Origin: Clostridia bacterium
Lineage (GTDB): Bacteria > Bacillota > Clostridia > Christensenellales > SZUA-584
DNA length: 64,000 nucleotides
Reading direction: 5' to 3'
Assembly: GCA_003249555.1 (NCBI GenBank)
Contig: QKIQ01000044.1
Location: 62,001-126,000 of the forward strand
Shown here in pieces: positions 1 to 64,000 of the stretch. The notes beneath the pieces are model-generated. The model ran no database searches. It saw nothing but the letters and a program-made list of their open reading frames with translations, and was not told where the DNA came from. The translations under genes and the position numbers were made by a program. Every line of letters starts with the position of its first letter. The stretch's first letter is position 1.

Positions 1-886
1 CTGTGGCGACCATCACGTTTGTTTTACCCTTGCGGAATGCATCCATGGTGGTGTCGCGCTGAAACTGGCTCATATCACCGTGCAGACAGCCTACGGGCAA
101 TCCCTGTTCTACCAGCTGCCGCTGCAGTGTCTTTACCTGCCTTTTGGTGTTGCAGAAAACAAGTGCCAGCCGCGGGTTTTCCATAGATATCAGGTTTTTT
201 ACCGCTTTATATTTGTTGCGTGAGCCGATCGTCAAATAAGATTGTTTGACGTTCGCAGCAGGCTCGTTGCCTTCGCCGACCTGTATCCGTACCGCATCGT
301 GCTGAAACTGCTTCACAACGCCCGACACCGCTTTGTTCATGGTCGCAGAGAACAAAAGCGTCTGATGGTCGTTTGTCACTTGTGAGAGAATGGCCTTGAT
401 ATCGGGCAGAAAGCCGAAATTAAGCATTTCATCCGCTTCATCGAGCACCACGGTGCGGATATTCTGTAGTTTCAATACATTGCGGCCAATCAGATCTTTC
501 ACTCGCCCGGGTGTGCCCACAACGATTTGCGCGCCCGCGCGAAGCGCGCGGATCTGTACGCTCGCGGCTTGTCCGCCGTAAATGCTGACCGTGCGGATTT
601 TCACATGAGCGGAAAGCTGACGGAACACGTCTGTAATCTGCAGCGCAAGCTCGCGGGTAGGGCAAAGCACAAGTGTCTGTGTTTTGCGGTTGTTAATAAA
701 CGTTTTTTCAATAATGGGCACGGCAAACGCTGCTGTTTTGCCCGTTCCTGTCTGGGCAATGCCCATGATGTCCCACTTGCCGAATATCAGCTCCAACGTT
801 TTTTCCTGAATCGGGGTGGGTTGGGTAAAGCCTGCTTTTTTTAGCGTGGCTTTCATCTCTTCTGAGAGCAATTCAAAGTATTTCAA
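1..886 (-). CDS. DEAD-box ATP-dependent RNA helicase (C-terminus outside window)
   Basis: An RNA-unwinding ATPase of the DEAD-box family. Only the N-terminal ~295 residues are here because the gene runs off the left edge. Visible motifs in order are the Q motif (FTQPTPIQ), motif I (AQTGTGKT), motif Ia (PTRELA), Ib (TPGR), motif II (DEAD), motif III (SAT), and the start of the helicase-C domain. The start is TTG at 886, chosen because AGAGG sits five to six bases upstream and the helicase alignment begins there. A long structured leader precedes it, as is common for cold-shock-type helicases (CshA/DeaD). Family assignment is secure; which paralogue is not. Confidence 0.93.
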   Translation of the reverse strand, partial: MKYFELLSEEMKATLKKAGFTQPTPIQEKTLELIFGKWDIMGIAQTGTGKTAAFAVPIIEKTFINNRKTQTLVLCPTRELALQITDVFRQLSAHVKIRTVSIYGGQAASVQIRALRAGAQIVVGTPGRVKDLIGRNVLKLQNIRTVVLDEADEMLNFGFLPDIKAILSQVTNDHQTLLFSATMNKAVSGVVKQFQHDAVRIQVGEGNEPAANVKQSYLTIGSRNKYKAVKNLISMENPRLALVFCNTKRQVKTLQRQLVEQGLPVGCLHGDMSQFQRDTTMDAFRKGKTNVMVAT

Positions 887-1124
887 TTTATCCTCTTTTC
901 TTTTCCGGTGTTTACATAAAAAACAAAGACCATGCCGATATAGCAAGATCTTTCGAAATTGTTATGACGCCACAAGTTCGTACATTTACGCCGGAGCCGG
1001 AAAGCCCCTCTGCATCGTACGGGTCACAATTCCCGTACTAGGTGTATTAAAAATACGACTTGTTTGAAAGCGCGATTCGCTGGGAATGCTTTGCGACTAT
1101 GCGCAAACGATACTTATAATACGG
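887..1124 (-). promoter_or_regulatory. Long structured 5' leader of the DEAD-box helicase
   Basis: About 235 nt lie between the predicted transcription start and the TTG start. They contain a perfect 7-bp hairpin, GTACGGG/CCCGTAC (arms 1017-1023 and 1032-1038), and a GC-rich CCGG-containing segment near 985-1005. I see no open reading frame in it. By analogy with cold-shock helicases this leader may control stability or translation at low temperature; that is inference. It matches no riboswitch class I recognise. Confidence 0.5.
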
Positions 1125-1129
1125 TGCTG

Positions 1130-1158
1130 ATTATACATGAGTTTATATTATTTGTAAA
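1130..1158 (-). promoter_or_regulatory. SigA-type promoter of the helicase gene
   Basis: Reading the minus strand, TTTACA (1158-1153), a 17-bp spacer and TATAAT (1135-1130) form a near-consensus housekeeping promoter. It points at the helicase and implies the ~235-nt leader. Confidence 0.75.
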
Positions 1159-1206
1159 GCCCACATAAAATGCGATGGGATTTTAAGCCGCTTTGATGCA
1201 AACTGG

Positions 1207-1641
1207 TCACATTGCGGCACTTTCTTCGTCAATAAACTGCTGAACGAGCTTTTTGATCTTGTTTCTTAACACTCTGACCTTTGTAAGCTTTTCTTCATCC
1301 GTACCCGTAAAATCTTCCGGATTCTCAAGATCCCAATGGAGCTTTTTCGCAACGCCCGGAAACGTAGGGCATTGCGTTTCTCTTGCGCGTTCGCAAACGG
1401 TCACAATATAGCCGAAAAAACGGCTTTGCTTTAGTAAGTCGTATACATCCTGCGTCTTTTTATCCGAAAGATCAATGCCCTCTTCTTTCATGGTTTTTAC
1501 AACCAAAGGGTTGATGACGGTGGGCTCAAAGCCCGCGCTTTCCGTTTCAAACTGATCTTCCCCGAGCAATTTCAGATAAGCTTCCGCCATCTGGCTCCTT
1601 GCCGAGTTGTGGACACATATGAATAAAACTTTTTTCTTCAT
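1207..1641 (-). CDS. arsC: Arsenate reductase ArsC, LMW-phosphatase fold (thioredoxin-coupled type)
   Basis: A 144-residue cytosolic reductase of the low-molecular-weight protein phosphatase fold. The P-loop CVHNSARSQMAEA gives the CX5R signature, with Cys10 the expected nucleophile. Two further cysteines in CERARETQC match the resolving pair of thioredoxin-coupled ArsC, although their spacing is CX7C and not the more usual CX6C. The ATG at 1641 is preceded by GAGGTGATC; an upstream in-frame start exists but has no ribosome site. No arsR, arsB or arsP lies next to it, so a detoxification role is inferred from the fold only; a phosphotyrosine phosphatase is the alternative. Confidence 0.85.
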   Translation of the reverse strand: MKKKVLFICVHNSARSQMAEAYLKLLGEDQFETESAGFEPTVINPLVVKTMKEEGIDLSDKKTQDVYDLLKQSRFFGYIVTVCERARETQCPTFPGVAKKLHWDLENPEDFTGTDEEKLTKVRVLRNKIKKLVQQFIDEESAAM

Positions 1642-1667
1642 GATGATCACCTCGCGATAAAAAATGC

Positions 1668-1697
1668 GTATCATTTGCTGGTTATGATACCATTATA
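1668..1697 (-). promoter_or_regulatory. arsC -10 box with perfect inverted-repeat operator
   Basis: GTATCAT-N9-ATGATAC (1668-1690) is a perfect 7+7 inverted repeat. It lies just downstream of a TATAAT (minus strand, 1697-1692) and upstream of the arsC start. A site at +1 is a typical repressor position. The regulator is unknown, since no ArsR homologue is nearby. Confidence 0.5.
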
Positions 1698-1789
1698 GAA
1701 CACTTCTTCATTGGCTTATGTTATTTTTGTGTTAAGCATATTGTGATCGATTGCAAATGCATATACGGCTTTTGTTTTCCCGTGCAATC

Positions 1790-1816
1790 AAAAAGCGCCC
1801 GCATATTGCAGACGCT
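1790..1816 (-). terminator. Rho-independent terminator after the PrsA-like gene
   Basis: On the minus strand AGCGTCTGCA-ATA-TGCGGGCGCT folds into a 10-bp stem with two G-U pairs and is followed directly by a U run. It sits 20 bases past the stop codon at 1835. Confidence 0.8.
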
Positions 1817-1834
1817 TGTTATCGTAAAAGTGTT

Positions 1835-3070
1835 TTAGTATCTTTCGGGATACATTTTGAGCGTGCCGTCTTCCTTGGCCGCATCCACCCAGCCTTGGGT
1901 GATATCGTACCACTCGTTTTGCTGTTTGCTGGACAGCATTTCGGAGGTCAATTCTTCTTTGACGTCTTCAAAGGGCACAACGCCTGCCAGAAGCTTCACG
2001 CACTGTATGAAGTAAACGCCGTTGTAGTTAACGACCGGTTCGCTGATCTGTCCCTCCGTTGCAAGTGTTGCCACGGCGTCAAGATAACCGGGGATGTCCA
2101 CTTGCTTGTAAGGCCCGGTGACGGTGCCTTCGGTTTTATTCGGCTCATAAGAATACGTATAATCTTCGTTGTATTCGTCCAAAAGCGCGGTGAAATCTTC
2201 ACCGGCAGCAAGGCGGGACTGGATGTCGTCGATCTTTGTCTGCAGGGCCGTCTGACCTTTTGTTATAAGGTCGTTATAGTTCGTCGTATCGTCTTCGCCG
2301 TAAGCGGCGGCTGCGGCGCTCTTGGTTTCGTCATCAAAGGCAAGGAAGATATGCCGCACGTTCATGTATCCTTCCGGATACACGAATATCCGTCCGCCGA
2401 AAGATGCTTGCATTTCGAAAAACGACGGGTCGTTCTCCATGTTGCCCTGCTGGATGCTGACGTTGCTGTCGTAGCTTTCCTTAACTTCTTCATCTGTGAC
2501 GGCGATGTCTTTGATGAAATAGTCGTATACTTTGTTGAAAATGAAATCCTTTTCCATCTGTGCGCGAAGCGTTTCGGCTGTGTAGCCGATTTCGTCATAG
2601 TAGTAGCTTAACGCTTTTTCGTATTCGTCATCGTAGCTGAGTGTATCATCCAAATCCACGGCAGACTGAGCCACATATTCCGCATAAGATTTGATGGAAT
2701 CTATGGTGCTGTTGAAATTCTCGTCAATTTCAGCGGTTTCGTCTTCGGTCAATTGATTAAGTCCCAGCTCCGCCGCTTTTTCATGCGCCATTTCATTGAC
2801 AGCCAATTCCTGTATAATGTTTTCCTTATATGTTTCCCAATAGCTTTCGTCCGATTCCACGTTTTCCAACGTCGCTCCCTGCTGTGAAAGGCTTTGGGTC
2901 ATATATTGCACGACCTGCCCTTTGGTGATGTCCGTATCCTTATATTCGGCGAGCACCTTGGCTTTATCAAGGGCATCGGCTTTTTCCTGATCGATGTCAA
3001 TAAGGCTGCAGCCGCCGGAAAAAGCGAGTAATGCGCATAGCACCAGCGCGAGAATTTTTCTTTTGTTCAT
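1835..3070 (-). CDS. Foldase lipoprotein with parvulin-type peptidyl-prolyl isomerase domain (PrsA/SurA-like)
   Basis: A 411-residue secreted lipoprotein. It has a basic N-terminus, a hydrophobic stretch and a lipobox ending in SGGC, so it should be anchored to the outer face of the membrane. A long acidic helical N-domain follows; the parvulin domain begins near residue 230 (VRHIFLAF) and reaches the end, ending in a SurA-like C-terminal helix. The expected role is folding of exported proteins after translocation. The ATG at 3070 has AAGGAGACTTCC upstream; a 44-residue upstream extension lacks a ribosome site. Monocistronic, with its own promoter and terminator. Confidence 0.85.
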   Translation of the reverse strand: MNKRKILALVLCALLAFSGGCSLIDIDQEKADALDKAKVLAEYKDTDITKGQVVQYMTQSLSQQGATLENVESDESYWETYKENIIQELAVNEMAHEKAAELGLNQLTEDETAEIDENFNSTIDSIKSYAEYVAQSAVDLDDTLSYDDEYEKALSYYYDEIGYTAETLRAQMEKDFIFNKVYDYFIKDIAVTDEEVKESYDSNVSIQQGNMENDPSFFEMQASFGGRIFVYPEGYMNVRHIFLAFDDETKSAAAAAYGEDDTTNYNDLITKGQTALQTKIDDIQSRLAAGEDFTALLDEYNEDYTYSYEPNKTEGTVTGPYKQVDIPGYLDAVATLATEGQISEPVVNYNGVYFIQCVKLLAGVVPFEDVKEELTSEMLSSKQQNEWYDITQGWVDAAKEDGTLKMYPERY

Positions 3071-3125
3071 GGAAGTCTCCTTAGCGTATTTGACCTTCTT
3101 GCATTTTGGTCTTGCAAATATTAAA

Positions 3126-3154
3126 ATTTTAGCACCTAAGTGCCCAAACGTCAA
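3126..3154 (-). promoter_or_regulatory. SigA-type promoter of the PrsA-like gene
   Basis: Minus strand TTGACG (3154-3149), 17-bp spacer, TAAAAT (3131-3126). It lies about 55 bases upstream of the start codon. Confidence 0.7.
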
Positions 3155-3221
3155 CGTTTTGGCTTTAGGGGTATAACAAGAAAATTCACAGACAATAATC
3201 AAGTTATATGATAAAATGTTA

Positions 3222-3250
3222 TTGAAAAACAGAAAATAAATAGCGATAAT
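3222..3250 (+). promoter_or_regulatory. SigA-type promoter of the 2-oxoacid dehydrogenase operon
   Basis: TTGAAA (3222-3227), 17-bp spacer, GATAAT (3245-3250), about 43 bases before the acoA-like start. It is divergent from the PrsA-like promoter. Confidence 0.6.
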
Positions 3251-3292
3251 ATGTAATGCGGTTAAGCATTTTGGACAATGAAAGGAAGATTA

Positions 3293-4249
3293 ATGAATAT
3301 AGATAGAAACAAGCTTGAGCAAATTTATGAAAGAATGCTGCTCACCCGGTTTTTCGAGGAGAAGGTAGCGTACCTTTTTTCCATGGGTACGGTACACGGT
3401 ACCACGCATCTTTATGTGGGGCAAGAAGCGGTGGCAGCGGGTGTCAGCGCTGCGCTTAAAAGCGAGGATGTGATTGCAAGCACGCACCGCGGGCATGGGC
3501 ACTGCATCTCGAAGGGGATCGATCTGCCGCGCATGATGGCCGAGTTTTTAGGCAAGGAAGCGGGTTACTGCAAGGGAAAGGGCGGCTCCATGCATATCGC
3601 CGATCTGGAAAGCGGCAATCTGGGCGCCAACGGCATTGTGGGCGGCGGTATTCCGCTTGCGGTAGGAGCAGGCCTTGCCACCAAGATGCAAGGAAAAGAC
3701 TGTATCGTCGTTTGCTTTTTCGGCGACGGCGCCACCAACCAGGGCTCGTTCCATGAGGCGCTCAATCTCGCGTCCATATGGAAACTGCCCGTGCTTTTTG
3801 TCTGCGAAGACAACAAATATGGGATGTCGATGAGCCGCGGACGGGCCATGAATATTGACGACATTTCGCTGCGCGCAATGAGCTACGGCATTAAGGGCAA
3901 AAGCATAGACGGCAATGATGCTGTTGCGGTGTACAACGAAGCCAAAGAGGCGAGGGAGTATGTGCGGCAAAACGGCCCCATGCTTCTTGTGTGCGACACG
4001 TATCGCGTTCTCGGCCATTCCAAGAGCGATGCGAATGTATATCGTACCAAAGACGAGATCGCGCAGTGGAAGGCAAAAGACCCTATCGTGCGCATGAAAG
4101 CGGTCATGCTTAACGGCGGCCTGTTCACGGAGGATGCGCTGGAGCACATGGTAACACGTGCCAAACAGGCGATAGAGGACGCGCTCAAGTTCGCGCAAAG
4201 CTGTCCGTATCCGTCCGAAGATACCGTTTTAAGCGACGTATACGCATAA
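3293..4249 (+). CDS. acoA: 2-oxoacid dehydrogenase E1 alpha subunit, acetoin/pyruvate dehydrogenase type
   Basis: The thiamine-diphosphate decarboxylase alpha subunit (318 residues) of an acetoin or pyruvate dehydrogenase complex. GDGATNQGSFHEALNLAS followed by CEDN is the ThDP/Mg2+ motif. GKGGSMHIAD and the substrate-loop sequence GHSKSD are closer to acetoin dehydrogenases (AcoA) than to classical PDH, but I cannot settle this by eye. The start at 3293 is chosen because AAAGGAAG lies just upstream; an in-frame ATG at 3278 overlaps that site. First gene of a tight E1a-E1b-E2 operon (gaps of 12 bp). Confidence 0.88.
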   Translation: MNIDRNKLEQIYERMLLTRFFEEKVAYLFSMGTVHGTTHLYVGQEAVAAGVSAALKSEDVIASTHRGHGHCISKGIDLPRMMAEFLGKEAGYCKGKGGSMHIADLESGNLGANGIVGGGIPLAVGAGLATKMQGKDCIVVCFFGDGATNQGSFHEALNLASIWKLPVLFVCEDNKYGMSMSRGRAMNIDDISLRAMSYGIKGKSIDGNDAVAVYNEAKEAREYVRQNGPMLLVCDTYRVLGHSKSDANVYRTKDEIAQWKAKDPIVRMKAVMLNGGLFTEDALEHMVTRAKQAIEDALKFAQSCPYPSEDTVLSDVYA

Positions 4250-4261
4250 AGGAGAGTGTGA

Positions 4262-5245
4262 ATGAGGGAATTGACATATGCGCAGGCCATCCGCGAAGCG
4301 ATGATGCTGGAGATGCGCCGCGACGAAAGTGTATTTTTAATGGGAGAGGATGTTGGGCTGTATGGCGGCGCATTTGGCGTATCGGCAGGCATGTTTGAAG
4401 AGTTTGGCGAGACGCGCGTGAAGGATACGCCGATATCCGAAGCTGTGATCGTGGGGGCGGCGGCAGGCGCCGCTGCAATGGGTATGCGGCCCATCGCGGA
4501 GATCATGTTCAGTGACTTTCTGACCATTGCGATGGATCAGCTTGTCAATCAGGCCGCCAAAATGCGCTACATGTTCGGCGGCAAAGCGCGTGTGCCCATG
4601 GTGGTACGCGCGGCGTCTGGCTCGGGTACGGGCGCAGCGGCGCAGCACAGCCAAAGCCCCGAAGCATGGTTCTGCAATGCGCCGGGGCTGAAAGTGGTGA
4701 TGCCGTCTACACCGGCTGATGCCAAAGGCTTGCTTATATCCGCCATACGCGACGACAATCCTGTGCTTTACTTTGAACCCAAGATGCTGTATCGCACCAA
4801 GGGACATGTGCCCGAAGGGGACTATACGGTGCCGTTGGGAAAAGCGGATATCAAACGCGAAGGGAGCGATCTCACCATCGTTTCATATGGACGCATGCTG
4901 CCTGTGTGCCTGGACGCGGCAGAGAAGCTGGAAAAGAGCGAGGGTATCAGCGTCGAGGTGGTGGATCCGCGCACACTTGTGCCGCTCGATAAGGAGACGA
5001 TCATCGCGTCCGTCGGAAAAACGGGCCGCGTGCTCATCGTGCATGAGGCTTGTCAGACGGGCGGCTTCGGCGGCGAACTGGCCGCGGTCATTGCGGACAG
5101 CGAAGCGTTTTTCAAGCTGGACGCGCCGATCCGGCGGTGCTGCGGCCTCGATGTTCCTATCCCATACTGCCCTGAGCTGGAGAAAAATGCGGTACCCGGC
5201 AAAGAGGTCATCGTTCAAAACGCGCTGTCGCTGGTGCGAGGCTAA
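4262..5245 (+). CDS. acoB: 2-oxoacid dehydrogenase E1 beta subunit
   Basis: The 327-residue transketolase-like beta partner of the E1 heterotetramer. The N-terminal pyrimidine-binding domain contains GEDVGLYGG and the conserved TPISE. The C-terminal transketolase domain carries LVPLDKETI and [12 protein letters not shown], where the conserved His sits. It has AAAGGAG before ATG 4262 and a 12-bp gap from the alpha subunit, so the two are co-translated. Length is normal for the family. Confidence 0.92.
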
Positions 5246-5257
5246 AGGGGGGCGCAT

Positions 5258-6403
5258 ATGGCATACAGCGTAATTATGCCCAAAGCGGGCATGATGATGG
5301 AAACGGGTCGCGTGATTCGGTGGTTGAAAAAAGAAGGTGAGCAGGTGGAGTCGGGCGATCCGCTGCTAGAAATAGAGACGGATAAGACGACAATGGAGAT
5401 TGAAGCGGGGGAGAGCGGTGTGCTGCTCAAGATTCGTGCCGGGGCGGACGCAGAGGTGCCTGTGACACAGACAATCGGCTATATCGGCAAGCCTGATGAA
5501 CCACTGCCCATGGACGAGCCCATCCGCGTGATGCGTGAAAAGCAGACAATGTCTCATACATGGATGAGACCGAAAGCCGCAATGCGTACAGATACAGGTG
5601 TTTTGGCGACTCCGGCGGCGCGGGCGCTGGCGAGGCAAAAGGGTGTGCCGCTTGGCAGTGTGCAACCTTCGGGCAGCTTTGGGCAGATAAAGGCGGCAGA
5701 CGTGGCGGCGCATGGAGGGAACAGGCTTGTGCCGCATTCTGCAATGCGTCGCACGATTGCGCGTCGCATGCTGCAAAGCCATACGGATATTCCTGCTGTG
5801 ACGCAGCACAGCATCGCAGACGTGACGGCGATGACGGCGATGCGCAGTGAGCTCAATGCCAGGGCGGACGGGACGCATTTGACTGTGAACGACTTTGTGG
5901 TGAAGGCTGCGGCGACAGCGCTGAAAGAGCAGCCGCATATCAACGTGTCGTTTTCGCCCGAAGGCCTTGTGATTAAGGATCATGTGCACATCGGTATTGC
6001 GGTGACGCGCAAAGACGGGCTTATCGTGCCTGTGCTCAAAGACGCGGATACGCTCTCTATTGAGCAGATATCAAATAACGCAAAAACCCTTTTTGATAAG
6101 GCAAGAACGGGAAAGCTCTTGCCCGACGAATACACGGGCGGTACGTTTACGGTGAGCAACCTCGGTGCTTATGGTGTGACGGTGTTTACACCGATGATAA
6201 ACCCGCCCGAGAGCGCCATACTCGGTGTGTGCGCCATCGAGCAGCGTCTGGAGATGGACAACGACGGGAAGATCGAAAAACGGCTCAAAATGGGTCTGTC
6301 GCTCACGTATGACCACCGCAGTATCGACGGCGCACAGGCGGCGCTGTTTACCGCGAGAATCATTGAACTGTTGCAAAAACCCGCACGATTAATAAACGAA
6401 TAA
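5258..6403 (+). CDS. acoC: 2-oxoacid dehydrogenase E2, dihydrolipoamide acyltransferase
   Basis: The core acyltransferase of the complex (381 residues). A single lipoyl domain comes first with the modified lysine at about residue 43 (ETDKTTME). A peripheral subunit-binding domain follows at about 110-150 (ATPAARALARQKG). The catalytic domain ends with DHRSIDGA, where His ~353 and Asp ~357 are the active-site pair. One lipoyl domain and small size fit acetoin dehydrogenase E2. No dihydrolipoamide dehydrogenase (E3) follows, so E3 must be encoded elsewhere. Confidence 0.9.
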   Translation: MAYSVIMPKAGMMMETGRVIRWLKKEGEQVESGDPLLEIETDKTTMEIEAGESGVLLKIRAGADAEVPVTQTIGYIGKPDEPLPMDEPIRVMREKQTMSHTWMRPKAAMRTDTGVLATPAARALARQKGVPLGSVQPSGSFGQIKAADVAAHGGNRLVPHSAMRRTIARRMLQSHTDIPAVTQHSIADVTAMTAMRSELNARADGTHLTVNDFVVKAAATALKEQPHINVSFSPEGLVIKDHVHIGIAVTRKDGLIVPVLKDADTLSIEQISNNAKTLFDKARTGKLLPDEYTGGTFTVSNLGAYGVTVFTPMINPPESAILGVCAIEQRLEMDNDGKIEKRLKMGLSLTYDHRSIDGAQAALFTARIIELLQKPARLINE

Positions 6404-6480
6404 ACGAACATACAAATTGTCAGGCTTGACAGGCATAAGAAAAAGTGAAAGTTAGCAATGTGACAGGGGGTAGTGACAGA

Positions 6481-7359
6481 ATGGAAGTTGTCTTTAGTGA
6501 TAGCGCCAAAGGTGCTTTAAAAATGGCAAAAAGTTATGGCAAAAACAATGTGATTGGCGGCGCTATCGGATATATTGGCAAGAAGCCATCTAAAGAAGAG
6601 CTGAAAAAGCATTTTGAAGGTAATGCTATTGAAGGAAGCTTCAATGATGTCGTATGTATTGGTCTTAACTTGGATATTGGTGATATTTCCGGCGAAATTG
6701 ACAGCGATGAACGTAAAAGTGAATTTGTCAAAGTGCTTGGTACTGGAAATTTTGAAGATAGCGAAAAATTTTTCAAGACACAGCGTGAAGATATTGATAA
6801 ATTGATTGATGCCGCAAAAGAGGGGGAGCCTATAAGAGTCTGGAACAGCCATACCCCTTTTTCGGCTTGTGCCTTTGCTTTTGTATGTTATGTCTTGAAG
6901 AACATTGATTGCCATTTAAGTGTGGTCATGCTTCCTCAATATTGGGGAAAAACTGAAAAAACGATTCTATCATACTCAGATTGGGCGCAAATTGATCCTG
7001 CTTGGTTTTATCTATTCTTGCCTTTGGAACGTAGAGTTTCAACCGTGGAAAAACATTCGCAAAGCTGTCTGTGGAATGATCTAAGAACTGAAAACGCAGC
7101 ATTACGGGCGTTGGTTAATGGCATCTTAATTTCTGTTCCTGAAGATTTTTATGACCATATAATAATAAAAAGTATTCCGAATAAAGAATTTGTTATGGCT
7201 CAACTTATTGGGACTATTTTGCGTAATTATCCTTTGGGAGTTGCAGACGGCTGGTATGCTTTAAGGATAAACAAAATGATTGCCGAAAACAGATTGAAAA
7301 TAGTTGAGGATAAAGACGCATCATATCCATATGGAAGAATTTTAAGGACAACAATATAA
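6481..7359 (+). CDS. DUF1835/DUF3658 domain protein
   Basis: A 292-residue protein of unknown function. The N-terminus (MEVVFSDSAKGALKMA) and the VWNSHTPFSACAF segment match the DUF1835 pattern. The C-terminal third with ENAALRALVNG and SVPEDFYD matches DUF3658. The ATG at 6481 has AGGGGG ten bases upstream; a GTG at 6445 is possible but has no ribosome site. The gene is clearly more AT-rich than the dehydrogenase operon before it and stands alone before a strong terminator, which suggests a horizontally acquired accessory gene. Function cannot be given. Confidence 0.7.
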   Translation: MEVVFSDSAKGALKMAKSYGKNNVIGGAIGYIGKKPSKEELKKHFEGNAIEGSFNDVVCIGLNLDIGDISGEIDSDERKSEFVKVLGTGNFEDSEKFFKTQREDIDKLIDAAKEGEPIRVWNSHTPFSACAFAFVCYVLKNIDCHLSVVMLPQYWGKTEKTILSYSDWAQIDPAWFYLFLPLERRVSTVEKHSQSCLWNDLRTENAALRALVNGILISVPEDFYDHIIIKSIPNKEFVMAQLIGTILRNYPLGVADGWYALRINKMIAENRLKIVEDKDASYPYGRILRTTI

Positions 7360-7373
7360 GAATAGTGCAAGAA

Positions 7374-7409
7374 AAGAGCCACAAATGCCTCGCATTATGG
7401 CTCTTTTTT
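7374..7409 (+). terminator. Bidirectional Rho-independent terminator between convergent genes
   Basis: AAGAGCCA/TGGCTCTT with a second inner stem (AATGC/GCATT) and a T run on the plus side. The minus strand also ends in a T run, so it can serve both the DUF1835 gene and the DUF4097 operon. Confidence 0.85.
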
Positions 7410-7443
7410 ATGTCCGGCGGTTAACGGTTTTTTGCCGGAAAAC

Positions 7444-8490
7444 TTATTCGTTTATTTTACTGACGCGAATGCTGCCAGATACTGTGCTTAAATCTACCTT
7501 CGCGCCGCCGCCGTTTACCTTGCCGGAGAGATCCTCACCGACAATCTTCTTGGACATGCTGCCGCTGACGGTTACATCGTAGTCGGTTTTGAAACCGCCC
7601 GAAGTGGTATTCACGTCAAGGTCGAAAGCGGCATCGGGATGCAGCCTCACATCTATGGTGCCGCTGATAAGAGCGACATGGATGTTGCCGATCTCCTCAT
7701 GCTTCTGCGAGACAGACACGCCGCCCGAGGTGTTGGTGATGGATATATCACCTGTCACGTCGCTGATGCGAATCACGCCCGAAGTGCTGCCCGCTGTGAC
7801 GGAACCCGTGATGTCCTGGACGGTTGTGTTTCCCGAGGTGCAGTTTGCGGACACGTTGCCAATGACATTCTGAATGTTCACAATGCCCGAGGTGCTGCCC
7901 GCATCAACACGTTCAAATTGCGAGTCGCTGAGAGCGATTTTGCCGGATGTTGCGTAAATATGCAAGTTGTCGCCCGTGCAGTTGGATATGGTGGTGACGC
8001 CGCTCGCCGTATCCACACGCATGTCTTTCAGATCAATACTGGTGATTTCGGCGTCTGCGGACGCGCCCGATACATTGAGGTTTGCTAGCACACTTTTGGG
8101 CAATGAAACGCTCAGCGTGACATTGCTGTTGATTGTCTGGGGGAAAACCACGTTGGAATCAAACTTCACTGTGAGCGTGCTGCCGCTTTTTTCAACCGCC
8201 AGGTAATTATCCTTGGGTGTGTTCGATAAAACGCTGCCGGTCAGAGACGCATGCGGATCGCCTTCCGCCACAATGATTTTGCCGGCTACACAGTGCACGT
8301 TGATGCTGTCAATACCGTTTAAATCAAGAACTGTGCTTTCATTAATATTAAACGATTCGCCTTGTAAACTGCCAAACAAAACACCAAAGCCGCCTTTGCC
8401 AAAGCTTGTGCCGATGATGATGCCTGCGCATATCAGGCAAACCAACAGCACACAGCTCACGATTAACACAATTATTTTTGTTGTACTCAT
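7444..8490 (-). CDS. DUF4097 beta-strand repeat protein, membrane-anchored
   Basis: A 348-residue protein with one N-terminal transmembrane segment (about residues 5-27). A long Ser/Thr/Gly/Val-rich region follows in which short motifs such as SGVT, SGKI and TSGNTT recur every ~18-20 residues, the right-handed beta-solenoid look of DUF4097. It overlaps the DUF1700 gene by four bases (ATGA) and is the last gene of a PadR-DUF1700-DUF4097 operon, an arrangement common in Firmicutes. It probably acts at the outer face of the membrane in an envelope-stress or adhesion role; that is inferred from context only. Confidence 0.8.
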   Translation of the reverse strand: MSTTKIIVLIVSCVLLVCLICAGIIIGTSFGKGGFGVLFGSLQGESFNINESTVLDLNGIDSINVHCVAGKIIVAEGDPHASLTGSVLSNTPKDNYLAVEKSGSTLTVKFDSNVVFPQTINSNVTLSVSLPKSVLANLNVSGASADAEITSIDLKDMRVDTASGVTTISNCTGDNLHIYATSGKIALSDSQFERVDAGSTSGIVNIQNVIGNVSANCTSGNTTVQDITGSVTAGSTSGVIRISDVTGDISITNTSGGVSVSQKHEEIGNIHVALISGTIDVRLHPDAAFDLDVNTTSGGFKTDYDVTVSGSMSKKIVGEDLSGKVNGGGAKVDLSTVSGSIRVSKINE

Positions 8491-9056
8491 TTTCTTGCTC
8501 CTGCTTCTTTGATTTTATTCGAAATTCGGTTGAGAAAAGCCATATTGCCTTTATGAAACATTTTTGAAAGATTAATGATGCCAATAAAGAATAATATGCT
8601 GATGCAGATCAGCGCAATGCCGCCGATGATCGCGAGCCACACCAATACGCCCGTACCCGCCAGTGCCAGCGTCCCGGCGACCATCGCCGCAATACCGCCT
8701 AGGCCGATTGATACAGCTGCGACGTAAAACGCGCTGATAATCACATAGCCGACGCCCACCACAAAGATGGCATACAGCGCGTTGACGGTTCCTAAGCCCG
8801 CGGCAGACATGAACGCGAGAAACACATTCTTGGGTGACCGTTTTTCGTTAGCGCTGGCGATATGGCTCTGCGCCAGATACTCTTTTGCCAGTTTTTTGGG
8901 ATCTCCGAGACGTGCGGCAATATCTGCTTCCGCTTCGCCTTCCTTGGCAGCATACACAAAAAACTCTTCGATATCGCTTAAAATATCGTTACGCTCGGTC
9001 GTCGTTAGCTTTTTCAAGTGTGTACCGAGCTGCTTCAAAAACTGCTCTTTATTCAC
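8487..9056 (-). CDS. DUF1700 (HAAS-type) membrane protein
   Basis: A 189-residue protein. The N-terminal ~75 residues (EQFLKQLGTHLKKL through LGDPKKLAKEYLAQ) form the short helical domain typical of DUF1700/HAAS proteins. Several transmembrane helices between about residues 80 and 170 and a basic tail follow. These proteins are nearly always paired with a PadR regulator, as here, where the gene overlaps PadR by eight bases. Likely a membrane partner or signal input for the regulator; the mechanism is not known. Confidence 0.82.
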   Translation of the reverse strand: MNKEQFLKQLGTHLKKLTTTERNDILSDIEEFFVYAAKEGEAEADIAARLGDPKKLAKEYLAQSHIASANEKRSPKNVFLAFMSAAGLGTVNALYAIFVVGVGYVIISAFYVAAVSIGLGGIAAMVAGTLALAGTGVLVWLAIIGGIALICISILFFIGIINLSKMFHKGNMAFLNRISNKIKEAGARK

Positions 9057-9366
9057 TCTGCCCTCCTAAAATGCGGTTGACGCCGCCGGTAAACGCGTAC
9101 CAGTCGGCAATCAGCGCTGTGCGCGTTTCTTCGCCTTTTTCTGTGAGTTTGTAGTATTTTCTGGGCGGCCCTTCGCTGGATTCCTCCAAATATGTGCTCA
9201 CATATCCGTCGTTTTTAAGTCGCCTCAGCAGTGGATATATTGTCCCTTCGCTGATTTCCACGCTCGTCGAAATTTTTGCCACCAACTCGTAACCATAGCG
9301 GTCTTTTTCTTGCAGCAGCTGGAGCACACAAAGTTCCAGAACGCCTTTCTTTAATTGGGTGTTCAA
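9049..9366 (-). CDS. PadR-family transcriptional regulator
   Basis: A 105-residue winged-helix repressor. The family signature LELCVLQLLQ, then YGYELV and EGTIYPLLRRLKNDG, is complete, and the length fits the small PadR-s2 class. The start is TTG at 9366: GGGAGGTG precedes it with good spacing, while the nearby ATG is out of frame. It heads the operon with the DUF1700 and DUF4097 genes and probably represses it through the direct repeats upstream. Confidence 0.88.
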   Translation of the reverse strand: MNTQLKKGVLELCVLQLLQEKDRYGYELVAKISTSVEISEGTIYPLLRRLKNDGYVSTYLEESSEGPPRKYYKLTEKGEETRTALIADWYAFTGGVNRILGGQSE

Positions 9367-9393
9367 CCATGCACCTCCCTTTCCGTTAAATAC

Positions 9394-9430
9394 AATATAC
9401 CACACGGTACTGTATAATGCAAGGTACTGT
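9394..9430 (-). promoter_or_regulatory. PadR operon promoter overlapped by direct repeats
   Basis: Minus strand TTGCAT (9422-9417), 17-bp spacer, TATATT (9399-9394). Two identical GGTACTGT repeats (plus-strand view, 9406-9413 and 9423-9430) are 17 bp apart; one lies in the spacer and one just beyond the -35, a good layout for autorepression by PadR. Confidence 0.55.
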
Positions 9431-9483
9431 GCAAAAAAATTTTGAAGCGCATTTCGTCGTTGTTTTTCTGCTTTTTAAATGCG

Positions 9484-9524
9484 ACAAAAAAAGAATGGAC
9501 GATTCAAAAGGCTGAAATCCATTC
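9484..9524 (-). terminator. Rho-independent terminator after xpt
   Basis: On the minus strand GAATGGA...TCCATTC with an inner TTCA/TGAA pairing is followed by a run of seven T. It lies 36 bases past the xpt stop. Confidence 0.75.
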
Positions 9525-9560
9525 AATGAGAAATTCATAATGCGTAATTTGTAAAGTGGT

Positions 9561-10133
9561 TTACTCGCGGAACTGAAGCGTTTTGTTTTCCATGCTGTCA
9601 ATAATGGCGAGGCTTTGCACATTATATCCAGTCTTTCTTAATCTGTCTCCGCCTCCCTGAAAACCTTTTTCGATCACAACGCCGATGCCGGCTACGGCGG
9701 CACCCGCCTGTTTGCAGATGTCTAAAAGGCCCAATTGAGCTTTGCCCGTAGCAAGAATATCGTCAATAATCAAAACCCGGTCGTTAGAGGTTAAATAGCG
9801 TTTTTCCAAAATAACGGTATAGTCTTTGCCGCGGGTATAGCTGGTAACGGTTGTCCTGTAAACATCGCCGTCAATGTTCTTGCTCTCGGATTTTTTGGCA
9901 AAAACCACGGGAACGTTAAAATACCGCGCTGTGAGGCAGGCTACAGCAATACCGCTGGCTTCGATTGTGATAACCTTGGTTATATTCTCTTTGTTGAAAA
10001 GACGTTTATATTCCTTTCCAATCTCATTGAGTAAATCAATATCAATCTGATGATTCAAGAAAGAATCCACTTTGATAATGTTACCGTCTTTGATTCTGCC
10101 GTCTCTGCGGATTCGCTCTTTTAAAAGTTCCAT
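9561..10133 (-). CDS. xpt: Xanthine phosphoribosyltransferase
   Basis: A purine-salvage enzyme (190 residues) that converts xanthine and PRPP to XMP in the cytosol. The type I phosphoribosyltransferase signature VLIIDDILATGKA binds PRPP. The N-terminus MELLKERIRRDGRI and the segment FLNHQID are characteristic of Xpt. ATG 10133 has GAGGT upstream. No purine riboswitch is visible in the short leader, unlike many Bacillus xpt genes, and no pbuX permease follows. Confidence 0.93.
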   Translation of the reverse strand: MELLKERIRRDGRIKDGNIIKVDSFLNHQIDIDLLNEIGKEYKRLFNKENITKVITIEASGIAVACLTARYFNVPVVFAKKSESKNIDGDVYRTTVTSYTRGKDYTVILEKRYLTSNDRVLIIDDILATGKAQLGLLDICKQAGAAVAGIGVVIEKGFQGGGDRLRKTGYNVQSLAIIDSMENKTLQFRE

Positions 10134-10164
10134 TACAAGACCTCATTAGAAATATATTTTCATT

Positions 10165-10193
10165 ATTATACCCGTAGTATTGAATCTTTGGAA
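10165..10193 (-). promoter_or_regulatory. Promoter of xpt
   Basis: Minus strand TTCCAA (10193-10188), 17-bp spacer, TATAAT (10170-10165). The -10 is perfect, the -35 is weak. The leader of ~25 nt is too short for a purine riboswitch. Confidence 0.55.
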
Positions 10194-10286
10194 CATAAAA
10201 AACGAAAAAAACTTATGATTCTGCAAATATATTGCTAAATCGTGTATAATGTAAGTATGAAATCTCAAGAAAAAGGAGATATCGGT

Positions 10287-11651
10287 ATGAATGAAATCAA
10301 GCAGACGCTTCTAAGGCAGCGCGAATTTTTCAAGGCAGGCAAAACAAAAGACATTGCTTTTCGTATTGAGCAGCTCAAAAAGCTTAAAGCTGAGATTGAA
10401 AGGCGTGAGGGGGATATCGAAAAAGCGCTGTATGACGATTTTGGCAAGTGCGCGTTTGAAACATACGCGACAGAAATCGGGCTCATATTAAGCGGCATCA
10501 CGGAATTTGAGCGGCACTTGAAAGCGTGGTCCCGTCCGCGCACTGTGCGAAAGTCAATGGCGACGCTGCACGCCAAAAGCACGATTGCGTACGAGCCCTT
10601 CGGTGTATCGCTGATTATGTCTCCGTGGAATTATCCTGTGCAGCTGACGCTTGCACCGTTGATCGGCGCGCTGGCGGCAGGCAATACGGCGGTCGTGAAA
10701 CCGTCGCGCTATACGCCGCACACGGCGGCGCTGCTTAAACGCATTGTTGAGAACTGTTTTTCGGATGAATACGTGGCGCTGTTTGAGGGCGACCGCGATG
10801 TTAATGAAGCGCTGCTTGCCGAGCGTTTCGACTTTATATTCTTCACAGGCGGGCCAAAGGTCGGCAAGGTGGTGATGAGCGCAGCCGCGCAGAACTTAAC
10901 GCCTGTGGTATTAGAGCTTGGCGGGAAAAGCCCTGTCATCGTGGATGAGACCGCGGACATCTTAAAAACCGCAAAATCGCTTTGCTGGGGCAAGTTTTTA
11001 AACGCGGGGCAGACGTGTATCGCGCCGGATTTTGTGATGGCAAAGCGCGCGGTGATGCCGCGGCTTTTGAATGCGCTTAAGGATACAATTGCGCGCATGT
11101 ACGGAGAAGAGCCGCAAAAGAGCCCTGATTTTCCGCGTATCATCACGCCCGCTCACTTTGAACGCGTGAGCGGCCTGATTGATTCAAAAAAGGTGTTTTG
11201 CGGCGGACAGACGGACGCGTCGAGCCGCTATATTGCACCCACGGTGATGCAGGATGTGACGTTTGATGATGCGGTGATGCAAGAGGAGATATTCGGGCCG
11301 GTGCTGCCCGTGATTGCTTACGACGGCGAGGACGAGATGCTGAGCACGCTGCAGGGGATGGAGACGCCGCTGGCGTTTTACATATTCAGCACGGACAAAA
11401 AGCGTGTACAAAAATATCTCACTATGCGTTCTTCGGGAGATGCTGTGGTTAACGACACCATCATTCACAGCGCGAATCCCCACCTGCCATTCGGCGGCAA
11501 GGGCCATTCGGGTATGGGGGCATACCACGGGCGCCACAGCTTTGAGACGTTTTCCCACAAACGGTCTGTGGTTTATCGCCACCTAGCGTTTGATCTGCCG
11601 CGCTATGCGCCGTATCCGGAAAAGTTCGGGTTTATCAAACGGTTTCTGTAA
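10287..11651 (+). CDS. Aldehyde dehydrogenase, class 3 (ALDH3) family
   Basis: A 454-residue NAD(P)-dependent aldehyde dehydrogenase. Visible are the substrate/cofactor region [10 protein letters not shown], the Glu-containing LELGGKSP, the catalytic Cys in [10 protein letters not shown], and the C-terminal [10 protein letters not shown] and HKRSV of ALDH3 enzymes. ATG 10287 is preceded by AAAGGAGAT; an earlier in-frame ATG has no ribosome site. A TATAAT lies at 10245-10250. The substrate is probably a medium- or long-chain or aromatic aldehyde, inferred from the family. It is monocistronic. Confidence 0.9.
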
Positions 11652-11654
11652 CGG

Positions 11655-11933
11655 TCAGTGACAGCGGCTGCACGGCTGCTTGCCTTCCTGAAGCGCTTGC
11701 TCCAGCGTGACAGGTATGAAAGAGTCGTCAACAAAGGGGCAGTCTGCGGTATGGTATTTGGCGCCGCTTTGTGACACATAAACGATGTCATCGCTGTCAG
11801 GCACGATGATCTTTGTTGGTTCGGTGGGGGATGAGCCCCGCACCACAACGCCGCCTTGAGCGGCCGTGTTGTTCATGCAGCCAAAAAGCAGCAAAATCAG
11901 CATGAAAACTAATAATAAGAGCGTCTTTTTCAT
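11655..11933 (-). CDS. Small lipoprotein with C-terminal cysteine/histidine motif
   Basis: A 92-residue secreted lipoprotein. The signal peptide ends in the lipobox LLFGC. After a short linker comes a compact domain (VYVSQSGAKYHTADCPFV to PCSRCH) whose HxxxC and CxxC residues resemble the small metal-binding tail found on many Firmicutes surface proteins and nucleases. Function unknown. It has a good promoter of its own and converges on the ALDH gene with a gap of three bases. Confidence 0.75.
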   Translation of the reverse strand: MKKTLLLLVFMLILLLFGCMNNTAAQGGVVVRGSSPTEPTKIIVPDSDDIVYVSQSGAKYHTADCPFVDDSFIPVTLEQALQEGKQPCSRCH

Positions 11934-11963
11934 AAAACTCAGTCCTTGACAGAATACATTAGC

Positions 11964-11992
11964 ATTATATAGCAGTACTCAAAAAATAACAA
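11964..11992 (-). promoter_or_regulatory. Promoter of the small lipoprotein gene
   Basis: Minus strand TTGTTA (11992-11987), 17-bp spacer, TATAAT (11969-11964). Confidence 0.65.
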
Positions 11993-12013
11993 TCAATGCG
12001 GATGTTTACACCT

Positions 12014-12042
12014 TTGCATCCATCAATGGTAAGGAATATAAT
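12014..12042 (+). promoter_or_regulatory. Promoter of the Crp/Fnr regulator
   Basis: TTGCAT (12014-12019), 17-bp spacer, TATAAT (12037-12042). It is 32 bases upstream of the start and divergent from the lipoprotein promoter. Confidence 0.65.
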
Positions 12043-12073
12043 AAAAGAATTAAAAAAAGTGAGGAGGGATATA

Positions 12074-12712
12074 ATGGACAGAAGCGTTTTCGACAGATTT
12101 CCTTTTTATGCGGGCATGAGCGAGGAAGATAAAAAGCTGCTTCATGAGTCGGTGATACGCAAAGATCTCGCCGAAGGCCAAATCATGATAGGTGACAATA
12201 ACCGATGCAACGGTATTCCAATGGTCATGAAGGGTCGCATGCGCTTGTTTCGTATTTCGGAAAAAGGCCGAGAAATGACACTTTATCGTATCAAAGAAGG
12301 CGAGCTTTGTCTGCTTGCGGGCGTCTGCGCGATGGGGAACTCGGAATACGACTTTTCCATTGAAGCCGAAAAGGATAGCGTGCTCGCCAATATCCCGACC
12401 GATACGTTCAAAGAATTGATTTACCGCTCCGATTCCTTCCGGACATACATATTTAATGGCCTTGCGGAAAAGCTGATACTGTCTATCGAGACAATTGAGA
12501 TGCTGATATTTAACAGCATTGAAGAACGGATTATGGCGTATCTGCAGCGCCACGCAGGTGCGGACGGCATCGTAAATACGACGCATGAAAAACTGGCGGT
12601 GGAGCTTGGTTCCTCCCGCGAGGTGATTACCCGACAGCTCAAGACTATGGGAGAGCGCGGTTTACTCGAATTGAGGCGGGGCAAAATTATTGTTAAAATT
12701 CGTTGTGAATAG
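12074..12712 (+). CDS. Crp/Fnr-family transcriptional regulator
   Basis: A 212-residue regulator with a cyclic-nucleotide-binding-fold sensor (about 10-125) and a C-terminal winged helix (about 150-210, HEKLAVELGSSREVITRQLK). No N-terminal four-cysteine Fnr cluster is present; single cysteines occur in LCLLAGVCAMG and near residue 40, which might be redox-active. ATG 12074 follows GAGGAGGGATATA. Thioredoxin lies about 95 bases downstream on the same strand, so a redox-stress role is plausible but inferred. Confidence 0.88.
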   Translation: MDRSVFDRFPFYAGMSEEDKKLLHESVIRKDLAEGQIMIGDNNRCNGIPMVMKGRMRLFRISEKGREMTLYRIKEGELCLLAGVCAMGNSEYDFSIEAEKDSVLANIPTDTFKELIYRSDSFRTYIFNGLAEKLILSIETIEMLIFNSIEERIMAYLQRHAGADGIVNTTHEKLAVELGSSREVITRQLKTMGERGLLELRRGKIIVKIRCE

Positions 12713-12806
12713 GTAACTATGTCACAGATATATTTTTTGCCGTATTGTATTCTTATTTTGTCGAAAGGACAATATAGTAATAGTATCATATGAAAGGATG
12801 ATTAAT

Positions 12807-13127
12807 ATGGCAAAAAACATCACAATGGAAAATTTTAAAGACGTGGTCAATTCGGATAAACCGGTGCTGCTCGATTTCTGGGCATCCTGGTGTGCGCCGT
12901 GCCGCATGCTCGGGCCATCGATTGATCAGCTGAGTGAGGAATATAAGGAGACAGCCGTCATCGGTAAAGTCAACATAGATGAGCAGCATGAGCTTGCCCA
13001 GCAATTTGGCGTGATGAGCATCCCAAGTGTGTTTGTTATCAAAAACGGCAAAGTGGTTGACAGCGCTGTGGGTGTTCGGCCCAAGAAATACTACGAAGAC
13101 GTTCTCAACAAGGCAATTGGCCAGTAA
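12807..13127 (+). CDS. trxA: Thioredoxin
   Basis: A 106-residue thiol-disulfide oxidoreductase of the cytosol. The active site is WCAPC, not the usual WCGPC; the Ala variant occurs in anaerobe thioredoxins. The cis-Pro loop (MSIPSVFVI) and the buried Asp (LLDFWASWC) are intact. ATG 12807 is chosen over 12798 because GAAAGGATG abuts the earlier codon. A strong terminator follows, so it ends the unit. It may reduce ArsC or a class of anaerobic enzymes. Confidence 0.93.
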   Translation: MAKNITMENFKDVVNSDKPVLLDFWASWCAPCRMLGPSIDQLSEEYKETAVIGKVNIDEQHELAQQFGVMSIPSVFVIKNGKVVDSAVGVRPKKYYEDVLNKAIGQ

Positions 13128-13158
13128 AAGATAAGACAACCTCAAATCCCAAACGTGA

Positions 13159-13193
13159 AGCAGAAGCAGGTATCGCCCTGGTTCTGCTTTTTT
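13159..13193 (+). terminator. Rho-independent terminator after thioredoxin
   Basis: AGCAGAA/TTCTGCT outer stem (13159-13165, 13182-13188) with an inner GCAGG/CCTG pairing and six T residues. It touches the stop codon of the convergent radical SAM gene. Confidence 0.85.
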
Positions 13194-14268
13194 ATCGATC
13201 GTCTCTCTGCAAAGACATCACCCATTCGGCGTTTTCCTTGAGCGCGCAGCCGCCCCGGCTTTCTTTGAGCTGGTCATGGTTCTTGCGCACCTCTTTGATG
13301 AGCTTTGATCTCAGCGCTTCTTTGAGCGGCATGTTTTTGACGCTTGTGTCCGAATAGGGCGCAAACGGACAGGCCTCCAGAGCGCCGCTTGAGCTGATAT
13401 GCAAAAAACCGCGACCAGAGGCGAGACAGCCGCTGTACGGGTCTTCGTTGCCCGGTAAAGATACGACGAGCATGTCGTGGTCTTTATACAAGTTCTTTTC
13501 GACGGCACGCAGATGCGCCTTTTGCTCGTCTGTTAGGCACAACGACAGATCTTGTGCGCCGCAGGGTACATATTCGATCAGAAACGCCGCGCGGCATCCT
13601 AAATCCTGCATCGTTTTCAGGTAATCCGAGCGCACAACGTCATCGTAATTGACGCTGGTCAGTGTGACGGAAACGCCAAAAAGCCAGCCGTTTTTATCGA
13701 GACGGCACATTGTATCCGTTACAGCTTCGTAAATGCCGACACCGCGCCGTGCATCCGTCAGGATTTCGCCGCCCTCAAGACTCATAATAGGAATTAAATT
13801 TTTGAGTTTACCCACTTCGGCGGCTGTCTCATTGTGAAGCAGCAATCCGTTGGTAAACATCACGAACAGCAGCTCCGGATGTGCTTGGGGGAGCTTTAAA
13901 ATGCCGGGTTTTAATAACGGCTCGCCCCCTGCGATCATCACGATGGATACGCCAAGTGCTTTGGCTTCATCCACGACGCGTTCAATCTGAGCGGTGTTCA
14001 TTTCGGCGCTTTTGTCGCGGTCTTGATGGCAGGCATAGCAGCCTGTGCAGGCAAGATTACATTCGTTTGTTACACTGATAATCAAAACGGGCGGAACAAC
14101 AAGGTTTTCCTTATGGGCCAGTGTCGCACGCATCTTGTTGGCTTTCTTGATGTGTGCGGCGATACGGGCAAAGGCGGGAATATAAGCAGGCCGTTTAAGC
14201 AAAAACCTTTTGTTTTTCGCCACGGCTTCTGTTAATGTATCATTGAAAAGATTGATGCCATCGTTCAT
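13192..14268 (-). CDS. Radical SAM protein with SPASM-like C-terminus
   Basis: A 358-residue [4Fe-4S]/S-adenosylmethionine enzyme. The cluster motif is CNLACTGC (CX3CX2C) near residue 83, followed by IAGGEPLL, a GGEP SAM-binding motif. Cysteines in the C-terminal part (GCLASGRG, EACPF, GGCAL) may hold an auxiliary cluster. ATG 14268 has GGAGG upstream; a 20-residue upstream extension has none. It stands alone, so the substrate cannot be read from neighbours. It resembles MoaA/heme-type or peptide-modifying SPASM enzymes, but no precursor peptide was found close by. Confidence 0.82.
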   Translation of the reverse strand: MNDGINLFNDTLTEAVAKNKRFLLKRPAYIPAFARIAAHIKKANKMRATLAHKENLVVPPVLIISVTNECNLACTGCYACHQDRDKSAEMNTAQIERVVDEAKALGVSIVMIAGGEPLLKPGILKLPQAHPELLFVMFTNGLLLHNETAAEVGKLKNLIPIMSLEGGEILTDARRGVGIYEAVTDTMCRLDKNGWLFGVSVTLTSVNYDDVVRSDYLKTMQDLGCRAAFLIEYVPCGAQDLSLCLTDEQKAHLRAVEKNLYKDHDMLVVSLPGNEDPYSGCLASGRGFLHISSSGALEACPFAPYSDTSVKNMPLKEALRSKLIKEVRKNHDQLKESRGGCALKENAEWVMSLQRDDR

Positions 14269-14422
14269 AAAATATCCTCCGGGATATGATGATTCATTAT
14301 ATATCATATGTATGCATATTTCGACCAATAGAAAGAACTTAACAATATTTTTTCAAACAATATGCAATAAAACGGATTTTTGTTTGTCTTAAGGATAGAA
14401 CCGTCCAAAAGGAGTTGAAGAT

Positions 14423-14683
14423 ATGACGGCCTCGGGGCAGATGTATTTAAAAGCTGTATACTATTTATCGAGACAACACCAAGCCACATATGTGGCGGAC
14501 ATTGCGCAGGCGCTTGAAGTGACGCGTCCAAGCGCGAGCAATGCGCTTAAAAGTCTGGCAAAAAAGGGCTACGTGCTTCACCAGCCGTATGGAGACGTGA
14601 GGCTGACGAAGCAGGGAGAGCATGCGGCTCAAAAGATCATCCATCTTGATGAACGCATACGCCAGTATTGTTTCTGTGAGTGA
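14423..14683 (+). CDS. Short DtxR/MntR-like winged-helix protein lacking metal and dimerization regions
   Basis: An 86-residue DNA-binding protein. Residues 5-65 align with the MntR/DtxR N-terminal domain (DIAQALEVTRPSASNALKSL, then KGYVLH and VRLTKQG). The protein stops where the metal-binding and dimerization helices should begin. The residues equal to MntR Asp8 and Glu11 are Met and Lys here, so metal sensing is unlikely. There is no frameshift continuation in the next frames. The gene has AAAGGAG and is followed after 26 bases by an ECF-like sigma gene, which suggests a co-regulated unit. Confidence 0.72.
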   Translation: MTASGQMYLKAVYYLSRQHQATYVADIAQALEVTRPSASNALKSLAKKGYVLHQPYGDVRLTKQGEHAAQKIIHLDERIRQYCFCE

Positions 14684-14709
14684 GTAGATTGCGAAAGGAG
14701 AAGAAGCGG

Positions 14710-15204
14710 ATGAGCAGCACGCTCGCAGAAATCTTTGCGGGAAGCTTTAACAAATTTAAAAACTATGTTCGCAAATCGTTTTCTTCGCTGAATGAATACG
14801 ATGCGGAAGACATCGTGCAGCAAACGGCAATGAAGCTGTTGGGGAACGTTGAATCGGACACCATAGCCAGCTTGACGTCGTATATCTATGCGGCACTGAG
14901 AAACAGCGCAATGAACATGGTAAAGAAGCAGCGCAGAGAGCGGCTCTCGGATAAAATGGAGGGCAAAGAGTGTGAAGGCTCCGCGGAAGACGAGGCTGTT
15001 CGCGAAGAACTCAAACGGCATATGGAAGCGGCGCTGGCAATGCTTGATGAAAAATCCTGCTTCGTGTTTGTGGAGACTGAGATTAACGGAAAGAGCTATA
15101 AGGCGCTTTCCGAGCAGACGGGTGAGCCTATCGGTACGCTGCTGTCGCGAAAAAGCCGGGCAATGAAGAAACTCAATATTATTTTGGATGAATATGAGAA
15201 TTAA
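14710..15204 (+). CDS. ECF-like RNA polymerase sigma factor
   Basis: A 164-residue sigma-70-family protein with only regions 2 and 4. Region 2 includes EDIVQQTAMKLL (about residue 33). Region 4 is the helix-turn-helix SYKALSEQTGEPIGTLLSRK near the C-terminus. ATG 14710 is preceded by AAAGGAG. It is followed after 12 bases by a small membrane protein that may be its regulator. The unit has no classical zinc-binding (ZAS) anti-sigma factor. Confidence 0.8.
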   Translation: MSSTLAEIFAGSFNKFKNYVRKSFSSLNEYDAEDIVQQTAMKLLGNVESDTIASLTSYIYAALRNSAMNMVKKQRRERLSDKMEGKECEGSAEDEAVREELKRHMEAALAMLDEKSCFVFVETEINGKSYKALSEQTGEPIGTLLSRKSRAMKKLNIILDEYEN

Positions 15205-15216
15205 CAGGAGGAAGAT

Positions 15217-15627
15217 ATGGAAAATAACAATAAACACACGTATGGATTTATTCGCGTGTTGGGCGGTATCATCATCGGAACGTTTGTGGCGGCGTTATTC
15301 GCCCTTGTGATTGGTGTGCTCATCATGGCGCTGTGGAACTGGCTGATGCCGGAGCTTTTCGGACTTGGCGTAATTACCTACTGGCAGGGCTTTGGTATCG
15401 CGCTGCTTGCACGGCTGCTTTTCGGTGGCATGGGGCATAAAGATCATTACGAAAAAAAGGACTATATGCATCCGCCAAAGCATAAGTTTGTAAAGCATAT
15501 GCATCGCGACGCGATGAAAAACCGGCGGTTCGATGATGTGTATGAGAAATGGTGGGAGGATGAAGGTGCAGAGCGTTTCGAGAAATACATGAAAAAAGAA
15601 GCTGAGAAAGAGCAGGAAGACAAATAA
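15217..15627 (+). CDS. His-rich membrane protein encoded with the sigma factor
   Basis: A 136-residue protein with two predicted transmembrane helices (about 12-38 and 48-66). A highly charged cytosolic tail follows and carries a histidine cluster (GHKDHYEKKDYMHPPKHKF). AGGAGGAAGAT precedes ATG 15217. Its position right after the sigma gene and its His-rich loop suggest a membrane-bound controller of the sigma factor, perhaps metal-responsive; this is inference. I do not recognise a named family. A terminator follows. Confidence 0.65.
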   Translation: MENNNKHTYGFIRVLGGIIIGTFVAALFALVIGVLIMALWNWLMPELFGLGVITYWQGFGIALLARLLFGGMGHKDHYEKKDYMHPPKHKFVKHMHRDAMKNRRFDDVYEKWWEDEGAERFEKYMKKEAEKEQEDK

Positions 15628-15672
15628 TAAGACGCGGCGTGACCTTATTGCCGCATGACATTATATAAACTT

Positions 15673-15712
15673 ACGGTGCTGTTAAAACAAACGACGGCAC
15701 CGTTTTTATTTT
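15673..15712 (+). terminator. Terminator of the DtxR-like/sigma/membrane operon
   Basis: ACGGTGC (15673-15679) pairs with GCACCGT (15697-15703) and is followed by a T-rich run. Confidence 0.8.
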
Positions 15713-15727
15713 TAGTAACGGATAGAA

Positions 15728-15756
15728 TTGACAATGAAAATAAATCAGTATAAAAT
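15728..15756 (+). promoter_or_regulatory. Consensus promoter of the LysR gene
   Basis: TTGACA (15728-15733), 17-bp spacer, TAAAAT (15751-15756). The operator palindrome starts one base after the -10. Confidence 0.75.
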
Positions 15757-15757
15757 A

Positions 15758-15777
15758 ATCGATATAAACATATCGAT
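15758..15777. promoter_or_regulatory. Palindromic operator ATCGATA-N6-TATCGAT, copy 1
   Basis: A perfect 8+8 inverted repeat (ATCGATAT-AAAC-ATATCGAT) covering the predicted transcription start of the LysR gene. The same 7-6-7 pattern occurs twice more upstream of the alcohol dehydrogenase. This suggests LysR autorepression. Confidence 0.75.
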
Positions 15778-15823
15778 AACAAAACTGTATGTGGGAAACA
15801 CTAAAAATGCAGGAGGTATGCAC

Positions 15824-16747
15824 ATGAACATCTCGCACTTGAAATACGCGGTTGAAGTGGAACGAACGGGCTCTATCACGCAGGCTGCCGAAAAGCTTTT
15901 CATGAGCCAGCCGAATTTAAGCAAAGCCATCAAGGAGCTTGAGTCTACATTGGGCATGCCGATATTTAAGCGCACCTCCAAAGGCATATTGCCAACCGGT
16001 AAGGGCGGCGAGTTTTTGAGCTACGCTAAAAAAATCATTGCCCAGATTGACGAGATGGAAGCGCTTTATCGCCCGGAATCCGAAAACAAGCAGCGTTTTT
16101 CGATATCCGTTCCCCGTGCGAGTTATATTGCCCATGCGTTTACGTGCTTTGTGAATACACTAGATATGGATAAAGAAATTGAGATCAATTTCAACGAGAC
16201 AAATTCTATGGCGGCGATTAATAACATAACTGATGAGGGGTATCATCTTGGCATTATTCGTTATCAGCATGCGCATAAAAGCTATTTTCACAGCTTGCTG
16301 GACGACAAAGGCTTTAACCGTGAAAATGTGCTTGATTATCAGTATGTGGTGCTGATGTCAGAAAAGCACCCTCTTGCGGCAAAAGAAAAGTTCGGTTATC
16401 ACGATCTTAATGAATATATCGAGATTTCGCACGGTGACCTTATGATCCCCGTCGTCGCGGCGAAGGATATGAAGGCGGAGACGGCACGCAGCAAAAGGTG
16501 CATATATGTATATGAACGTGGGAGCCAGTTTGATTTGCTGCGCAAGGTGCCTGCCACGTATATGTGGGTGTCGCCCATGCCTGCCGAGTTGCTCGACTGC
16601 TACGGGCTTGTGCAAAAGCCATGTGCGGAGACGGGGGAGACCTACGAAGATCTGCTTATCTATCCCAAAGACTACCGATTAACAGAGCTGGACAACGCGT
16701 TTATTGAGAGGCTTTACGCTGTACGCGACGAGGTCGTTGCGAAATAA
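15824..16747 (+). CDS. LysR-family transcriptional regulator
   Basis: A 307-residue regulator. The N-terminal winged helix (residues 1-60) carries the family pattern GSITQAAEKLFMSQPNLSKAI. A periplasmic-binding-protein-like effector domain follows. ATG 15824 has AGGAGG upstream. Its operator recurs in front of the iron alcohol dehydrogenase downstream, so that gene is the likely target. The effector might be an alcohol, aldehyde or redox metabolite; not determinable here. Confidence 0.9.
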   Translation: MNISHLKYAVEVERTGSITQAAEKLFMSQPNLSKAIKELESTLGMPIFKRTSKGILPTGKGGEFLSYAKKIIAQIDEMEALYRPESENKQRFSISVPRASYIAHAFTCFVNTLDMDKEIEINFNETNSMAAINNITDEGYHLGIIRYQHAHKSYFHSLLDDKGFNRENVLDYQYVVLMSEKHPLAAKEKFGYHDLNEYIEISHGDLMIPVVAAKDMKAETARSKRCIYVYERGSQFDLLRKVPATYMWVSPMPAELLDCYGLVQKPCAETGETYEDLLIYPKDYRLTELDNAFIERLYAVRDEVVAK

Positions 16748-16771
16748 GAACATAGCATATTACACTTATGC

Positions 16772-16807
16772 GAGGTGCGGCATCCTAAAAACGCCTCAAT
16801 TTTTTTC
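16772..16807 (+). terminator. Terminator after the LysR gene
   Basis: GAGGTG (16772-16777) pairs with CGCCTC (16792-16797), one G-U pair, followed by AA and a T run. It separates LysR from the alcohol dehydrogenase promoter region. Confidence 0.65.
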
Positions 16808-16819
16808 ACAAACAATCAA

Positions 16820-16853
16820 ATCGATACAGGCATATCGATAAACATATATCGAT
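16820..16853. promoter_or_regulatory. Two overlapping ATCGATA-N6-TATCGAT operators (copies 2 and 3)
   Basis: Copy 2 spans 16820-16839 and copy 3 spans 16834-16853; they share the central half-site. Both keep exactly the 7-6-7 geometry of the site at the LysR promoter. They lie about 95-125 bases upstream of the alcohol dehydrogenase start, a usual place for LysR activation. Confidence 0.75.
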
Positions 16854-16887
16854 ATGCCTTTTATATATTACCCCATATGCCGAAAGA

Positions 16888-16905
16888 TTGTTAAAATATT
16901 ATCAA
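16888..16905. promoter_or_regulatory. Probable Rex operator upstream of the alcohol dehydrogenase
   Basis: TTGTTAAAATATTATCAA matches the clostridial Rex consensus TTGTTAA-N4-TTAACAA at 13 of 14 fixed positions. It lies 41 bases before the adh start, and rex itself is the next gene downstream. Rex would release the site at high NADH/NAD+. Confidence 0.7.
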
Positions 16906-16945
16906 ATAAAACGATTTGCATTAAAGTTTATAGGAGGACAACACA

Positions 16946-18121
16946 ATGGCAAGATTCACATTACCGAGAGACCTATATTACGGCAAAGGGTCATTGGAAA
17001 TTTTAAAAACGCTTAAGGGCAAAAGAGCGATCATCGTGGTGGGAGGCGGTTCTATGAAGCGGTTTGGCTTCTTGGATAAAACCGTTGGCTACTTAAAGGA
17101 AGCGGGCATGGAAGTGGAGCTCTTTGAAAACGTTGAGCCGGATCCGTCTGTGGAGACGGTGATGCGCGGCGCACAGGCTATGCGCAAATTCCAGCCCGAT
17201 TGGATTGTATCCATCGGAGGCGGTTCGCCTATCGACGCAGCCAAAGCGATGTGGGCGTTTTACGAATATCCCGACACCACGTTTGAACAGCTAATCACGC
17301 CGTTCAGCTTTCCCGAACTGCGCCAGAAAGCCAAATTCCTTGCGATACCGTCCACATCCGGCACAGCGACCGAGGTCACGGCATTTTCCGTTATCACCGA
17401 CTACCAAAAGGGTGTGAAATACCCGCTTGCGGACTACAACATTACGCCGGATATCGCCGTGGTGGATCCCGAACTCGCGGAGACGATGCCGCCCACGCTG
17501 ACAGCCCATACAGGTATGGACGCGCTGACGCATGCGGTAGAGGCGTATGTATCCACGCTGAACTCGCCGTTTACCGATCCGCTGGCGCTTAAGGCTATCG
17601 ATATGGTGTTCGATTATCTGCCTGCTTCATATGAAGGAGACGCAAACGCGAGAGAGCAGATGCATTATGCACAGTGCCTGGCGGGTATGGCCTTTACCAA
17701 CGCGCTGCTTGGCATCGTGCACTCTATGGCACACAAGACCGGCGCGGCATTTTCTACGGGGCACATACCGCACGGCTGCGCAAACGCGATCTATCTGCCT
17801 TATGTCATCAAATTCAACGCAAAAACTGCGGCGGCACGCTACGCGGATATCGCTCGGTTCGTGGGCATTCAGGGTGATGCAGACGATGAACTGGTCGGCA
17901 AGCTATGCAGCAAAATTGATGCGTACAACGCAAAACTCGGTATCCCCAAGTCGCTTAAAGAGTTCGGCATCGATGAAGCGGAGTTTAAGAACAAGGTGAA
18001 CAATATTGCGGCACTCGCCGTGGGAGACGCGTGCACCGGTTCTAACCCAAGAGAAATCACGCCGGAACAGATGGCAAAGCTCTTGACTTGCACCTATTAC
18101 GGCACTGAAGTCGATTTTTAA
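16946..18121 (+). CDS. Iron-containing alcohol dehydrogenase
   Basis: A 391-residue group III alcohol dehydrogenase that reduces an aldehyde to an alcohol using NAD(P)H. The cofactor loop is GGGSMKRFG and IGGGSPIDAAKA. The iron ligands fall in HTGMDALTHAVEAY, HSMAHKTGA and HIPHGCANA. It is close in sequence pattern to the C-terminal half of AdhE. AGGAGGACAACACA precedes ATG 16946. Upstream are LysR-type operators and a Rex-type site, so it should respond both to an inducer and to NADH. Terminal fermentation role (ethanol or butanol) is inferred. Confidence 0.93.
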   Translation: MARFTLPRDLYYGKGSLEILKTLKGKRAIIVVGGGSMKRFGFLDKTVGYLKEAGMEVELFENVEPDPSVETVMRGAQAMRKFQPDWIVSIGGGSPIDAAKAMWAFYEYPDTTFEQLITPFSFPELRQKAKFLAIPSTSGTATEVTAFSVITDYQKGVKYPLADYNITPDIAVVDPELAETMPPTLTAHTGMDALTHAVEAYVSTLNSPFTDPLALKAIDMVFDYLPASYEGDANAREQMHYAQCLAGMAFTNALLGIVHSMAHKTGAAFSTGHIPHGCANAIYLPYVIKFNAKTAAARYADIARFVGIQGDADDELVGKLCSKIDAYNAKLGIPKSLKEFGIDEAEFKNKVNNIAALAVGDACTGSNPREITPEQMAKLLTCTYYGTEVDF

Positions 18122-18183
18122 AGAACGCAAGGCGGTGCGGTTTACCGCGCCGCCCTGCACAAAAAAGATTGGAGGCAGCGCCC

Positions 18184-18825
18184 ATGAATCCGGTATCCAG
18201 ACAAACACTCAAACGTATGCCGCATTATCTGAGTTATTTAAAATCGCTGCCTAATGATCGGCCCGCTTATATTTCCGCCACAGTCATCGCGGCAGAACTT
18301 GGGCTCAATCAGGTGCAGGTACGCAAAGACCTCGCCGCTGTCAGCGGGGGAGGCAAGCCAAAAGTGGGCTATGCGGTGCTATCGCTGATTGAGGACATTG
18401 AAAAGTATTTGGGCTGTGGAGACACCAACAGTGCCGTGATTGTGGGAGCGGGGAGCCTTGGTATGGCGTTGATGAGCTACGAAGGTTTTTCAGACTACGG
18501 ACTGAATATCGTCGCTGCGTTTGATACCAATCCTCAATTGACGGGAAAAGACGCACACGGCAAGACGATATTTCCTATGCCCAAGCTCGATGATCTTTGT
18601 GAGCGTCTGGGTGTGCATATCGGCATCATCGCGGTGCCCGCGCAGTCTGCGCAGGGCGTGTGCGACAAGCTCATAAAAAGTGGCATCCGTGCGATATGGA
18701 ATTTCGCGCCCGTGTATCTAAACGTGCCGCAAAATGTGATTTTACAGCATGAAAATATGGCGGTGTCACTCTCGGTGCTTTCCAAGCATTTATCCGAGCT
18801 GATACACGCGGGAGAAAACCACTGA
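18184..18825 (+). CDS. rex: Redox-sensing transcriptional repressor Rex
   Basis: A 213-residue repressor that senses NADH/NAD+. The N-terminal winged helix (to ~80) contains GLNQVQVRKDLA, and the Rossmann domain starts at VIVGAGSLGMAL. The C-terminal helix used in domain-swapped dimers is present. ATG 18184 has GGAGG nine bases upstream. It follows the alcohol dehydrogenase by 62 bases and precedes the hydrogenase operon, both typical Rex targets. Confidence 0.94.
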   Translation: MNPVSRQTLKRMPHYLSYLKSLPNDRPAYISATVIAAELGLNQVQVRKDLAAVSGGGKPKVGYAVLSLIEDIEKYLGCGDTNSAVIVGAGSLGMALMSYEGFSDYGLNIVAAFDTNPQLTGKDAHGKTIFPMPKLDDLCERLGVHIGIIAVPAQSAQGVCDKLIKSGIRAIWNFAPVYLNVPQNVILQHENMAVSLSVLSKHLSELIHAGENH

Positions 18826-18868
18826 AATAAGCTATCCCTCAGCCTGGCCTGCCAAACGAAAACAGCTC

Positions 18869-18892
18869 TGGATCAAAACATCCAATTTTTTT
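18869..18892 (+). terminator. Short terminator between rex and the hydrogenase operon
   Basis: TGGAT-CAAAAC-ATCCA with a run of seven T. It is enclosed by a longer possible stem (18851-18867 with 18911-18921), so it could also be part of a leader structure. Confidence 0.55.
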
Positions 18893-18967
18893 ATCAGTAG
18901 CCTGTTAGTAAGCTGTTTGGCCGGTCGGGCCATTCATATAAACATGAGAACGGTGAGGAGGAATCCA

Positions 18968-19249
18968 ATGAAAATCGATGTGTGTGTGGGCAGCTCCTGC
19001 CACTTAAAAGGTTCATATAGGATTATCGAGCTGTTCAAAAAGCATCTGAAAGAAAACAACTTGACCGAATCGGTGGAGCTGAAAGCCGCTTTTTGCTTGG
19101 GGCGCTGTACCAGCGGCGTAACAGTAAGAATAGACAACGAGATTATATGTAGTGTCTGTGCGGAAAACTTCCTGCAATTTTTTGACACCCATGTGCTGAA
19201 AAACAGCAAAAAAGCGCCAACAAAAGGCGAAGAGCAGGAGACACCATGA
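18968..19249 (+). CDS. Small thioredoxin-like [2Fe-2S] protein (first copy)
   Basis: A 93-residue protein with four cysteines in CVGSSCHLKG and FCLGRC, the pattern of thioredoxin-fold [2Fe-2S] ferredoxins related to the NuoE/HydC subunit. It likely carries electrons within the hydrogenase system. ATG 18968 follows GAGGAGGAATCC. It overlaps the sensory hydrogenase gene by four bases. A close paralogue (26161-26412) closes the same operon. Confidence 0.82.
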   Translation: MKIDVCVGSSCHLKGSYRIIELFKKHLKENNLTESVELKAAFCLGRCTSGVTVRIDNEIICSVCAENFLQFFDTHVLKNSKKAPTKGEEQETP

Positions 19250-20922
19250 ACGAATATATGAAGCTCAAAAAATCTAACTGCAAGAACTGCTACAAGTGTA
19301 TTCGGCGCTGTCCCGTCAAATCCATCTCCTTCTCCAGCAATCAAGCACAGATTGTGGGCGAGGAATGTGTGCTTTGCGGACAGTGTTTTGTGGTATGCCC
19401 GCAGAATGCCAAGGAGATCCGCAACGATATTGAAATGGCCAAAGCGCTCATTGAGAGCGGCGTACCGGTATATGCGAGCATTGCGCCGTCCTTTGTGGCG
19501 AACTACGAAGGGATGACGATCGCTTCAATGCAAAAGGCGCTTAATAGCTTGGGATTCAGCGGCGCGGAGGAAACGGCGCTGGGCGCCACTATGGTCAAAA
19601 AACGCTACGATGAGATGGTTGACGAAGCGAAAGAGAGCGTGCTCATTTCATCGTGCTGCCATACGGTGAATCTGCTTATACAAAAGCATTATCCCGAAGC
19701 GGTCTGCCATATCGCGCAGGTGGCATCGCCCATGATGGCGCACTGTCAGAGCATAAAAAAGCGGCATCCTCAGGCAAAAACGGTGTTTATCGGGCCTTGC
19801 ATATCCAAGAAAGCCGAAGCGGAGGCTTATCCGGGCGCAGTGGACTGTGTGCTCACTTTTGAGGAATTAACTGAGTGGCTTAAAGAACGCAGTGTCACGC
19901 TTGAAACCATGCCTGATGATAACGTGCAAGGCCGCGCCCGTTTATTCCCAACAGCGGGCGGTATATTGAATACCATGGAGAAGCGCAATCCCGATTACAG
20001 CTATATCAGTATAGATGGTATGGACAACTGCCTTGCCGCACTCAAGGATATCGTGGACGGCAAGCTGTCCCGTTGCTTTATCGAGATGTCCGCGTGCGCG
20101 GGTAGCTGCATCGGCGGTCCCGGTATGGAGAAAAACCGCCGCGCCCCTGTGAGCGAATATGTGGCAGTGCACCGTTACGCAGGGAGAGAGGATTTCGCTG
20201 TCACAATGCCAGACGCAAAGGAGCTCGAAAAAAGAATCGGCTATATAGGTCTGCATCGTCAGATGCCGGGCGGCAGCGCCATCGAGGAGGTGCTGCGCCG
20301 CATGGGAAAAACGCGTCCCGAGCATGAGCTGAACTGCGGCACCTGCGGCTACAACACGTGCCGCGAAAAAGCGGTCGCCGTATTGCTTGGCAAAGCTGAT
20401 TTGTCGATGTGTTTGCCGTTTCTTAAAGAGAGAGCCGAGTCTTTCTCCAATAACATCATCAGCAACACGCCCAACGGCATTGTCGTGCTCAACGAAAAAC
20501 TTGAAGTACAGCAGGTGAACAGTGCCGCTTGCCGGATCATGAACGTGAACGACAGCCACGATGTGCTGGGTGAACAGGTGCAGCGCATACTCGATCCTCA
20601 GGTGTTTTATGAGGTGTTGCAAAGCGGCGCGAATGTTTATAACAAGCGCGTTTATCTTGCGGAATACAGGCGATATGTGGAGCAGACGGTGGTATTCGAT
20701 GAAAGCTACCATATACTGATCGGATTTATGCGTGATGTGACGGAGGAAGAGCTTTCGCGCGGGAAAAAAGAGGACATCAGCCGCCGCACCATCGCGATTA
20801 CCGACAAAGTGATTGAAAAGCAAATGCGCACCGTTCAGGAGATCGCGTCGCTGCTTGGCGAAACAACGGCGGAGACAAAAATTGCGCTGACCAGGCTCAA
20901 GGAGTCGCTTTTCGATGAATAA
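19246..20922 (+). CDS. Putative sensory [FeFe] hydrogenase with PAS domain (HydS-type)
   Basis: A 558-residue cytosolic iron-sulfur protein. Two [4Fe-4S] ferredoxin motifs come first (Cys12-15-18-22 and 41-44-47-51). The H-cluster domain has SSCCH at 136-139, IGPCISKK at 182-189 and EMSACAGSC at 280-288, so the four cluster cysteines remain while the catalytic consensus around them (TSCCPAW, MPCxxK, EVMACPGGC) has drifted. A four-cysteine [4Fe-4S] domain follows (Cys364, 367, 372, 389), then a PAS domain (~400-500) and a helical end. This is the architecture of H2-sensing hydrogenases. It overlaps the phosphatase gene by eight bases. Confidence 0.85.
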   Translation: MNEYMKLKKSNCKNCYKCIRRCPVKSISFSSNQAQIVGEECVLCGQCFVVCPQNAKEIRNDIEMAKALIESGVPVYASIAPSFVANYEGMTIASMQKALNSLGFSGAEETALGATMVKKRYDEMVDEAKESVLISSCCHTVNLLIQKHYPEAVCHIAQVASPMMAHCQSIKKRHPQAKTVFIGPCISKKAEAEAYPGAVDCVLTFEELTEWLKERSVTLETMPDDNVQGRARLFPTAGGILNTMEKRNPDYSYISIDGMDNCLAALKDIVDGKLSRCFIEMSACAGSCIGGPGMEKNRRAPVSEYVAVHRYAGREDFAVTMPDAKELEKRIGYIGLHRQMPGGSAIEEVLRRMGKTRPEHELNCGTCGYNTCREKAVAVLLGKADLSMCLPFLKERAESFSNNIISNTPNGIVVLNEKLEVQQVNSAACRIMNVNDSHDVLGEQVQRILDPQVFYEVLQSGANVYNKRVYLAEYRRYVEQTVVFDESYHILIGFMRDVTEEELSRGKKEDISRRTIAITDKVIEKQMRTVQEIASLLGETTAETKIALTRLKESLFDE

Positions 20923-22087
20923 TCTGTGGACAGATATCGGCTATCACAGCCTGAATAAACATGGCGAGCAGATATGCGGAGACCATATCGACGTGGTGCA
21001 TCAGGATGACGAATCCGTTGTGGTGGTGCTGGCGGACGGTCTTGGCAGCGGTGTAAAAGCGAATATACTCTCCACGCTGACAGCAAAGATTATATCGACA
21101 ATGATGGCACAATCGATGCCGATTGAGGATTGCGTGGAAACGCTGGCTGCCACGCTGCCAGTGTGCAAAACGCGCCAGATCGCATATTCGACATTTACGA
21201 TTATCCGCGTAACGGATAACCGTGAAGCGGAGATTATCCAATATGACAACCCGCATGTGGTGCTGTTGCGCAGCGGCAAACCTGTCGATTTCCCCGAAAC
21301 CGCGATGGAGATTGCGGGCAAGACGATATACAAATCGCGCATTGAGATAGGCGAGGATGACGCGCTTATCGCGTTCAGTGACGGCGCGGTACACGCGGGC
21401 GTGGGTAAAACGCTCAACTTTGGATGGCAGAGGGGCAACATTGTTTCGTATATGGAAACGATGTACGAGCGCGGCTATACCGCCAAGGCGCTGACCTCGG
21501 TGCTGCTGGATCAGTGCAACAGGCTTTATGAGGGCGAGCCGGGCGACGACGCGACGGTCTGCACCATTAAGATCCGCCCGAGAAAGCCCATGAATCTGCT
21601 GATCGGTCCGCCGGCGAATACTGACGATGTGAGCAAAATGATGGCACTTTTTTTCTCCAAGGAAGGTCAGCACATCGTCTGCGGCGGCACAACGTCTACG
21701 CTGGCAGCGCAGCATCTTGGGGAGACGATGCAGCCGCTGCTTGAATACCCCGACCCCGAGGTGCCGCCCATCGCGAAAATCAGGGGCATCGATCTCGTGA
21801 CAGAGGGGGTTATTACCATTAACAAGGTGTTGACCTACGCGCAGGATTACATAAACGGAAGCCGATGCTTTCTTGATTTTGAAAAAAAGAAAGACGGTGC
21901 GTCGCGCATTGCGCGTATGCTTTTTGAGGAAGCCACGGATATCAACTTTTTTGTGGGCCGTGCGGTGAATCCTGCGCATCAGAACCCCGATCTGCCCATC
22001 GGTTTCAGCATCAAAATGCGGCTGATCGATCGGCTGTCGGAGTGCCTTAAAGCAATGGGTAAAAAAATCAAAGTCAGTTATTTTTAG
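20915..22087 (+). CDS. SpoIIE-type PP2C phosphatase paired with the sensory hydrogenase
   Basis: A 390-residue serine/threonine phosphatase of the SpoIIE/PP2C group. Metal-binding acidic motifs are seen in ADGLGSGVKA and FSDGAVHAG, with GDDATVCTI near the end of the phosphatase domain (~residue 220). The remaining 170 residues (MNLLIGPPANTDD onward) are a separate domain that I do not recognise. It overlaps the HydS-like gene by eight bases, so they are translationally coupled. Such phosphatases probably relay the H2 signal to an anti-sigma or anti-anti-sigma protein; none is encoded here. Confidence 0.83.
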   Translation: MNNLWTDIGYHSLNKHGEQICGDHIDVVHQDDESVVVVLADGLGSGVKANILSTLTAKIISTMMAQSMPIEDCVETLAATLPVCKTRQIAYSTFTIIRVTDNREAEIIQYDNPHVVLLRSGKPVDFPETAMEIAGKTIYKSRIEIGEDDALIAFSDGAVHAGVGKTLNFGWQRGNIVSYMETMYERGYTAKALTSVLLDQCNRLYEGEPGDDATVCTIKIRPRKPMNLLIGPPANTDDVSKMMALFFSKEGQHIVCGGTTSTLAAQHLGETMQPLLEYPDPEVPPIAKIRGIDLVTEGVITINKVLTYAQDYINGSRCFLDFEKKKDGASRIARMLFEEATDINFFVGRAVNPAHQNPDLPIGFSIKMRLIDRLSECLKAMGKKIKVSYF

Positions 22088-22108
22088 TATTGATATAAAG
22101 GAGACCCT

Positions 22109-22597
22109 ATGAACAACGTTTTTGATTATTCGGTTGTCGAGCGTATTCTAAACGCTCACGGGCGTGAGCCAAGGGCCATCATCGCGGTGCTGCAAGGCAT
22201 TCAGGAGCATTACCGCTATCTGCCGCGTGAGGTGTTTGCCTATCTCTCAAGGCAAATTGGCGTGAGTGAGGCGCGTATTTACAGCGTGGCCACGTTTTAT
22301 GAGAATTTCTCTCTGGAGCCCAAGGGCAAATATGTGATCAAGATCTGTGACGGCACCGCCTGCCATGTGAGAAAATCCGTATCGCTTTTGGAGCGGCTTT
22401 ACAGCGACCTTAGCTTGTCTAAAGAAAAAGCCACCACTGACGACCTGCTTTTTACCGTGGAGACGGTGTCCTGCCTCGGCGCGTGCGGTCTTGCGCCGGT
22501 GTTGACCGTCAACGACAAGGTGTATCCGGCAATGACTCCCGACAAAGCCACGCAGCTCATCAATAGCTTAAAGGAGGGTGAAGCACATGCTGAATAA
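22109..22597 (+). CDS. hydC: Bifurcating hydrogenase subunit HydC (NuoE-like, [2Fe-2S])
   Basis: A 162-residue subunit homologous to the 24-kDa NuoE subunit. The [2Fe-2S] ligands are CDGTAC and CLGAC. It has a strong AAAGGAG site and overlaps HydB by 11 bases. With HydB and HydA it forms a trimeric NADH/ferredoxin-linked [FeFe] hydrogenase. Confidence 0.93.
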   Translation: MNNVFDYSVVERILNAHGREPRAIIAVLQGIQEHYRYLPREVFAYLSRQIGVSEARIYSVATFYENFSLEPKGKYVIKICDGTACHVRKSVSLLERLYSDLSLSKEKATTDDLLFTVETVSCLGACGLAPVLTVNDKVYPAMTPDKATQLINSLKEGEAHAE

Positions 22598-24461
22598 CCG
22601 ACATGATCTGACTAAGACCCGCGACACATACACCCGCGCACTGGCGGCAGAAGAACAAAAGATACTGGTTTGCGCGGGTACGGGCTGCGTCGCCAGCGGC
22701 TCGTTAGATATTTATGACAGACTTCATGCGCTTATGAAAGAGCGCGGTATCCCCTGCGAGGTGCTTTTGCAGGAGGAGCCGCATGAAAAAAAAGTGGGTC
22801 TTAAAAAGAGCGGCTGCCACGGCTTTTGCGAAATGGGTCCGCTTGTGCTGATTGAGCCACAAGGGTTTTTATATACAAAAGTGAAGCTTGAGGACTGCGA
22901 AGAAATCATTGAAAAAACCATTCGGCGCGGCGAGCTTATTGAGCGGCTTGCGTACAAGAATGACGGCAAGGCATACCCCAAGCACGATGAAATTCCGTTT
23001 TATCAAAAGCAAACGCGCCTGGTGCTGGAGCACTGCGGCCGTATCGACGCGACATCAATAAACGAGTATTTGGGCACGGGCGGTTATGCGGCGCTGGAAA
23101 AGGCGTTGTTTGATATGACGGGAGATGAGGTGATCGACCAGATCAGCGCGTCGAATCTGCGCGGCCGCGGGGGCGGCGGATTCCCTACGGGGCGCAAATG
23201 GGCACAGGTGAAGCGCCAGCAGACAGCTCAGAAATACATCGTGTGTAACGGTGATGAGGGAGACCCCGGCGCGTTTATGGACAGAAGCGTCATGGAGGGT
23301 GATCCCCATAGGATGCTTGAAGGCATGATGATCGCGGGCTATGCGTGCGGCGCGACACAAGGCTACATATACGTGCGTGCGGAATATCCGCTTGCGGTGA
23401 GCCGCCTGAAAAACGCGATTGAAGAAGCCGCCGCTTGCGGACTGCTGGGCGACAATATTTTGGGCACAGATTTTTGTTTCCATCTGCACATCAACCGCGG
23501 CGCGGGCGCTTTCGTGTGCGGTGAGGGCAGCGCGCTCACCGCGTCAATCGAGGGCAAACGTGGCATGCCGCGCGTAAAACCGCCGCGCACTGTGGAACAT
23601 GGGCTTTTTGATATGCCGACCGTGCTTAATAACGTGGAGACGTTTGCGAACGTGACGCTGATTATCTCAAACGGCGCGGACTGGTATAAAAGCATCGGGC
23701 CGGAAAAGAGCCCCGGCACAAAGGCGTTTGCGCTCACGGGCAACATCAAAAACACCGGACTTATCGAGGTGCCGATGGGAACGACGCTCCGTGAGGTGAT
23801 TTTTGATGTGGGCGGCGGCATGCGCGACGGCAGCGCGTTCAAAGCGGTGCAGATTGGCGGACCGTCGGGCGGATGCCTGACAAAAGCGGATCTTGACCTG
23901 CCGCTGGATTTTGACTCGCTTAAAAAAGCGGGCGCGATGATCGGCTCAGGCGGGCTCGTGGTGCTGGATGAAGGCACATGCATGGTGGAGGTCGCGCGGT
24001 TTTTCATGGATTTTACACAGAATGAATCGTGCGGCAAATGCGTGCCGTGCCGCGAGGGCACACGGCGCATGCTGGAGATACTTGAGCGCATCGTGGCGGG
24101 AGACGGGCGTGAAGGCGATATCGAGCTGCTCTTAGAACTGGCCGATACCATCTCGGCGACGGCGCTGTGCGGACTTGGCAAAACGGCAGCGTTCCCCGTG
24201 GTGAGCACGCTGAAAAGCTTTCGAGAGGAATACGAGGCGCATATATTTGAAAAACGCTGTCCGGCGGGCAGCTGCGCCAAATTGAAGCAGATAACGATTG
24301 ATGCGGCGCTGTGCAAGGGTTGCTCGAAGTGCGCCAAAGTGTGCCCTGTGGGCGCGATATCCGGGCAGATCAAGCAGACGTTCACTATCAACGCGGCAAA
24401 ATGTATCAAATGCGGAGCCTGTGTGGACGCATGCCCGTTCCATGCGATCAAGGAGGCGTAA
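22587..24461 (+). CDS. hydB: Bifurcating hydrogenase subunit HydB (NuoF-like, FMN/NADH)
   Basis: A 624-residue flavoprotein subunit. Order of domains: N-terminal thioredoxin-like [2Fe-2S] (CAGTGC, SGCHGFC), the FMN/NADH Nuo51 domain with GRGGGGFPTG and GDEGDPGAFMD, the [4Fe-4S] motif SCGKCVPCREG, and a C-terminal pair of ferredoxin clusters (CKGCSKCAKVC, CIKCGACVDAC). NADH and reduced ferredoxin exchange electrons here. ATG 22587 is chosen for the AAGGAGGG site; an earlier GTG falls in that site. Confidence 0.94.
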   Translation: MLNNRHDLTKTRDTYTRALAAEEQKILVCAGTGCVASGSLDIYDRLHALMKERGIPCEVLLQEEPHEKKVGLKKSGCHGFCEMGPLVLIEPQGFLYTKVKLEDCEEIIEKTIRRGELIERLAYKNDGKAYPKHDEIPFYQKQTRLVLEHCGRIDATSINEYLGTGGYAALEKALFDMTGDEVIDQISASNLRGRGGGGFPTGRKWAQVKRQQTAQKYIVCNGDEGDPGAFMDRSVMEGDPHRMLEGMMIAGYACGATQGYIYVRAEYPLAVSRLKNAIEEAAACGLLGDNILGTDFCFHLHINRGAGAFVCGEGSALTASIEGKRGMPRVKPPRTVEHGLFDMPTVLNNVETFANVTLIISNGADWYKSIGPEKSPGTKAFALTGNIKNTGLIEVPMGTTLREVIFDVGGGMRDGSAFKAVQIGGPSGGCLTKADLDLPLDFDSLKKAGAMIGSGGLVVLDEGTCMVEVARFFMDFTQNESCGKCVPCREGTRRMLEILERIVAGDGREGDIELLLELADTISATALCGLGKTAAFPVVSTLKSFREEYEAHIFEKRCPAGSCAKLKQITIDAALCKGCSKCAKVCPVGAISGQIKQTFTINAAKCIKCGACVDACPFHAIKEA

Positions 24462-24464
24462 AAC

Positions 24465-26168
24465 ATGCAGAAACAGAATTATATGACGATAGACGGGATT
24501 CCCGTGGAAATAAACGGAGAGAAGAATCTGCTGGAGCTGATACGCAAGGTCGGCATCGAGCTGCCCACATTCTGCTACCATTCGGAGCTGTCCGTTTACG
24601 GCGCGTGCCGAATGTGCATGGTGGAAGACGAGTGGGGCGGTATGCAGGCCTCCTGCTCCACGCCACCCAAGGCGGGCATGACGGTGCATACCAACACACA
24701 GCGCCTGCGCAAATACCGGAAAATGATATTGGAGCTTCTGCTCGCCAACCACTGCCGCGACTGCACCACATGCAGCCAGAACGGCAAATGCCGTTTGCAG
24801 GAGCTTGCCGTTCAGTTCAACATCGACCGTGTGCGTTTTACCAATCGCAAGCAGCAGCCCATTGTGGACGATTCGTCGCTGTGCATATCTCGAGACGAGA
24901 GCAAATGTATACTCTGCGGCGACTGCGTGCGCATGTGCAGCGAGATCCAGAACGTGGGCGCGATCGATTTTGCGCGCCGCGGCTCAAAGATGACGATCAG
25001 CACGGCGTTTGGTATTCCCATGGCAGAATCGAACTGCGTGGGATGCGGACAGTGTGCGGCGGTTTGTCCCACAGGCGCCATCGTGGTCAAAAACGATATG
25101 CCGCATGTTTGGAAAGCGCTCAGCGATCCGGATATAAAAGTTGTGGCGCAGATCGCGCCTGCGGTGCGCGTGGCGGTCGGAAAGGAGCTGGGGCTATCGG
25201 AAGGCGATAACGAGATGGGGCGTGTTGTGGCAGCGCTGCGGCGGCTCGGTTTCAACGAGGTGTTCGACACCTCCACGGGTGCGGACTTGACTGTGCTTGA
25301 AGAAGCGGGCGAACTCATCAAAAAGCTGGAAGACGGAAAGCCGCTGCCGCTTTTCACCTCGTGCTGCCCCGCGTGGGTGTCATATTGCGAGAAGAATTAC
25401 CCGGAGCTGCTTAGCCATGTGTCCACATGCCGCTCGCCCATGCAGATGTTTGCGTCTGTCATTAAGCAGCAGTATGCGACATCCAGCAAACGCGTGGTGC
25501 ATGTGGCGGTGATGCCCTGCACAGCCAAGAAATTCGAGGCCGCGCGGGACGAATTCAAAATCGGCGGCATCGCGCAGGTGGATCATGTGCTCACCACGCA
25601 GGAGCTGATTCGAATGATAAAGGAGGCGGGCCTTGTGTTTTCGGAGCTGGAGCCCGAAGCGGTGGATATGCCGTTTGGTGCGGTGACGGGCGCGGGTGTG
25701 ATATTCGGCGTGACGGGCGGCGTGACCGAAGCGGTCATGCGCTATGTCTCATCCGACAAGTCGGCAGGGGCGCTGCGCGCGATGGCGTTTAACGGCGTGC
25801 GCGGTATGGAAGGTGTGAAGGAGGCCGCCGTCAAATACGGCGACAAGCAGCTCAAGGTGGCTGTGGTGAGCGGTCTGAAAAACGCTGATGAGCTGATACG
25901 GAAAATAAAATCGGGCACGCACTACGACCTGGTGGAAGTGATGGCGTGCCCCGGCGGCTGCGTGAACGGCGCGGGACAGCCATCCGGTACGCATGAAGAT
26001 GCGGCGTTGCGCGGCAAAGCGCTGTACCGCGCAGACAGAATGAGTAATATCAAACGTTCCGAGGAAAACCCACTGATGCTTTCGCTGTACAGCGGGTTGC
26101 TCAAGGGCCGTGTACATGAGCTGCTGCATGTTCATTATCAGGGCAAAGGAGGCTGCGATCATGATTGA
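24465..26168 (+). CDS. hydA: [FeFe] hydrogenase catalytic subunit HydA
   Basis: A 567-residue H2-forming subunit. N-terminal [2Fe-2S] cysteines at about 37, 48, 51 and 64; the His96/Cys100/103/109 [4Fe-4S] site; two ferredoxin clusters at ~148-158 and 191-201. The H-cluster motifs are canonical: TSCCPAW at 298-304, MPCTAKKFE, and EVMACPGGCVNG. So unlike the HydS-like protein this one should be a fully active hydrogenase. It follows HydB with a three-base gap and overlaps the last gene of the operon by eight bases. Confidence 0.96.
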   Translation: MQKQNYMTIDGIPVEINGEKNLLELIRKVGIELPTFCYHSELSVYGACRMCMVEDEWGGMQASCSTPPKAGMTVHTNTQRLRKYRKMILELLLANHCRDCTTCSQNGKCRLQELAVQFNIDRVRFTNRKQQPIVDDSSLCISRDESKCILCGDCVRMCSEIQNVGAIDFARRGSKMTISTAFGIPMAESNCVGCGQCAAVCPTGAIVVKNDMPHVWKALSDPDIKVVAQIAPAVRVAVGKELGLSEGDNEMGRVVAALRRLGFNEVFDTSTGADLTVLEEAGELIKKLEDGKPLPLFTSCCPAWVSYCEKNYPELLSHVSTCRSPMQMFASVIKQQYATSSKRVVHVAVMPCTAKKFEAARDEFKIGGIAQVDHVLTTQELIRMIKEAGLVFSELEPEAVDMPFGAVTGAGVIFGVTGGVTEAVMRYVSSDKSAGALRAMAFNGVRGMEGVKEAAVKYGDKQLKVAVVSGLKNADELIRKIKSGTHYDLVEVMACPGGCVNGAGQPSGTHEDAALRGKALYRADRMSNIKRSEENPLMLSLYSGLLKGRVHELLHVHYQGKGGCDHD

Positions 26169-26412
26169 AGTCAGCGTTTGCATCGGGAGCTCGTGCCATT
26201 TAAAGGGCGCGTACAACGTGATTCAGATATTTCAGCAAGCGATTGAAGATCACCAGCTGCATGAGCGCGTGGCGCTGAAAGCCACGTTTTGCATGAAGCA
26301 GTGCCGAAACAAAGGCGTGATGGTGCAGGTGGGAAGCGAGAAACACAGCGTGACGCCGGAGATGGCACGGCGTTTCTTTGCCGACAGCATACTGCCGCTT
26401 GCGACTGTATAA
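26161..26412 (+). CDS. Small thioredoxin-like [2Fe-2S] protein (second copy)
   Basis: An 83-residue paralogue of the protein at 18968-19249; both start with VC-GSSCHLKG. The third and fourth cysteines are in FCMKQC. ATG 26161 has AAAGGAGG and overlaps hydA by eight bases. It is the last gene of the seven-gene operon. Confidence 0.82.
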   Translation: MIEVSVCIGSSCHLKGAYNVIQIFQQAIEDHQLHERVALKATFCMKQCRNKGVMVQVGSEKHSVTPEMARRFFADSILPLATV

Positions 26413-26439
26413 CACAACTTATTCATATATCTCTCTTAG

Positions 26440-26480
26440 CAAGGTATCACATGTTCATACGTGGGGTGCCTTGTTTTTTT
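26440..26480 (+). terminator. Terminator of the hydrogenase operon
   Basis: CAAGG (26440-26444) pairs with CCTTG (26469-26473); the stem continues inward with G-U pairs to ~13 bp. Seven T residues follow. Confidence 0.85.
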
Positions 26481-26561
26481 GATATCTGCTGGGACGCCAA
26501 AAAGCAACGCTCAAAATAATATTGCATATGATAATCATATAAGTATGGGGGCGTGTCATTC

Positions 26562-26900
26562 GTGGCTGACAAAATCGTTGTGCGTTTAAAATCTAAGAAG
26601 CTCGACTACTACCGGCAGGATAAGCTTTACAAAACCTATTCGGTGGCGGTGGGCAAGCCGCTGACGCCGACACCCAAAGGCAGCTTTACGGTTATCAACA
26701 AGGCACTGAACCCCGGCGGACCGTACGGCACCAGATGGATGGGGCTTTCCAAGCCGCATATTGGGATTCACGGCACCAACAACCCCGCGTCGATCGGAAA
26801 AGCTGCGTCTAAGGGCTGCATCCGCATGCACAACAAAGACGTAGAAGAACTTTTTGGTATGGTGACGATCGGCACGCGGGTGAGGATTGTGAATGAATGA
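26562..26900 (+). CDS. Short L,D-transpeptidase (YkuD domain only)
   Basis: A 112-residue YkuD-fold enzyme. The active-site signature [12 protein letters not shown]...SKGCIRMHN carries the catalytic Cys with the His and Arg partners. No signal peptide or LysM domain is present, a compact form common in Clostridia and linked with spore or cell-wall work. The GTG at 26562 is preferred because GGGGG lies about ten bases upstream and homologues start with xADKI; a GTG at 26553 is possible. Confidence 0.85.
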
Positions 26901-27164
26901 TATCTGGGTTGTTTTAGGGGGAGAATGGGGAAAAAGAAAAAGATATTTAGCAACTATATTTGCTGATCATTATAATAGATAATATTAATTGCCATTTATT
27001 AAGAAGCAGTTATAACCTTTTGCGAGGGTAAAGACACTAATAAATAAAGACGATATGCAAAAGGAGGAATCGATACGAACACCTTGTCTTAGTTATATGC
27101 ATACATACAAGCCCTTCGTCACACATACACATGTAACAAGTCTGTACAAAGGGGGAGCAAGTGT

Positions 27165-27413
27165 ATGAAGGAGTATATCGAAGACAGGGTGCAGCGCATT
27201 GCCGAATATGTGATGGAAAGCGGCGCGACGGTTCGCCAAGCGGCCAAGACTTTCGGCACCAGCAAAAGCACAGTACACAAGGATTTAACGGAACGTCTCA
27301 CCGCCATCTCGCCGGCTATGGCCAAGGCTGTGGGGGAGGTGCTCAAAAAGAACAAGGAAGAAAGACACATCCGCGGCGGCAATGCCACGCGGTTGAAATA
27401 TAAGAGCCAGTGA
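27165..27413 (+). CDS. spoIIID: Sporulation transcription factor SpoIIID
   Basis: An 82-residue helix-turn-helix regulator of mother-cell genes in sporulation. The N-terminal part MKEYIEDRVQRIAEYV and the recognition helix SKSTVHKDLTERL are diagnostic, and the basic C-terminal tail is present. AAAGGGGG precedes the ATG. A CATACAAG at 27104-27111 resembles a SigE -10 element, in keeping with mother-cell expression. The usual neighbours spoIIQ and mreB are absent. Confidence 0.94.
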   Translation: MKEYIEDRVQRIAEYVMESGATVRQAAKTFGTSKSTVHKDLTERLTAISPAMAKAVGEVLKKNKEERHIRGGNATRLKYKSQ

Positions 27414-27431
27414 GGGAGGAGCCCAAGCGCG

Positions 27432-27460
27432 TTGCCTAAAGGTCAAAGGTGAGGTATAAT
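27432..27460 (+). promoter_or_regulatory. Promoter of the small membrane protein at 27490
   Basis: TTGCCT (27432-27437), 17-bp spacer, TATAAT (27455-27460). Confidence 0.65.
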
Positions 27461-27489
27461 ACGGGCAAAACTGTTTGTAAGGGGAATTT

Positions 27490-27834
27490 ATGCGAAAGAC
27501 GGAAATCGGCCTTGGCATGGCCGCGGGAATAACGGGTGTTGTGCTTGCGGTGCTGTCAATGTTCTCGGTGCTGCCCTATTCGGCTAAGGATATCATCATG
27601 CCGCACGACGCGGTAAGCGTGCAGACCTGCGCGATCATACTTCTTGCGGCCAATGTGTTGGGTATTGCGGGCGCGGTGGTCGTGAAGTGGCATCATGTGG
27701 CGGGTTCCGTGATGATGACACTGGTGATGTTCATCGTGCTGATATGCGGGTTTCCATGGCAGTCTGTCACTGCTGTGCTCTATATCATCAGCGTCGTGCT
27801 GGCAATGGTGCCGGTCAAAAACGAACAAATATAG
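27490..27834 (+). CDS. Small four-helix membrane protein, DUF4064-like
   Basis: A 114-residue integral membrane protein with four hydrophobic segments and a short loop after the first. It begins MRKTEIGLGMAAGITG, similar in layout to DUF4064 proteins. It has AAGGGGAATTT upstream and its own promoter. Function unknown. Confidence 0.6.
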   Translation: MRKTEIGLGMAAGITGVVLAVLSMFSVLPYSAKDIIMPHDAVSVQTCAIILLAANVLGIAGAVVVKWHHVAGSVMMTLVMFIVLICGFPWQSVTAVLYIISVVLAMVPVKNEQI

Positions 27835-28199
27835 CAGGAGACGCCTATGATACTCGTGAAGGCACGCTTGGCTACAGCCCGCGTTCGCTCGAACAAACGA
27901 TTGCGGGACACGGTTAAGTGGCACTGTGAAGCTGCTGCACAATGAGCTGTTTTCAAGAATCAAATAATAATGACGCTGCTAGCCGTTATGTACCGGGATA
28001 TGCCTGATAAACAGCTTTTTTATTTACCTGGATACAAGAAAAAACTAAAGAATAACGAGAATAATCCGATATATAAAGAAGAACGTATGCCGTTATATTG
28101 AGTTAATTCTTTTTTTATATATTTATTGCAAAGTGATGACAAGACTGCAGGATTTTTGACCAATTGTCATTATTCTTGTGGCTGATTTTCATGGTTCGA
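27835..28199. other. Intergenic region with only micro-ORFs
   Basis: No convincing gene. A 32-codon frame at 27847-27945 has a GGAG site, and a 43-codon frame at 27970-28101 (LFYLPGYKKKL) has none. Both may be chance or gene remnants. The 28100-28190 stretch is AT-rich. Confidence 0.4.
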
Positions 28200-28237
28200 A
28201 CTAATGATTATGTTCGTAATAATTAGTCGACTATAAT
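28200..28237 (+). promoter_or_regulatory. Chemoreceptor promoter with inverted repeat
   Basis: ACTAATGATTA-TGTTCG-TAATAATTAGT (28200-28227) is an 11+11 inverted repeat with one mismatch. It overlaps the likely -35 (TTATGT, 28208-28213) and ends just before TATAAT (28232-28237), so a repressor could block this promoter. Confidence 0.5.
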
Positions 28238-28261
28238 AAACGCGGAGGCACAATACCAATT

Positions 28262-30499
28262 ATGAAACAACTCAGGAAAAAGAAACAGAGCACCGAAATG
28301 GGCATTGAACGCGCCGAACAACAGGAGACTGTTCAGGATTTTTCTATTGAAACGGTTGGAGAACAGGCTAAAAAAACACAGTCCGCCGATAAGGTGAAAA
28401 GAAAGAAAAATAAAAAAGACAGAAAACGCAAAGCATCTATATTTAGAAACATGAAAATCGCACCGAGGCTGCTGCTTGGGTTTCTTATCATTGCGCTTTT
28501 ATGCGCAGGAATGGGCATCTATGTTGCCACAAACGCGAAAGAGCTTGGCGATACGGTCACTGAAATGTATGAGGATATGCTGCTGCCTGTCCGATCGGTG
28601 GCCTCACTGGCTGATACTTTCAACGAAGGGTGTATTCTTTTAAGACAGGCGTTGCTGGCTGATGAAGATAACACGACGGTATATTTAGCATCAATGAAGA
28701 CAAAAGCCGGTGCGTATACATCTTCACTTTATATGCTAGAGTCACTGGCAGCTGATGACGCACAAGAATCCTATCAGGTTTTAAAAACAACCTACGAAGA
28801 ATACTGGGTCTTATATCAGGACGCGATGGTGAAGATTGAAGCGGGCAATAAAGCAGAAGTGCTGGATGATCTCATGCACTTCAGAGATCTCAGACTCGCT
28901 GAAGAAGATGTATCAGCAGCAATCAACGATTTTAAATATAAAACCACAGAGAATGCGACGTCGGCTGCGAGAATCAGCAAAGAGACAGCATCTCAAGTCT
29001 TCATAATTACGATAGGTGCAGCGGCGGCAGCGCTTATCTTATCAGTCGTAATTGGAACAATGACGGCCAGAGGATTTAGCCGCCCACTCAAGAGACTGGC
29101 GGCTAACGTCAAACGCCTTGCCGCGGGCGAAACGGATTTTGAGCTTTCAGAGGCCTCCAGCAAGGATGAAATTGGTGAGATGCGTGATGCTGTCAGTACC
29201 ATTTTGGGAGCCGTTAAGGAACTGGAAAGCGATACGGATATGCTCATCGGAGCGGTCATGGAAGGCCGGCTGAGCGTACGCGCCGATGCCGGAAAGCATC
29301 AGGGAACTTACAGAAGAATCGTCGAAGGTATTAATTCAACGCTGGACGCGACGATTGAACCTATCAAAGAGTCCGCAGGGGTTCTGAGCAAAATCTCACA
29401 AGGCAATCTCGATGTGAGCGTGGCAGGTGATTTTAAGGGCGACTTTGCGCTTATTAAAGATGCGCTTAACAGCACGACGGAGACATTAAAACGCTATATC
29501 GATGAGATGACGCATATCCTTGGCAGTATTGCGGGCGGCGATATGACAGTCAGCATCACATCCGAATTCAAGGGCAGCTTTTCAGCGCTTAAGGAATCAC
29601 TCAATCAAAGCATAGAATCCTTTGACAGCGTATTGACTGAAATTGATACGGCGGCGACGCAGGTTGCATCCGGAACCAGACAAGTGTCGGACGGCAGCCA
29701 GACAATATCTCAGGGAGCGACAGAACAGGCAAGCGAAATCGAACAATTGACATCCACGATCACACAGATTGCGGCACAGACAAGTCAGAACGCTAAGAAT
29801 GCCGACAGCGCCAATGTACTTGTGGAAACGGCCAAGAACGATGCGGCATCCGGCAACAGTCAGATGGAAGAGATGCAGCAGGCAATGGAGAAGATTAAAG
29901 ATTCGTCTGAAAATATTTCAAAGATCATCAAGGTGATAGACGATATTGCCTTCCAGACAAACATACTCGCGCTCAATGCGGCAGTGGAGGCGGCGAGAGC
30001 CGGCGTACACGGCAAAGGATTTGCTGTTGTGGCTGAAGAAGTCAGAAATCTTGCAGGTAGAAGTGCGCAGGCGGCCAAAGAGACCACAGAACTGATCGAG
30101 AATTCAATCGCCATTGTGGGTTCGGGCACGAAGATTGCGGATAAAACGGCCGATGCGCTCTCAAACATTGTGGCTGGCGTGGAAAAAGCGGCGGATCTGG
30201 TGGCTCAAATTGCAGTAGCGTCAAACGAGCAGGTTACGGGGATTGCGCAAGTCAACAACAGTATTGATCAGATGTTAAGCGTTGTGCAAACGAACTCTGC
30301 GACGTCCGAAGAAACGGCGGCTGCCAGTGAAGAACTTTCGAGTCAGGCGGAGATGCTGCGCGATATGGTGGCCAAATTCATTCTCAAAAACAAGAGCGAA
30401 GCTGCTATCAATAAAGCGGAAGCAGTGAAAGCCATTCCAAAAGCCAATATGGCAGAAGGCACAATTGTGCTGGACGACGACGACTTCGGCAAATATTAA
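28262..30499 (+). CDS. Methyl-accepting chemotaxis protein
   Basis: A 745-residue transmembrane chemoreceptor. An unusual ~62-residue charged cytosolic extension precedes TM1 (about 70-92). A four-helix sensor domain follows to TM2 (~243-267), then HAMP and a further HAMP-like stretch to about 450, and the signalling helices with the hairpin tip [20 protein letters not shown]. No CheR-docking pentapeptide ends the protein. The ribosome site (GGAGG) is about 14 bases from ATG, farther than usual, so the true start may differ. Confidence 0.92.
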
Positions 30500-30512
30500 C
30501 CACGAAAACACT

Positions 30513-30549
30513 TTGGCGCTCTGGGCACTCCGGGGCGCCTTTTGTTTTG
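30513..30549 (+). terminator. Terminator after the chemoreceptor
   Basis: GGCGC (30515-30519) pairs with GCGCC (30535-30539), extended by inner C-G pairs, then TTTTGTTTT. Confidence 0.7.
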
Positions 30550-30568
30550 CTCTATAGAATATGATGAA

Positions 30569-33500
30569 TTATCTGCTCGGTTTGCTCTTATTATCGTGTG
30601 CAAGCGAGAGCATGAGTTTAATGCGGTTGAGTTGGTTTACTTCGCTTGCGCCCGGGTCATAATCAATAGCAACGATATTGGCTTCAGGGAAGCGCGTGCG
30701 TATGGCTTGTATGACGCCTTTGCCCACGATATGGTTGGGCAGACACGCAAAAGGCTGTACGCATACGATACCATCAGCGCCTTCTTTAAGCAGCTCCGCC
30801 ATTTCACCTGTTAAGAACCAGCCTTCACCCGTTTGATTGCCTATAGATAAGAACTCTGCCGCGGCACGGGCTTTTTCATCGATGAACGACGGTGCGGAGA
30901 ACCGTTTGCTCTGGTTTAACACTTTACGCATCAGCTTGCGTGAGCGCTCAATCACCGATACTGCGAAGCTGCCAAAATGCATAAACAGCTTCGGCCGTCC
31001 AAGCTTTTCATATTTGAAGCCGGTATTGTAAGCACAGTACAGCAAAAAGTCAATAAGATCAGGCACCTTAACCTCGGCACCCTCTTCCTCAAGCACCTTG
31101 ACGATCTGGTTGTTGGCGGTGGGGTGGTATTTTACCAGTATCTCGCCAACCACGCCGATCACGGGCTTTTTCTCATCGGTGACGGGAATATTATCGAACT
31201 CATTGACCATTTCTACGATATGACGGCGATATTTTCGCTTGTGAAAGTTTTTAATATCCGTCAGGGCAATATCACGCCATTTTTCATACATGGCTTGTGT
31301 GTCGCCCGCAGCCATCTCGTAAGGACGTGTGGCAAGCGTCAGCCGATTGAGCAGATCGCCGTATATCATGCCGCGCATTGCCCGACGCAGCATGGGCAGT
31401 GTGATTTTAAAGCCTGGGTGTCTCTCAAGGCCTGAGGCACTCAGAGAAATGACGGGGATATGGCTAAAGCCCGCGTCTTTGAGCGCCTTGCGAATAAACC
31501 CGATGTAGTTGGATGCCCGGCAGCCGCCGCCTGTCTGCGTGATGATGCAAGCAAGTTTGTCCGTGTTGTAACGCCCGGATTTGACCGCTTCGATAAGCTG
31601 TCCTGTGACGATGATGGACGGATAGCAGGCATCGTTGTTGACGTATTTTAACCCTTCATCAACAGCAGCTGTATCCACAGAGGGAAGCAGTTCGAAACGG
31701 TAGCCAGAAGACTCAAACGTGGCGCGCAGAAAATCAAAGTGGATGGGAGACATCTGCGGCGAGAGTATGGTGTAGTCTTTCTTCATGACCTTCTCAAAGA
31801 CGACCTTTTTATACGCGTAAGCACGCTGTTTGACGGCATCCGCAATATCGCGGATGACACGTCTCTTTTTGCGCTCAGCCACAGCTGCGGCGAGCGAACG
31901 TAAACGGATGCGAATCGCGCCTGTGTTGTTGATTTCATCAATTTTAAGCAGCGTATATATCTTGCCGTAAGCTTCTAATATTTCCTGTGTCTGGTCGGTG
32001 ACCACCGCATCCAGCCCGCATCCGAATGAGTTAAGCTGCACGAGCTCCAGACCCTCCGTCCGTCCCGCAAGATGAGCGGCGGCATAGATTCGTGTATGGA
32101 ACATCCACTGGTCGAGCACGCGCAGCGGCTTGTACTCACCAAGATGCGCAACGCTCTGTTCGGTCAGCACAGCGAACCCGAGCGATGTGATAATGGACGA
32201 AATTCCGTGATTGATCTCCGGATCGATATGGTACGGGCGGCCGCCGAGAATGATGGCCTGCATCTCGCCGTGTTTGACTTTGGCCATGATACTCTCGCCT
32301 TCGCGGCGGATATCGCTCTGGAAGTTGAGCTTTTCCTTCCAAGCGGCCCTTGCGGCGCGCTTCACCTCAGACGCGGGGATATGAGAAAACTCTTCCACCA
32401 GCCTTTTTGTAAGGCGGTTGATGGTGTCCATCGGCAGGAAGGGCATCAGAAAAGACACGCCGTTTTCCTTGATTTCAGGCATGTTGTTTTTTATGTTTTC
32501 CGCGTATGACGTGACGATGGGACAGTTATAGTTGTTGGCGGCTTTTTTCTGCTCCTTCTTTTCGTAGGGCACACACGGAAAGAATATCGTTTTGACGCCG
32601 CTGTCAACAAGCTTACGCACCGCGCCGTGAGCAAGCTTGGCCGGATAACACAGCGATTCGGACGGGATGCTTTCAATACCCGCCGTATAGACGCTGCGTG
32701 TGGACCGGGGAGAAAGCTCCACGCGGTAAGACAGCTCAGTGAAGAAGGTGTGCCAGAACGGATAGTTTTCGTAAATACCCAGCACGCGCGGGATGCCGAT
32801 GCGTCCGCGTTTGGCATCGCTTTCGTCAAGCGGCCGGTACTGGAACAGCCGTTTGTAGGTATAGTTGTACATGTCCGGCAGAGAATGGCTGGTATTGGCA
32901 GTGCTTTGTCCGCTGCCGCGTTCGCATCTGTTGCCCGATATGAATTTGCGACCGTCGCCGAAATGGCTGACGGTAAGACGGCAGTTGTTTTCACACCGAC
33001 CGCAACGCGCATATGATTGTGTGATGTGCATGGCATCAAGCGCTTCGCTTGAAAGAATTGACGATACCGCTTCTTCCGGACAGCGTTTTTTGGCGATCAG
33101 CGCCGCGCCATAAGCCCCCATGAGCCCGGCAATGGCAGGACGCACCACCTCGCGGCCCGAGAGTAGCTCAAACGCGCGCAGCACGGCGTCGTTCAAAAAA
33201 GTTCCGCCCTGAACAACCACATTTTTGCCAAGCTCATCAGGATTTTTGAGCTTGATGACTTTGTAGAGTGCATTTTTTATGACGGAATACGACAGCCCCG
33301 CCGAGATGCCGCCCAGCGTCGCGCCTTCCTTTTGCGCCTGACGCACTTTGGAATTCATAAACACCGTGCATCGGCTGCCCAAATCGACAGGCTGCGGTGC
33401 GAACAGTGCATGCTTGGTAAAATTCTGTATTGAGCAGGACAGCGAAGCCGCAAAGGTTTCAAGAAATGATCCGCATCCGGACGAGCACGCTTCGTTAAGT

Positions 33501-34813
33501 ATGACCTCGTCGATCACACCGTCCTTGATGCGCATGCATTTCATATCCTGACCGCCGATATCGAGTATAAAATCGGTATCAGGACGGAAGAACTGCGCTG
33601 CCGTATAATGCGCAACTGTTTCCACCTCGCTTGTGTCGAGCGAAAAAGCGGCTTTGACGAGGTTCTCACCGTAGCCCGTGGAAGCCGCATGCGCGATATA
33701 AGCGCTTTTTGGCAGACGGCTGTAAATATCTGATAATATCTCACGAATCATGTCCAACGGGCGGCCTTTGTTAGCGCCGTAATGCGAATAGACGATGTTT
33801 CCGTCATCATTAAGCAGTACGGCCTTCGTTGTGGTCGAACCCGCATCGATGCCCAGATAGCAGGGGCCTTTGCATGTTTCAAGAGGCTGTATGGATACAG
33901 CGGCTTTTTTATGGCGCTGCGTAAATGCGGTATAATCCGCTTCGCTTGCGAATAACGGAGGCAGACACACGGATGTGTCTTCAAACGCCGATGCGGTTTG
34001 CGCCATTTGCAGCAGATCTGACAGACTGACCTTTGTTTTATCCGCCATAATGGCTGCACCTGCTGCAACAAACATCATGGCGTGAGGCGCGTCCATAATA
34101 TTCTCATCTTTGAGTTTGAGTGTGTCTACAAAACGGTTTTTCAGCTCAGACAGAAAATGCAGCGGCCCGCCTAAAAAAGCGATGTTGCCGCGAATGGGAC
34201 GACCGCAAGCAAGCCCGCTGATGGTTTGATTTACGACAGCCTGAAATACAGAAGCCGCGATGTCCTCCCTAGCCGCGCCTTCGTTGATAAGCGGCTGGAT
34301 ATCGCTCTTGGCAAACACCCCGCACCGTGCAGCAATGTCGTAAATATGTGTGGCTTTCGAAGCAAGTAAATTGAGCCCTGCGGCGTCAGTCTCTAAAAGC
34401 GATGCCATCTGGTCAATAAAAGCACCCGTACCGCCCGCGCATGTACCGTTCATGCGCTGCTCGGTGCTTCCTGAGAAATATGTGATTTTGGCGTCTTCGC
34501 CGCCCAACTCAATCGCTACGTCGGTACCGGGAATAAAAGCCTTCACGGCGCTGCTTGCCGCAATGACTTCCTGTACAAATGGTATTTTAAGCCACTTGCC
34601 AACACTGAGCCCGCCTGAGCCTGTGACACAGGCATACATATCGATATCGCCGACTTCTTTGTAGGCGTGCTGGAGCATCTTTAAAACGCTCCCGGCGATA
34701 TCGCTGAAATGTCTTTGGTAGTCGCTGAAAACAACTTTATTTTGATTAAGTACCACACATTTAACGGTTGTGGATCCGATATCAAGTCCGAAACGGATGC
34801 GAAGTGTCTCCAT
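30569..34813 (-). CDS. 2-hydroxyacyl-CoA dehydratase activase-type ATPase (BadF/BcrA family, DUF2229)
   Basis: A 1414-residue protein. Two actin-fold ATPase (BcrAD/BadFG) domains are fused: the first begins at FGLDIGSTTVK (~8), the second at YLGIDAGSTTTK (~322) with LDIGGQDMKCM and the cluster cysteine in NEACSSGCGS. A DUF2229 part follows, then a C-terminal HgdB-like dehydratase-type region. Such proteins bind a [4Fe-4S] cluster and use ATP to push an electron into a partner enzyme. No dehydratase subunits lie nearby. ATG 34813 has AGGAGATAAATT upstream. Confidence 0.9.
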   Translation of the reverse strand: METLRIRFGLDIGSTTVKCVVLNQNKVVFSDYQRHFSDIAGSVLKMLQHAYKEVGDIDMYACVTGSGGLSVGKWLKIPFVQEVIAASSAVKAFIPGTDVAIELGGEDAKITYFSGSTEQRMNGTCAGGTGAFIDQMASLLETDAAGLNLLASKATHIYDIAARCGVFAKSDIQPLINEGAAREDIAASVFQAVVNQTISGLACGRPIRGNIAFLGGPLHFLSELKNRFVDTLKLKDENIMDAPHAMMFVAAGAAIMADKTKVSLSDLLQMAQTASAFEDTSVCLPPLFASEADYTAFTQRHKKAAVSIQPLETCKGPCYLGIDAGSTTTKAVLLNDDGNIVYSHYGANKGRPLDMIREILSDIYSRLPKSAYIAHAASTGYGENLVKAAFSLDTSEVETVAHYTAAQFFRPDTDFILDIGGQDMKCMRIKDGVIDEVILNEACSSGCGSFLETFAASLSCSIQNFTKHALFAPQPVDLGSRCTVFMNSKVRQAQKEGATLGGISAGLSYSVIKNALYKVIKLKNPDELGKNVVVQGGTFLNDAVLRAFELLSGREVVRPAIAGLMGAYGAALIAKKRCPEEAVSSILSSEALDAMHITQSYARCGRCENNCRLTVSHFGDGRKFISGNRCERGSGQSTANTSHSLPDMYNYTYKRLFQYRPLDESDAKRGRIGIPRVLGIYENYPFWHTFFTELSYRVELSPRSTRSVYTAGIESIPSESLCYPAKLAHGAVRKLVDSGVKTIFFPCVPYEKKEQKKAANNYNCPIVTSYAENIKNNMPEIKENGVSFLMPFLPMDTINRLTKRLVEEFSHIPASEVKRAARAAWKEKLNFQSDIRREGESIMAKVKHGEMQAIILGGRPYHIDPEINHGISSIITSLGFAVLTEQSVAHLGEYKPLRVLDQWMFHTRIYAAAHLAGRTEGLELVQLNSFGCGLDAVVTDQTQEILEAYGKIYTLLKIDEINNTGAIRIRLRSLAAAVAERKKRRVIRDIADAVKQRAYAYKKVVFEKVMKKDYTILSPQMSPIHFDFLRATFESSGYRFELLPSVDTAAVDEGLKYVNNDACYPSIIVTGQLIEAVKSGRYNTDKLACIITQTGGGCRASNYIGFIRKALKDAGFSHIPVISLSASGLERHPGFKITLPMLRRAMRGMIYGDLLNRLTLATRPYEMAAGDTQAMYEKWRDIALTDIKNFHKRKYRRHIVEMVNEFDNIPVTDEKKPVIGVVGEILVKYHPTANNQIVKVLEEEGAEVKVPDLIDFLLYCAYNTGFKYEKLGRPKLFMHFGSFAVSVIERSRKLMRKVLNQSKRFSAPSFIDEKARAAAEFLSIGNQTGEGWFLTGEMAELLKEGADGIVCVQPFACLPNHIVGKGVIQAIRTRFPEANIVAIDYDPGASEVNQLNRIKLMLSLAHDNKSKPSR

Positions 34814-35083
34814 AATTTATCTCCTGTATGCTTAAATGCAAGTATACACCCTGCAAACAAAATAGAAAAGCAAATAGATGCAAAATTAATATGATTTTTG
34901 ACTGATAGTTATGTACGTTCATATTGTAGCATTCACTATAATATATTGTATAAGAAACCATAGATTTATATAATGGCAGAAACGAATCCATAAATATTGT
35001 GATTATGGCTGATTATTCTTCCTTGGGGGAAAAATACGTAATTTATTAAGCGTATTCTTTAAAATGCATTTAAATGCACAAGC
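34814..35083. other. AT-rich intergenic region with plus-strand promoter and palindrome
   Basis: No gene seen. A plus-strand promoter (TTGTAT-N17-TATAAT, 34946-34974) is present. A hairpin AATACG/CGTATT (35034-35057) with a short T run may end a short transcript. TGCATTTAAATGCA (35065-35078) is a perfect 14-bp palindrome; a related TGCTTAAATGCA lies in the leader of the activase gene (34829-34840). Confidence 0.4.
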
Positions 35084-35112
35084 TTGCATTGGACAGCGCG
35101 CTGTGTTATGAT
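35084..35112 (+). promoter_or_regulatory. Promoter of the candidate structured RNA
   Basis: TTGCAT (35084-35089), 17-bp spacer, TATGAT (35107-35112). It points at the RNA described next and lies six bases after a perfect palindrome. Confidence 0.6.
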
Positions 35113-35116
35113 TAAT

Positions 35117-35290
35117 ATACCAACAAATAACACCGCGAAAATGCGGGTTTTTATGCCAGGGGTGTCTCGCATATCTTGAACACTGCACTGGCAAATGATA
35201 CGTCGGGTATTCCGGCGCGCTGCATCGTCTGCACTTTATTATTCGTTTTGCTTGGCAGTATTGGTGGCACCCCTTTGATCGCGGTTTTTT
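35117..35290 (+). ncRNA. Candidate structured RNA, about 170 nt, with closing stem and terminal U run
   Basis: No reading frame, but a dense set of nested pairings. P1: ACCGCGA (35132-35138) with TCGCGGT (35279-35285), then six T. P2: AGGGGTGTC (35158-35166) with GGCACCCCT (35266-35274). P3: ACTGC (35182-35186) with GCAGT (35255-35259), extended by GGCAAA/TTTGCT. A local hairpin is CGTCGG/CCGGCG (35201-35217). The 5' strand of P1 can instead pair locally (CCGC-GAAAAT-GCGG). It could be a free small RNA (6S-like in size) or a leader of the DapB-like gene 170 bases on. Class unknown to me. Confidence 0.5.
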
Positions 35291-35462
35291 CATCGTGAGG
35301 GGAAAGAAAATACTTTTTATGTCGTTATATCAGTTGGTTTAGTGTTCTTTTCTTTACCGACTTTGATTTAGGTTATCATCTGGTTATTGAAGCATTATGT
35401 GTTTAAAACAGACGATATCTAAACATGAGAAATATTTATTAACAGTTAAGGAGGAGTATTCG

Positions 35463-36242
35463 TTGAAAATAAGAATTGGAATGTTCGGTTTTGGTAAAAC
35501 CGGATTTGTTGTAGCGAATGAAATCATTAAAGATGACGAATGCGAGTTAAAATGGGTCTTAAGAAAGTCACGAAAGAATGAAGGGGAATACGCGAGCCAT
35601 CTGCATGGCTATGAGTTTGGACAAGGAAAGATCTATCCAATCAGCGAGATAGATCCGGAAACTTTTTTCAAAGAAAACTTTGTTGACGTCATTATTGACT
35701 TTTCTGCGAGCAGTGCTGTTGACATATACAAGCATGCTGCCCGTTTTGGAACGCGTATTGTCTCTGCGATATCCAAATATGAAAAGAAACAGCTCGATCA
35801 GCTAAAAGCACTTGGCAATATTGTTCCTGTGCTATATTCGCCAAATATTACGCTGGGGGTTAACTTCCTTATTGAAGTATCTAAGGTGCTGCAAAGAATT
35901 GTACCTGATGCGGATATTGAAATTATAGAAGAGCATTTTAAAGGCAAACCGGATACATCGGGCACTGCGCTGCGCATAGCGGAGGATTTGGGGTTGGACC
36001 GCCACAAGCATGTGAACTCAATACGCGTCGGGGGTATTGTCGGTAAGCACGAAGTTGTGTTCGGGCTTCCCAATCAGACAATACGCATCGTGCACGAGTC
36101 GCTGAACCGTGCGGCATTTGGACAGGGCGCGATTTACGCAACAAAGTGGCTTATGGGTAAAGCCAAAGGCATCTATACCATGGAGGAGGCCGTGATGCTG
36201 ACTGCCGCGCGCAATCTCCAGATATATGAGAGCAACGCTTAA
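35463..36242 (+). CDS. DapB-family (dihydrodipicolinate reductase-like) oxidoreductase
   Basis: A 259-residue NAD(P)-dependent reductase. The Rossmann loop is GMFGFGKTG. The substrate domain has EEHFKGKPDTSGTAL, which matches the DapB signature E-HH-K-D-SGTA except that the second His is Phe and Pro is Thr. The C-terminal pattern RVGGIVGKHEVVF and RAAFGQGAIYA is DapB-like. The usual GTTG motif reads SAIS. It may be DapB with relaxed motifs or a related enzyme on another imine. The start is TTG at 35463 after AAGGAGGAG. It is monocistronic. Confidence 0.75.
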   Translation: MKIRIGMFGFGKTGFVVANEIIKDDECELKWVLRKSRKNEGEYASHLHGYEFGQGKIYPISEIDPETFFKENFVDVIIDFSASSAVDIYKHAARFGTRIVSAISKYEKKQLDQLKALGNIVPVLYSPNITLGVNFLIEVSKVLQRIVPDADIEIIEEHFKGKPDTSGTALRIAEDLGLDRHKHVNSIRVGGIVGKHEVVFGLPNQTIRIVHESLNRAAFGQGAIYATKWLMGKAKGIYTMEEAVMLTAARNLQIYESNA

Positions 36243-36249
36243 GGAGGCG

Positions 36250-37380
36250 CTAAGAGAGCTTTTTATGATAGCATCTGCGGCGTTTGTGCTGCTCGACGTC
36301 GTAGTTTTTCCAAAAATCCTGAACGCTTTTGTTGTCCTCCAACTCGGGTGAGGATTCAGCAAACTGGATACCTCGGCGCATGGCCGATGCGGTAATATCG
36401 TTGAGCAGCAGCGCGGCCAATCCGGATTTTTGATATTCGGGATGAACCGCAACAAGGAAAAGCTCCAGCTCTTTGGGGTGGTTGACACTGTAAAGCAAGT
36501 GAGCCCAGCCAAACGGAAACAGCTGGCCTTTGGATTTTTTGAAAGCTTGCGCCAGCGACGGCGCGGCAAGCCCGAAACCGACAAGCTTGTCGTTCTGATC
36601 GACGATAAACTTGGCAAAGTCGGGGTTTAGCAGCGGAGTGAAGCGGCGAAGATAATCTTTTGCCACTTTTTCCGTATAAGGCACGACGCCGTATAAATCT
36701 TTATAGCATTCGCTTAACAGATCAAAAAGCTGAACGACGATTGGGGCCGCTTCTTTCATCTTTTTAATATTGTAAAAACGCACATTCAAGCGTTCCATCA
36801 CTCGCTCCGCGATTCGGCTTACGCGCTCAACGCGTTTGTCACCTTTTTCTGGTACACGTATACGGTATTCCACCCAGTCGGTGTCTTTTTCGTATCCGTG
36901 TGCTTCAAAATGCTTGGGGTAATAGGGGTAGTTGTAAATGGTAACGGTGGTTCCCATACGGTCGAAGCCTTCTATGAGCAGACCTTCTTTGTCAAGGTCG
37001 GTAAATCCTAAGGGGCCGTGCGCTTCGTTAAGGCCGAGCTCTTTCGCCCACCCTTCCACAGCGTCGAAAAGCGCGCATGAGACCTCAAGGTCGTCGATAA
37101 AATCAATACGTGTGATGCGAATTTTTTTTTCATTCCACATCTCATTGCCGGTTTTATTCACGATAGCGCCGATACGGCCCGCAATTTTGCCGTCCTTATA
37201 GGCGAGGAAAAATCGCGCATCGCAGTATTCAAACGAAAAATTGGTTTCGGGGGAGTACATGGAATATTCTTCGGACTTAAGCTCGGGAACGAAGTTCTCT
37301 ACACCCTTGTAGAGCTTGTTTGGAAAGTTCACGAACTTCTTAATATCGCCCTTGTTCAAGACATCTTTGATCTCGACCAT
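36250..37380 (-). CDS. GNAT-family N-acetyltransferase (YghO-like)
   Basis: A 376-residue protein with a GNAT domain in the C-terminal half: LFLVAVHPEYQKSGLAALLL is the acetyl-CoA-binding region. The N-terminal half holds GPLGFTDLDKEGLLIEGFD and YNYPYYPKHFEAHG, which recur in long YghO-type proteins. Substrate unknown. It converges with the DapB-like gene (gap of seven bases). A TATAAT lies ~45 bases upstream of its ATG. Confidence 0.8.
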   Translation of the reverse strand: MVEIKDVLNKGDIKKFVNFPNKLYKGVENFVPELKSEEYSMYSPETNFSFEYCDARFFLAYKDGKIAGRIGAIVNKTGNEMWNEKKIRITRIDFIDDLEVSCALFDAVEGWAKELGLNEAHGPLGFTDLDKEGLLIEGFDRMGTTVTIYNYPYYPKHFEAHGYEKDTDWVEYRIRVPEKGDKRVERVSRIAERVMERLNVRFYNIKKMKEAAPIVVQLFDLLSECYKDLYGVVPYTEKVAKDYLRRFTPLLNPDFAKFIVDQNDKLVGFGLAAPSLAQAFKKSKGQLFPFGWAHLLYSVNHPKELELFLVAVHPEYQKSGLAALLLNDITASAMRRGIQFAESSPELEDNKSVQDFWKNYDVEQHKRRRCYHKKLS

Positions 37381-37552
37381 ATGAATACCCCGCTATTTTT
37401 ACAGAATTTTATTGTCCGTATTATATCAGATGTGAAAAGATAAGTATAGAATATGCCTGAATATATTCACTTTTTTTTTATAAAGAAGGTATAAAAAAAT
37501 CTTAGCTGGCGATAATTAACAACAAGCAACCGCTTTATGCTCCTTTATGCTT

Positions 37553-37605
37553 GGCGCAAAGATTTGCGCCGAGAGAAAAGCCGCAGAAATTATCCATCTG
37601 CGGCT
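37553..37605 (-). terminator. Bidirectional terminator after the LCP gene, with second hairpin
   Basis: AGCCGCAG/CTGCGGCT (37579-37605) with short U runs on both strands sits 24 bases past the LCP stop. A second perfect hairpin, GGCGCAAA-GA-TTTGCGCC, lies at 37553-37570. Confidence 0.75.
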
Positions 37606-37628
37606 CTTTTGGTTGTACTCATTATATC

Positions 37629-39389
37629 TTATGCAGCCGGTGTGTTGGCTTCTAACGGGGGTTCAGGCGAAGGTGATTCGGGCGCAGGTGGCTGAGCGGC
37701 TGATGCCTGGGCTTTGCGTGCCTCTACCGTGCCCTGAAATGATCCAAAATAAACATTAAAATCATCGATCGCCGCATAAATGGGCGGTAGCGTGACGCTC
37801 ACATCTTCGGTGTTTTTTACAGCCGCCACGGCTCGAAGATTTGCGGTGCGGCTTTGAAAATCGGCCATTTCCTCAGGCGAAATAAACGCCGTATTGGCGT
37901 TCACATAGCCTTCGGCATTGGCTGCGGTGATTTCGGCTGCTGTTACCAGATTCCGTTTTTCTTCTGCTAAGGCTTTGAGTGTGGCCAAGTCGTCAGCTTC
38001 GTTTATTTTGATTGTCACCCCGAAGATATCCTTGACGAGGCTGCGCGTCTGACTTAAATCGACACCCCAGAAACTAATGCCGTCGATGTTTAAAAAACCA
38101 CCGGGCAGTGTATAGCGCTCAATGGACTCCAAATCCACCTTCATGGCAAACGCCGCTAGCGAAGCAATCTGTTTGAGCGATAAGTCGGTATATATATTGC
38201 CTGTGACGGCCGAATAAATGGCCGGAATATCTTTGAGCTGCCCTGTGCTTTTGATTTCGTTGAATATCGCGAGTATCATGCGCTGCTGACGGTCAACCCG
38301 GGCGATGTCGCTGCTGCCGTGGCGCTGACGGCAATAATCGAGCACCTTCTGACCGTCCATATATTGATACCCTGTTTCGATTTTCCGCCCGCACATGCTG
38401 ACGTCTACGTCCACGTCATAGTAAAGGCCGCCTATGGCGTCGACCACTTCTTTGACAACGTTCATATCAAAACAGAGATAGTTGTTGACGGGTACGCCGC
38501 CGAGCGCCATGGATACCGTTTTCATCGCGTATTCAAAGCCGTTTTTCTTATAACCGCCGCCTTTTGAAAAAGCCGTATTGATCTTGTCACGATCCTGGTT
38601 GTATATCCACACATAGCTGTCACGCGGCAATGAAATCATGCAGACATCGTTGGTGTTAAAATCCACAGACATCAGCAGCATGGTATCGGTGCGGAACGTT
38701 TCCCACTTGGCGCGCTCAAGGCTCTCGTCGATACCCAGCACAAGAATGTTGACGCGGTTTTTCATGAAATCGAGGTCGGCCTGCTGCAAGAGCAGATTAT
38801 ATGGGTTGGGCGTGGGTGTGGGGGCTGCGGTAGTGGAAACGCTGAGCTTAGGTGTGGGAGCGGTCGTCTTTGAAGGTTCCACAACGGCCATTTCTGTGTT
38901 CTGAAAAGCTGATGTGTTGTCGATAAAAGTCCCGTAGGCGATATCTCCAGCGTAAATAAGCCCTGCCAAAAGCGCGGCAAGCAACGTGTATTTGATGATT
39001 TGTACAGGCGCGTAGCTGCTTTTTGCGCGTTTAATTAAACGTCGCTTGTATCGCTGTTCTTTCAAGTAGGATTTCTTTTCTGATGGGGAGAAGGATAGAT
39101 ATTCTTTTCTGCGCTTATCGGCGTTAGCCTTTATTTGCTCTTCAGTTTGGCGCTTCTGTGCCTTTTCATTGTTCAGAAATGTCTTTTTCTCTTCTCTTGA
39201 CATTGACGCAAGTGATTGCCTGCGTATCCTTTTTTTCTCGGCAGCTTCATGCTTTTTCTCCTGAGCAAGTACGCGAAGTGCCTCGATTTTTTGTTTGTCC
39301 TGCATACACCGCTGATTCTTTGTCACAGCGTTGCTTTTGAAATTGTTGGCAGTCGTGTTTTCTTGTGCACCGCCTTGTGTATTTTTCAT
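37629..39389 (-). CDS. LytR-CpsA-Psr (LCP) family cell-wall glycopolymer transferase
   Basis: A 586-residue membrane protein that attaches anionic polymers to peptidoglycan. A ~135-residue Lys/Glu-rich cytosolic N-domain precedes one transmembrane helix (about 136-158). A linker rich in Thr/Pro follows, then the LCP domain (about 210-380) with RTDTMLLM and the phosphate-binding ISLPRDSYVWI and DKINTAF. A C-terminal extension ends in a Pro-rich tail. The long charged N-domain is unusual. It is downstream of mreD, in an envelope-synthesis cluster. Confidence 0.9.
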   Translation of the reverse strand: MKNTQGGAQENTTANNFKSNAVTKNQRCMQDKQKIEALRVLAQEKKHEAAEKKRIRRQSLASMSREEKKTFLNNEKAQKRQTEEQIKANADKRRKEYLSFSPSEKKSYLKEQRYKRRLIKRAKSSYAPVQIIKYTLLAALLAGLIYAGDIAYGTFIDNTSAFQNTEMAVVEPSKTTAPTPKLSVSTTAAPTPTPNPYNLLLQQADLDFMKNRVNILVLGIDESLERAKWETFRTDTMLLMSVDFNTNDVCMISLPRDSYVWIYNQDRDKINTAFSKGGGYKKNGFEYAMKTVSMALGGVPVNNYLCFDMNVVKEVVDAIGGLYYDVDVDVSMCGRKIETGYQYMDGQKVLDYCRQRHGSSDIARVDRQQRMILAIFNEIKSTGQLKDIPAIYSAVTGNIYTDLSLKQIASLAAFAMKVDLESIERYTLPGGFLNIDGISFWGVDLSQTRSLVKDIFGVTIKINEADDLATLKALAEEKRNLVTAAEITAANAEGYVNANTAFISPEEMADFQSRTANLRAVAAVKNTEDVSVTLPPIYAAIDDFNVYFGSFQGTVEARKAQASAAQPPAPESPSPEPPLEANTPAA

Positions 39390-39437
39390 TATTATCTCCT
39401 TGGCGTCAATGCCGCCAAAACCAATACCTAAAATAAA

Positions 39438-39962
39438 TTAAAGAAGCTTTTTGATATCGTCGATATACTTGGGACGCATAGCGGGGGAACTGTATATCCG
39501 TCTAAAAATAGTATGTACAACCAGCATGAAAATGCCGGTTACCAGCGTTTCGGGGAGAATATAGCGTATGAGCATATACGGCAATGAAAAGCTGTATCCT
39601 AGCATATAGACGACCAATGCGCTGAAAAGTTCCTTAATAAAATAAGCGCTGACGGCAAATATGAAGGGTATAAGATAGTTATCCATATATCGTATTTGGG
39701 TGCTTGTAAAGTACAATAGTGCCCCGGTTAAAAACAACGGGATGGTATACGAACCGATAATACCTGTAAACATGATATCAAATGCGAGACCGCATATTCC
39801 GCCGACAACGGCGCCCATCATGCTTTTCTCCAGCAGCGCGATGGATACCATGGTGCATATTAGCAAATCCGGCGCGATACCCGCAATATTAAGATTCACA
39901 AAAACCGTGCCCGTGAGTATCAAATTGATCACAACGGAGGCAAACAGCATAATCAATCTCAT
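39438..39962 (-). CDS. mreD: Rod-shape determining protein MreD
   Basis: A 174-residue integral membrane protein with about five helices. The pattern AGIAPDLLICTMVSIAL and GAVVGGICGLAFDI is typical of MreD. It overlaps mreC by four bases. It works with MreC and RodA in lateral wall synthesis. Confidence 0.88.
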   Translation of the reverse strand: MRLIMLFASVVINLILTGTVFVNLNIAGIAPDLLICTMVSIALLEKSMMGAVVGGICGLAFDIMFTGIIGSYTIPLFLTGALLYFTSTQIRYMDNYLIPFIFAVSAYFIKELFSALVVYMLGYSFSLPYMLIRYILPETLVTGIFMLVVHTIFRRIYSSPAMRPKYIDDIKKLL

Positions 39963-40813
39963 GGGGATGCCTCTTCAATGTAAACAGGCTTCGATGTGAT
40001 AATCATCACTTCCTCAAGATGATTAAAGTCTACCCATGGTTTTACAATGGCTTCGTTTCTCATACCATCGTTGCTTTGGCTGACCTCAACAACTTCGCCA
40101 ACGGCAATGCCTTTGGGGAACGTGTCGGTGAGCCCTGAAGTGATAATCTTATCGCCCGGCATCAGGTCGGCATCAAACGGCAGATTTCCAAGAGTAAGCA
40201 AAGCTTCTTCGTTGCCGGCTGTTTTGGAGCCGTTGATGGTTCCGGTATCCCGCGTACGCTCGACGATACACGATACGCCGCTTAACGAATCCACGATGGG
40301 GAGTACGCGACTGTAGTTCGCGCCTGCTTTTATCACACGACCCACGAGACCGTCTCCGTTGACGACGGGCATGTCGACTTTGATTCCGTCTGCCAAGCCG
40401 AGATCGATTTCAAATATGCTAAACCAATGCCCCGGCGATGTGCCGATAACATGAGCGGTTTTATATTCAAGGTTGTCCGTTTTTGTATCAAAATTAAGAA
40501 GCTCTTTAAGCCTGTCGTTCTCTGCCTTTATTTCGTTGTAGTCCGCAAGCTGCCCTTCCAATTCGGCAACCTTCGCTTCAAGCTGCAAGTTCTCCGCCTG
40601 CAAATCGCTCCCGGAGAATATACGGCCGAAGAAGTCGCCAATGGCATCCGTTGCGGAATAGAGCGCTTTTTGAACAGGCGAAAAAATACTGCCGATCACA
40701 CTCTCCGTACCGGACATATTGTTGCCTCCCGCAGTGATGACCAGCACCACAAGCAATATAATGACCACGATGATGGTGACCATCAAGGGTCGGTTGCGCC
40801 ATAAGTTCAGCAT
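39959..40813 (-). CDS. mreC: Rod-shape determining protein MreC
   Basis: A 284-residue protein with an N-terminal membrane anchor (about 10-30), a coiled coil (LQAENLQLEAKVAELEGQL) and the beta-barrel domain (VIGTSPGHWFS onward, GLVGRVIKAG). AGGAGGAG lies before ATG 40813. First gene of mreC-mreD-LCP. mreB is not in this cluster and should be elsewhere. Confidence 0.92.
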   Translation of the reverse strand: MLNLWRNRPLMVTIIVVIILLVVLVITAGGNNMSGTESVIGSIFSPVQKALYSATDAIGDFFGRIFSGSDLQAENLQLEAKVAELEGQLADYNEIKAENDRLKELLNFDTKTDNLEYKTAHVIGTSPGHWFSIFEIDLGLADGIKVDMPVVNGDGLVGRVIKAGANYSRVLPIVDSLSGVSCIVERTRDTGTINGSKTAGNEEALLTLGNLPFDADLMPGDKIITSGLTDTFPKGIAVGEVVEVSQSNDGMRNEAIVKPWVDFNHLEEVMIITSKPVYIEEASP

Positions 40814-40836
40814 AACTCCTCCTGTCTGTGTCAGGT

Positions 40837-40864
40837 ATTATAACATAAAACGATAAATTGTAAA
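40837..40864 (-). promoter_or_regulatory. Promoter of the mreC operon
   Basis: Minus strand TTTACA (40864-40859), 16-bp spacer, TATAAT (40842-40837). Between this and dnaX lie two inverted repeats (GATAAT/ATTATC and TTATCAT/ATGATAA, 40946-40981), which may be control sites for dnaX. Confidence 0.65.
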
Positions 40865-41071
40865 ACTAACGACATAGGTTGTTCACAGTTTGTTTGACAG
40901 GTTTGTTGACACGTGTGTTTGGTGCGAGCAGACACGTTTTTATCTGATAATCTAGGGAGATATTATCATAAGATATGATAAAACAGAACAAGCATGTGCC
41001 TCGTCATGTAGACAAAACAGAATGTAAAATGATATATTAGTTACGCATATTTTTGTGTGCAGGAGGAACAA

Positions 41072-42640
41072 ATGGCGTATAGAGCTTTGTACCGCACCTG
41101 GCGGCCAGCGCGGTTTGCAGAGGTGTCGGGGCAAGAGCATATCATAAAGGTGCTAGCAGGACAGATTGAAACTGGCCGTATTGCGCATGCATACCTTTTT
41201 TCAGGACCCAGAGGCACAGGCAAAACGAGCATGGCCAAGATATTTGCACGTGCTGTGAACTGCACAGCGCGGCAGAAAAATGAGCCATGCGGACAGTGTG
41301 ATGCGTGCGTGGAAACATCGGCGGAAAACCCCGTTGATATTGTGGAGATCGACGCGGCGTCTAACAACGGCGTAGACAGTGTGCGCGAAATACGCGACCG
41401 GGTGAACCTGCTGCCTGCCGTCTGCCGGTATAAGGTCTATATCATCGACGAGGTACATATGCTGTCTAAGGGCGCGTTTAACGCTTTGTTAAAGACGCTG
41501 GAAGAACCGCCTTCACATGTGATATTTATACTCGCGACCACAGAGCCGCACAAGCTCCCCGCCACGATACTTTCGCGGTGCCAGCGCTTCGATTTCAAAC
41601 GCATATCCGCCGGGGATATCACCGCACGGCTGACCGAAGTGGCCAAAGGCGAGGGCTACGAATTTGAACCGGAAGCGCTTGACACAATCGCCCGAGCGGC
41701 CGAAGGGGGACTGCGCGATGCACTCTCGATACTCGACCAGTGCGCGGCATCTGGCGCAGTCACGCACAAAAGTGTCACTGCGGCGCTGGGCAGCGGCGAT
41801 ACGCATATGCTCCATGAGCTTATCGGCTGCATCACGGCCTACGATGAAAAGGGGGCGCTGGAGCGGCTTAACTCGCTGCTAACAGCGGGTGCGGATACGC
41901 GCGCACTCATCAAAGATCTTGCGGAAGCTTTTCGCCGCATGATGTGGATGTCCGTCGGGGCGGGTGACTTAAGCGACAGTGGCCTTGAAGCCAGGGCCAA
42001 TAGCTTCGGTAAAAACGCGTGTGTTCGCGCGCTCAACATACTCATACAAAAGGAATACGAGATGCGCCAGAATCTTCGCGCGGACATCGTACTTGAGACG
42101 GCGGTGATGGCGCTGATGTGTCCCGAGGATGATGAAACGGCACCCGACAGCGCACGTATCGAAAAACTGGAGGCGCGTCTTACGGCGCTGGAAAAGCGGC
42201 CGGCAGTGGCTGTGCCTGCTGAGGCTGTGAAGGCGCAGGTGCCTAAAACCGAAAAGCCGGTTGCGGAAACGGTTAAAAAGACACCAATAAAAGCGCAGAT
42301 ATCGACAAATCAATGTGTCAGCGACGCGAATGATCTTTGGAAGAAGCTGCTGGATGCGTTAAAGGCTGACGCCTATTACTTTGTGTATCCCCATGCGATA
42401 AAGGCCAAACAGGCGGTGCAAAAGGGCGATGATGGGTTGGAAATCACTTTTGATAGCGACGCGGAGGTGGCTGCTGATTTCTTAAAGCACGCTCCTGCGC
42501 AAAAGGCTGTGCGTGAAGCGCTGAAAATAATAACAGGCAGACAAATGAATCTGAGCATCATTATCGAGAAAGAATCCGGTTCAAAAAAGGATAAATCGGA
42601 CATACTTGCGATGTTTGGGGATAAAGTCGAAGAGATATAA
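41072..42640 (+). CDS. dnaX: DNA polymerase III gamma/tau subunit
   Basis: A 522-residue clamp-loader ATPase. Walker A is GPRGTGKTS, the zinc cysteines are in CTARQKNEPCGQCDAC, and Walker B is IIDEVHML; the sensor region is LATTEPHKLP. A tau-like C-terminal domain from ~400 would contact the polymerase. ATG 41072 is picked because AGGAGG lies before it. It heads the dnaX-ybaB-recR operon conserved across Firmicutes. Confidence 0.95.
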   Translation: MAYRALYRTWRPARFAEVSGQEHIIKVLAGQIETGRIAHAYLFSGPRGTGKTSMAKIFARAVNCTARQKNEPCGQCDACVETSAENPVDIVEIDAASNNGVDSVREIRDRVNLLPAVCRYKVYIIDEVHMLSKGAFNALLKTLEEPPSHVIFILATTEPHKLPATILSRCQRFDFKRISAGDITARLTEVAKGEGYEFEPEALDTIARAAEGGLRDALSILDQCAASGAVTHKSVTAALGSGDTHMLHELIGCITAYDEKGALERLNSLLTAGADTRALIKDLAEAFRRMMWMSVGAGDLSDSGLEARANSFGKNACVRALNILIQKEYEMRQNLRADIVLETAVMALMCPEDDETAPDSARIEKLEARLTALEKRPAVAVPAEAVKAQVPKTEKPVAETVKKTPIKAQISTNQCVSDANDLWKKLLDALKADAYYFVYPHAIKAKQAVQKGDDGLEITFDSDAEVAADFLKHAPAQKAVREALKIITGRQMNLSIIIEKESGSKKDKSDILAMFGDKVEEI

Positions 42641-42678
42641 TACATTTTCAACACAAATAAGCAATTAGGAGGTTTCTC

Positions 42679-43023
42679 ATGGCGAAGAGAAAGTCTTTTG
42701 GCGGCGGCGGTGCTATGAATATGGGTTCCATGCTGGCCAAAGCCCAAAAAATGCAGGCAGATATGGCGGCCGCGCAGGCCGAAGCTGAACAAACAGAAGT
42801 GGAGGCCACAGCGGGCGGCGGTGTGGTTACAGTGCGCGCTAATGGCGCCAAGAAAATCATCAGTGTCAAAATCTCTCCGGAGGCGGCTGATCCCGACGAT
42901 ATCGAGATGCTGGAAGACCTAATTACAGCGGCGGTCAACGAAGCGCTGACCAAGGCGGACAGTATTATGCAAAGCAAAGTGAATGCGGTCACCGGCGGTA
43001 TGGATCTTGGAGGCATGTTCTAG
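42679..43023 (+). CDS. YbaB/EbfC-family nucleoid-associated protein
   Basis: A 114-residue small DNA-binding protein between dnaX and recR, its universal position. The Met/Gly-rich N-terminus MNMGSMLAKAQKMQ and the core VEATAGGGVVTV are typical. AGGAGG precedes the ATG. Confidence 0.94.
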   Translation: MAKRKSFGGGGAMNMGSMLAKAQKMQADMAAAQAEAEQTEVEATAGGGVVTVRANGAKKIISVKISPEAADPDDIEMLEDLITAAVNEALTKADSIMQSKVNAVTGGMDLGGMF

Positions 43024-43025
43024 CT

Positions 43026-43631
43026 TTGAGCGGTATTATCGAACCAGTCGCACGGCTGATCAATCAATTCGCTAAGCTCCCCGGCATCGGACACAAAACG
43101 GCGCAGCGGCTGGCCTTTCATATTATTCATATGAGCGATAACGACGTGGAGGAATTCGCGAAGGATCTTTTTCACGCCAAGAAATCGGCGGTCTACTGCC
43201 CGAACTGCGGCAACCTTATGCAAAAAGGCGATGCACTTTGTGATGTCTGCGAAGATGCCGCGAGAGACGGCAGCCTCATTTGCGTGGTGTCGGATATCAA
43301 GGATGTGCTGGCTATAGAAAAAACGCGCGAGTTTAAAGGCGTGTACCATGTGCTGCACGGCGTCATCTCACCCATGGACGGCATCGGTCCGGACGATATC
43401 AATATCGCGGGGCTTATAGACCGCCTGGCCAAGGGAGATGTCCACGAAGTCATACTCGCAACGAATCCCGACGTACAGGGGACAGCAACCGCTGCTTACA
43501 TCGCAAAGACGATTCGACCGCTCGTTTCAAAGATCACGCGGATTGCCCACGGTGTGCCCATCGGCGCGGATCTTGAATACACCGATGAGGTGACGCTTTC
43601 GCGCGCCATTGAGGGCCGTACTATATACTAA
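43026..43631 (+). CDS. recR: Recombination mediator RecR
   Basis: A 201-residue recombinational repair protein that works with RecO/RecF. It has a helix-hairpin-helix (KLPGIGHKTAQRLAF), a C4 zinc finger (CPNCGNLMQKGDALCDVC) and a Toprim domain (VVSDIKDVLAIE). The start is TTG at 43026, two bases after the ybaB stop, with a GGAGG inside ybaB. Confidence 0.95.
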   Translation: MSGIIEPVARLINQFAKLPGIGHKTAQRLAFHIIHMSDNDVEEFAKDLFHAKKSAVYCPNCGNLMQKGDALCDVCEDAARDGSLICVVSDIKDVLAIEKTREFKGVYHVLHGVISPMDGIGPDDINIAGLIDRLAKGDVHEVILATNPDVQGTATAAYIAKTIRPLVSKITRIAHGVPIGADLEYTDEVTLSRAIEGRTIY

Positions 43632-43699
43632 TGACTGGTATATAAACATGATAATGTGGCAATAATACACAGCATCAACCATAAAAGGGAGGATGCGGT

Positions 43700-43888
43700 A
43701 TGGAAATCCACGAATACGCGGACGAGGTAAAGCGTGCTTATGCCATATGGCAGGCGGCACAGAACTATTTTGACAACGTGGCGGACCCAGACCTGATCGA
43801 TTTTGCGATATATGATATGGAAGCCGCCAAGAAAAGATATGTGTACATGCTCAAAAAAGCGCGAGAACTGCACAAGGAAGCGCTGTAA
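43700..43888 (+). CDS. DUF2508 protein (YaaL-like)
   Basis: A 62-residue helical protein (FAIYDMEAAKKRYVYMLKKA). It sits right after recR, as YaaL does in Bacillus. AAGGGAGGA precedes the ATG. The bofA gene that often follows is absent. Function unknown. Confidence 0.85.
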   Translation: MEIHEYADEVKRAYAIWQAAQNYFDNVADPDLIDFAIYDMEAAKKRYVYMLKKARELHKEAL

Positions 43889-43950
43889 AAGCAAGTTGCA
43901 TACGGACGTTCATATAATAAATAGAAAAGACATTGAATTGCAAGTAAAAG

Positions 43951-43979
43951 CAAGCAGATATAACCCCTGCTTGTTTTTT
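43951..43979 (+). terminator. Bidirectional terminator after the recR operon
   Basis: CAAGCAG/CTGCTTG (43951-43957, 43967-43973) plus six T; the opposite strand also shows a short T-rich end, so it can serve the XRE gene too. Confidence 0.8.
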
Positions 43980-43985
43980 CTGTTT

Positions 43986-44303
43986 TTATGAACGCAATCC
44001 TTCCAGATAGGAGATAAGCTTTTCTTGTTTTATGTGGCTGAGATTGCGAAAACCGGAAATAATTTCAATCTCCTGAACAGTCAAATCAGATTTTCTTATG
44101 TTTTCTCTTGAATTTGACCGTGCCATAATATAATCCAGACTTGCGTTAAAGATCTCAGACATTTGAATCAGGGTTTTCATACTAATGTTATGCTTGCCGG
44201 TTTCGTAAGCGCTGATTGTTTCTTGCGTTACCCCAAGCTCTAAGCTCAGACGCAGCTGTGTCATGCCTTTTGATTCTCTTAATTCACGAATCCTGTTGTC
44301 CAC
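43986..44303 (-). CDS. XRE-family helix-turn-helix regulator
   Basis: A 105-residue DNA-binding protein. The HTH is KGMTQLRLSLELGVTQETIS followed by YETGKHN. The C-terminal 35 residues are helical and may dimerize. The start is GTG at 44303 with GGGGTGA upstream. It is divergent from the HD-GYP gene and may control it. Confidence 0.87.
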   Translation of the reverse strand: MDNRIRELRESKGMTQLRLSLELGVTQETISAYETGKHNISMKTLIQMSEIFNASLDYIMARSNSRENIRKSDLTVQEIEIISGFRNLSHIKQEKLISYLEGLRS

Positions 44304-44338
44304 GCTTTATCACCCCAAAAATAGAATATAACTTTTAC

Positions 44339-44367
44339 TTGTATATTTTAGTATTTTCAACTATAAT
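44339..44367 (+). promoter_or_regulatory. Promoter of the HD-GYP gene
   Basis: TTGTAT (44339-44344), 17-bp spacer, TATAAT (44362-44367). It overlaps the promoter region of the divergent XRE gene. Confidence 0.6.
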
Positions 44368-44438
44368 CTCTATAATATGCACCTGTTATTTATTTTAAAG
44401 TATTTACACAACATATTCATAATAAAAAAGAGAGACAA

Positions 44439-45221
44439 ATGCTGGTGGAAAACAAAAAGAGAAACAAACAATATTCTGAAAACATTTCGATCAAAAGTAA
44501 AGCATCAAAACCTGTTGTCGAAAACCTTGAATACGAGAATATACAAGAAGACAAGTCAGATCATAAATATACGAATATGGGTCAAGTATTAATAAATCTT
44601 AACGTATCTGAGGCTAATATTCTGAACTATTCCAACAAAATTGTCAATCAAATAATTGCAGATTCAAAAGATATGGCTTGGAATGATTTTTTCTACTGGC
44701 TTGACGCTCGTTTTAGTTGGGTTTTTGCACATTCAATAAACGTTGCCGTATTATCGGTTATGATGGCTGTCAAACGGGGATGCAAAAAAGAAGAGCTTGA
44801 ATGTATCGCCCTTGGCGGATTGCTGCACGATGTGGGTAAGCTTTTGGTTCCGGCGTCTATTATTCAAAAAAAAACCTCCCTTGATGATGAGCAAATGTCA
44901 CGTGTTAAAGAGCATTGTGAGCATGGCATGAGTCTCGTTGAGGGCTGCGGTTTAAGTGATAACTGCAAAGCGATAATTATACAGCACCACGAGCGTTTGG
45001 ACGGCAGCGGATATCCTTTCGGCTTAAAGTCAGACGATATTCACCCCTACGCCAAAATTGCGATGATTGCGGACGTCCTCGACGCCATTACCTCCTACCG
45101 GCCTTACCGCCCCGCCAAAAGCGCTTTTAAGGCGATTCAAATCATCAGAGACGAAGGGGATAAGTTTTCTGCAGAATACGTTTCTGTGATAGAAAGGCTG
45201 CTGGGAGAACAATCGACATAA
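44439..45221 (+). CDS. HD-GYP domain protein, probable c-di-GMP phosphodiesterase
   Basis: A 260-residue cytosolic hydrolase. The N-terminal ~65 residues are charged and AT-rich. The HD-GYP domain has HSINVAVLS, LLHDVGKLLVP (HD pair), HHERLDGSGYP (GYP motif) and DVLDAITSYRPYR. All metal-binding residues look present, so it should cleave c-di-GMP. The ribosome site is weak (AGAGAG). Base composition is more AT-rich than the recR operon. Confidence 0.88.
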   Translation: MLVENKKRNKQYSENISIKSKASKPVVENLEYENIQEDKSDHKYTNMGQVLINLNVSEANILNYSNKIVNQIIADSKDMAWNDFFYWLDARFSWVFAHSINVAVLSVMMAVKRGCKKEELECIALGGLLHDVGKLLVPASIIQKKTSLDDEQMSRVKEHCEHGMSLVEGCGLSDNCKAIIIQHHERLDGSGYPFGLKSDDIHPYAKIAMIADVLDAITSYRPYRPAKSAFKAIQIIRDEGDKFSAEYVSVIERLLGEQST

Positions 45222-45250
45222 CCGCGTAGAACACCACCGCGTTTGTGTCG

Positions 45251-45279
45251 TTGCCTGCATTCACAATAGCTGATATAAT
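45251..45279 (+). promoter_or_regulatory. Promoter of the small zinc-ribbon gene
   Basis: TTGCCT (45251-45256), 17-bp spacer, TATAAT (45274-45279). Confidence 0.65.
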
Positions 45280-45308
45280 GGCATAAATTCAGTTCTTAGG
45301 AGACGTGT

Positions 45309-45521
45309 ATGGTTTGTTGCCGATGCGGTAGCACGAATGTGTTTGTCACACCTGTAGCGGAGCAGCGCCCGCGCGGCTGTCTGCTTACACTGTTTTACAT
45401 TTTTCTGCTTTGCATACCTGTAATCGGCTGGATTGCTCTTTTTATGTTGATTCGGGGCAGGCGTTCGCGCATCGTCACATACGCGGTATGCCAAAACTGC
45501 GGTAAGCGGCGCAAGGTGTAA
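45309..45521 (+). CDS. Small zinc-ribbon membrane protein
   Basis: A 70-residue protein with CCRCG at the start and CQNCGKR at the end, two CxxC knuckles that could bind one zinc ion. A hydrophobic hairpin lies between them (~24-48). TAGGAGACGTGT precedes the ATG. Function unknown; conserved as a type in Firmicutes. Confidence 0.7.
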   Translation: MVCCRCGSTNVFVTPVAEQRPRGCLLTLFYIFLLCIPVIGWIALFMLIRGRRSRIVTYAVCQNCGKRRKV

Positions 45522-45530
45522 ACAGTCTGC

Positions 45531-46766
45531 TTACCTATCTGTTTCACAAAAATCCATACACAAAATGTACTTCATTTTATCCCTGCTTATAAAAATCTCA
45601 GAGAATGTGACACAGAGGTTACCTGTCGCGAGAGACACGTATGGCTCCGTCATATATCTGTCACGCTTGCCATTGGCAAGCTGAAAATAATAATGCTTCA
45701 TGGAATGATCAGTGCCGCAGCATGCCGAATAAAAAATCAGATTTTCGCGGGAACCGCACTTACCGCTGCCAAACACGGTTTTGCTGCATTGCAGACCGCT
45801 CTCGTCCAGCACATACGCGCATTCCACCACATTGTGGCTGTTAACGATGTTTTGCAGCCGCTCGTTAAACGTGTGACAGCCATTCAGCTCCGCCAATGCT
45901 TTTTTGGCAATCGATGAAATCTGTTTATATGTGCGCTGCTCGTTTTTCAGCACATCCGTCATATAGCTTTTAAAGCTGGAAGCGAGGATATCAATGCGTT
46001 CGTTGGCAAAAGGGCTTTGAGAAAGCTCGGCAGGTTTGGAAAAATAGAAGCCCTGTATCATGTTCACGCCCAGCCGCAGCGTTTCAATGGCTTCTTCTTG
46101 CGTTTCCACGCCTTCAGCCACCACCATTGCGCCGATTTGCGTGGCAAGACGTATCAACGACTTGACAACCTCTTGCTTATGATAATCAAGATGTATACAA
46201 CGGATCAGCCCGATATCCACCTTTATGATGTCCGGTTTAACGATAGGAATACGATCCAGATTGGAAAAACCCGCGCCCACATCGTCGAGCGCTAACAAAA
46301 AGCCTTCTTTTCTGTATTGGTCAATGAATGCTTTTAATGCCTTGTTGTCTTGCACCTTGGTTTCATTAATTTCTACCACGATATTGTTTGGGCTGATGCC
46401 GTACTTTTGCGCTTGACCCATCAGATAACCCGAGCCTATTACGTTATCAAGAATAGAAGCATCCAGATTTAAGAATAGCAGTTTGTCCTTATTTTGCGGA
46501 TAAACACGGCCAAAAGCTTCAATTACCTTTTCGCGGCATAATCTATCCAGCTCAAGCGTCAGCCCTTTCTTTTGTGCGGCATCAAAAAGCGCTTTGGGAG
46601 AAACAAGTTTTCCCGCTTCTGTCCCTCGAATGAGCCCCTCCATTCCGCAGACCATCTTTCTCGTTACATAAACCACCTGTTGGAAATACGCTGTTAAGTC
46701 TTTGTTTTTCAGAATTCTTTTGATATCGGGTTGTGCTGCTGTCTTTCCATATGCTGCGCGCCGCAT
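45531..46766 (-). CDS. EAL-domain protein with C-terminal sensor-like domain
   Basis: A 411-residue c-di-GMP phosphodiesterase-like protein. The EAL motif reads EGLIRG. Other catalytic positions are kept: NLDAS, VVEINET, DDVGAGFSN, KVDIGLI, AEGVET and QGFYF, so activity is possible. The last ~170 residues, with several cysteines (GSGKCGS, YSACCG), look like a separate sensor domain of the YkuI-C type. It converges on the zinc-ribbon gene and is the second c-di-GMP gene here beside the HD-GYP. A terminator-like hairpin lies in its leader. Confidence 0.83.
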   Translation of the reverse strand: MRRAAYGKTAAQPDIKRILKNKDLTAYFQQVVYVTRKMVCGMEGLIRGTEAGKLVSPKALFDAAQKKGLTLELDRLCREKVIEAFGRVYPQNKDKLLFLNLDASILDNVIGSGYLMGQAQKYGISPNNIVVEINETKVQDNKALKAFIDQYRKEGFLLALDDVGAGFSNLDRIPIVKPDIIKVDIGLIRCIHLDYHKQEVVKSLIRLATQIGAMVVAEGVETQEEAIETLRLGVNMIQGFYFSKPAELSQSPFANERIDILASSFKSYMTDVLKNEQRTYKQISSIAKKALAELNGCHTFNERLQNIVNSHNVVECAYVLDESGLQCSKTVFGSGKCGSRENLIFYSACCGTDHSMKHYYFQLANGKRDRYMTEPYVSLATGNLCVTFSEIFISRDKMKYILCMDFCETDR

Positions 46767-46783
46767 CGATTATGACCACCTTT

Positions 46784-46837
46784 CAAAAATAAAAAAGACC
46801 TTGAATAAAGCCGCGTCAATTCGGTTTTATTCAAAGG
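46784..46837 (-). terminator. Terminator hairpin in the leader of the EAL gene (attenuator candidate)
   Basis: On the minus strand CCTTTGAATAAAACCG pairs with CGGCTTTATTCAAGG (near-complete 14-15 bp stem) and is followed by TCTTTTTTATTTTT. It ends 18 bases before the EAL start, while the folT transcript already has its own hairpin at 46981-47017. Premature termination control of the EAL gene is therefore likely. Confidence 0.6.
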
Positions 46838-46894
46838 CGCCATCGCCTTATATATACGTTTTTAGCTTATGCCGCAATGACAATTACCAGTTAT

Positions 46895-46950
46895 ATATAA
46901 CCCAATTAGTGATGTTGTAACAAGCATTTCTTTTTTATGCTGTTATAACA
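46895..46950 (-). promoter_or_regulatory. EAL gene promoter with paired TGTTRTAACA elements
   Basis: Minus strand TTGTTA (46923-46918), 17-bp spacer, TTATAT (46900-46895). The -35 lies inside one of two TGTTRTAACA palindromes (46913-46922 and 46941-46950). Together with AGCAT/ATGC they form a 14-15 bp inverted repeat. Confidence 0.5.
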
Positions 46951-46980
46951 AATCGTTAAGGATATTTGATCGACAGATAA

Positions 46981-47017
46981 ATTTGCAGCCGCCTGAATTT
47001 CCCAGACGGCTGCAAAT
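46981..47017 (-). terminator. Hairpin after folT
   Basis: ATTTGCAGCCG pairs with CGGCTGCAAAT over 11 bp, with CTG/CAG inside. The U run on the minus strand is weak (TTATCT). It lies 23 bases past the folT stop. Confidence 0.65.
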
Positions 47018-47039
47018 GATCGTATGACTCAGATGGTTT

Positions 47040-47582
47040 TTAAGCTTGTGCCAGCTTTAAACGTTTGTTTATTAACGGCCTTAAGCTTTCGACCAGCGTC
47101 ATCAGCAGCCACGCATAAAGCGGCAGTTCGACAGCAGCACCGATGAGCCTTGGCGGAAGCAGTACCACGATCGGTACACCATAGAAAAGCCAGACAAACA
47201 AAGTGTTAAGAACCACGGAGCAGACAATCTGCGCTGTGACGGCGGCTCCAGTCACCTTCCAGATGGAGTTCTTTTTGCTGCGCAGATAGAAAAACCCCGC
47301 AATCACGCCGAACAGCGCCATCGTAATCGAGAATACAGGGTTGTATGCGCCCATTTGCACACCCATAAAAAAACCGGCTGTGTCGGACACGAAGCCCACG
47401 ATGCCGCCCGCAAGCGGCCCGAAGAATATGCCCGCCAGCATGACGGGCAGCGGCGTCAATGAAATCTCGACCGTTTTGACGCCTGTGAAATTCAGTTCCA
47501 ATGAGAGAAACGCGCTGAAAACAGCGCCCAGCGCCGCAAGCAGCGCCATGATAATAAGCGTATGAATGTTGAAATTTTTCAT
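47040..47582 (-). CDS. folT: Folate-type ECF transporter S component
   Basis: A 180-residue membrane protein of about six helices. It binds the vitamin and docks on a shared EcfAA'T module encoded elsewhere. AALGAVFSAFLSLEL and LAGIFFGPLAGGIVGFVSD fit the folate (FolT) group. The identification is strengthened by the tetrahydrofolate riboswitch in its leader. ATG 47582 follows GGAAGGAGG. Confidence 0.87.
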   Translation of the reverse strand: MKNFNIHTLIIMALLAALGAVFSAFLSLELNFTGVKTVEISLTPLPVMLAGIFFGPLAGGIVGFVSDTAGFFMGVQMGAYNPVFSITMALFGVIAGFFYLRSKKNSIWKVTGAAVTAQIVCSVVLNTLFVWLFYGVPIVVLLPPRLIGAAVELPLYAWLLMTLVESLRPLINKRLKLAQA

Positions 47583-47648
47583 ACAAAAAAACCTCCTTCC
47601 CTTGAATATAGGCAAAGATACGCCATTAAGAGAATTTGGTTCTCATTA

Positions 47649-47742
47649 GCAGCGGACGCGACTTCGTACCGCAGGCTTTAAAGCCTTTCGTCCCCGGGCG
47701 ACATCCCATCCCAAGGCACTTAACGCACAAAATCTACTCTGC
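47649..47742 (-). ncRNA. Tetrahydrofolate (THF) riboswitch, class I
   Basis: On the minus strand the conserved THF-I core is plain: GCAGAGTAGA at the 5' end, GCGTTAAGTG, GGATGGGATGTCG, ACGAAAGGC, then GCGGTACGAAG and the closing CCGCTGC. GCAG/CTGC closes P1. The element lies about 67 bases upstream of folT, with a small hairpin GAGAA/TTCTC between it and the ribosome site. High cellular folate should lower FolT expression. Confidence 0.92.
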
Positions 47743-47761
47743 ACTCATATCAAGACACCTC

Positions 47762-47790
47762 ATTATAACAATGCGGTGCCGCTAACGCAA
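47762..47790 (-). promoter_or_regulatory. Promoter of the THF riboswitch-folT transcript
   Basis: Minus strand TTGCGT (47790-47785), 17-bp spacer, TATAAT (47767-47762), placing the start about 15 bases before the riboswitch. Confidence 0.75.
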
Positions 47791-47850
47791 CTTAATTTTA
47801 CAAGTATCCAAACGGCACTTGCCGCTGCTCTGCCAGGAGGCACATCAAAA

Positions 47851-47967
47851 ATGAGCGTTTGTGGTTACGACACAGACACTTCCCTATATGCCTTTTTTCT
47901 GATATTCTTAATGAAGAAACTTGATAACAGCCTTTTTGTATACTGGTTATGTGAATCCAAAATGTAA
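47851..47967 (+). CDS. Possible 38-residue small membrane protein
   Basis: A short frame with a good AGGAGG site ten bases upstream of ATG 47851. The peptide has one hydrophobic stretch (AFFLIFLM) and aromatic residues near the end. It lies in the folT-rodA gap, opposite the riboswitch promoter. No family recognised; may be chance. Confidence 0.25.
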   Translation: MSVCGYDTDTSLYAFFLIFLMKKLDNSLFVYWLCESKM

Positions 47968-48052
47968 AAATCCTGCGACAGGGGTATTGCATGTTTAATA
48001 CTTGTGTTATAATTGAAATACATTTGTAAAGAATGACGAGGATTGTCGTGCG

Positions 48053-49234
48053 TTGAAGTTGAAATTTATAGATCCGAGAATGTTCAAGTTCATAGATTGG
48101 CTGCTGTTTGCCAACATCATCGTGCTGATTTTATTCAGCTTTGTAGCCATCGCCAGTGCAGAATCCGAGCCGCTGACTGAAAATGCCGGCTCTTTAAGCG
48201 CGGCGATTACACAGCTGGATTTAAGCCGAACGTTTCAGCAATTGTCTTGGTTTGGTGTCAGTCTTTTGGGCATGTTTATTGTGTTGCTTCCTGATTACCA
48301 TGCTATCGAAGAATACTACAAATGGATATATATAGTTATCGTAGGCCTGCTCATTGCGGTGTTTTTGTTTGGTTCGGAAATAAACGGGACGAAGGGATGG
48401 TTCCGCATCGGTACGTCGGGGTTTCAGCCAAGCGAGGTTGGTAAAATCGGTATGATCATTGTGATGGCGCACATGATATCTAAAAAAACACAGGGGCGAG
48501 ACGGTGGTATAACAAAGGTAAAAGATATTCTGCCGATGCTTGCCGTTTTCGTGGTTCCTTTTGCACTCATTTTAATTCAGCCAGACTGGGGAACGGCTTT
48601 TGTTTATGCGTTTATGTTTGTTTCAATGCTGTTTATGGCCAAGACAAGCCTAAAGCTGCTGGGCGGGCTCTTTGCATGCGCGGGCATTGCTGTGCCTTTA
48701 GCGTGGCTGGTGATGGCGGATTGGCAAAAGGACAGGATATACACCTACCTTGGCATCGCAAGAGAAGGGATTTCACAGCAGGAAATAGATGACTTGCAGC
48801 GCCAATCCAAACAGGCCAAGACAGCTGTGGGCTCAGGGCAGGTGTCGGGCAAGGGGCTGTTTTCGCTTGGCGGTGAGAGTAAGCTCTCAAATATTTCTCA
48901 AAAGCAGACGGACTTTATATTTGCTACGACCGCCGAAGCGATCGGTTTTGTGGGTATCATGATTGTGATATTGCTTTATTTTATATTGATTTTCCGCACG
49001 CTGTATCTTGCCACAAAGGCCAAAGACGATTTCGGCTCGTTGATTATCGTGGGTGTGGCCGCCATGACGCTGTTTCATATTTTCGAGAACATTGGCATGA
49101 ACATTGGTGTGATGCCCATTACGGGTATTCCGCTGCCGTTCTTAAGCTACGGAGGGTCAAATTTGCTGACCAACATGATCGCGTTTGGATTGGTGATCAA
49201 CGTGAGCATGCGACGACAACGATGGAGTTTCTAA
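48053..49234 (+). CDS. rodA: SEDS-family peptidoglycan polymerase RodA
   Basis: A 393-residue protein with about ten transmembrane helices. Family motifs include GWFRIGTSGFQPSEVGKIG, LIQPDWGTA and GIPLPFLSYGGSN. The catalytic Asp is expected in QPDWGTA. It makes lateral wall glycan strands with a class B PBP. The start is TTG at 48053 (GAGG ~11 bases upstream), with a second TTG six bases later as an alternative. It is followed closely by the nitroreductase gene. Confidence 0.9.
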   Translation: MKLKFIDPRMFKFIDWLLFANIIVLILFSFVAIASAESEPLTENAGSLSAAITQLDLSRTFQQLSWFGVSLLGMFIVLLPDYHAIEEYYKWIYIVIVGLLIAVFLFGSEINGTKGWFRIGTSGFQPSEVGKIGMIIVMAHMISKKTQGRDGGITKVKDILPMLAVFVVPFALILIQPDWGTAFVYAFMFVSMLFMAKTSLKLLGGLFACAGIAVPLAWLVMADWQKDRIYTYLGIAREGISQQEIDDLQRQSKQAKTAVGSGQVSGKGLFSLGGESKLSNISQKQTDFIFATTAEAIGFVGIMIVILLYFILIFRTLYLATKAKDDFGSLIIVGVAAMTLFHIFENIGMNIGVMPITGIPLPFLSYGGSNLLTNMIAFGLVINVSMRRQRWSF

Positions 49235-49247
49235 TCTGGAGGTATCA

Positions 49248-50084
49248 ATGTTTTTAAATCAAAGCGCGATTGCGCTCATGCAGAAAAGAACGTCTGTCAG
49301 AACATATGAGAAAAAGCCGGTGGATTCGGAAAAGCTTGATATGCTGAGAAGCTTTTTTGAAACCGCCTGTGAAAACCCGTTTGACGCCAAGGTGCGTTTT
49401 GACATCGTAGAAGGCGGGTCGGGAAAGCTTGGCACCTATGGCTTCATCAAAGGCGCGAAGGTTTTTTTTGCGGGCTGTGTCAAAAAAAGCGGTTACGATA
49501 TCGAAGGCTTTGGGTATGCCTTTGAAAAAGTCGTGCTTTATGCCACTGCGCTGGGGCTTGGCACATGCTGGCTCGGCGGCACATTCAAGCGTGCGTCGTT
49601 CACGGCGCTCATGAAGCCGGGCAAGGATGAGATTATGCCGGCAATATCCCCGCTCGGTTATACGGCAGAGAAAAAAACGTTAACGGAAAAAATGGTGGCG
49701 GCGGGCGCGGGCGCGCGAAAACGCAAACGCTTCGGAGAGCTGTTTTTTGACGGTGACGCGAAAACACCATTGTTTATTGAAGAGGGACAGCTAAAATCTT
49801 GCCTTGAAATGGTGCGAATCGGCCCGTCGGCGTCTAACAAACAGCCTTGGCGCGTGGTTCGCAAAGGCGATGCGCTGCACTTTTATTTGGCTCTCGACAA
49901 GCATTACGCAGGTAATACAATGTATGGGTTTACAATGCAGCGTATTGATATGGGTATCGCCGCCTGCCATTTCGAGCTTGCGGCAAAAGAGCTGGGGTTT
50001 GACGGCCGGATTGTTTTTGATGAATCACAAATTATGGCTGATTCAAAGGCTGACAACTGGACGTACAGCTTTTCTTGGTGTTAG
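49248..50084 (+). CDS. Nitroreductase-family flavoprotein
   Basis: A 278-residue FMN-dependent enzyme. The N-terminal KRTSVRTYEKKPVD binds FMN phosphate. LGLGTCWLGGTF and GPSASNKQPWRVV are typical of the longer clostridial nitroreductase group, in which the last 90 residues repeat parts of the fold. AGGAGG-like site GGAGGTATC lies before ATG 49248. Substrate unknown. Confidence 0.88.
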   Translation: MFLNQSAIALMQKRTSVRTYEKKPVDSEKLDMLRSFFETACENPFDAKVRFDIVEGGSGKLGTYGFIKGAKVFFAGCVKKSGYDIEGFGYAFEKVVLYATALGLGTCWLGGTFKRASFTALMKPGKDEIMPAISPLGYTAEKKTLTEKMVAAGAGARKRKRFGELFFDGDAKTPLFIEEGQLKSCLEMVRIGPSASNKQPWRVVRKGDALHFYLALDKHYAGNTMYGFTMQRIDMGIAACHFELAAKELGFDGRIVFDESQIMADSKADNWTYSFSWC

Positions 50085-50105
50085 AGAAAAACAGACGGGT
50101 CTTTC

Positions 50106-50486
50106 TTAGAATATATTCTCCCACTTTACGCTGTCGATTTCGTATATGTGATGAATGTAGTATAGTGTTTCAGCTGTTTCGGCGAGCGCCTCAGATTTAT
50201 TTTCTTCGGCGCATAGCTGAAGAAGCCGCGCCGTACTGGCAGAAATCATGTCCACTTCTTCATGCTCGAAAAGCGTCTCGAAAAAATGCTTTTCTTTTCC
50301 CCAAGCATCTTTAAACGTCTGAGCATTTTTAAGGGCAGTTGGGTAATCTTCCGCAACGAGCGCATCGTTGATTTGGTTTAAGAAATTGGCAAGTTCTTTT
50401 GTGGAACCCGAAATGTAAATGTGCTGCCAAAGCGCGCCGCCGAGTATGATGATGAGAAGGGCAACGATTGCGATGCGCTTAGCCAT
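50106..50486 (-). CDS. DUF4363 protein
   Basis: A 126-residue protein with an N-terminal membrane anchor (about 5-22) and an extracytosolic helical domain. It overlaps the DUF421 gene by eight bases, a pairing often seen in spore-forming Firmicutes. Function unknown. Confidence 0.8.
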   Translation of the reverse strand: MAKRIAIVALLIIILGGALWQHIYISGSTKELANFLNQINDALVAEDYPTALKNAQTFKDAWGKEKHFFETLFEHEEVDMISASTARLLQLCAEENKSEALAETAETLYYIHHIYEIDSVKWENIF

Positions 50487-51183
50487 TGTTTATGCTTCCT
50501 GTCGATTGATGTCCCCGGTAGTCCTGAATCAGCACGCTGCCTGTTTCATCCACCATTGCCAAAAAGACATCGTTGACGTGTTTGAATTTATGGGTTTTTA
50601 GGATATGCTCAAGCTGATTCACCGTAAAGCCAAGACGTTCTAAGTTTTTTATTTTTAGTTTTCCGTCGAGTATGACATCGTAGCAAAAACCGGGATTTTG
50701 CGGCATCATATTCATGTCCTGCGGCGTAAGAGGCCGCTTTTCGGGCTTGAGCATGATGCTGAGCTCGCCGTTCGTTTCCAGCACCGCATAATGCACATCG
50801 CCGATGTTCATCACGTCTTTATTGCGAAGCTGCTCGAGTAGATCATTCAAATTATAGCTGAGCTTTTTCAGCTCATCCCGGCAGACAATGCCTTTGTGAA
50901 TCACGATGCTGGGCTTGCCTGAAAAAAAAGCGCGTGCTTTTTCGCTTTTAATGGATACATACGCGAGCAAGTTGTGCAGTACAAGCAGCACAACAACGGG
51001 CACGATGCCGTATGTAATAGGCACACCCGGGCCATCCATCGGTGTGGCGGCTACCTCTGCAATCATGACGGCGATAATCAGCTCAAAGGGCTGCAGCTCT
51101 CCGGCTTGCCGTTTGCCCATCAAGCGAATCACGAGCATTGCGAAGAAATACAGTATCGCTGTTTTGATAATGACATTGAACAT
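50479..51183 (-). CDS. DUF421 (YetF-like) membrane protein
   Basis: A 234-residue protein with three N-terminal transmembrane helices containing RLMGKRQAGELQPFELI, the DUF421 hallmark, and a C-terminal alpha/beta domain with GKPSIVIHKG. YetF-type proteins are known to act on phospholipids in Bacillus; that role is a family analogy. The start ATG 51183 has no clear ribosome site. A longer frame to 51324 exists but does not fit the family. Confidence 0.85.
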   Translation of the reverse strand: MFNVIIKTAILYFFAMLVIRLMGKRQAGELQPFELIIAVMIAEVAATPMDGPGVPITYGIVPVVVLLVLHNLLAYVSIKSEKARAFFSGKPSIVIHKGIVCRDELKKLSYNLNDLLEQLRNKDVMNIGDVHYAVLETNGELSIMLKPEKRPLTPQDMNMMPQNPGFCYDVILDGKLKIKNLERLGFTVNQLEHILKTHKFKHVNDVFLAMVDETGSVLIQDYRGHQSTGSINNG

Positions 51184-51243
51184 ACGATTATTTTTTGCAC
51201 GCAGTGTGAAATTATGCGATGGAACATTGGGGGAAAATTTGAT

Positions 51244-51272
51244 TTGTTTTTTATGGCATCTCCCGATATAAT
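51244..51272 (+). promoter_or_regulatory. Promoter of the nth-obgE operon
   Basis: TTGTTT (51244-51249), 17-bp spacer, TATAAT (51267-51272), 27 bases before nth. Confidence 0.65.
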
Positions 51273-51298
51273 AACGAGGAGCAAACGGGGGAATGGAT

Positions 51299-51922
51299 AT
51301 GAGTGACTTAAGAGAGATACTCACACGTCTTGAACAGCATTACCTGGGCGCGCGGCCGGCACTGCATTTTTCCAATCCGTTTGAGCTGCTGATGGCGACG
51401 ATGCTTTCTGCGCAGACGACGGATAAACAGGTGAACGGCGTCACCAAGGTGCTCTTTGAAAAAGCGCCTGATGCGGCCGGCATGCTGAGCCTGAGCCAAA
51501 TCGAGCTGGAGCAGATTATTAAAAGCTGCGGGTTTTATCATACCAAGGCTCAGAATCTGCTTGCGGCGTGCAGAAAGCTTGTGGATGAATACGACGGTGA
51601 AGTGCCGCAAACGATGGAAAAACTTATCGCGCTGCCGGGTGTGGGGAGAAAGACGGCCAATGTGGTTTTGTCCAACGCGTTTGGCATTCCTGCGATTGCG
51701 GTCGACACGCATGTGTTTCGTGTGACCAACCGTTTGGGGCTGGCGCATGCTAAAGATGTGCTGGAAACGGAAAAGCAGCTGATGGAGAGTATTCCGAAAG
51801 ACAAGTGGTCAGACGCCCATCATTGGCTGATATGGCACGGACGAAAAATCTGCACCGCGCGCAAGCCAAGCTGCGTTCAATGCTTCTTGCAGGATATCTG
51901 CCCGTGGGGCGGAAAGGGATAA
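51299..51922 (+). CDS. nth: Endonuclease III
   Basis: A 207-residue DNA glycosylase/AP lyase for oxidized pyrimidines. The helix-hairpin-helix LPGVGRKTANVVL holds the catalytic Lys, and VDTHVFR holds the Asp. The [4Fe-4S] loop CTARKPSCVQCFLQDIC has the C-X6-C-X2-C-X5-C spacing. ATG 51299 fits the GGGGG site better than the in-frame ATG at 51293. obgE follows after eight bases. Confidence 0.94.
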   Translation: MSDLREILTRLEQHYLGARPALHFSNPFELLMATMLSAQTTDKQVNGVTKVLFEKAPDAAGMLSLSQIELEQIIKSCGFYHTKAQNLLAACRKLVDEYDGEVPQTMEKLIALPGVGRKTANVVLSNAFGIPAIAVDTHVFRVTNRLGLAHAKDVLETEKQLMESIPKDKWSDAHHWLIWHGRKICTARKPSCVQCFLQDICPWGGKG

Positions 51923-51930
51923 AAAACGGT

Positions 51931-53199
51931 ATGTTTGTAGATAAAGCGAAAATATATATAAAAGCGGGCGACGGCGGCAATGGCGCCGTATCGTTTCGTA
52001 AGGAAAAGTACGTGAATGCGGGCGGCCCAGACGGCGGTGACGGCGGCGACGGCGGTGCGGTTGTGTTTGAGGTCGATGAAAGCATGCGGACGCTGATGGA
52101 TTTTAAGTTTCAGCAAAAGTACGCGGCGCAAAACGGCGAGATGGGCAAAAAGAAAAACATGCGCGGCAAAACAGGCGAAGACCTGGTCATTAAGGTGCCG
52201 CCTGGCACTGTAATCAAGGATTTTGAGACGGGGCGGGTGGCCGCGGATATGCGTGAGGGAACAAGAAAGCTGCTTTCCGGCGGCACAGGCGGAAAGGGCA
52301 ATTCGCGGTTTGCGACAGCCACGCGCCAAAAACCGCATTTCGCCACACCGGGGCGTAAAACTAAGGGTAAGCATGTGATGCTTGAGCTTAAGTCTATCGC
52401 GGATATCGGACTGATCGGTTTCCCGAGCGTGGGCAAATCCACGCTGTTGGCCGCATGCACAAGCGCCAGACCCAAGATTGCCGCGTATCACTTTACAACG
52501 CTGTCGCCTAATCTTGGCGTGGTGCAGTGGTATGACAAGAGCTTTATTATGGCAGACATTCCGGGTCTTATTGAAGGCGCACACGAAGGCGCCGGCCTCG
52601 GGCACGATTTCCTCCGCCATATTGAGCGCACACGTATGCTGATTCATGTGGTGGATGCGTCGTGCAGCGAGGGAAGAGATATCATCGAAGACTACAAGGT
52701 GATTAGGCAGGAGCTTTTAAGCTATTCCCAAGAGCTTGAAACACGGCCGGAGATTGTGGCCGCCAATAAGATGGATGCGCCGGGGTCGGACGAAAACGCA
52801 AAGCGCCTGCGAGATTATCTAAAACCTCAGGGTATTGAAGTGTTCGAGATATGCGCGGCAATCGGGGAAGGAACGGAAGTGCTGCTGGAAGGAGCGTCCG
52901 ACATGCTTGGCAAGCTGCCTATTGCCTTGCCAGTCGAAGAAGACGGCGTTATCGAGGAATGGGCGCTCGAAAAGGAAGACATGGGCTTCGATATCGTCAA
53001 AGAAGACGGTATTTACTACGTGGAAGGCAACGTGATTCAGGAAATCCTCGCAAAGACCGATCCGGACGATCCGGACTCCATGCGCCACTTCCAAAAGCTG
53101 CTCAAAGACTTTGGTATCATAAAGGCGCTGCGCAAGGCGGGGGCGCAAACCGGCGATACAGTGAGCCTAGAAGGGCTCGAATTTGATTTTGTCGATTAG
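51931..53199 (+). CDS. obgE: Ribosome-assembly GTPase ObgE
   Basis: A 422-residue GTPase for 50S assembly and stress control; in spore formers it also affects sporulation entry. The glycine-rich Obg domain begins GDGGNGAVSFRKEKY. The G domain has GFPSVGKSTLL (G1), DIPGLIEGA (G3) and ANKMD (G4). A C-terminal OCT domain of ~70 residues is present. ATG 51931 follows AAAGGGAT. yhbY follows after 22 bases. Confidence 0.96.
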   Translation: MFVDKAKIYIKAGDGGNGAVSFRKEKYVNAGGPDGGDGGDGGAVVFEVDESMRTLMDFKFQQKYAAQNGEMGKKKNMRGKTGEDLVIKVPPGTVIKDFETGRVAADMREGTRKLLSGGTGGKGNSRFATATRQKPHFATPGRKTKGKHVMLELKSIADIGLIGFPSVGKSTLLAACTSARPKIAAYHFTTLSPNLGVVQWYDKSFIMADIPGLIEGAHEGAGLGHDFLRHIERTRMLIHVVDASCSEGRDIIEDYKVIRQELLSYSQELETRPEIVAANKMDAPGSDENAKRLRDYLKPQGIEVFEICAAIGEGTEVLLEGASDMLGKLPIALPVEEDGVIEEWALEKEDMGFDIVKEDGIYYVEGNVIQEILAKTDPDDPDSMRHFQKLLKDFGIIKALRKAGAQTGDTVSLEGLEFDFVD

Positions 53200-53221
53200 T
53201 AAGGAATCAGAAAGGAACGCT

Positions 53222-53509
53222 ATGCTGACCAGTAAACAAAGGGCCGCGCTGCGTGCGATGGCCAACAATTTGGAGCCGATTATCTTTGTGGGGAAATCCG
53301 GCCTGACGGAAAATGTGATCACACAGGTGGATGAAGCGTTGACCGCAAGAGAGCTCATCAAAGGAACGGTGCAGCAGAATGCGCCTGTGAGCGCGGCTCA
53401 AATGGTTAACGAAATTGCGCAGGCCACGGGGGCGCAGGCTGTGTCGTCTTCGGGACGCAAATTTGTGCTGTACCGCGCCCGTCCCAAAGACCCGGCTATA
53501 AGGATATAA
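53222..53509 (+). CDS. yhbY: YhbY-type CRM-domain RNA-binding protein
   Basis: A 95-residue ribosome-assembly protein. The CRM signature LTSKQRAALRAMAN, VGKSGLTENV and the loop region VSSSGRKFVLYR are intact. AAAGGAACGCT precedes ATG 53222. It is linked to obgE, as in many Firmicutes. Confidence 0.93.
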   Translation: MLTSKQRAALRAMANNLEPIIFVGKSGLTENVITQVDEALTARELIKGTVQQNAPVSAAQMVNEIAQATGAQAVSSSGRKFVLYRARPKDPAIRI

Positions 53510-53510
53510 T

Positions 53511-54008
53511 ATGACGATTTGCTTAAGGCCTGCGGAGGCCCACGATATAAATACCGTGACGGCGATTTTTCGACGTGCTGTTTCCGATTTGAGTGCGCGG
53601 TTTATTTTCCAATGGGATGGCTGGTTTCCGTCGGAAGAAATAATGCGGGAAGATATTGAAAACGGTCATATGTATTTATTGAGCCAAGGAAATGAGATCA
53701 TTGGCGCCGTTGTGCTTAACACACAGATGGATGATGAATACGCTAATGGCTGCTGGGTTTGTGCTGAGCCTGCAGCCGCCGTACACCGACTCTGCATTGA
53801 CCCGCCTTATCAGCATAAGGGTTTTGGAAGACAGGCCATGCAGCAGGCGGAGCTCATATTCAAAGAACAAGGGTTTAAATCCGTACGGCTTGACGCCTTT
53901 GCACAGAATCCATATGTGCTTCGGTTATACGACAGCTTAGGATACCGACGCGTTGGTGAAGCAAACTTCAAAGAAGGCTTATTCTATTTATTTGAAAAAA
54001 GTCTGTAA
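53511..54008 (+). CDS. GNAT-family N-acetyltransferase
   Basis: A 165-residue acetyltransferase. The acetyl-CoA pocket is HRLCIDPPYQHKGFGRQAMQ, and NPYVLRLYDSLGYRRVG is the C-terminal GNAT pattern. AAGGATATAAT before ATG is adequate. It starts one base after the yhbY stop. Substrate unknown. Confidence 0.87.
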   Translation: MTICLRPAEAHDINTVTAIFRRAVSDLSARFIFQWDGWFPSEEIMREDIENGHMYLLSQGNEIIGAVVLNTQMDDEYANGCWVCAEPAAAVHRLCIDPPYQHKGFGRQAMQQAELIFKEQGFKSVRLDAFAQNPYVLRLYDSLGYRRVGEANFKEGLFYLFEKSL

Positions 54009-54016
54009 CACTCTCT

Positions 54017-54039
54017 AGGCAGCCAAGGGCTGCCTTTTG
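54017..54039 (+). terminator. Terminator of the nth-obgE-yhbY-GNAT operon
   Basis: AGGCAGCC-AAG-GGCTGCCT, a perfect 8-bp stem with TTTTGT after it. Confidence 0.8.
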
Positions 54040-54084
54040 TGCAAATGTGAAAAAGATGGTGACAATGATGCCAATTGATGACTA

Positions 54085-55287
54085 TTAGAAAAATAATATC
54101 TCGATGTAATATGCGCCAATACCAAGTAGCAGTGCGGGTATAGTGGTGATTACTGTCGCCCAGAGGGACGAACGGCGGTCTATTGCGAGCAGTGGGAACA
54201 GTGCGTCACCGTCCTGCGAAATCGCGTTGGCAAGCAGTGCCGCAAAAGGCAGCATGCCCTTGCCGTATAGCGATACGAAAATGATTTGCGGCCCGCAGCC
54301 GGGTATCAGGCCGATTAACGCGCCGACAATCACGGAGAAAAGCCCTGTTGCCATCATCCACGATGCGACCACAGCTTCGCCGCCCACAAAGACCACAAAC
54401 AACTCATACACAAAATACGCGAGGAACACCCAAACGCAGACGAAAGCGGTATCCTGCGCGTTGTGTACAAGTGTTTCTTTGAGCGAAAACACCTTTTGCT
54501 CCGCTTCCTCGTGTTCCTCATTTTTAATAAAGCGCTTGCCGATAACCATGTAGAAAAGGCAGTAAATCATACCGCCGATACCGATAACTGTCCCGATGTG
54601 CGGCACGCCGAAATCAGAATTGACATCCACTTGAAACAAAAGCGAGACGCCCAGTACAAGCCCCACAGAAATCAAAACCCAGAAAATTTGATATGCGCCG
54701 TTGTGGATAAAGCGGTTCATGTGGCTGGTTTCGTGCCTGGCTTTTTTGTGATGATGCAGCAGTATGTCGATGCTGTCGCCGTCTTCGTGACCGATATGGT
54801 GCATGGGCGTATTCTGCATCTTGGCATGCTCTTGTGCCGATACGGCATTTTTCTTAAGCAACGCCTCGCGTCTTTTTGAGAACCCACCGTCAATTTTCAA
54901 ACCATCGACCACATAACCGGTGATGATGGCTGCGGCAAGACTGATGACTGCGACCAAAACATAATCAAGAGGCCGAGTGGAAATCATGACAAAAGCGGAA
55001 TCTCCCATGGTCGCCACGAGCGTGGATATTACCGTTCCGTAGGTAACCGTTCCTTTTAAATACAGCGGCATCACGAATATCGCGCCGCCGCAGCCCGGTG
55101 TTAAGCCAAGAAGTGCGCCGATGACGGGTTGAAGATGTTTTGCGTTTTCGAGCTTTTGCACAAAGCGTCCCTGCGTTTTATAATTGATATAGCCGAATAT
55201 GAGCAGCACCGCGCCCACAAAGACGCCGACCTGCAAAAACGCGTTTTCGGCTGACGACCAAAGCTTTTCAAATATCTGACCCGCCAT
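54085..55287 (-). CDS. 10-TM metal exporter (ArsP_2 / putative manganese transporter family)
   Basis: A 400-residue membrane protein with about ten helices in two similar halves. Each half has a glycine/proline/cysteine signature, GLTPGCGGAIFVMPLYLKG and GLIPGCGPQIIFVSLYGKG. The central cytosolic loop is His-rich (MHHIGHEDGD and LLHHHKKARHETSH), fitting metal handling. It is annotated in related genomes as a putative Mn or heavy-metal exporter; the metal is not known. ATG 55287 follows CAGGAGGGCAGCT. No yybP-ykoY Mn riboswitch is seen upstream. Confidence 0.85.
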   Translation of the reverse strand: MAGQIFEKLWSSAENAFLQVGVFVGAVLLIFGYINYKTQGRFVQKLENAKHLQPVIGALLGLTPGCGGAIFVMPLYLKGTVTYGTVISTLVATMGDSAFVMISTRPLDYVLVAVISLAAAIITGYVVDGLKIDGGFSKRREALLKKNAVSAQEHAKMQNTPMHHIGHEDGDSIDILLHHHKKARHETSHMNRFIHNGAYQIFWVLISVGLVLGVSLLFQVDVNSDFGVPHIGTVIGIGGMIYCLFYMVIGKRFIKNEEHEEAEQKVFSLKETLVHNAQDTAFVCVWVFLAYFVYELFVVFVGGEAVVASWMMATGLFSVIVGALIGLIPGCGPQIIFVSLYGKGMLPFAALLANAISQDGDALFPLLAIDRRSSLWATVITTIPALLLGIGAYYIEILFF

Positions 55288-55329
55288 AGCTGCCCTCCTG
55301 CTATGTAATAGATTATTGATACACCTGTT

Positions 55330-55359
55330 ATTATATATATATGAATAAATAGGCGTCAA
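55330..55359 (-). promoter_or_regulatory. Promoter of the metal exporter
   Basis: Minus strand TTGACG (55359-55354), 18-bp spacer, TATAAT (55335-55330). Confidence 0.65.
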
Positions 55360-55397
55360 TAAATAATGAGATTAATCCTATCAATCATTGAAATAAG

Positions 55398-55426
55398 TTG
55401 AAACAAAGCTGTATTTGAGTTATAAT
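55398..55426 (+). promoter_or_regulatory. Promoter of the glycerol-3-phosphate operon
   Basis: TTGAAA (55398-55403), 17-bp spacer, TATAAT (55421-55426). The transcript would start about 20 bases before the leader ORF and terminator. Confidence 0.7.
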
Positions 55427-55450
55427 AGCACCAATGAACAGGCAGGAGAA

Positions 55451-55534
55451 ATGAGCCGCACCAGATATTTTTTGGTGTGGCTTTTTATATTTAGGAAGCA
55501 CAGACCAATCGGTATACTGCCTTATCCTAAATAA
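55451..55534 (+). other. Possible 27-residue leader peptide overlapping the terminator
   Basis: GCAGGAGAA lies directly before ATG 55451, and the frame stays open through the hairpin to TAA at 55534. Translation could open the terminator stem. Whether it is translated is unknown; the good ribosome site is the main reason to list it. Confidence 0.3.
55454..55486 (+). terminator. Leader terminator upstream of the glycerol-3-phosphate operon
   Basis: AGCCGCACC pairs with GGTGTGGCT (9 bp with one G-U) and is followed by TTTTT. It lies 35 bases after the promoter and 72 bases before the GlpA-like start, with no gene upstream that would need it. This is the layout of a GlpP-type antitermination leader. 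Confidence 0.7.
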
Positions 55535-55557
55535 GCAGACAGAAAGGGATGACGACG

Positions 55558-56997
55558 ATGAATTATGATGTGGCCATTATCGGGGCGGGCATTTCGGGCG
55601 CGATGATTGCGCGTGAGCTGTCTTGTCTTAATGCCAATGTGTGTGTGATTGAAGCGGAGGCGGATGTGGCGGCAGGTGCCACGCGCGCCAACAGCGGCAT
55701 TGTGCACGCGGGATACGACGCATTGCCCGGCAGTATGAAAGCGCGCATGAACGTGCGCGGCAACGCGTTGATGCCCATCGTGGTGAAAGAGCTGGGGGTG
55801 CCGTATGAAAACTGCGGTTCGCTCGTGGCGGCTTTTGACGATGAAGAGGATAAAAGCGTGGATATGCTGCTGCAAAGAGGCAGGGAGAACGGTGTGCCTG
55901 TAAAGAAGATATCGGGCGAGGAAGTGCGGAAAAGAGAGCCGAATCTCAGTCGACAAATCAAGTCGGCATTGTGGGCGCCCACAGCTGGCATCGTCAGCCC
56001 GTTTGAGCTGGCTATTGCGGCGATGGAGAATGCGGCAGCAAACGGTGTGCAGGTTTATTTAAGCAGCCGAGTGACTGCAATATTCCGCAAAAACAAAGGA
56101 TTTATCATTCAGGCAGGCCCAAACTGTATTGAAACACGTTTTGTGGTGAATGCGGCTGGCGTGTATGCGGACGACATATCACGAATGGCAGGCGGCGAAG
56201 CATTCACAATCACCGCTCGGCGTGGCGAATATGTGCTGTTCGATAGAAGCCAGCCTGTCAAGGTGAGCAGCGTCATTTTTGGGGCACCGTCCGAAAAGGG
56301 CAAGGGGGTGCTGTTTTCACCGACTGCACACGGAAACATGATCGCGGGGCCCACGGCACAGTTTACCGGCAAGGAAGATACGGACACCACCCGCGAAGGG
56401 CTTTCAGCCGTGATGAACGGCGTACGCCGGTATGTGCCGTCAATCGATAGGCGCAGCGCGATTACAGTGTTTGCGGGTCTGCGTGCCATGGGAAACAGAC
56501 ACGATTTTATTATTGAGGAATCAAAAAGCGCTCAGGGGTTTGTAAACGTGGCGGGCATTGAATCACCCGGGCTGACATCGGCGCCTGCGATTGCGGAATA
56601 TGTGACCGGCATGCTCGTATCCATGGGCGTGGACGGCACAAAGAAAACAAGTGCGACAAGAATACGCAAGCCGATTGAGGTGTTTGCTCATGCGACGCCT
56701 GAAAGACAGCGTGAGCTTATCAAAACTGATCCGCGATACGCGAATGTGATATGCCGGTGCGAGCATGTGACTGAAGCGGAAATCGTGCAGAGCATACACC
56801 GGCCTTGCGGCGCGACCACGGTTGACGGGGTGAAGATGCGCACATCGGCAGGCTTTGGGCGCTGCCACGGTGGTTTTTGTATGCCGCGTGTGATGGATAT
56901 CCTCTCGCATGAACTGGATAAAGATTTGAACGACATTACCAAGTGCGGGGAAGGGTCTTGGATACTCGCCAATAAGACGAAGGAGGGGGCAAGATGA
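55558..56997 (+). CDS. FAD-dependent glycerol-3-phosphate dehydrogenase, GlpA-like with BFD-type [2Fe-2S] domain
   Basis: A 479-residue flavoprotein. The N-terminal dinucleotide-binding motif is AIIGAGISGAMIA. The DAO domain extends to ~370. A C-terminal BFD-like [2Fe-2S] domain has CRCEHVTEAEI and GRCHGGFC. With the next two genes it makes the anaerobic three-gene oxidation module for glycerol-3-phosphate. ATG 55558 is preferred over 55549, which abuts the AAAGGG site. It overlaps the next gene by four bases. Confidence 0.87.
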   Translation: MNYDVAIIGAGISGAMIARELSCLNANVCVIEAEADVAAGATRANSGIVHAGYDALPGSMKARMNVRGNALMPIVVKELGVPYENCGSLVAAFDDEEDKSVDMLLQRGRENGVPVKKISGEEVRKREPNLSRQIKSALWAPTAGIVSPFELAIAAMENAAANGVQVYLSSRVTAIFRKNKGFIIQAGPNCIETRFVVNAAGVYADDISRMAGGEAFTITARRGEYVLFDRSQPVKVSSVIFGAPSEKGKGVLFSPTAHGNMIAGPTAQFTGKEDTDTTREGLSAVMNGVRRYVPSIDRRSAITVFAGLRAMGNRHDFIIEESKSAQGFVNVAGIESPGLTSAPAIAEYVTGMLVSMGVDGTKKTSATRIRKPIEVFAHATPERQRELIKTDPRYANVICRCEHVTEAEIVQSIHRPCGATTVDGVKMRTSAGFGRCHGGFCMPRVMDILSHELDKDLNDITKCGEGSWILANKTKEGAR

Positions 56998-58229
56998 AAA
57001 CGGATGTGGCAGTTGTCGGGGCAGGACCCGCAGGCTTGGCCGCCGCCATCGCGGCAAAGGAAAACGGTGCGGATAATGTAATTGTTATTGAGAGAGAAAC
57101 GCATTTGGGCGGCATATTGAACCAGTGCATCCATAACGGGTTCGGGCTGCACGTGTTCGGTGAGGAACTGACCGGGCCCGAATACGCGGCGCGGTTTGAG
57201 GATAAGGCAGCGGCGCTTGGCATCACATGCCTGACACAAACAATGGTGCTGAATATCTCGCCGTCACGCGTGCTCACTGTGGTGGGGACGCAGACGGGGC
57301 TTTGTACTATTGAAGCGGGTGCGGTTGTGCTCGCGATGGGATGCAGAGAGCGCAGCGCGGGTGCGCTGATGCTGCCGGGCGGCCGTCCCGCGGGTGTGCT
57401 TACGGCCGGCACCGCTCAGCGTTTTGTCAATATCGATGGTTATATGCCGGGCAAAGAGGTGGTCATTCTCGGGTCGGGCGATATCGGGCTTATCATGGCG
57501 CGGCGCATGACGTTGGAAGGCGCTCATGTAAAAACGGTGCTGGAGCTGATGCCATATTCGGGTGGTCTCAAACGCAATATCGTGCAGTGTCTGGATGACT
57601 ACGGTATACCGCTGAAGCTGATGCATACGGTAACGCGGATACACGGAACTAAACGTGTGGAGGGTGTCACGATATCGGAAGTGGATGAAAAAGGCGCACC
57701 GATTCAAGGTACGGAGGCGTATGTCGCGTGCGACACATTGCTGCTTTCCGTTGGGCTGATCCCCGAAAACGAGTTGTCGCGCGGCATGGATATCAAAATC
57801 GATCCCGTGACAGGCGGCCCCGAAGTAGACAGCCATCTGCAGACGTCTGTAAAAGGGGTGTTCGCGTGCGGCAATGCGGTACAGGTGCACGACCTTGTGG
57901 ATTTTGTCACCGAGGAGGCCACTCGGGCAGGCACAGCGGCAGCCCGGTATTTACGCAAAGAAAATATCACCGTTGCATATTGCTCCGCGATAGCTGGAGA
58001 AGGCGTTAGGTATGTGGTGCCGCAGCGGCTGCGTTTGGACGGTGATAAAAAAACACTGTTTTTCCGCGTGACGGATGAATACAAGAACTGTGTCACAGTG
58101 GCGCGGTGCGGCGGCAAGGTGATTGCGCAAAAAAAGAGGCTGGTATGCACACCGGGCGAGATGGAGAGCCTTTGCTTAACCGATGAGTATATACAAGACA
58201 GCGTGACAGTCAGCGTGGAGGAGGCATAA
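56994..58229 (+). CDS. NAD(P)/FAD oxidoreductase, partner of the GlpA-like enzyme
   Basis: A 411-residue pyridine-nucleotide-disulfide-type flavoprotein. It has an FAD motif VVGAGPAGLAAAIAA, an NAD(P) motif ILGSGDIGLIMARRM at about 157, and the C-terminal FAD contact GVFACGNAVQVHDLVD. In Firmicutes this gene sits between the GlpA-like and DUF1667 genes and takes the place of GlpB. AAGGAGGGGG precedes the ATG. Electron acceptor unknown. Confidence 0.87.
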   Translation: MKTDVAVVGAGPAGLAAAIAAKENGADNVIVIERETHLGGILNQCIHNGFGLHVFGEELTGPEYAARFEDKAAALGITCLTQTMVLNISPSRVLTVVGTQTGLCTIEAGAVVLAMGCRERSAGALMLPGGRPAGVLTAGTAQRFVNIDGYMPGKEVVILGSGDIGLIMARRMTLEGAHVKTVLELMPYSGGLKRNIVQCLDDYGIPLKLMHTVTRIHGTKRVEGVTISEVDEKGAPIQGTEAYVACDTLLLSVGLIPENELSRGMDIKIDPVTGGPEVDSHLQTSVKGVFACGNAVQVHDLVDFVTEEATRAGTAAARYLRKENITVAYCSAIAGEGVRYVVPQRLRLDGDKKTLFFRVTDEYKNCVTVARCGGKVIAQKKRLVCTPGEMESLCLTDEYIQDSVTVSVEEA

Positions 58230-58230
58230 C

Positions 58231-58590
58231 ATGGAAACGAAGAATCTGACATGTATCGTGTGCCCGCTCGGTTGCGCGATCACGGCACAAATGCAGGGCG
58301 GTGAGATCGTCAGCATAACGGGGAACACATGCAAACGCGGCGAGAACTATGCGCTTGCGGAGCTGACTGATCCGAGACGTACGCTGACCACCACGATGCG
58401 CGTGAAAGGAGGGGGTCTCGTGAGCGTGAAATCCAAGGATACACTGCCCAAGGGCAAGCTGCTTGATTGCATGACGGTGATCAACGTGTGGGAAGCACAG
58501 ACGCCTATACAAATCGGTGATGTGGTGATCAAGGATATTCTGGGGCTTGGTGTGGATATTGTTGCCACTTGCCGCGTCAAGGGCGTATAA
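58231..58590 (+). CDS. DUF1667 protein (GlpC-like small Fe-S subunit)
   Basis: A 119-residue protein. The N-terminal cysteines in CIVCPLGCAI and the following CKRG are the conserved DUF1667 set and may bind a cluster. It starts one base after the preceding stop, with GAGGAGG. It completes the three-gene glycerol-3-phosphate module; glpK and glpF are not adjacent. Confidence 0.87.
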   Translation: METKNLTCIVCPLGCAITAQMQGGEIVSITGNTCKRGENYALAELTDPRRTLTTTMRVKGGGLVSVKSKDTLPKGKLLDCMTVINVWEAQTPIQIGDVVIKDILGLGVDIVATCRVKGV

Positions 58591-58597
58591 TGAGCGT

Positions 58598-59470
58598 ATG
58601 GATCGGGTGATAGAGACGACGTGCCGCACGGCGCTGTATCGTCACAACTCAAAATGGCTGCCGTTCAAATACGATATTAACGTATACCGCGGGTGTGCGC
58701 ACCGCTGTATCTATTGTTACGCGTTGTACACGCACGATTATATCGGTGGAGGAGATTTTTTCGGTGATGTGTACGCCAAAACAAATATCGCGGATGTGCT
58801 GCGGCGCGAATTGCCGCGCTTTTCGCGTGAGCCCGTAAATCTGGGCGGCATCACGGACAGCTATCAGCCCGCCGAGCGAGACTGCAAGCTGATGCCGCGT
58901 GTGTTGTCTTTGCTCGCGGATTTTTCGGTTCCGATTATTCTTTGCACCAAATCCACGCTTGTGCTGCGCGATTTAGAGCTTATAAGCCGTGTGAACGCGG
59001 CGTCCCGCGCGGCGCTGGCCTTTACAGTCACCACGCTGAACAATCGCGTGGCCGGCCTTATCGAGCCAGGGTCTTCGCGGCCTCAAGAGCGCATGGCTGC
59101 TATTCGCGAGGTTAAAAAAACGGGTGCATCGTGCGGTGTGCACCTCATGCCCATTATTCCGTATCTCACAAGTGGCGAAGAAAGCCTCGAAGCCGTTTTC
59201 AGTGAGGCAAAGGAAGCAGGCGCCGATTACGTACTGACTGGGGCGCTGAACCTAAAAAGTGCCACGAGAAAGCAGCTTTTTGAAAGCATAAAAAGAGGGT
59301 TTTCCTCTGAATATGCCAATTTAAAAGAGCTTTACAATGATAAAACCGCATACGGCGCATATAAGCAAGCGATGTATTCAACCGTGGAAAAGCTCCGGAA
59401 AAAATACGACATGCCGAGCGATGCCATGCCGAGGCCAAAACAGGAGCCCACGCAGCTTAAGTTCTTTTAA
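58598..59470 (+). CDS. SPL-family radical SAM protein
   Basis: A 290-residue [4Fe-4S]/SAM protein related to spore photoproduct lyase (SplB) and the Rv2578c group. The cluster motif is CAHRCIYCYA (CX3CX2C). It lacks the N-terminal extension of true SplB, so DNA-photoproduct repair is not certain. The ribosome site is weak (AAGGGCG inside the DUF1667 end). Its stop overlaps the stop of the convergent small gene by two bases. Confidence 0.83.
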   Translation: MDRVIETTCRTALYRHNSKWLPFKYDINVYRGCAHRCIYCYALYTHDYIGGGDFFGDVYAKTNIADVLRRELPRFSREPVNLGGITDSYQPAERDCKLMPRVLSLLADFSVPIILCTKSTLVLRDLELISRVNAASRAALAFTVTTLNNRVAGLIEPGSSRPQERMAAIREVKKTGASCGVHLMPIIPYLTSGEESLEAVFSEAKEAGADYVLTGALNLKSATRKQLFESIKRGFSSEYANLKELYNDKTAYGAYKQAMYSTVEKLRKKYDMPSDAMPRPKQEPTQLKFF

Positions 59471-59637
59471 GCGGCACGCTTTGAATTTTGCAACCGAATT
59501 GTTCGCACGGGCTGAACCGTGCGCTTGATTTTTTTGGTTTCTCTGCGCTCAAGAACAAACAGTGCGGCTGTAAAACCCGCAAACAGCACGATGGCACCGA
59601 TGATCAACCCGCTCGATATCAATATTCTTTCCCACAT
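59467..59637 (-). CDS. Small single-pass membrane protein
   Basis: A 56-residue protein with one transmembrane helix (about 4-28) followed by a basic tail (ERRETKKIKRTVQ). GGGAGG lies before ATG 59637. Function unknown. Confidence 0.55.
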   Translation of the reverse strand: MWERILISSGLIIGAIVLFAGFTAALFVLERRETKKIKRTVQPVRTIRLQNSKRAA

Positions 59638-59735
59638 ACTCAAACCTCCCGATGTAGAATATATGTTCATACTACAATAAGAAATGTCCGAAAATAAGGA
59701 CAGGCCGTGAGGATAACTTGACCAAACGACTAAAC

Positions 59736-59770
59736 GTAAAAAAGGCTGAGCTTTTGCCAGCGTCAGCCTT
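59736..59770 (-). terminator. Terminator after the lipoprotein at 59785
   Basis: On the minus strand AAGGCTGA pairs with TCAGCCTT over 8 bp, with an inner GCT/AGC pair, then a run of T. It lies 15 bases past the stop. Confidence 0.8.
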
Positions 59771-59784
59771 GCATTATAATGGTG

Positions 59785-60660
59785 CTATTCGTTCAGATGT
59801 CTTTTTGCGGAATTTTCGTATTCCTTCGAGTTCATGTAATTCGTCACATCTTCGGGATAACCGGGCAGGCGTTTCATTGTTCCTTCCAGCGTATAACTGA
59901 AACCGTCGCCGCTCATATATATCACGACCTTGCGCTGCGAATTAGATTCCATATTGTCGGGTTCAACATGAATCACGTAATTAACATCAATGATGTCGCC
60001 GTCTTTAGCGTCGGAATAATTGATTGTTTCGCCCTGCGCGCCGCTTCCGTGCGCCTCAAGGTATACGGCTTTTGAAACGACCACGAAGCTGCCTTTGCCG
60101 ACAGGCGTATCCTGAGTGAGCGGCAGTGGATTGCCGTTTTCATCTAAAATGCAGTAGTTGGTCCAAGCTTTGTCGTCCGTGGTGTTTAGCGACACGCCGA
60201 GATTGTCGCACACGGCTTCACCGCCTGCGTCAAAAGACAAGTCTACCGGCACGTCTTTGAGCAGATCGGAAATGAATTCCGAAGTGTCCAGCGAGGTTTT
60301 CATCCAGAATATGCCCTGATAACTGCCCGAGACCTGACGATTGTCGTTTGAATCAATTTTATTCAAATAGAGCTCGCATTCGTTATTTGCAAAATATCCG
60401 GGCGCCAGCTCCTGCTGCCATTGTCCTGAAGCTTCAATGACAAAAATGCTGGGGTCATAAAGGCTGTTGGTTTTGCTGGGAGACGAAGCTGCGGACGGCG
60501 AGGCCTCAGCGGATGGCTGCTGGCCGGATGTGGCGGGTTCAAACAAGATGTCTGTGGGCGTGGGTGTAGGTGTGAGTTGTACGCTCGTTTGCGCTGTTGC
60601 GCCGCATGCACAAAGTAATATAATCAGACATAGCGAAGTCGCAAGTAATGCCTTTTTCAT
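59785..60660 (-). CDS. Hypothetical lipoprotein
   Basis: A 291-residue secreted lipoprotein with lipobox LLCAC. A low-complexity Thr/Pro/Ser/Ala linker runs to about residue 55, then a globular domain of mixed beta type follows. No enzyme motif seen. CGGAGGATTT precedes ATG 60660. Likely surface-anchored; function unknown. Confidence 0.7.
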   Translation of the reverse strand: MKKALLATSLCLIILLCACGATAQTSVQLTPTPTPTDILFEPATSGQQPSAEASPSAASSPSKTNSLYDPSIFVIEASGQWQQELAPGYFANNECELYLNKIDSNDNRQVSGSYQGIFWMKTSLDTSEFISDLLKDVPVDLSFDAGGEAVCDNLGVSLNTTDDKAWTNYCILDENGNPLPLTQDTPVGKGSFVVVSKAVYLEAHGSGAQGETINYSDAKDGDIIDVNYVIHVEPDNMESNSQRKVVIYMSGDGFSYTLEGTMKRLPGYPEDVTNYMNSKEYENSAKRHLNE

Positions 60661-60733
60661 AAATCCTCCGAATATGAAATAAATGATAAAATTATACATA
60701 ACACTTTGTCAAATGTCAAAATATAATTGAACT

Positions 60734-60766
60734 GCGGTGTCAGTCGCGGTGTCGAGTTGTGGTGTC
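60734..60766 (+). repeat. Three tandem GYGGTGTC repeats
   Basis: GCGGTGTC (60734), GCGGTGTC (60746) and GTGGTGTC (60759), spaced 12 and 13 bp, so roughly on one helix face. They lie in the gap upstream of the M14 gene and may be a regulator site. A hairpin CAACC/GGTTG follows near 60781-60797. Confidence 0.4.
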
Positions 60767-60888
60767 GCGCGAACATTTCGCAACCCGCTGCGGTTGTCCG
60801 TTATGTATTTTTTGGTGATACGATATTGTCATAGCGGGTGGCTTCGGGCGCATACATATGAAGTATCAGCGTAGGGGGGAGGGTTTAA

Positions 60889-61842
60889 ATGAAAGAATTC
60901 ATCGTGGTGCCGACGGCCGCATACTCGCATTCTCAGATGCTGCGCGATATCGACGCCCTTAAAATAACATATCCGGAGCTGATACGCTGCGAGATGGCCG
61001 GTTTTTCCGTCGAAGGCCGTGAACTGCCGTTGATACAGGCGGGAACGGGGAAAAGAAAGGTGTTTTTTTGCGCGGCTCACCATGCGCGCGATTATATCAC
61101 GAGCGCTTATCTTATGTATGCGGTCAATGTGTATGTGAAGGCAGCATTTGAGAACCATAAAGTGGGACGGTATGATATGCGTGAGCTGCTCTCATCCTGT
61201 ACGATGTACGTGATGCCCATGATCAATCCGGACGGTGTGGCATTGGTGCAGGGCGGTTTTAAGGCAGTGCAGAATGCAAAACGCGTCAAAAAAATGGTGC
61301 GCGTTCGCCCGTCATATTCTGAGTGGATGGCGAATATCAATGGCGTCGATTTGGGCAGGCAATATCCGTCGCTCTGGGAGAAAAAGTATACGGTGATAAC
61401 GGAGCCCGCCTCAGAGCTGTACAACGGTGAAGAGCCTGCGTCTGAGCCTGAGGTGCTCAGCGTGATGCGCGTATGCAAGAGCCGCACTTTTGTATCAGCG
61501 CTGGCGTTCTATGCAAAGGGAGAAACGATAGACTACGCTGACAATAACACAGACGAAAAAATAACAGAAGCTTTTACGCTTGCAAAAAGGCTTTCCATGG
61601 TCTCCGGCTATGCGATGAATACAGTGTGCGACAACCCCGGCGTATACGCGGCGGGCTTCGAAAATTGGTTTCGGCAGGAGTTTTTGCGTCCGGCACTGCA
61701 TATCAACCTGTCGCCCGCAACGGGCGGCGCAATGCCCCATCACGACCGGAGTTTTTTTTCGCTTGTTTGGGATAAAGCCAAAGCGCTTTGTGCGGAGACA
61801 ATGAGCGTTGCAAGCAAACAGGAGATTCAGATTTCTGAATAA
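60889..61842 (+). CDS. M14-family carboxypeptidase-like protein with degenerate active site
   Basis: A 317-residue cytosolic protein (no signal peptide) with the M14 zinc-peptidase layout: AAHHARDYITS, INPDGV, GVDLGRQYP, EPASEPEV and YAAGFENWF are all in order. Key residues differ. The HxxE zinc motif is HARD, the Asn of NR is Gly, the third zinc ligand His is Tyr (AFYAKGETIDY), and the catalytic Glu is Asn (LHINLS). It is therefore probably not an active peptidase. GGGGGGAGGG precedes the ATG. Family is secure, activity is not. Confidence 0.83.
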   Translation: MKEFIVVPTAAYSHSQMLRDIDALKITYPELIRCEMAGFSVEGRELPLIQAGTGKRKVFFCAAHHARDYITSAYLMYAVNVYVKAAFENHKVGRYDMRELLSSCTMYVMPMINPDGVALVQGGFKAVQNAKRVKKMVRVRPSYSEWMANINGVDLGRQYPSLWEKKYTVITEPASELYNGEEPASEPEVLSVMRVCKSRTFVSALAFYAKGETIDYADNNTDEKITEAFTLAKRLSMVSGYAMNTVCDNPGVYAAGFENWFRQEFLRPALHINLSPATGGAMPHHDRSFFSLVWDKAKALCAETMSVASKQEIQISE

Positions 61843-61908
61843 CATATTGAATCGTAAATACAGGAACACTAAAAAATACCAAATCAACAAGCAATAAAAA
61901 AAGGCCAC

Positions 61909-61952
61909 AAAAAAACAACCTGACAGCAGTTGCATAACTGGAAGTGAGGTTG
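61909..61952 (-). terminator. Terminator at the end of the glnA 3' region
   Basis: On the minus strand CAACCT pairs with AGGTTG, enclosing CAGTT/AACTG, and is followed by seven T. It is ~145 bases past the glnA stop. Confidence 0.75.
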
Positions 61953-62096
61953 ATGTTACTGGGCTTTAAAGTTTCGGAGTACCCAATGGCACCCCGAAAC
62001 AAAAAGCCAGACAAAGAAGTTATCACTTTTAAAAGGACTCTCATCCTTCTAAAACTTTCTTAAGGCCCCAAGGATCATGCTGGGGCAATAAAGGAA
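61953..62096 (-). other. Highly structured region downstream of glnA
   Basis: No gene seen, but strong nested pairing. On the minus strand GTTTCGGGGTGCC-ATTG-GGTACTCCGAAAC makes a 13-bp hairpin, enclosed by CTGGCTTT/AAAGCCCAG and by AGTTAT/ATAACT. Closer to glnA are GCCCCA/TGGGGC (62062-62087) and AGAAGGA/TCCTTTT (62026-62053). Either a long 3' UTR or a small RNA ending at 61909. The outer AUAACU stem shares bases with the terminator hairpin, so the two compete. Confidence 0.5.
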
Positions 62097-63431
62097 TTAA
62101 TATCTTGTCAGATACTGATCGACTTCCCACGGATGAACAGCCGTACGGAAGCTATCCCATTCCTTGATTTTGAAGTCATAGTAAGTATTGAAGATATGTT
62201 CACCCAACGTTTCTTTCACGAGCGCATCGCCTTTGTACGTCTGAAGCGCATCGTAAAGGTTGCCCGGCAGGCTGGAAACACCCAGTTCGGCCATTTCTGC
62301 TTCGGTCATCTTGAAAATGTTTCTGTTGACCGCCGGCGGGGGAGTTAAATTCTTTTTGATACCGTCAAGCCCTGCGGCCAACATGAGTGCGATAGAAAGA
62401 TACGGGTTGCAAGCCGGATCGGGGCAGCGAACCTCGACTCTTGTACCGGCGCCGCGCGAAGCGGGGATACGGATGAGCGGGCTTCTGTTTTGAGCCGACC
62501 ATGCCACATAACAGGGGGCTTCATAGCCGGGAACCAGACGCTTGTAGGAGTTTACAGTCGGGTTGGAAACAGCCACGATGGATTTGATGTGTTCCATGAT
62601 ACCCGCGATGTAGTTATAAGCGATGGGAGAGAGCTCCAATTCGCCTTTCTTGTCGTAGAACGCGTTACCGTCTTTGGTGCTCAGAGACTGGTTTGTGTGC
62701 ATGCCGCTGCCGTTGATGCCGAAAATCGGTTTGGGCATAAATGTGGCATACAGGCCGTGGCGAGCCGCAATGCTTTTCACAACAATTTTGAACGTCATGA
62801 TGTTGTCTGCTGTCATCAGCGCGTCGCCATATTTGAAGTCGATCTCATGCTGGCCTTCGGCCACTTCGTGATGAGAAGCTTCAATTTCAAATCCCATTTC
62901 CTCAAGTGTTAAGCACATGTCGCGCCGTGCGTCTTCGCCTTTGTCGATGGGAGCCAAATCAAAATAACCGCCCTCGTCATGGGTGATGGTGGTGGGCTTG
63001 CCTTCGTTATCCGTGAGGAAAAGGAAGAACTCGCATTCGGGGCCGACGTTCATGGAATAGCCCATGTCTGCCGCTTGAGCAAGAGTCTTTTTAAGAACGT
63101 TTCTCGGGCAGCCGCCATACGGTTTGCCGTCTGTTGTGTAAACGTCGCAAATCAGACGAGCCACTTTGCCCTGCTGCGGGCGCCACGGGAAAATTACAAA
63201 GGAATCCGGATCGGGCTTTAACAGCATGTCGGACTCTTCGATGCGGACAAAACCGTCGATGGAGGAACCGTCGAACATGGTGCCCTCTTCGAGAGAACGC
63301 TCAAGCTGTTTTGCTGTGATCGCTACATTTTTCAGTATACCAAACACATCGGTAAACTGAAGCCTAATGAATTTTACGTCGTTTTCCTGAACCATTTTGA
63401 GGATGTCTTTTTTTGTGTACTTCTCCGCCAT
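62097..63431 (-). CDS. glnA: Glutamine synthetase, type I
   Basis: A 444-residue enzyme that makes glutamine from glutamate, ammonia and ATP, as a dodecamer. Signatures are [10 protein letters not shown], the ATP/metal region [10 protein letters not shown], and [10 protein letters not shown]. Size fits the GSI-alpha subgroup of Firmicutes, which lacks the adenylylation insert. AAAAGGAGAG precedes ATG 63431. No glnR lies next to it. The palindrome CAATTAGTAATTG (63487-63499) in its leader is a possible control site. Confidence 0.96.
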
Positions 63432-63549
63432 TTTAAAACTCTCCTTTTGATTAGTGAATATTTATTGTAGGGTTTATCCAAACACCCAATTAGTAATTGA
63501 GTATTATTTTTGCTTGTAACCAAGCCAAAACGCGTGTGCCTTTGTGCTC

Positions 63550-63577
63550 ATCATACCTTAAATCCAAATAAAAGCAA
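63550..63577 (-). promoter_or_regulatory. Promoter of glnA
   Basis: Minus strand TTGCTT (63577-63572), 16-bp spacer, TATGAT (63555-63550), giving a leader of about 110 nt. I see no glutamine riboswitch core in it. Confidence 0.5.
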
Positions 63578-63694
63578 ATAAAAAAATCAACCAAGCAAGC
63601 ATGCTCTGTTGACCTCATTGTCTTACAGCTGTTAATATCTTAACATAATCTTCTTGTACACGCAATACCTTTTCTATACATTATGAAACATTTT

Positions 63695-63731
63695 AAAAAA
63701 AGTCCCCTTCAAAGCGAAGGAGACTTTTTTA
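63695..63731 (-). terminator. Bidirectional terminator between glnA and the edge gene
   Basis: AGTCCCCTTC (63701-63710) pairs with GAAGGAGACT (63715-63724), one mismatch, with A and T runs on each side. Confidence 0.85.
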
Positions 63732-63745
63732 GCGCGTTTTGCTAA

Positions 63746-64000
63746 TTACTCGGCATCCGTTGGCACATATTCGAAGCTTAATTCAGTGCCTTCCGAAGTT
63801 TTGCCTGTAATTGTTGAGCCGGAGATGCTGTACCATTCAGGCAGAGCTGTCGGGAAATCGGCCGGTTCGCTGCCGGTGAGCGCTGCGGGCTGCGCGGTCT
63901 CACTCGTTGAAATGCCGAATGTGCCGTCTTCACCGTTTGAGGCAAACTGATACAAGGACGTTGTACCGTCGTCCTTGATGAAATAGTACTGAGCGATATA
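63746..64000 (-). CDS. C-terminal fragment of a hypothetical protein (cut by window edge)
   Basis: The last 84 residues of a minus-strand gene; the frame stays open to the right edge (YIAQYYFIKDDGT at the margin). The fragment is rich in Ser, Thr, Gly and acidic residues with no enzyme motif, as in secreted or surface proteins. A terminator lies just after the stop. The rest is outside the window. Confidence 0.6.
   Translation of the reverse strand, partial: YIAQYYFIKDDGTTSLYQFASNGEDGTFGISTSETAQPAALTGSEPADFPTALPEWYSISGSTITGKTSEGTELSFEYVPTDAE

Follow-up and report, generated by a model that had tools for sequence, protein, structure and literature searches.

What controls an ECF sigma factor that is encoded between a shortened DtxR-like protein and a small membrane protein, with no standard anti-sigma factor at its side? 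The question is posed by a three-gene locus in a 64-kb stretch of DNA (hereafter the window), which a preliminary description had read as a possible sigma control unit with the membrane protein as its sensor. Many ECF sigma factors have no recognisable adjacent regulator, and the parts of PMC8103513 drawn on here describe both 102 unstudied ECF groups and ECFs that lack an obvious anti-sigma factor. We consider it fairly probable that the sigma factor of this locus is autoregulated and is controlled by a membrane hairpin, most likely in the manner of an anti-sigma factor, and that in some lineages it also reads envelope and efflux genes.

The locus and its shortened DtxR-like protein

The three genes are as described before and lie on the plus strand (Table 1), and a plausible ribosome-binding site precedes each ORF. 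Translation of the sigma factor probably starts at ATG 14710, which is favoured over the alternative GTG by the aligned relatives and by an AAAGGAG ahead of the ATG. The protein has the expected two-domain build, regions 2 and 4 only, with hits to Sigma70_r2 (3.5e-07), Sigma70_r4_2 (1.7e-05, slightly below its cut-off) and the sigma70-ECF model TIGR02937 (7.2e-18; 64.8 bits against a cut-off of 42.9). Pfam and NCBIfam scans of the three proteins, of the products of the two flanking genes and of one further protein returned no standard anti-sigma factor, again as described. A radical SAM gene (13192-14328, minus strand) lies divergent to the operon.

Table 1 Features of the locus, in window coordinates
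Feature	Position	Strand	Description and basis
Mini-DtxR gene	14423-14683	+	86 aa; ORF and PF01325 match
ECF sigma factor gene	14710-15204 (GTG 14680 as alternative start)	+	164 aa (174 aa from GTG); regions 2 and 4
Membrane hairpin protein gene	15217-15627	+	136 aa; ORF and relatives
Two-helix hairpin, residues ~13-70, WNWLMP motif at 40-45	15253-15426	+	Model helices, conserved core
Basic His-rich linker, residues 71-104	15427-15528	+	Model pLDDT ~50; His count
Class B tail helix FDDVYEKWWEDEGAERFEKYMKK, residues 105-127	15529-15597	+	Conserved protein end; helix pLDDT 74-93 in model
ECF-type promoter: -35 TGCAATA 14363-14369, 15-base spacer, -10 TGTCTT 14385-14390	14363-14390	+	32 bases 5' of the mini-DtxR start codon

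The first gene product, here called mini-DtxR, matches PF01325 (Fe_dep_repress; 2.4e-13, 50.5 bits against a cut-off of 26) and has the N-terminal winged-helix domain in common with the DtxR/MntR metalloregulators, but differs from them in its ligand positions and in its length. In phmmer alignments with MntR chains, Met7 and Lys10 fall at MntR positions 8 and 11, those of Asp8 and Glu11; the same two residues stand in chains 1on2 (Met at 8) and 4hx4 (Lys at 11), which we take to be the engineered MntR mutants D8M and E11K. The match reaches MntR residue 83 of 142, roughly the end of the DNA-binding domain, and the protein stops at residue 86. Both the MntR ligands and the dimerisation/metal-binding domain are therefore missing, as the preliminary description had held. 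Because the orthologues in two related genomes (G002 and G004) also carry Met7 and Lys10, these residues are not a chance mutation, and the coding sequence has been kept: it differs from that of G004 at 73 sites, of which 45 are third codon positions. The window's genome encodes two more short DtxR-like proteins (~128 and 132 aa; L028 1480-1866 and L029 1483-1881), and these carry the C-terminal part that mini-DtxR lacks.

A survey of all ORFs in loci L005-L192, with at least 400 bases upstream covered for 133 of 135 pairs, placed a DtxR-like ORF beside the sigma and membrane-protein genes only in the window's genome (G000), G002 and G004; none was found beside the pair in the other pair-holding loci, G001 included. 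In G004 the operon is split over contigs C40 and C187, whose halves we infer to belong together. Within the window's family, four of the five genomes contain the sigma gene, G001 holding the pair without a DtxR-like gene, and the search of family genomes gave no sigma match in G003. The proposal of a three-gene control unit, to be given up if the genes rarely occur together, thus divides: as a general unit the triad was rejected, since outside the window's own family no DtxR-like gene adjoins the pair in the loci examined, whereas the sigma/membrane pair stands, with the wide distribution and shared promoter set out below.

From its sequence, mini-DtxR appears to be a local addition to the operon, a winged-helix protein that would be incapable of MntR-type metal sensing. 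We regard it as very improbable that mini-DtxR is the main switch in the window's lineage, repressing the operon promoter with the membrane protein in a secondary role. Its maintained coding sequence would suit such a switch, as would its position directly after the promoter in three genomes, but the pair occurs elsewhere without it, in G001 among others, and a conserved operator was considered and rejected, since the three upstream regions, judged by eye, share only the promoter boxes.

Pairing of the sigma factor with a tailed membrane hairpin

At E<=1 the membrane protein had no match in Pfam or NCBIfam, and 19 members of its family gave only weak, unrelated matches to these databases (best 0.0006). 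Eleven positions are invariant among the 19 (M37, L39, W40, N41, W42, L43, M44, P45, F48, G60 and L68) and together outline a hairpin whose outer loop is short and whose two ends are probably cytoplasmic, judging from the positive charges. In the window's protein, which contains no Cys, ~12 residues precede the first membrane helix. The hairpin is followed by a basic Gly/His-rich linker and then by a helix of one of two classes, class A with the motif M(T/S)PEEREKFRxxM or class B with (Y/F)WxxEGxxxFxxY, the window's protein belonging to class B. We propose this tail helix as the candidate contact to sigma.

The first search for relatives of the membrane protein returned 17 matches, on contigs titled Spirochaetota, Acidobacteriota, Bacteroidota, Pseudomonadota, Bacillota and, once, 'bacterium', and in all 17 a sigma-like ORF precedes the hairpin gene in the same orientation (those of L012 and L013 are weak by phmmer and below 1e-10 by profile, and L005 begins inside the sigma gene). 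When profile A1 was run on genomes drawn from five phyla, matches were found in 27 of 398 genomes of the window's phylum, and in 43 of 296, 35 of 247, 32 of 198 and 14 of 398 genomes of the phyla of L011, L007, L006 and L019, respectively; a sigma gene lies at most 400 bases upstream in 116 of the 153 loci with a match. Removal of 11 duplicates left 142 loci, 118 of them tail-bearing (at least 25 residues after the hairpin) and 24 tailless. Across the five phyla, 117 of the 118 tail-bearing hairpins adjoin an ECF sigma gene (116 plus L165, and including L020, L074, L124, L132, L133, L156, L158, L160 and L162-L164 from locus-wise inspection), against one of the 24 tailless hairpins (L014), leaving 23 without. 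The association of tail and sigma factor is evident in the sequences themselves, as are the gene order, the pairing and the promoter. Among further loci with weak matches, unsorted by tail, 19 of 22 have an ECF sigma gene, the others being L181, L184 and L186. These three (L184 masked in part) and L059, the sole unpaired locus among the 118, bear tails with neither an adjacent sigma gene nor the promoter; in L059 a short HTH-type gene, by our reading, precedes the hairpin gene instead. In L052, scored as unpaired, a sigma gene is followed, by our reading, by a gene for a zinc-type anti-sigma factor.

The gene order is not fixed. Sigma and hairpin genes are swapped in nine loci (L074, L156, L158, L160, L162-L165 and L168) and also in an annotated Pantoea plasmid, in whose record the hairpin protein is a 'hypothetical protein'; a search of E. 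coli genomes for the swapped-order pair gave no match. In three loci (L020, L132 and L133) another gene intervenes, a ZIP gene in the case of L020, where a second copy of the promoter precedes the hairpin gene thus set apart. The swapped orders, the interrupted pairs and this second promoter point to selection for the pairing rather than to mere inherited gene order.

Several other arrangements were recorded. Some Spirochaetota loci have a methyltransferase gene, either within the operon (L132, L133) or downstream of a sigma-promoter copy (L131, L139, L140). L182 (G821; 1501-2681, minus strand) has one sigma gene between two hairpin genes, the first of which lacks the tail motif. The tailless hairpins of L036-L058 and L166 (Bacillota; ~65-100 aa, without sigma) read WLWNITMPxVFNLKxITFWQAFRLLLIAGILFGG, and several sit between genes resembling ligA and gatC. 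In L057 (930-2907) and L059 (912-2976) the hairpin gene lies, by our reading, between ArsR-like HTH and aldo/keto-reductase-like genes, an arrangement in which a hairpin is paired with another kind of regulator.

The class of the tail follows the sigma factor to which it is paired. In a sigma tree of 132 rows, whose bootstrap is not fully settled, the 36 partners of class-B tails and one other sequence form a single clade of 37 (98/96) with members in Bacillota, Spirochaetota, Bacteroidota, Acidobacteriota and Pseudomonadota, and the remainder comprises 80 class-A and 15 other rows. Tail class thus tracks the sigma tree across phyla, although such agreement alone is no proof of contact, since a linked gene pair has a common history. 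Covariation between sigma and hairpin is dominated by the class split: the mean of the top 50 is 0.237 against at most 0.227 in 30 within-class shuffles, and the maximum is 0.384 against 0.424 in such shuffles. AlphaFold models of two sigma-hairpin read-through fusions (pTM 0.42 and 0.47) give no confident overall arrangement; the tail helices have good local confidence, in the class A model as two short helices, and their placement on sigma is without confidence.

The histidine cluster noted earlier in the membrane-protein tail is present, with 6 His in 67 residues. That it is the key feature and that the locus is a metal-responsive unit, in which a His-rich tail binds metal and so controls sigma, we consider improbable. 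His makes up 10-11% of the linkers, at least three His occur in 32 of 37 class-B, 43 of 81 class-A and 9 of 18 other tails, and a ZIP gene lies within the L020 operon, all of which would agree with metal binding. Against this, 21 of 81 class-A, 3 of 37 class-B and 4 of 18 other tails have at most one His, the tail of the sister genome G001 having a single one; Lys, Arg and Gly are as abundant as His in the linkers or more so; the MntR ligands have been lost from mini-DtxR; and the targets observed (see below) are not mainly metal genes. The His cluster is thus common, yet not fixed.

A shared promoter and candidate targets

Pair operons are preceded by an ECF-type promoter with the consensus T(A/G)(C/A)A(A/G)TA-N15-CGTCT, including a CGTC-like -10 box. 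In a count that assumed no prior motif, AATA-N15-CGTC was found in 70 of 134 upstream regions, and no 4-mer pair exceeded 11 in three mononucleotide shuffles. A matrix was fitted to 126 of 138 regions (the G002 site was entered twice), 103 of the 126 having the 15-base spacer; 118 of the 138 regions score at least 12, against 2.2% of 414 shuffled regions, and 125 score at least 9, against 8.2%. As the matrix was fitted and tested on the same regions, an outside control matters: among 25 sigma-less hairpin loci, none scores at least 12 and two score at least 9, in a set where L050 has only 28 bases upstream and L041 and L044 are near-copies. Scores of 0.7, -2.6 and 4.4 were obtained for the tail-bearing orphans L181, L184 and L186, and scores of 11.7, 5.3 and 6.7 for three further ECF-like genes in the genome of the window; 8 of 33 Spirochaetota regions fall below 9. 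The site at 14363-14390 has the highest score in the window (17.0) and is its only 0-mismatch match to TGCAATAN15YGTCTW; shuffled versions of the window had 1, 0 and 0 sites at 15 or above per 64 kb. The same promoter boxes occur in G002 and G004. The sigma factor itself very likely reads the promoter ahead of its own operon.

The -35 box departs from that of better-known relatives. SigW, one of the closest sigma factors of known structure (3.2e-22), is reported to contact a purine of the -35 box through K170, and the consensus promoters of SigW and SigE are given in the same source (PMC6713349, part consulted; section 15 for K170). The counterpart of K170 is the third letter of TLL(S/A)R; of 125 sigma factors, one has Lys at this position and 119 have L, I, M or V. 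The AAC core typical of ECF -35 boxes is absent from the consensus found here, A(A/G)TA, which has T instead of C. SigH, which has Met at the K170 position in the alignment, reads GGAAT; the A(A/G)TA box is therefore a variant and does not exclude these proteins from the ECF group.

Beyond the operon itself, the strict promoter pattern matched 12 times in the five family genomes, against 4 in the control. The window's genome has a single match besides the one at the operon, and this lies within a gene; a wider regulon there was rejected. G001 has four matches, all with CGTCTTATTA: one lies ahead of the sigma operon, another ahead of a flavodoxin gene, and the other two ahead of a broken flavodoxin-like frame and of a TetR/ABC pair. 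G004 (L024/L197) has two divergent sites, one of which faces a homologue of the radical SAM gene; despite this, such a promoter was rejected for the window's own radical SAM gene, where the best score is 1.7.

In 12 Bacteroidota genomes, TAAAGTA-N15-CGTCTW gave 20 matches against 8 for the reversed control. They include seven sigma operons, two genes for outer-membrane efflux proteins (OEP; one Pfam-confirmed) and an MsbA-like ABC gene; the remainder precede genes for small membrane proteins, in one case with Hsp20 next in line, or, in four cases, other genes or none. The flanks of the collected loci contain 16 sites at 15.5 or above in 512 kb, and sites of this strength precede the L020 hairpin gene, the methyltransferase genes of L131, L139 and L140, and small-membrane-protein/Hsp20 genes of Bacteroidota. 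In six swapped-order genomes, 6 of 7 matches are the operon promoter. In 16 other genomes, GCAATA-N15-CGTCTA gave 11 matches against 12 for the reversed control, so that lone matches away from the operon prove little. In two Bacteroidota genomes (L237, L238), a small soluble protein of 74-77 aa beginning MIS(V/I)FKTN(V/I)QS lies behind a sigma promoter.

These promoters also bear on a different role for the hairpin protein, as a dedicated target or positive partner of sigma, either a membrane protector or sensor produced when required or a recruiter without which sigma would be inactive. We hold this to be rather unlikely. In its favour, the hairpin gene is always co-transcribed with sigma or placed behind the same kind of promoter, the protein resembles no known anti-sigma domain, and in Bacteroidota the same promoter precedes other small membrane proteins. 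A mere target, however, would not need to stay adjacent to sigma through order swaps and across five phyla, nor should its linkage to sigma be confined to tail-bearing hairpins.

A proposed mechanism and its relation to known systems

An anti-sigma-like pair is suggested by the likelihood that sigma feeds its own operon and by the presence of the tail with sigma and its usual absence without. The genes for mini-DtxR, sigma and hairpin would form one operon transcribed from its own ECF-type promoter, with sigma and hairpin as the core. The tail would bind sigma, and control by the hairpin would be negative; a membrane disturbance, as the signal felt by the hairpin, would loosen the tail, and the freed sigma would transcribe its own operon, joined in some lineages by genes for efflux, ABC exporters, small membrane proteins and Hsp20. 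The hairpin may have the role of sensor that the preliminary description had given to the membrane protein, and mini-DtxR would probably trim transcription of the operon.

More broadly, these proteins may represent a new class of membrane-bound sigma regulator, an idea we take seriously while stopping short of calling it probable. In such a class, a hairpin with a C-terminal cytoplasmic helix, of two classes tracking the sigma clade, would hold its cognate ECF sigma factor; it would span at least five phyla with a shared promoter code, be related to a wider family of tailless, sigma-less hairpins and serve envelope and efflux functions. One sigma clade in five phyla is now linked to a family that no Pfam or NCBIfam model covers. 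With the promoter code and candidate targets, the way in which these sigma factors are controlled can be tested directly, and the relatives with neither tail nor sigma offer a natural control for the function of the tail. The motif MALWNWLMP was not found in the literature searched, and among titles and abstract openings nothing was recognised as the hairpin family, although the 2021 ECF re-classification (Nucleic Acids Res 2021) may already list the hairpin neighbour.

On the sigma side, SigZ is among the top-scoring curated families, with scores far below the cut-offs (TIGR02959, 45.9 against 168.65; NF007215, 50.1 against 212), and the GFO_1088/PG0214 model NF058625 likewise stays below its own (41.3 against 130). 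The SigZ -35 box is reported to carry C at -34 (PMC6713349, section 15, part consulted), and TGCAATA of the window resembles it, with C at -34, when aligned by us to TGAAAC. The PG0214/PG0215 sigma system is treated in the consulted part of PMC10101095, and in that of PMC9723704 a CGT-box ECF motif precedes T9SS genes and one sigma/anti-sigma pair.

On the regulator side, the class I systems SigW-RsiW and RpoE-RseA likewise place an ECF sigma gene beside the gene for a small membrane protein, with an ECF-type promoter ahead of the operon. Unlike class I anti-sigma factors, the window's hairpin protein has no class I domain (often with Hx3Cx2C) and only a short stretch before its first membrane helix, and the soluble part that is conserved stands at its C-terminus, behind both membrane helices. 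Class II anti-sigma domains embrace the outside of sigma (PMC8103513, part consulted). A sequence search of the PDB gave no match of the hairpin protein to solved CnrY or NepR. The predicted tail helix, as a short helical candidate contact to sigma, may recall these class II proteins, and it differs from them in standing C-terminal, behind a two-helix hairpin. LytTR regulatory systems also pair a transcription regulator with a small membrane protein; on the part of the account drawn on here, they would be alike in manner of working only, the regulator at the window locus being a sigma factor.

Follow-up and report, generated by a model that had tools for sequence, protein, structure and literature searches.

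The locus at 35084-35290 of the window (the whole 64,000-nt stretch of DNA analyzed here) combines a promoter, several possible RNA stems, and no gene, which raises the question of whether it yields a small RNA of its own or the 5′ end of a longer message. We favor the latter: 35119-35462 is probably a structured cis-regulatory leader of the dapB-like gene that follows, outside known RNA families, and not a free RNA of 170 nt. The promoter noted in a preliminary description of the sequence is present at 35084-35118 of the forward strand, by sequence and promoter scan, with sigma-70-like boxes TTGCAT (35084-35089) and TATGAT (35107-35112) separated by 17 nt and a second pair, TGGACA-17-TAATAT, overlapping them. 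The putative transcription start gives a 5′ leader of ~340 nt (35119-35462, forward strand, as are the leader features below), near the end of which lies the Shine-Dalgarno sequence AGGAGGAG (35449-35456). The gene itself (35463-36242, forward strand) matches PF01113/PF05173 and TIGR00036 (127.8 bits); it is a dapB paralogue, and a stronger dapB match (219.9 bits) occurs elsewhere in the genome, at G000:C41.

The same arrangement recurs in relatives. Orthologues of the dapB-like gene were identified with 79% (G001), 74% (G003), 73% (G002), and 66% (G053) identity, and in G001, G002, and G003 the orthologue has the same divergent CoA-activase gene upstream and is preceded by a promoter of the form CTTGCAT/CTTGATT-17-TAATAT/TATCAT, then by a leader of about 290-400 nt. 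The leaders of the window, G001, and G002 are homologous: local-alignment scores were 93 for window-G001, 74 for window-G002, and 54 for G001-G002, exceeding all 300 dinucleotide shuffles of each pair (maxima of 56, 55, and 51, respectively), while the similarity of the G003 leader to the others was not above dinucleotide shuffles. In the window, the upstream neighbor (30569-34813, reverse strand) encodes a 1414-aa acyl-CoA dehydratase activase fusion of BcrAD_BadFG and DUF2229; this gene is divergent with respect to the leader, and its synteny extends through the family.

Between the promoter and the dapB-like gene, the terminator scan found only a weak 5-bp stem at 35133, the U-run of which has no counterpart in G001 or G002. 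A discrete RNA of ~170 nt is therefore unlikely. Transcription would instead run from the promoter straight into the dapB-like gene, and the shared promoter, homologous leader, synteny, and lack of a terminator before the gene bear out the suggestion, also made in the preliminary description, of a leader for this gene. No tRNA or tmRNA was found, and an antisense ORF at 35003-35293 (96 aa) was taken as non-coding because it has no homologue in G001-G003 and its alignment gaps are not multiples of three.

The free RNA of ~170 nt had been drawn as a long-range rod, closed by CCGCGA:UCGCGG and ended at a U6 run. Its elements all exist in the sequence: 35132-35138 can pair with 35279-35285 (the 7-bp closing stem), 35158-35166 with 35266-35274 (the 9-bp stem), and 35182-35198 with 35243-35259 (the third, innermost stem), and the TTTTTT run lies at 35285-35290. 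The single-sequence fold of this 178-nt stretch is unremarkable and not above chance, with a minimum free energy of -52.3 compared with a shuffle mean of -46.3 (z = -1.42; 17 of 200 shuffles equally good). When the stretch was extended by 38 nt to 35333, the rod (-57.3 kcal/mol) and a set of local hairpins (-58.0 kcal/mol) were nearly equal in energy. The rod was drawn from the window sequence alone, so that its test in G001 and G002 is unbiased; 49 of 77 pairs (0.64) were kept in these two genomes, compared with a mean of 0.42 and a maximum of 0.54 for slid versions. Most of this excess is due to the innermost helix, with 13 of 15 pairs retained in G002 (6 of 10 in G001, where its partner is partly deleted). 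The closing stem keeps three of six pairs in G001, and in G002 it falls in an alignment gap. The 9-bp stem, with 12 of 20 pairs (0.60) in the two genomes, does not exceed the slide maximum of 0.61. The U6 run, rather than forming an RNA end, is predicted to be the loop of a local hairpin at 35279-35298 (UCGCGGU-UUUUUC-AUCGUGA), and the scan found no terminator there; a stem that closes a 140-nt loop is in any case no intrinsic terminator. Thus, although the promoter, the long-range stem, and the U6 run exist and the rod is energetically almost on a par with the local fold, an independent small RNA ending at U6 is improbable.

The leader is instead predicted to fold as a row of local hairpins, P1 to P4. 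P1 (35129-35149; AACaCCGC/GCGGGUU) is the promoter-proximal hairpin, coincides with the weak terminator-like stem, and appears in folds; at its position G001 and G002 also have a hairpin, of unrelated sequence. P2 (35154-35193) pairs UGCCAG with CUGGCA around an inner GUGU/ACAC helix, is present in the minimum-free-energy structure of the window sequence alone, and keeps 11 of 12 pairs in G001 and 8 of 12 in G002. P3 (35201-35217; CGUCGG/CCGGCG) is a candidate hairpin that was seen in folds; G001 and G002 contain GCCGG hairpins that resemble it. P4 (35258-35313) has an outer GUAUU/AAUAC helix, a conserved GGUG, an A-rich 3′ strand, and an inner CCCC...GGGG hairpin (35270-35273 with 35299-35302). 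Within P4, GUAUUGGUG is invariant across the three genomes (the window, G001, and G002). The GGUG of the P4 loop and the CUGC-UCGU stretch are likewise invariant, in contrast to adjoining sequence that is free to change.

P2 and P4 were both predicted by RNAalifold on a sequence-only MAFFT alignment (A3) of these three leaders, although at the inner P4 hairpin the row of the window sequence is misregistered. Compared with column shuffles, the alifold z-score was -5.1 for the P1-P2 columns (none of 300 shuffles as good) and -4.2 for P4 (1 of 300). The P2/P4 pairs were 87.5% paired, with seven pairs changed on both sides compared with 2.9 in shuffles, and had a covariation score of 0.417, far above slid versions, although these counts lean in their favor since the pairs were chosen on the same alignment. 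In these three sequences, the only clearly homologous ones, P2 and P4 are kept and show compensatory changes, the covariation that had been proposed as a check on structure at this locus.

Whether such a fold could switch was also raised in the preliminary description, which held that the 5′ strand of the closing stem can form a hairpin of its own. That hairpin (CCGC/GCGG, 35133-35146) does use this strand. With the innermost helix largely kept in G002, the two-state idea survives in modified form: P2 may offer its 3′ arm to two alternative partners, its own 5′ arm and the segment immediately preceding P4. The second pairing would form the third stem above, which cannot coexist with P2 or with the base of P4. 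The most likely switch would be a shift, dependent on a ligand or a protein, from P2/P4 to this alternative helix or back. A switch between P2 and P4 through the 9-bp stem was rejected, as p for its duplex was 0.62 in G001 and 0.92 in G002, compared with 0.05 in the window.

How such a shift could reach the gene is less apparent, since no recognizable expression platform was found: the leaders have no shared terminator across species, and the Shine-Dalgarno sequence has no common pairing partner, the segment that pairs with it differing from species to species. This fits a passive leader, in which the hairpins do no sensing and only protect the 5′ end of the mRNA or space the ribosome-binding site. 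We consider that reading possible but rather unlikely, as it leaves the invariant GGUG of the P4 loop and the invariant CUGC-UCGU amid variable sequence to be accounted for, together with the riboswitch control of the same gene in relatives described below.

Known families were searched for with Rfam, at gathering thresholds and at E-values up to 10, and no meaningful match was found in the leader (34810-35470 for 6S), in line with the preliminary description, which saw no match to T-box, lysine, or other familiar riboswitch cores. The leader resembles 6S RNA (RF00013) in its similar length and rod-like drawing; however, it has no 6S match at E ≤ 10, and the genome has a standard 6S RNA on another contig (G000:C118:5249-5427; 61.9 bits), which speaks against the divergent 6S RNA that had been put forward. 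GGUGGCACC in the leader resembles a T-box antiterminator bulge, but T-box leaders (RF00230) gave no Rfam match and the leader has no terminator; the T-box-like GGUGGNACC is replaced by GGUGAACGCC in G001, so that a UGGN bulge is not conserved. The c-di-AMP riboswitch (ydaO/yuaA; RF00379) shares the position of the leader in front of orthologous dapB-like genes but neither its sequence nor its structure, and the Na+ riboswitch (DUF1646; RF03071), found upstream of one orthologue in tandem with a c-di-AMP riboswitch, has a GGUUGG...UUUCAAGA core that the leader lacks. In the five family genomes (G000-G004; incomplete assemblies), RF00379 had no match and RF03071 none over the cut-off, with sub-threshold matches of 12-15 bits all at other loci. 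A diverged 6S-2, T-box, c-di-AMP, or Na+ element would suit the gene context in the case of the last two and the bulge likeness in the case of the T-box, but with none of the four matched at E-values up to 10 such a kinship is highly improbable. Elsewhere in the window, a THF riboswitch (RF01831; 79.9 bits) lies at 47648-47743 on the reverse strand.

To date, the element appears limited to a single genus and a single locus, a restriction that would also suit a passive leader. Two covariance models, R1 for P3-P4 and R2 for P4, gave convincing matches among 396 genomes of the order only at the three known loci, all at the dapB-like gene. Within the five family genomes, they revealed no convincing additional copy; a weak match in G003 lies on the correct strand at GUAUUGGU (8.7 bits; E = 0.15). 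A DNA search of 150 relatives returned nothing beyond chance matches of about 20-33 bases, and phage, plasmid, and viral collections had no match to the leader.

In more distant bacteria, orthologues of the dapB-like gene lie directly behind c-di-AMP riboswitches at five loci (L046, L049, L050, L051, and L055), one of which, L046, also has a Na+ riboswitch. In L046 (Firmicutes bacterium HGW-Firmicutes-16), the Na+ (2727-2777) and c-di-AMP (2808-2937) riboswitches stand in tandem before the gene, an arrangement that has been reported for dapB (PMC9337991). White et al. reported that dapB and ablA are accompanied by Na+ and c-di-AMP riboswitches, which they interpreted as osmotic-stress control (PMC9337991). 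From this context we infer that the leader may sense an osmotic or ionic signal; it would control the dapB paralogue, a gene apparently tied to the osmotic or ionic stress response in relatives, and would fill the role that Na+ and c-di-AMP riboswitches have at the same gene there. The further step, that it is a new riboswitch class, seen in one genus so far, that responds to such a signal and replaces the Na+ and c-di-AMP riboswitches at a dapB-type osmolyte gene, is distinctly doubtful. Were the leader regulatory, the same osmotic-stress gene would be governed by three distinct RNA devices, depending on the bacterium, the ligand question would be testable with Na+, K+, c-di-AMP, and osmolytes as candidate signals, and P4, at 56 nt, would offer a small conserved core to probe; a passive leader would be ordinary.

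The order of one operon, L045 (476-3780), in which a c-di-AMP riboswitch (RF00379) is followed by ablA, ablB, and an orthologue of the dapB-like gene, suggests that the dapB paralogue may work in the synthesis of the osmolyte N-acetyl-β-lysine. Among the five family genomes (G000-G004; incomplete assemblies), four yielded no AblA. The fifth, G003, has only a broken copy, a lysine 2,3-aminomutase-like gene interrupted by two in-frame stops (L149; G003:C99:7728-8687), which scored 490.8 bits, below the cut-off.
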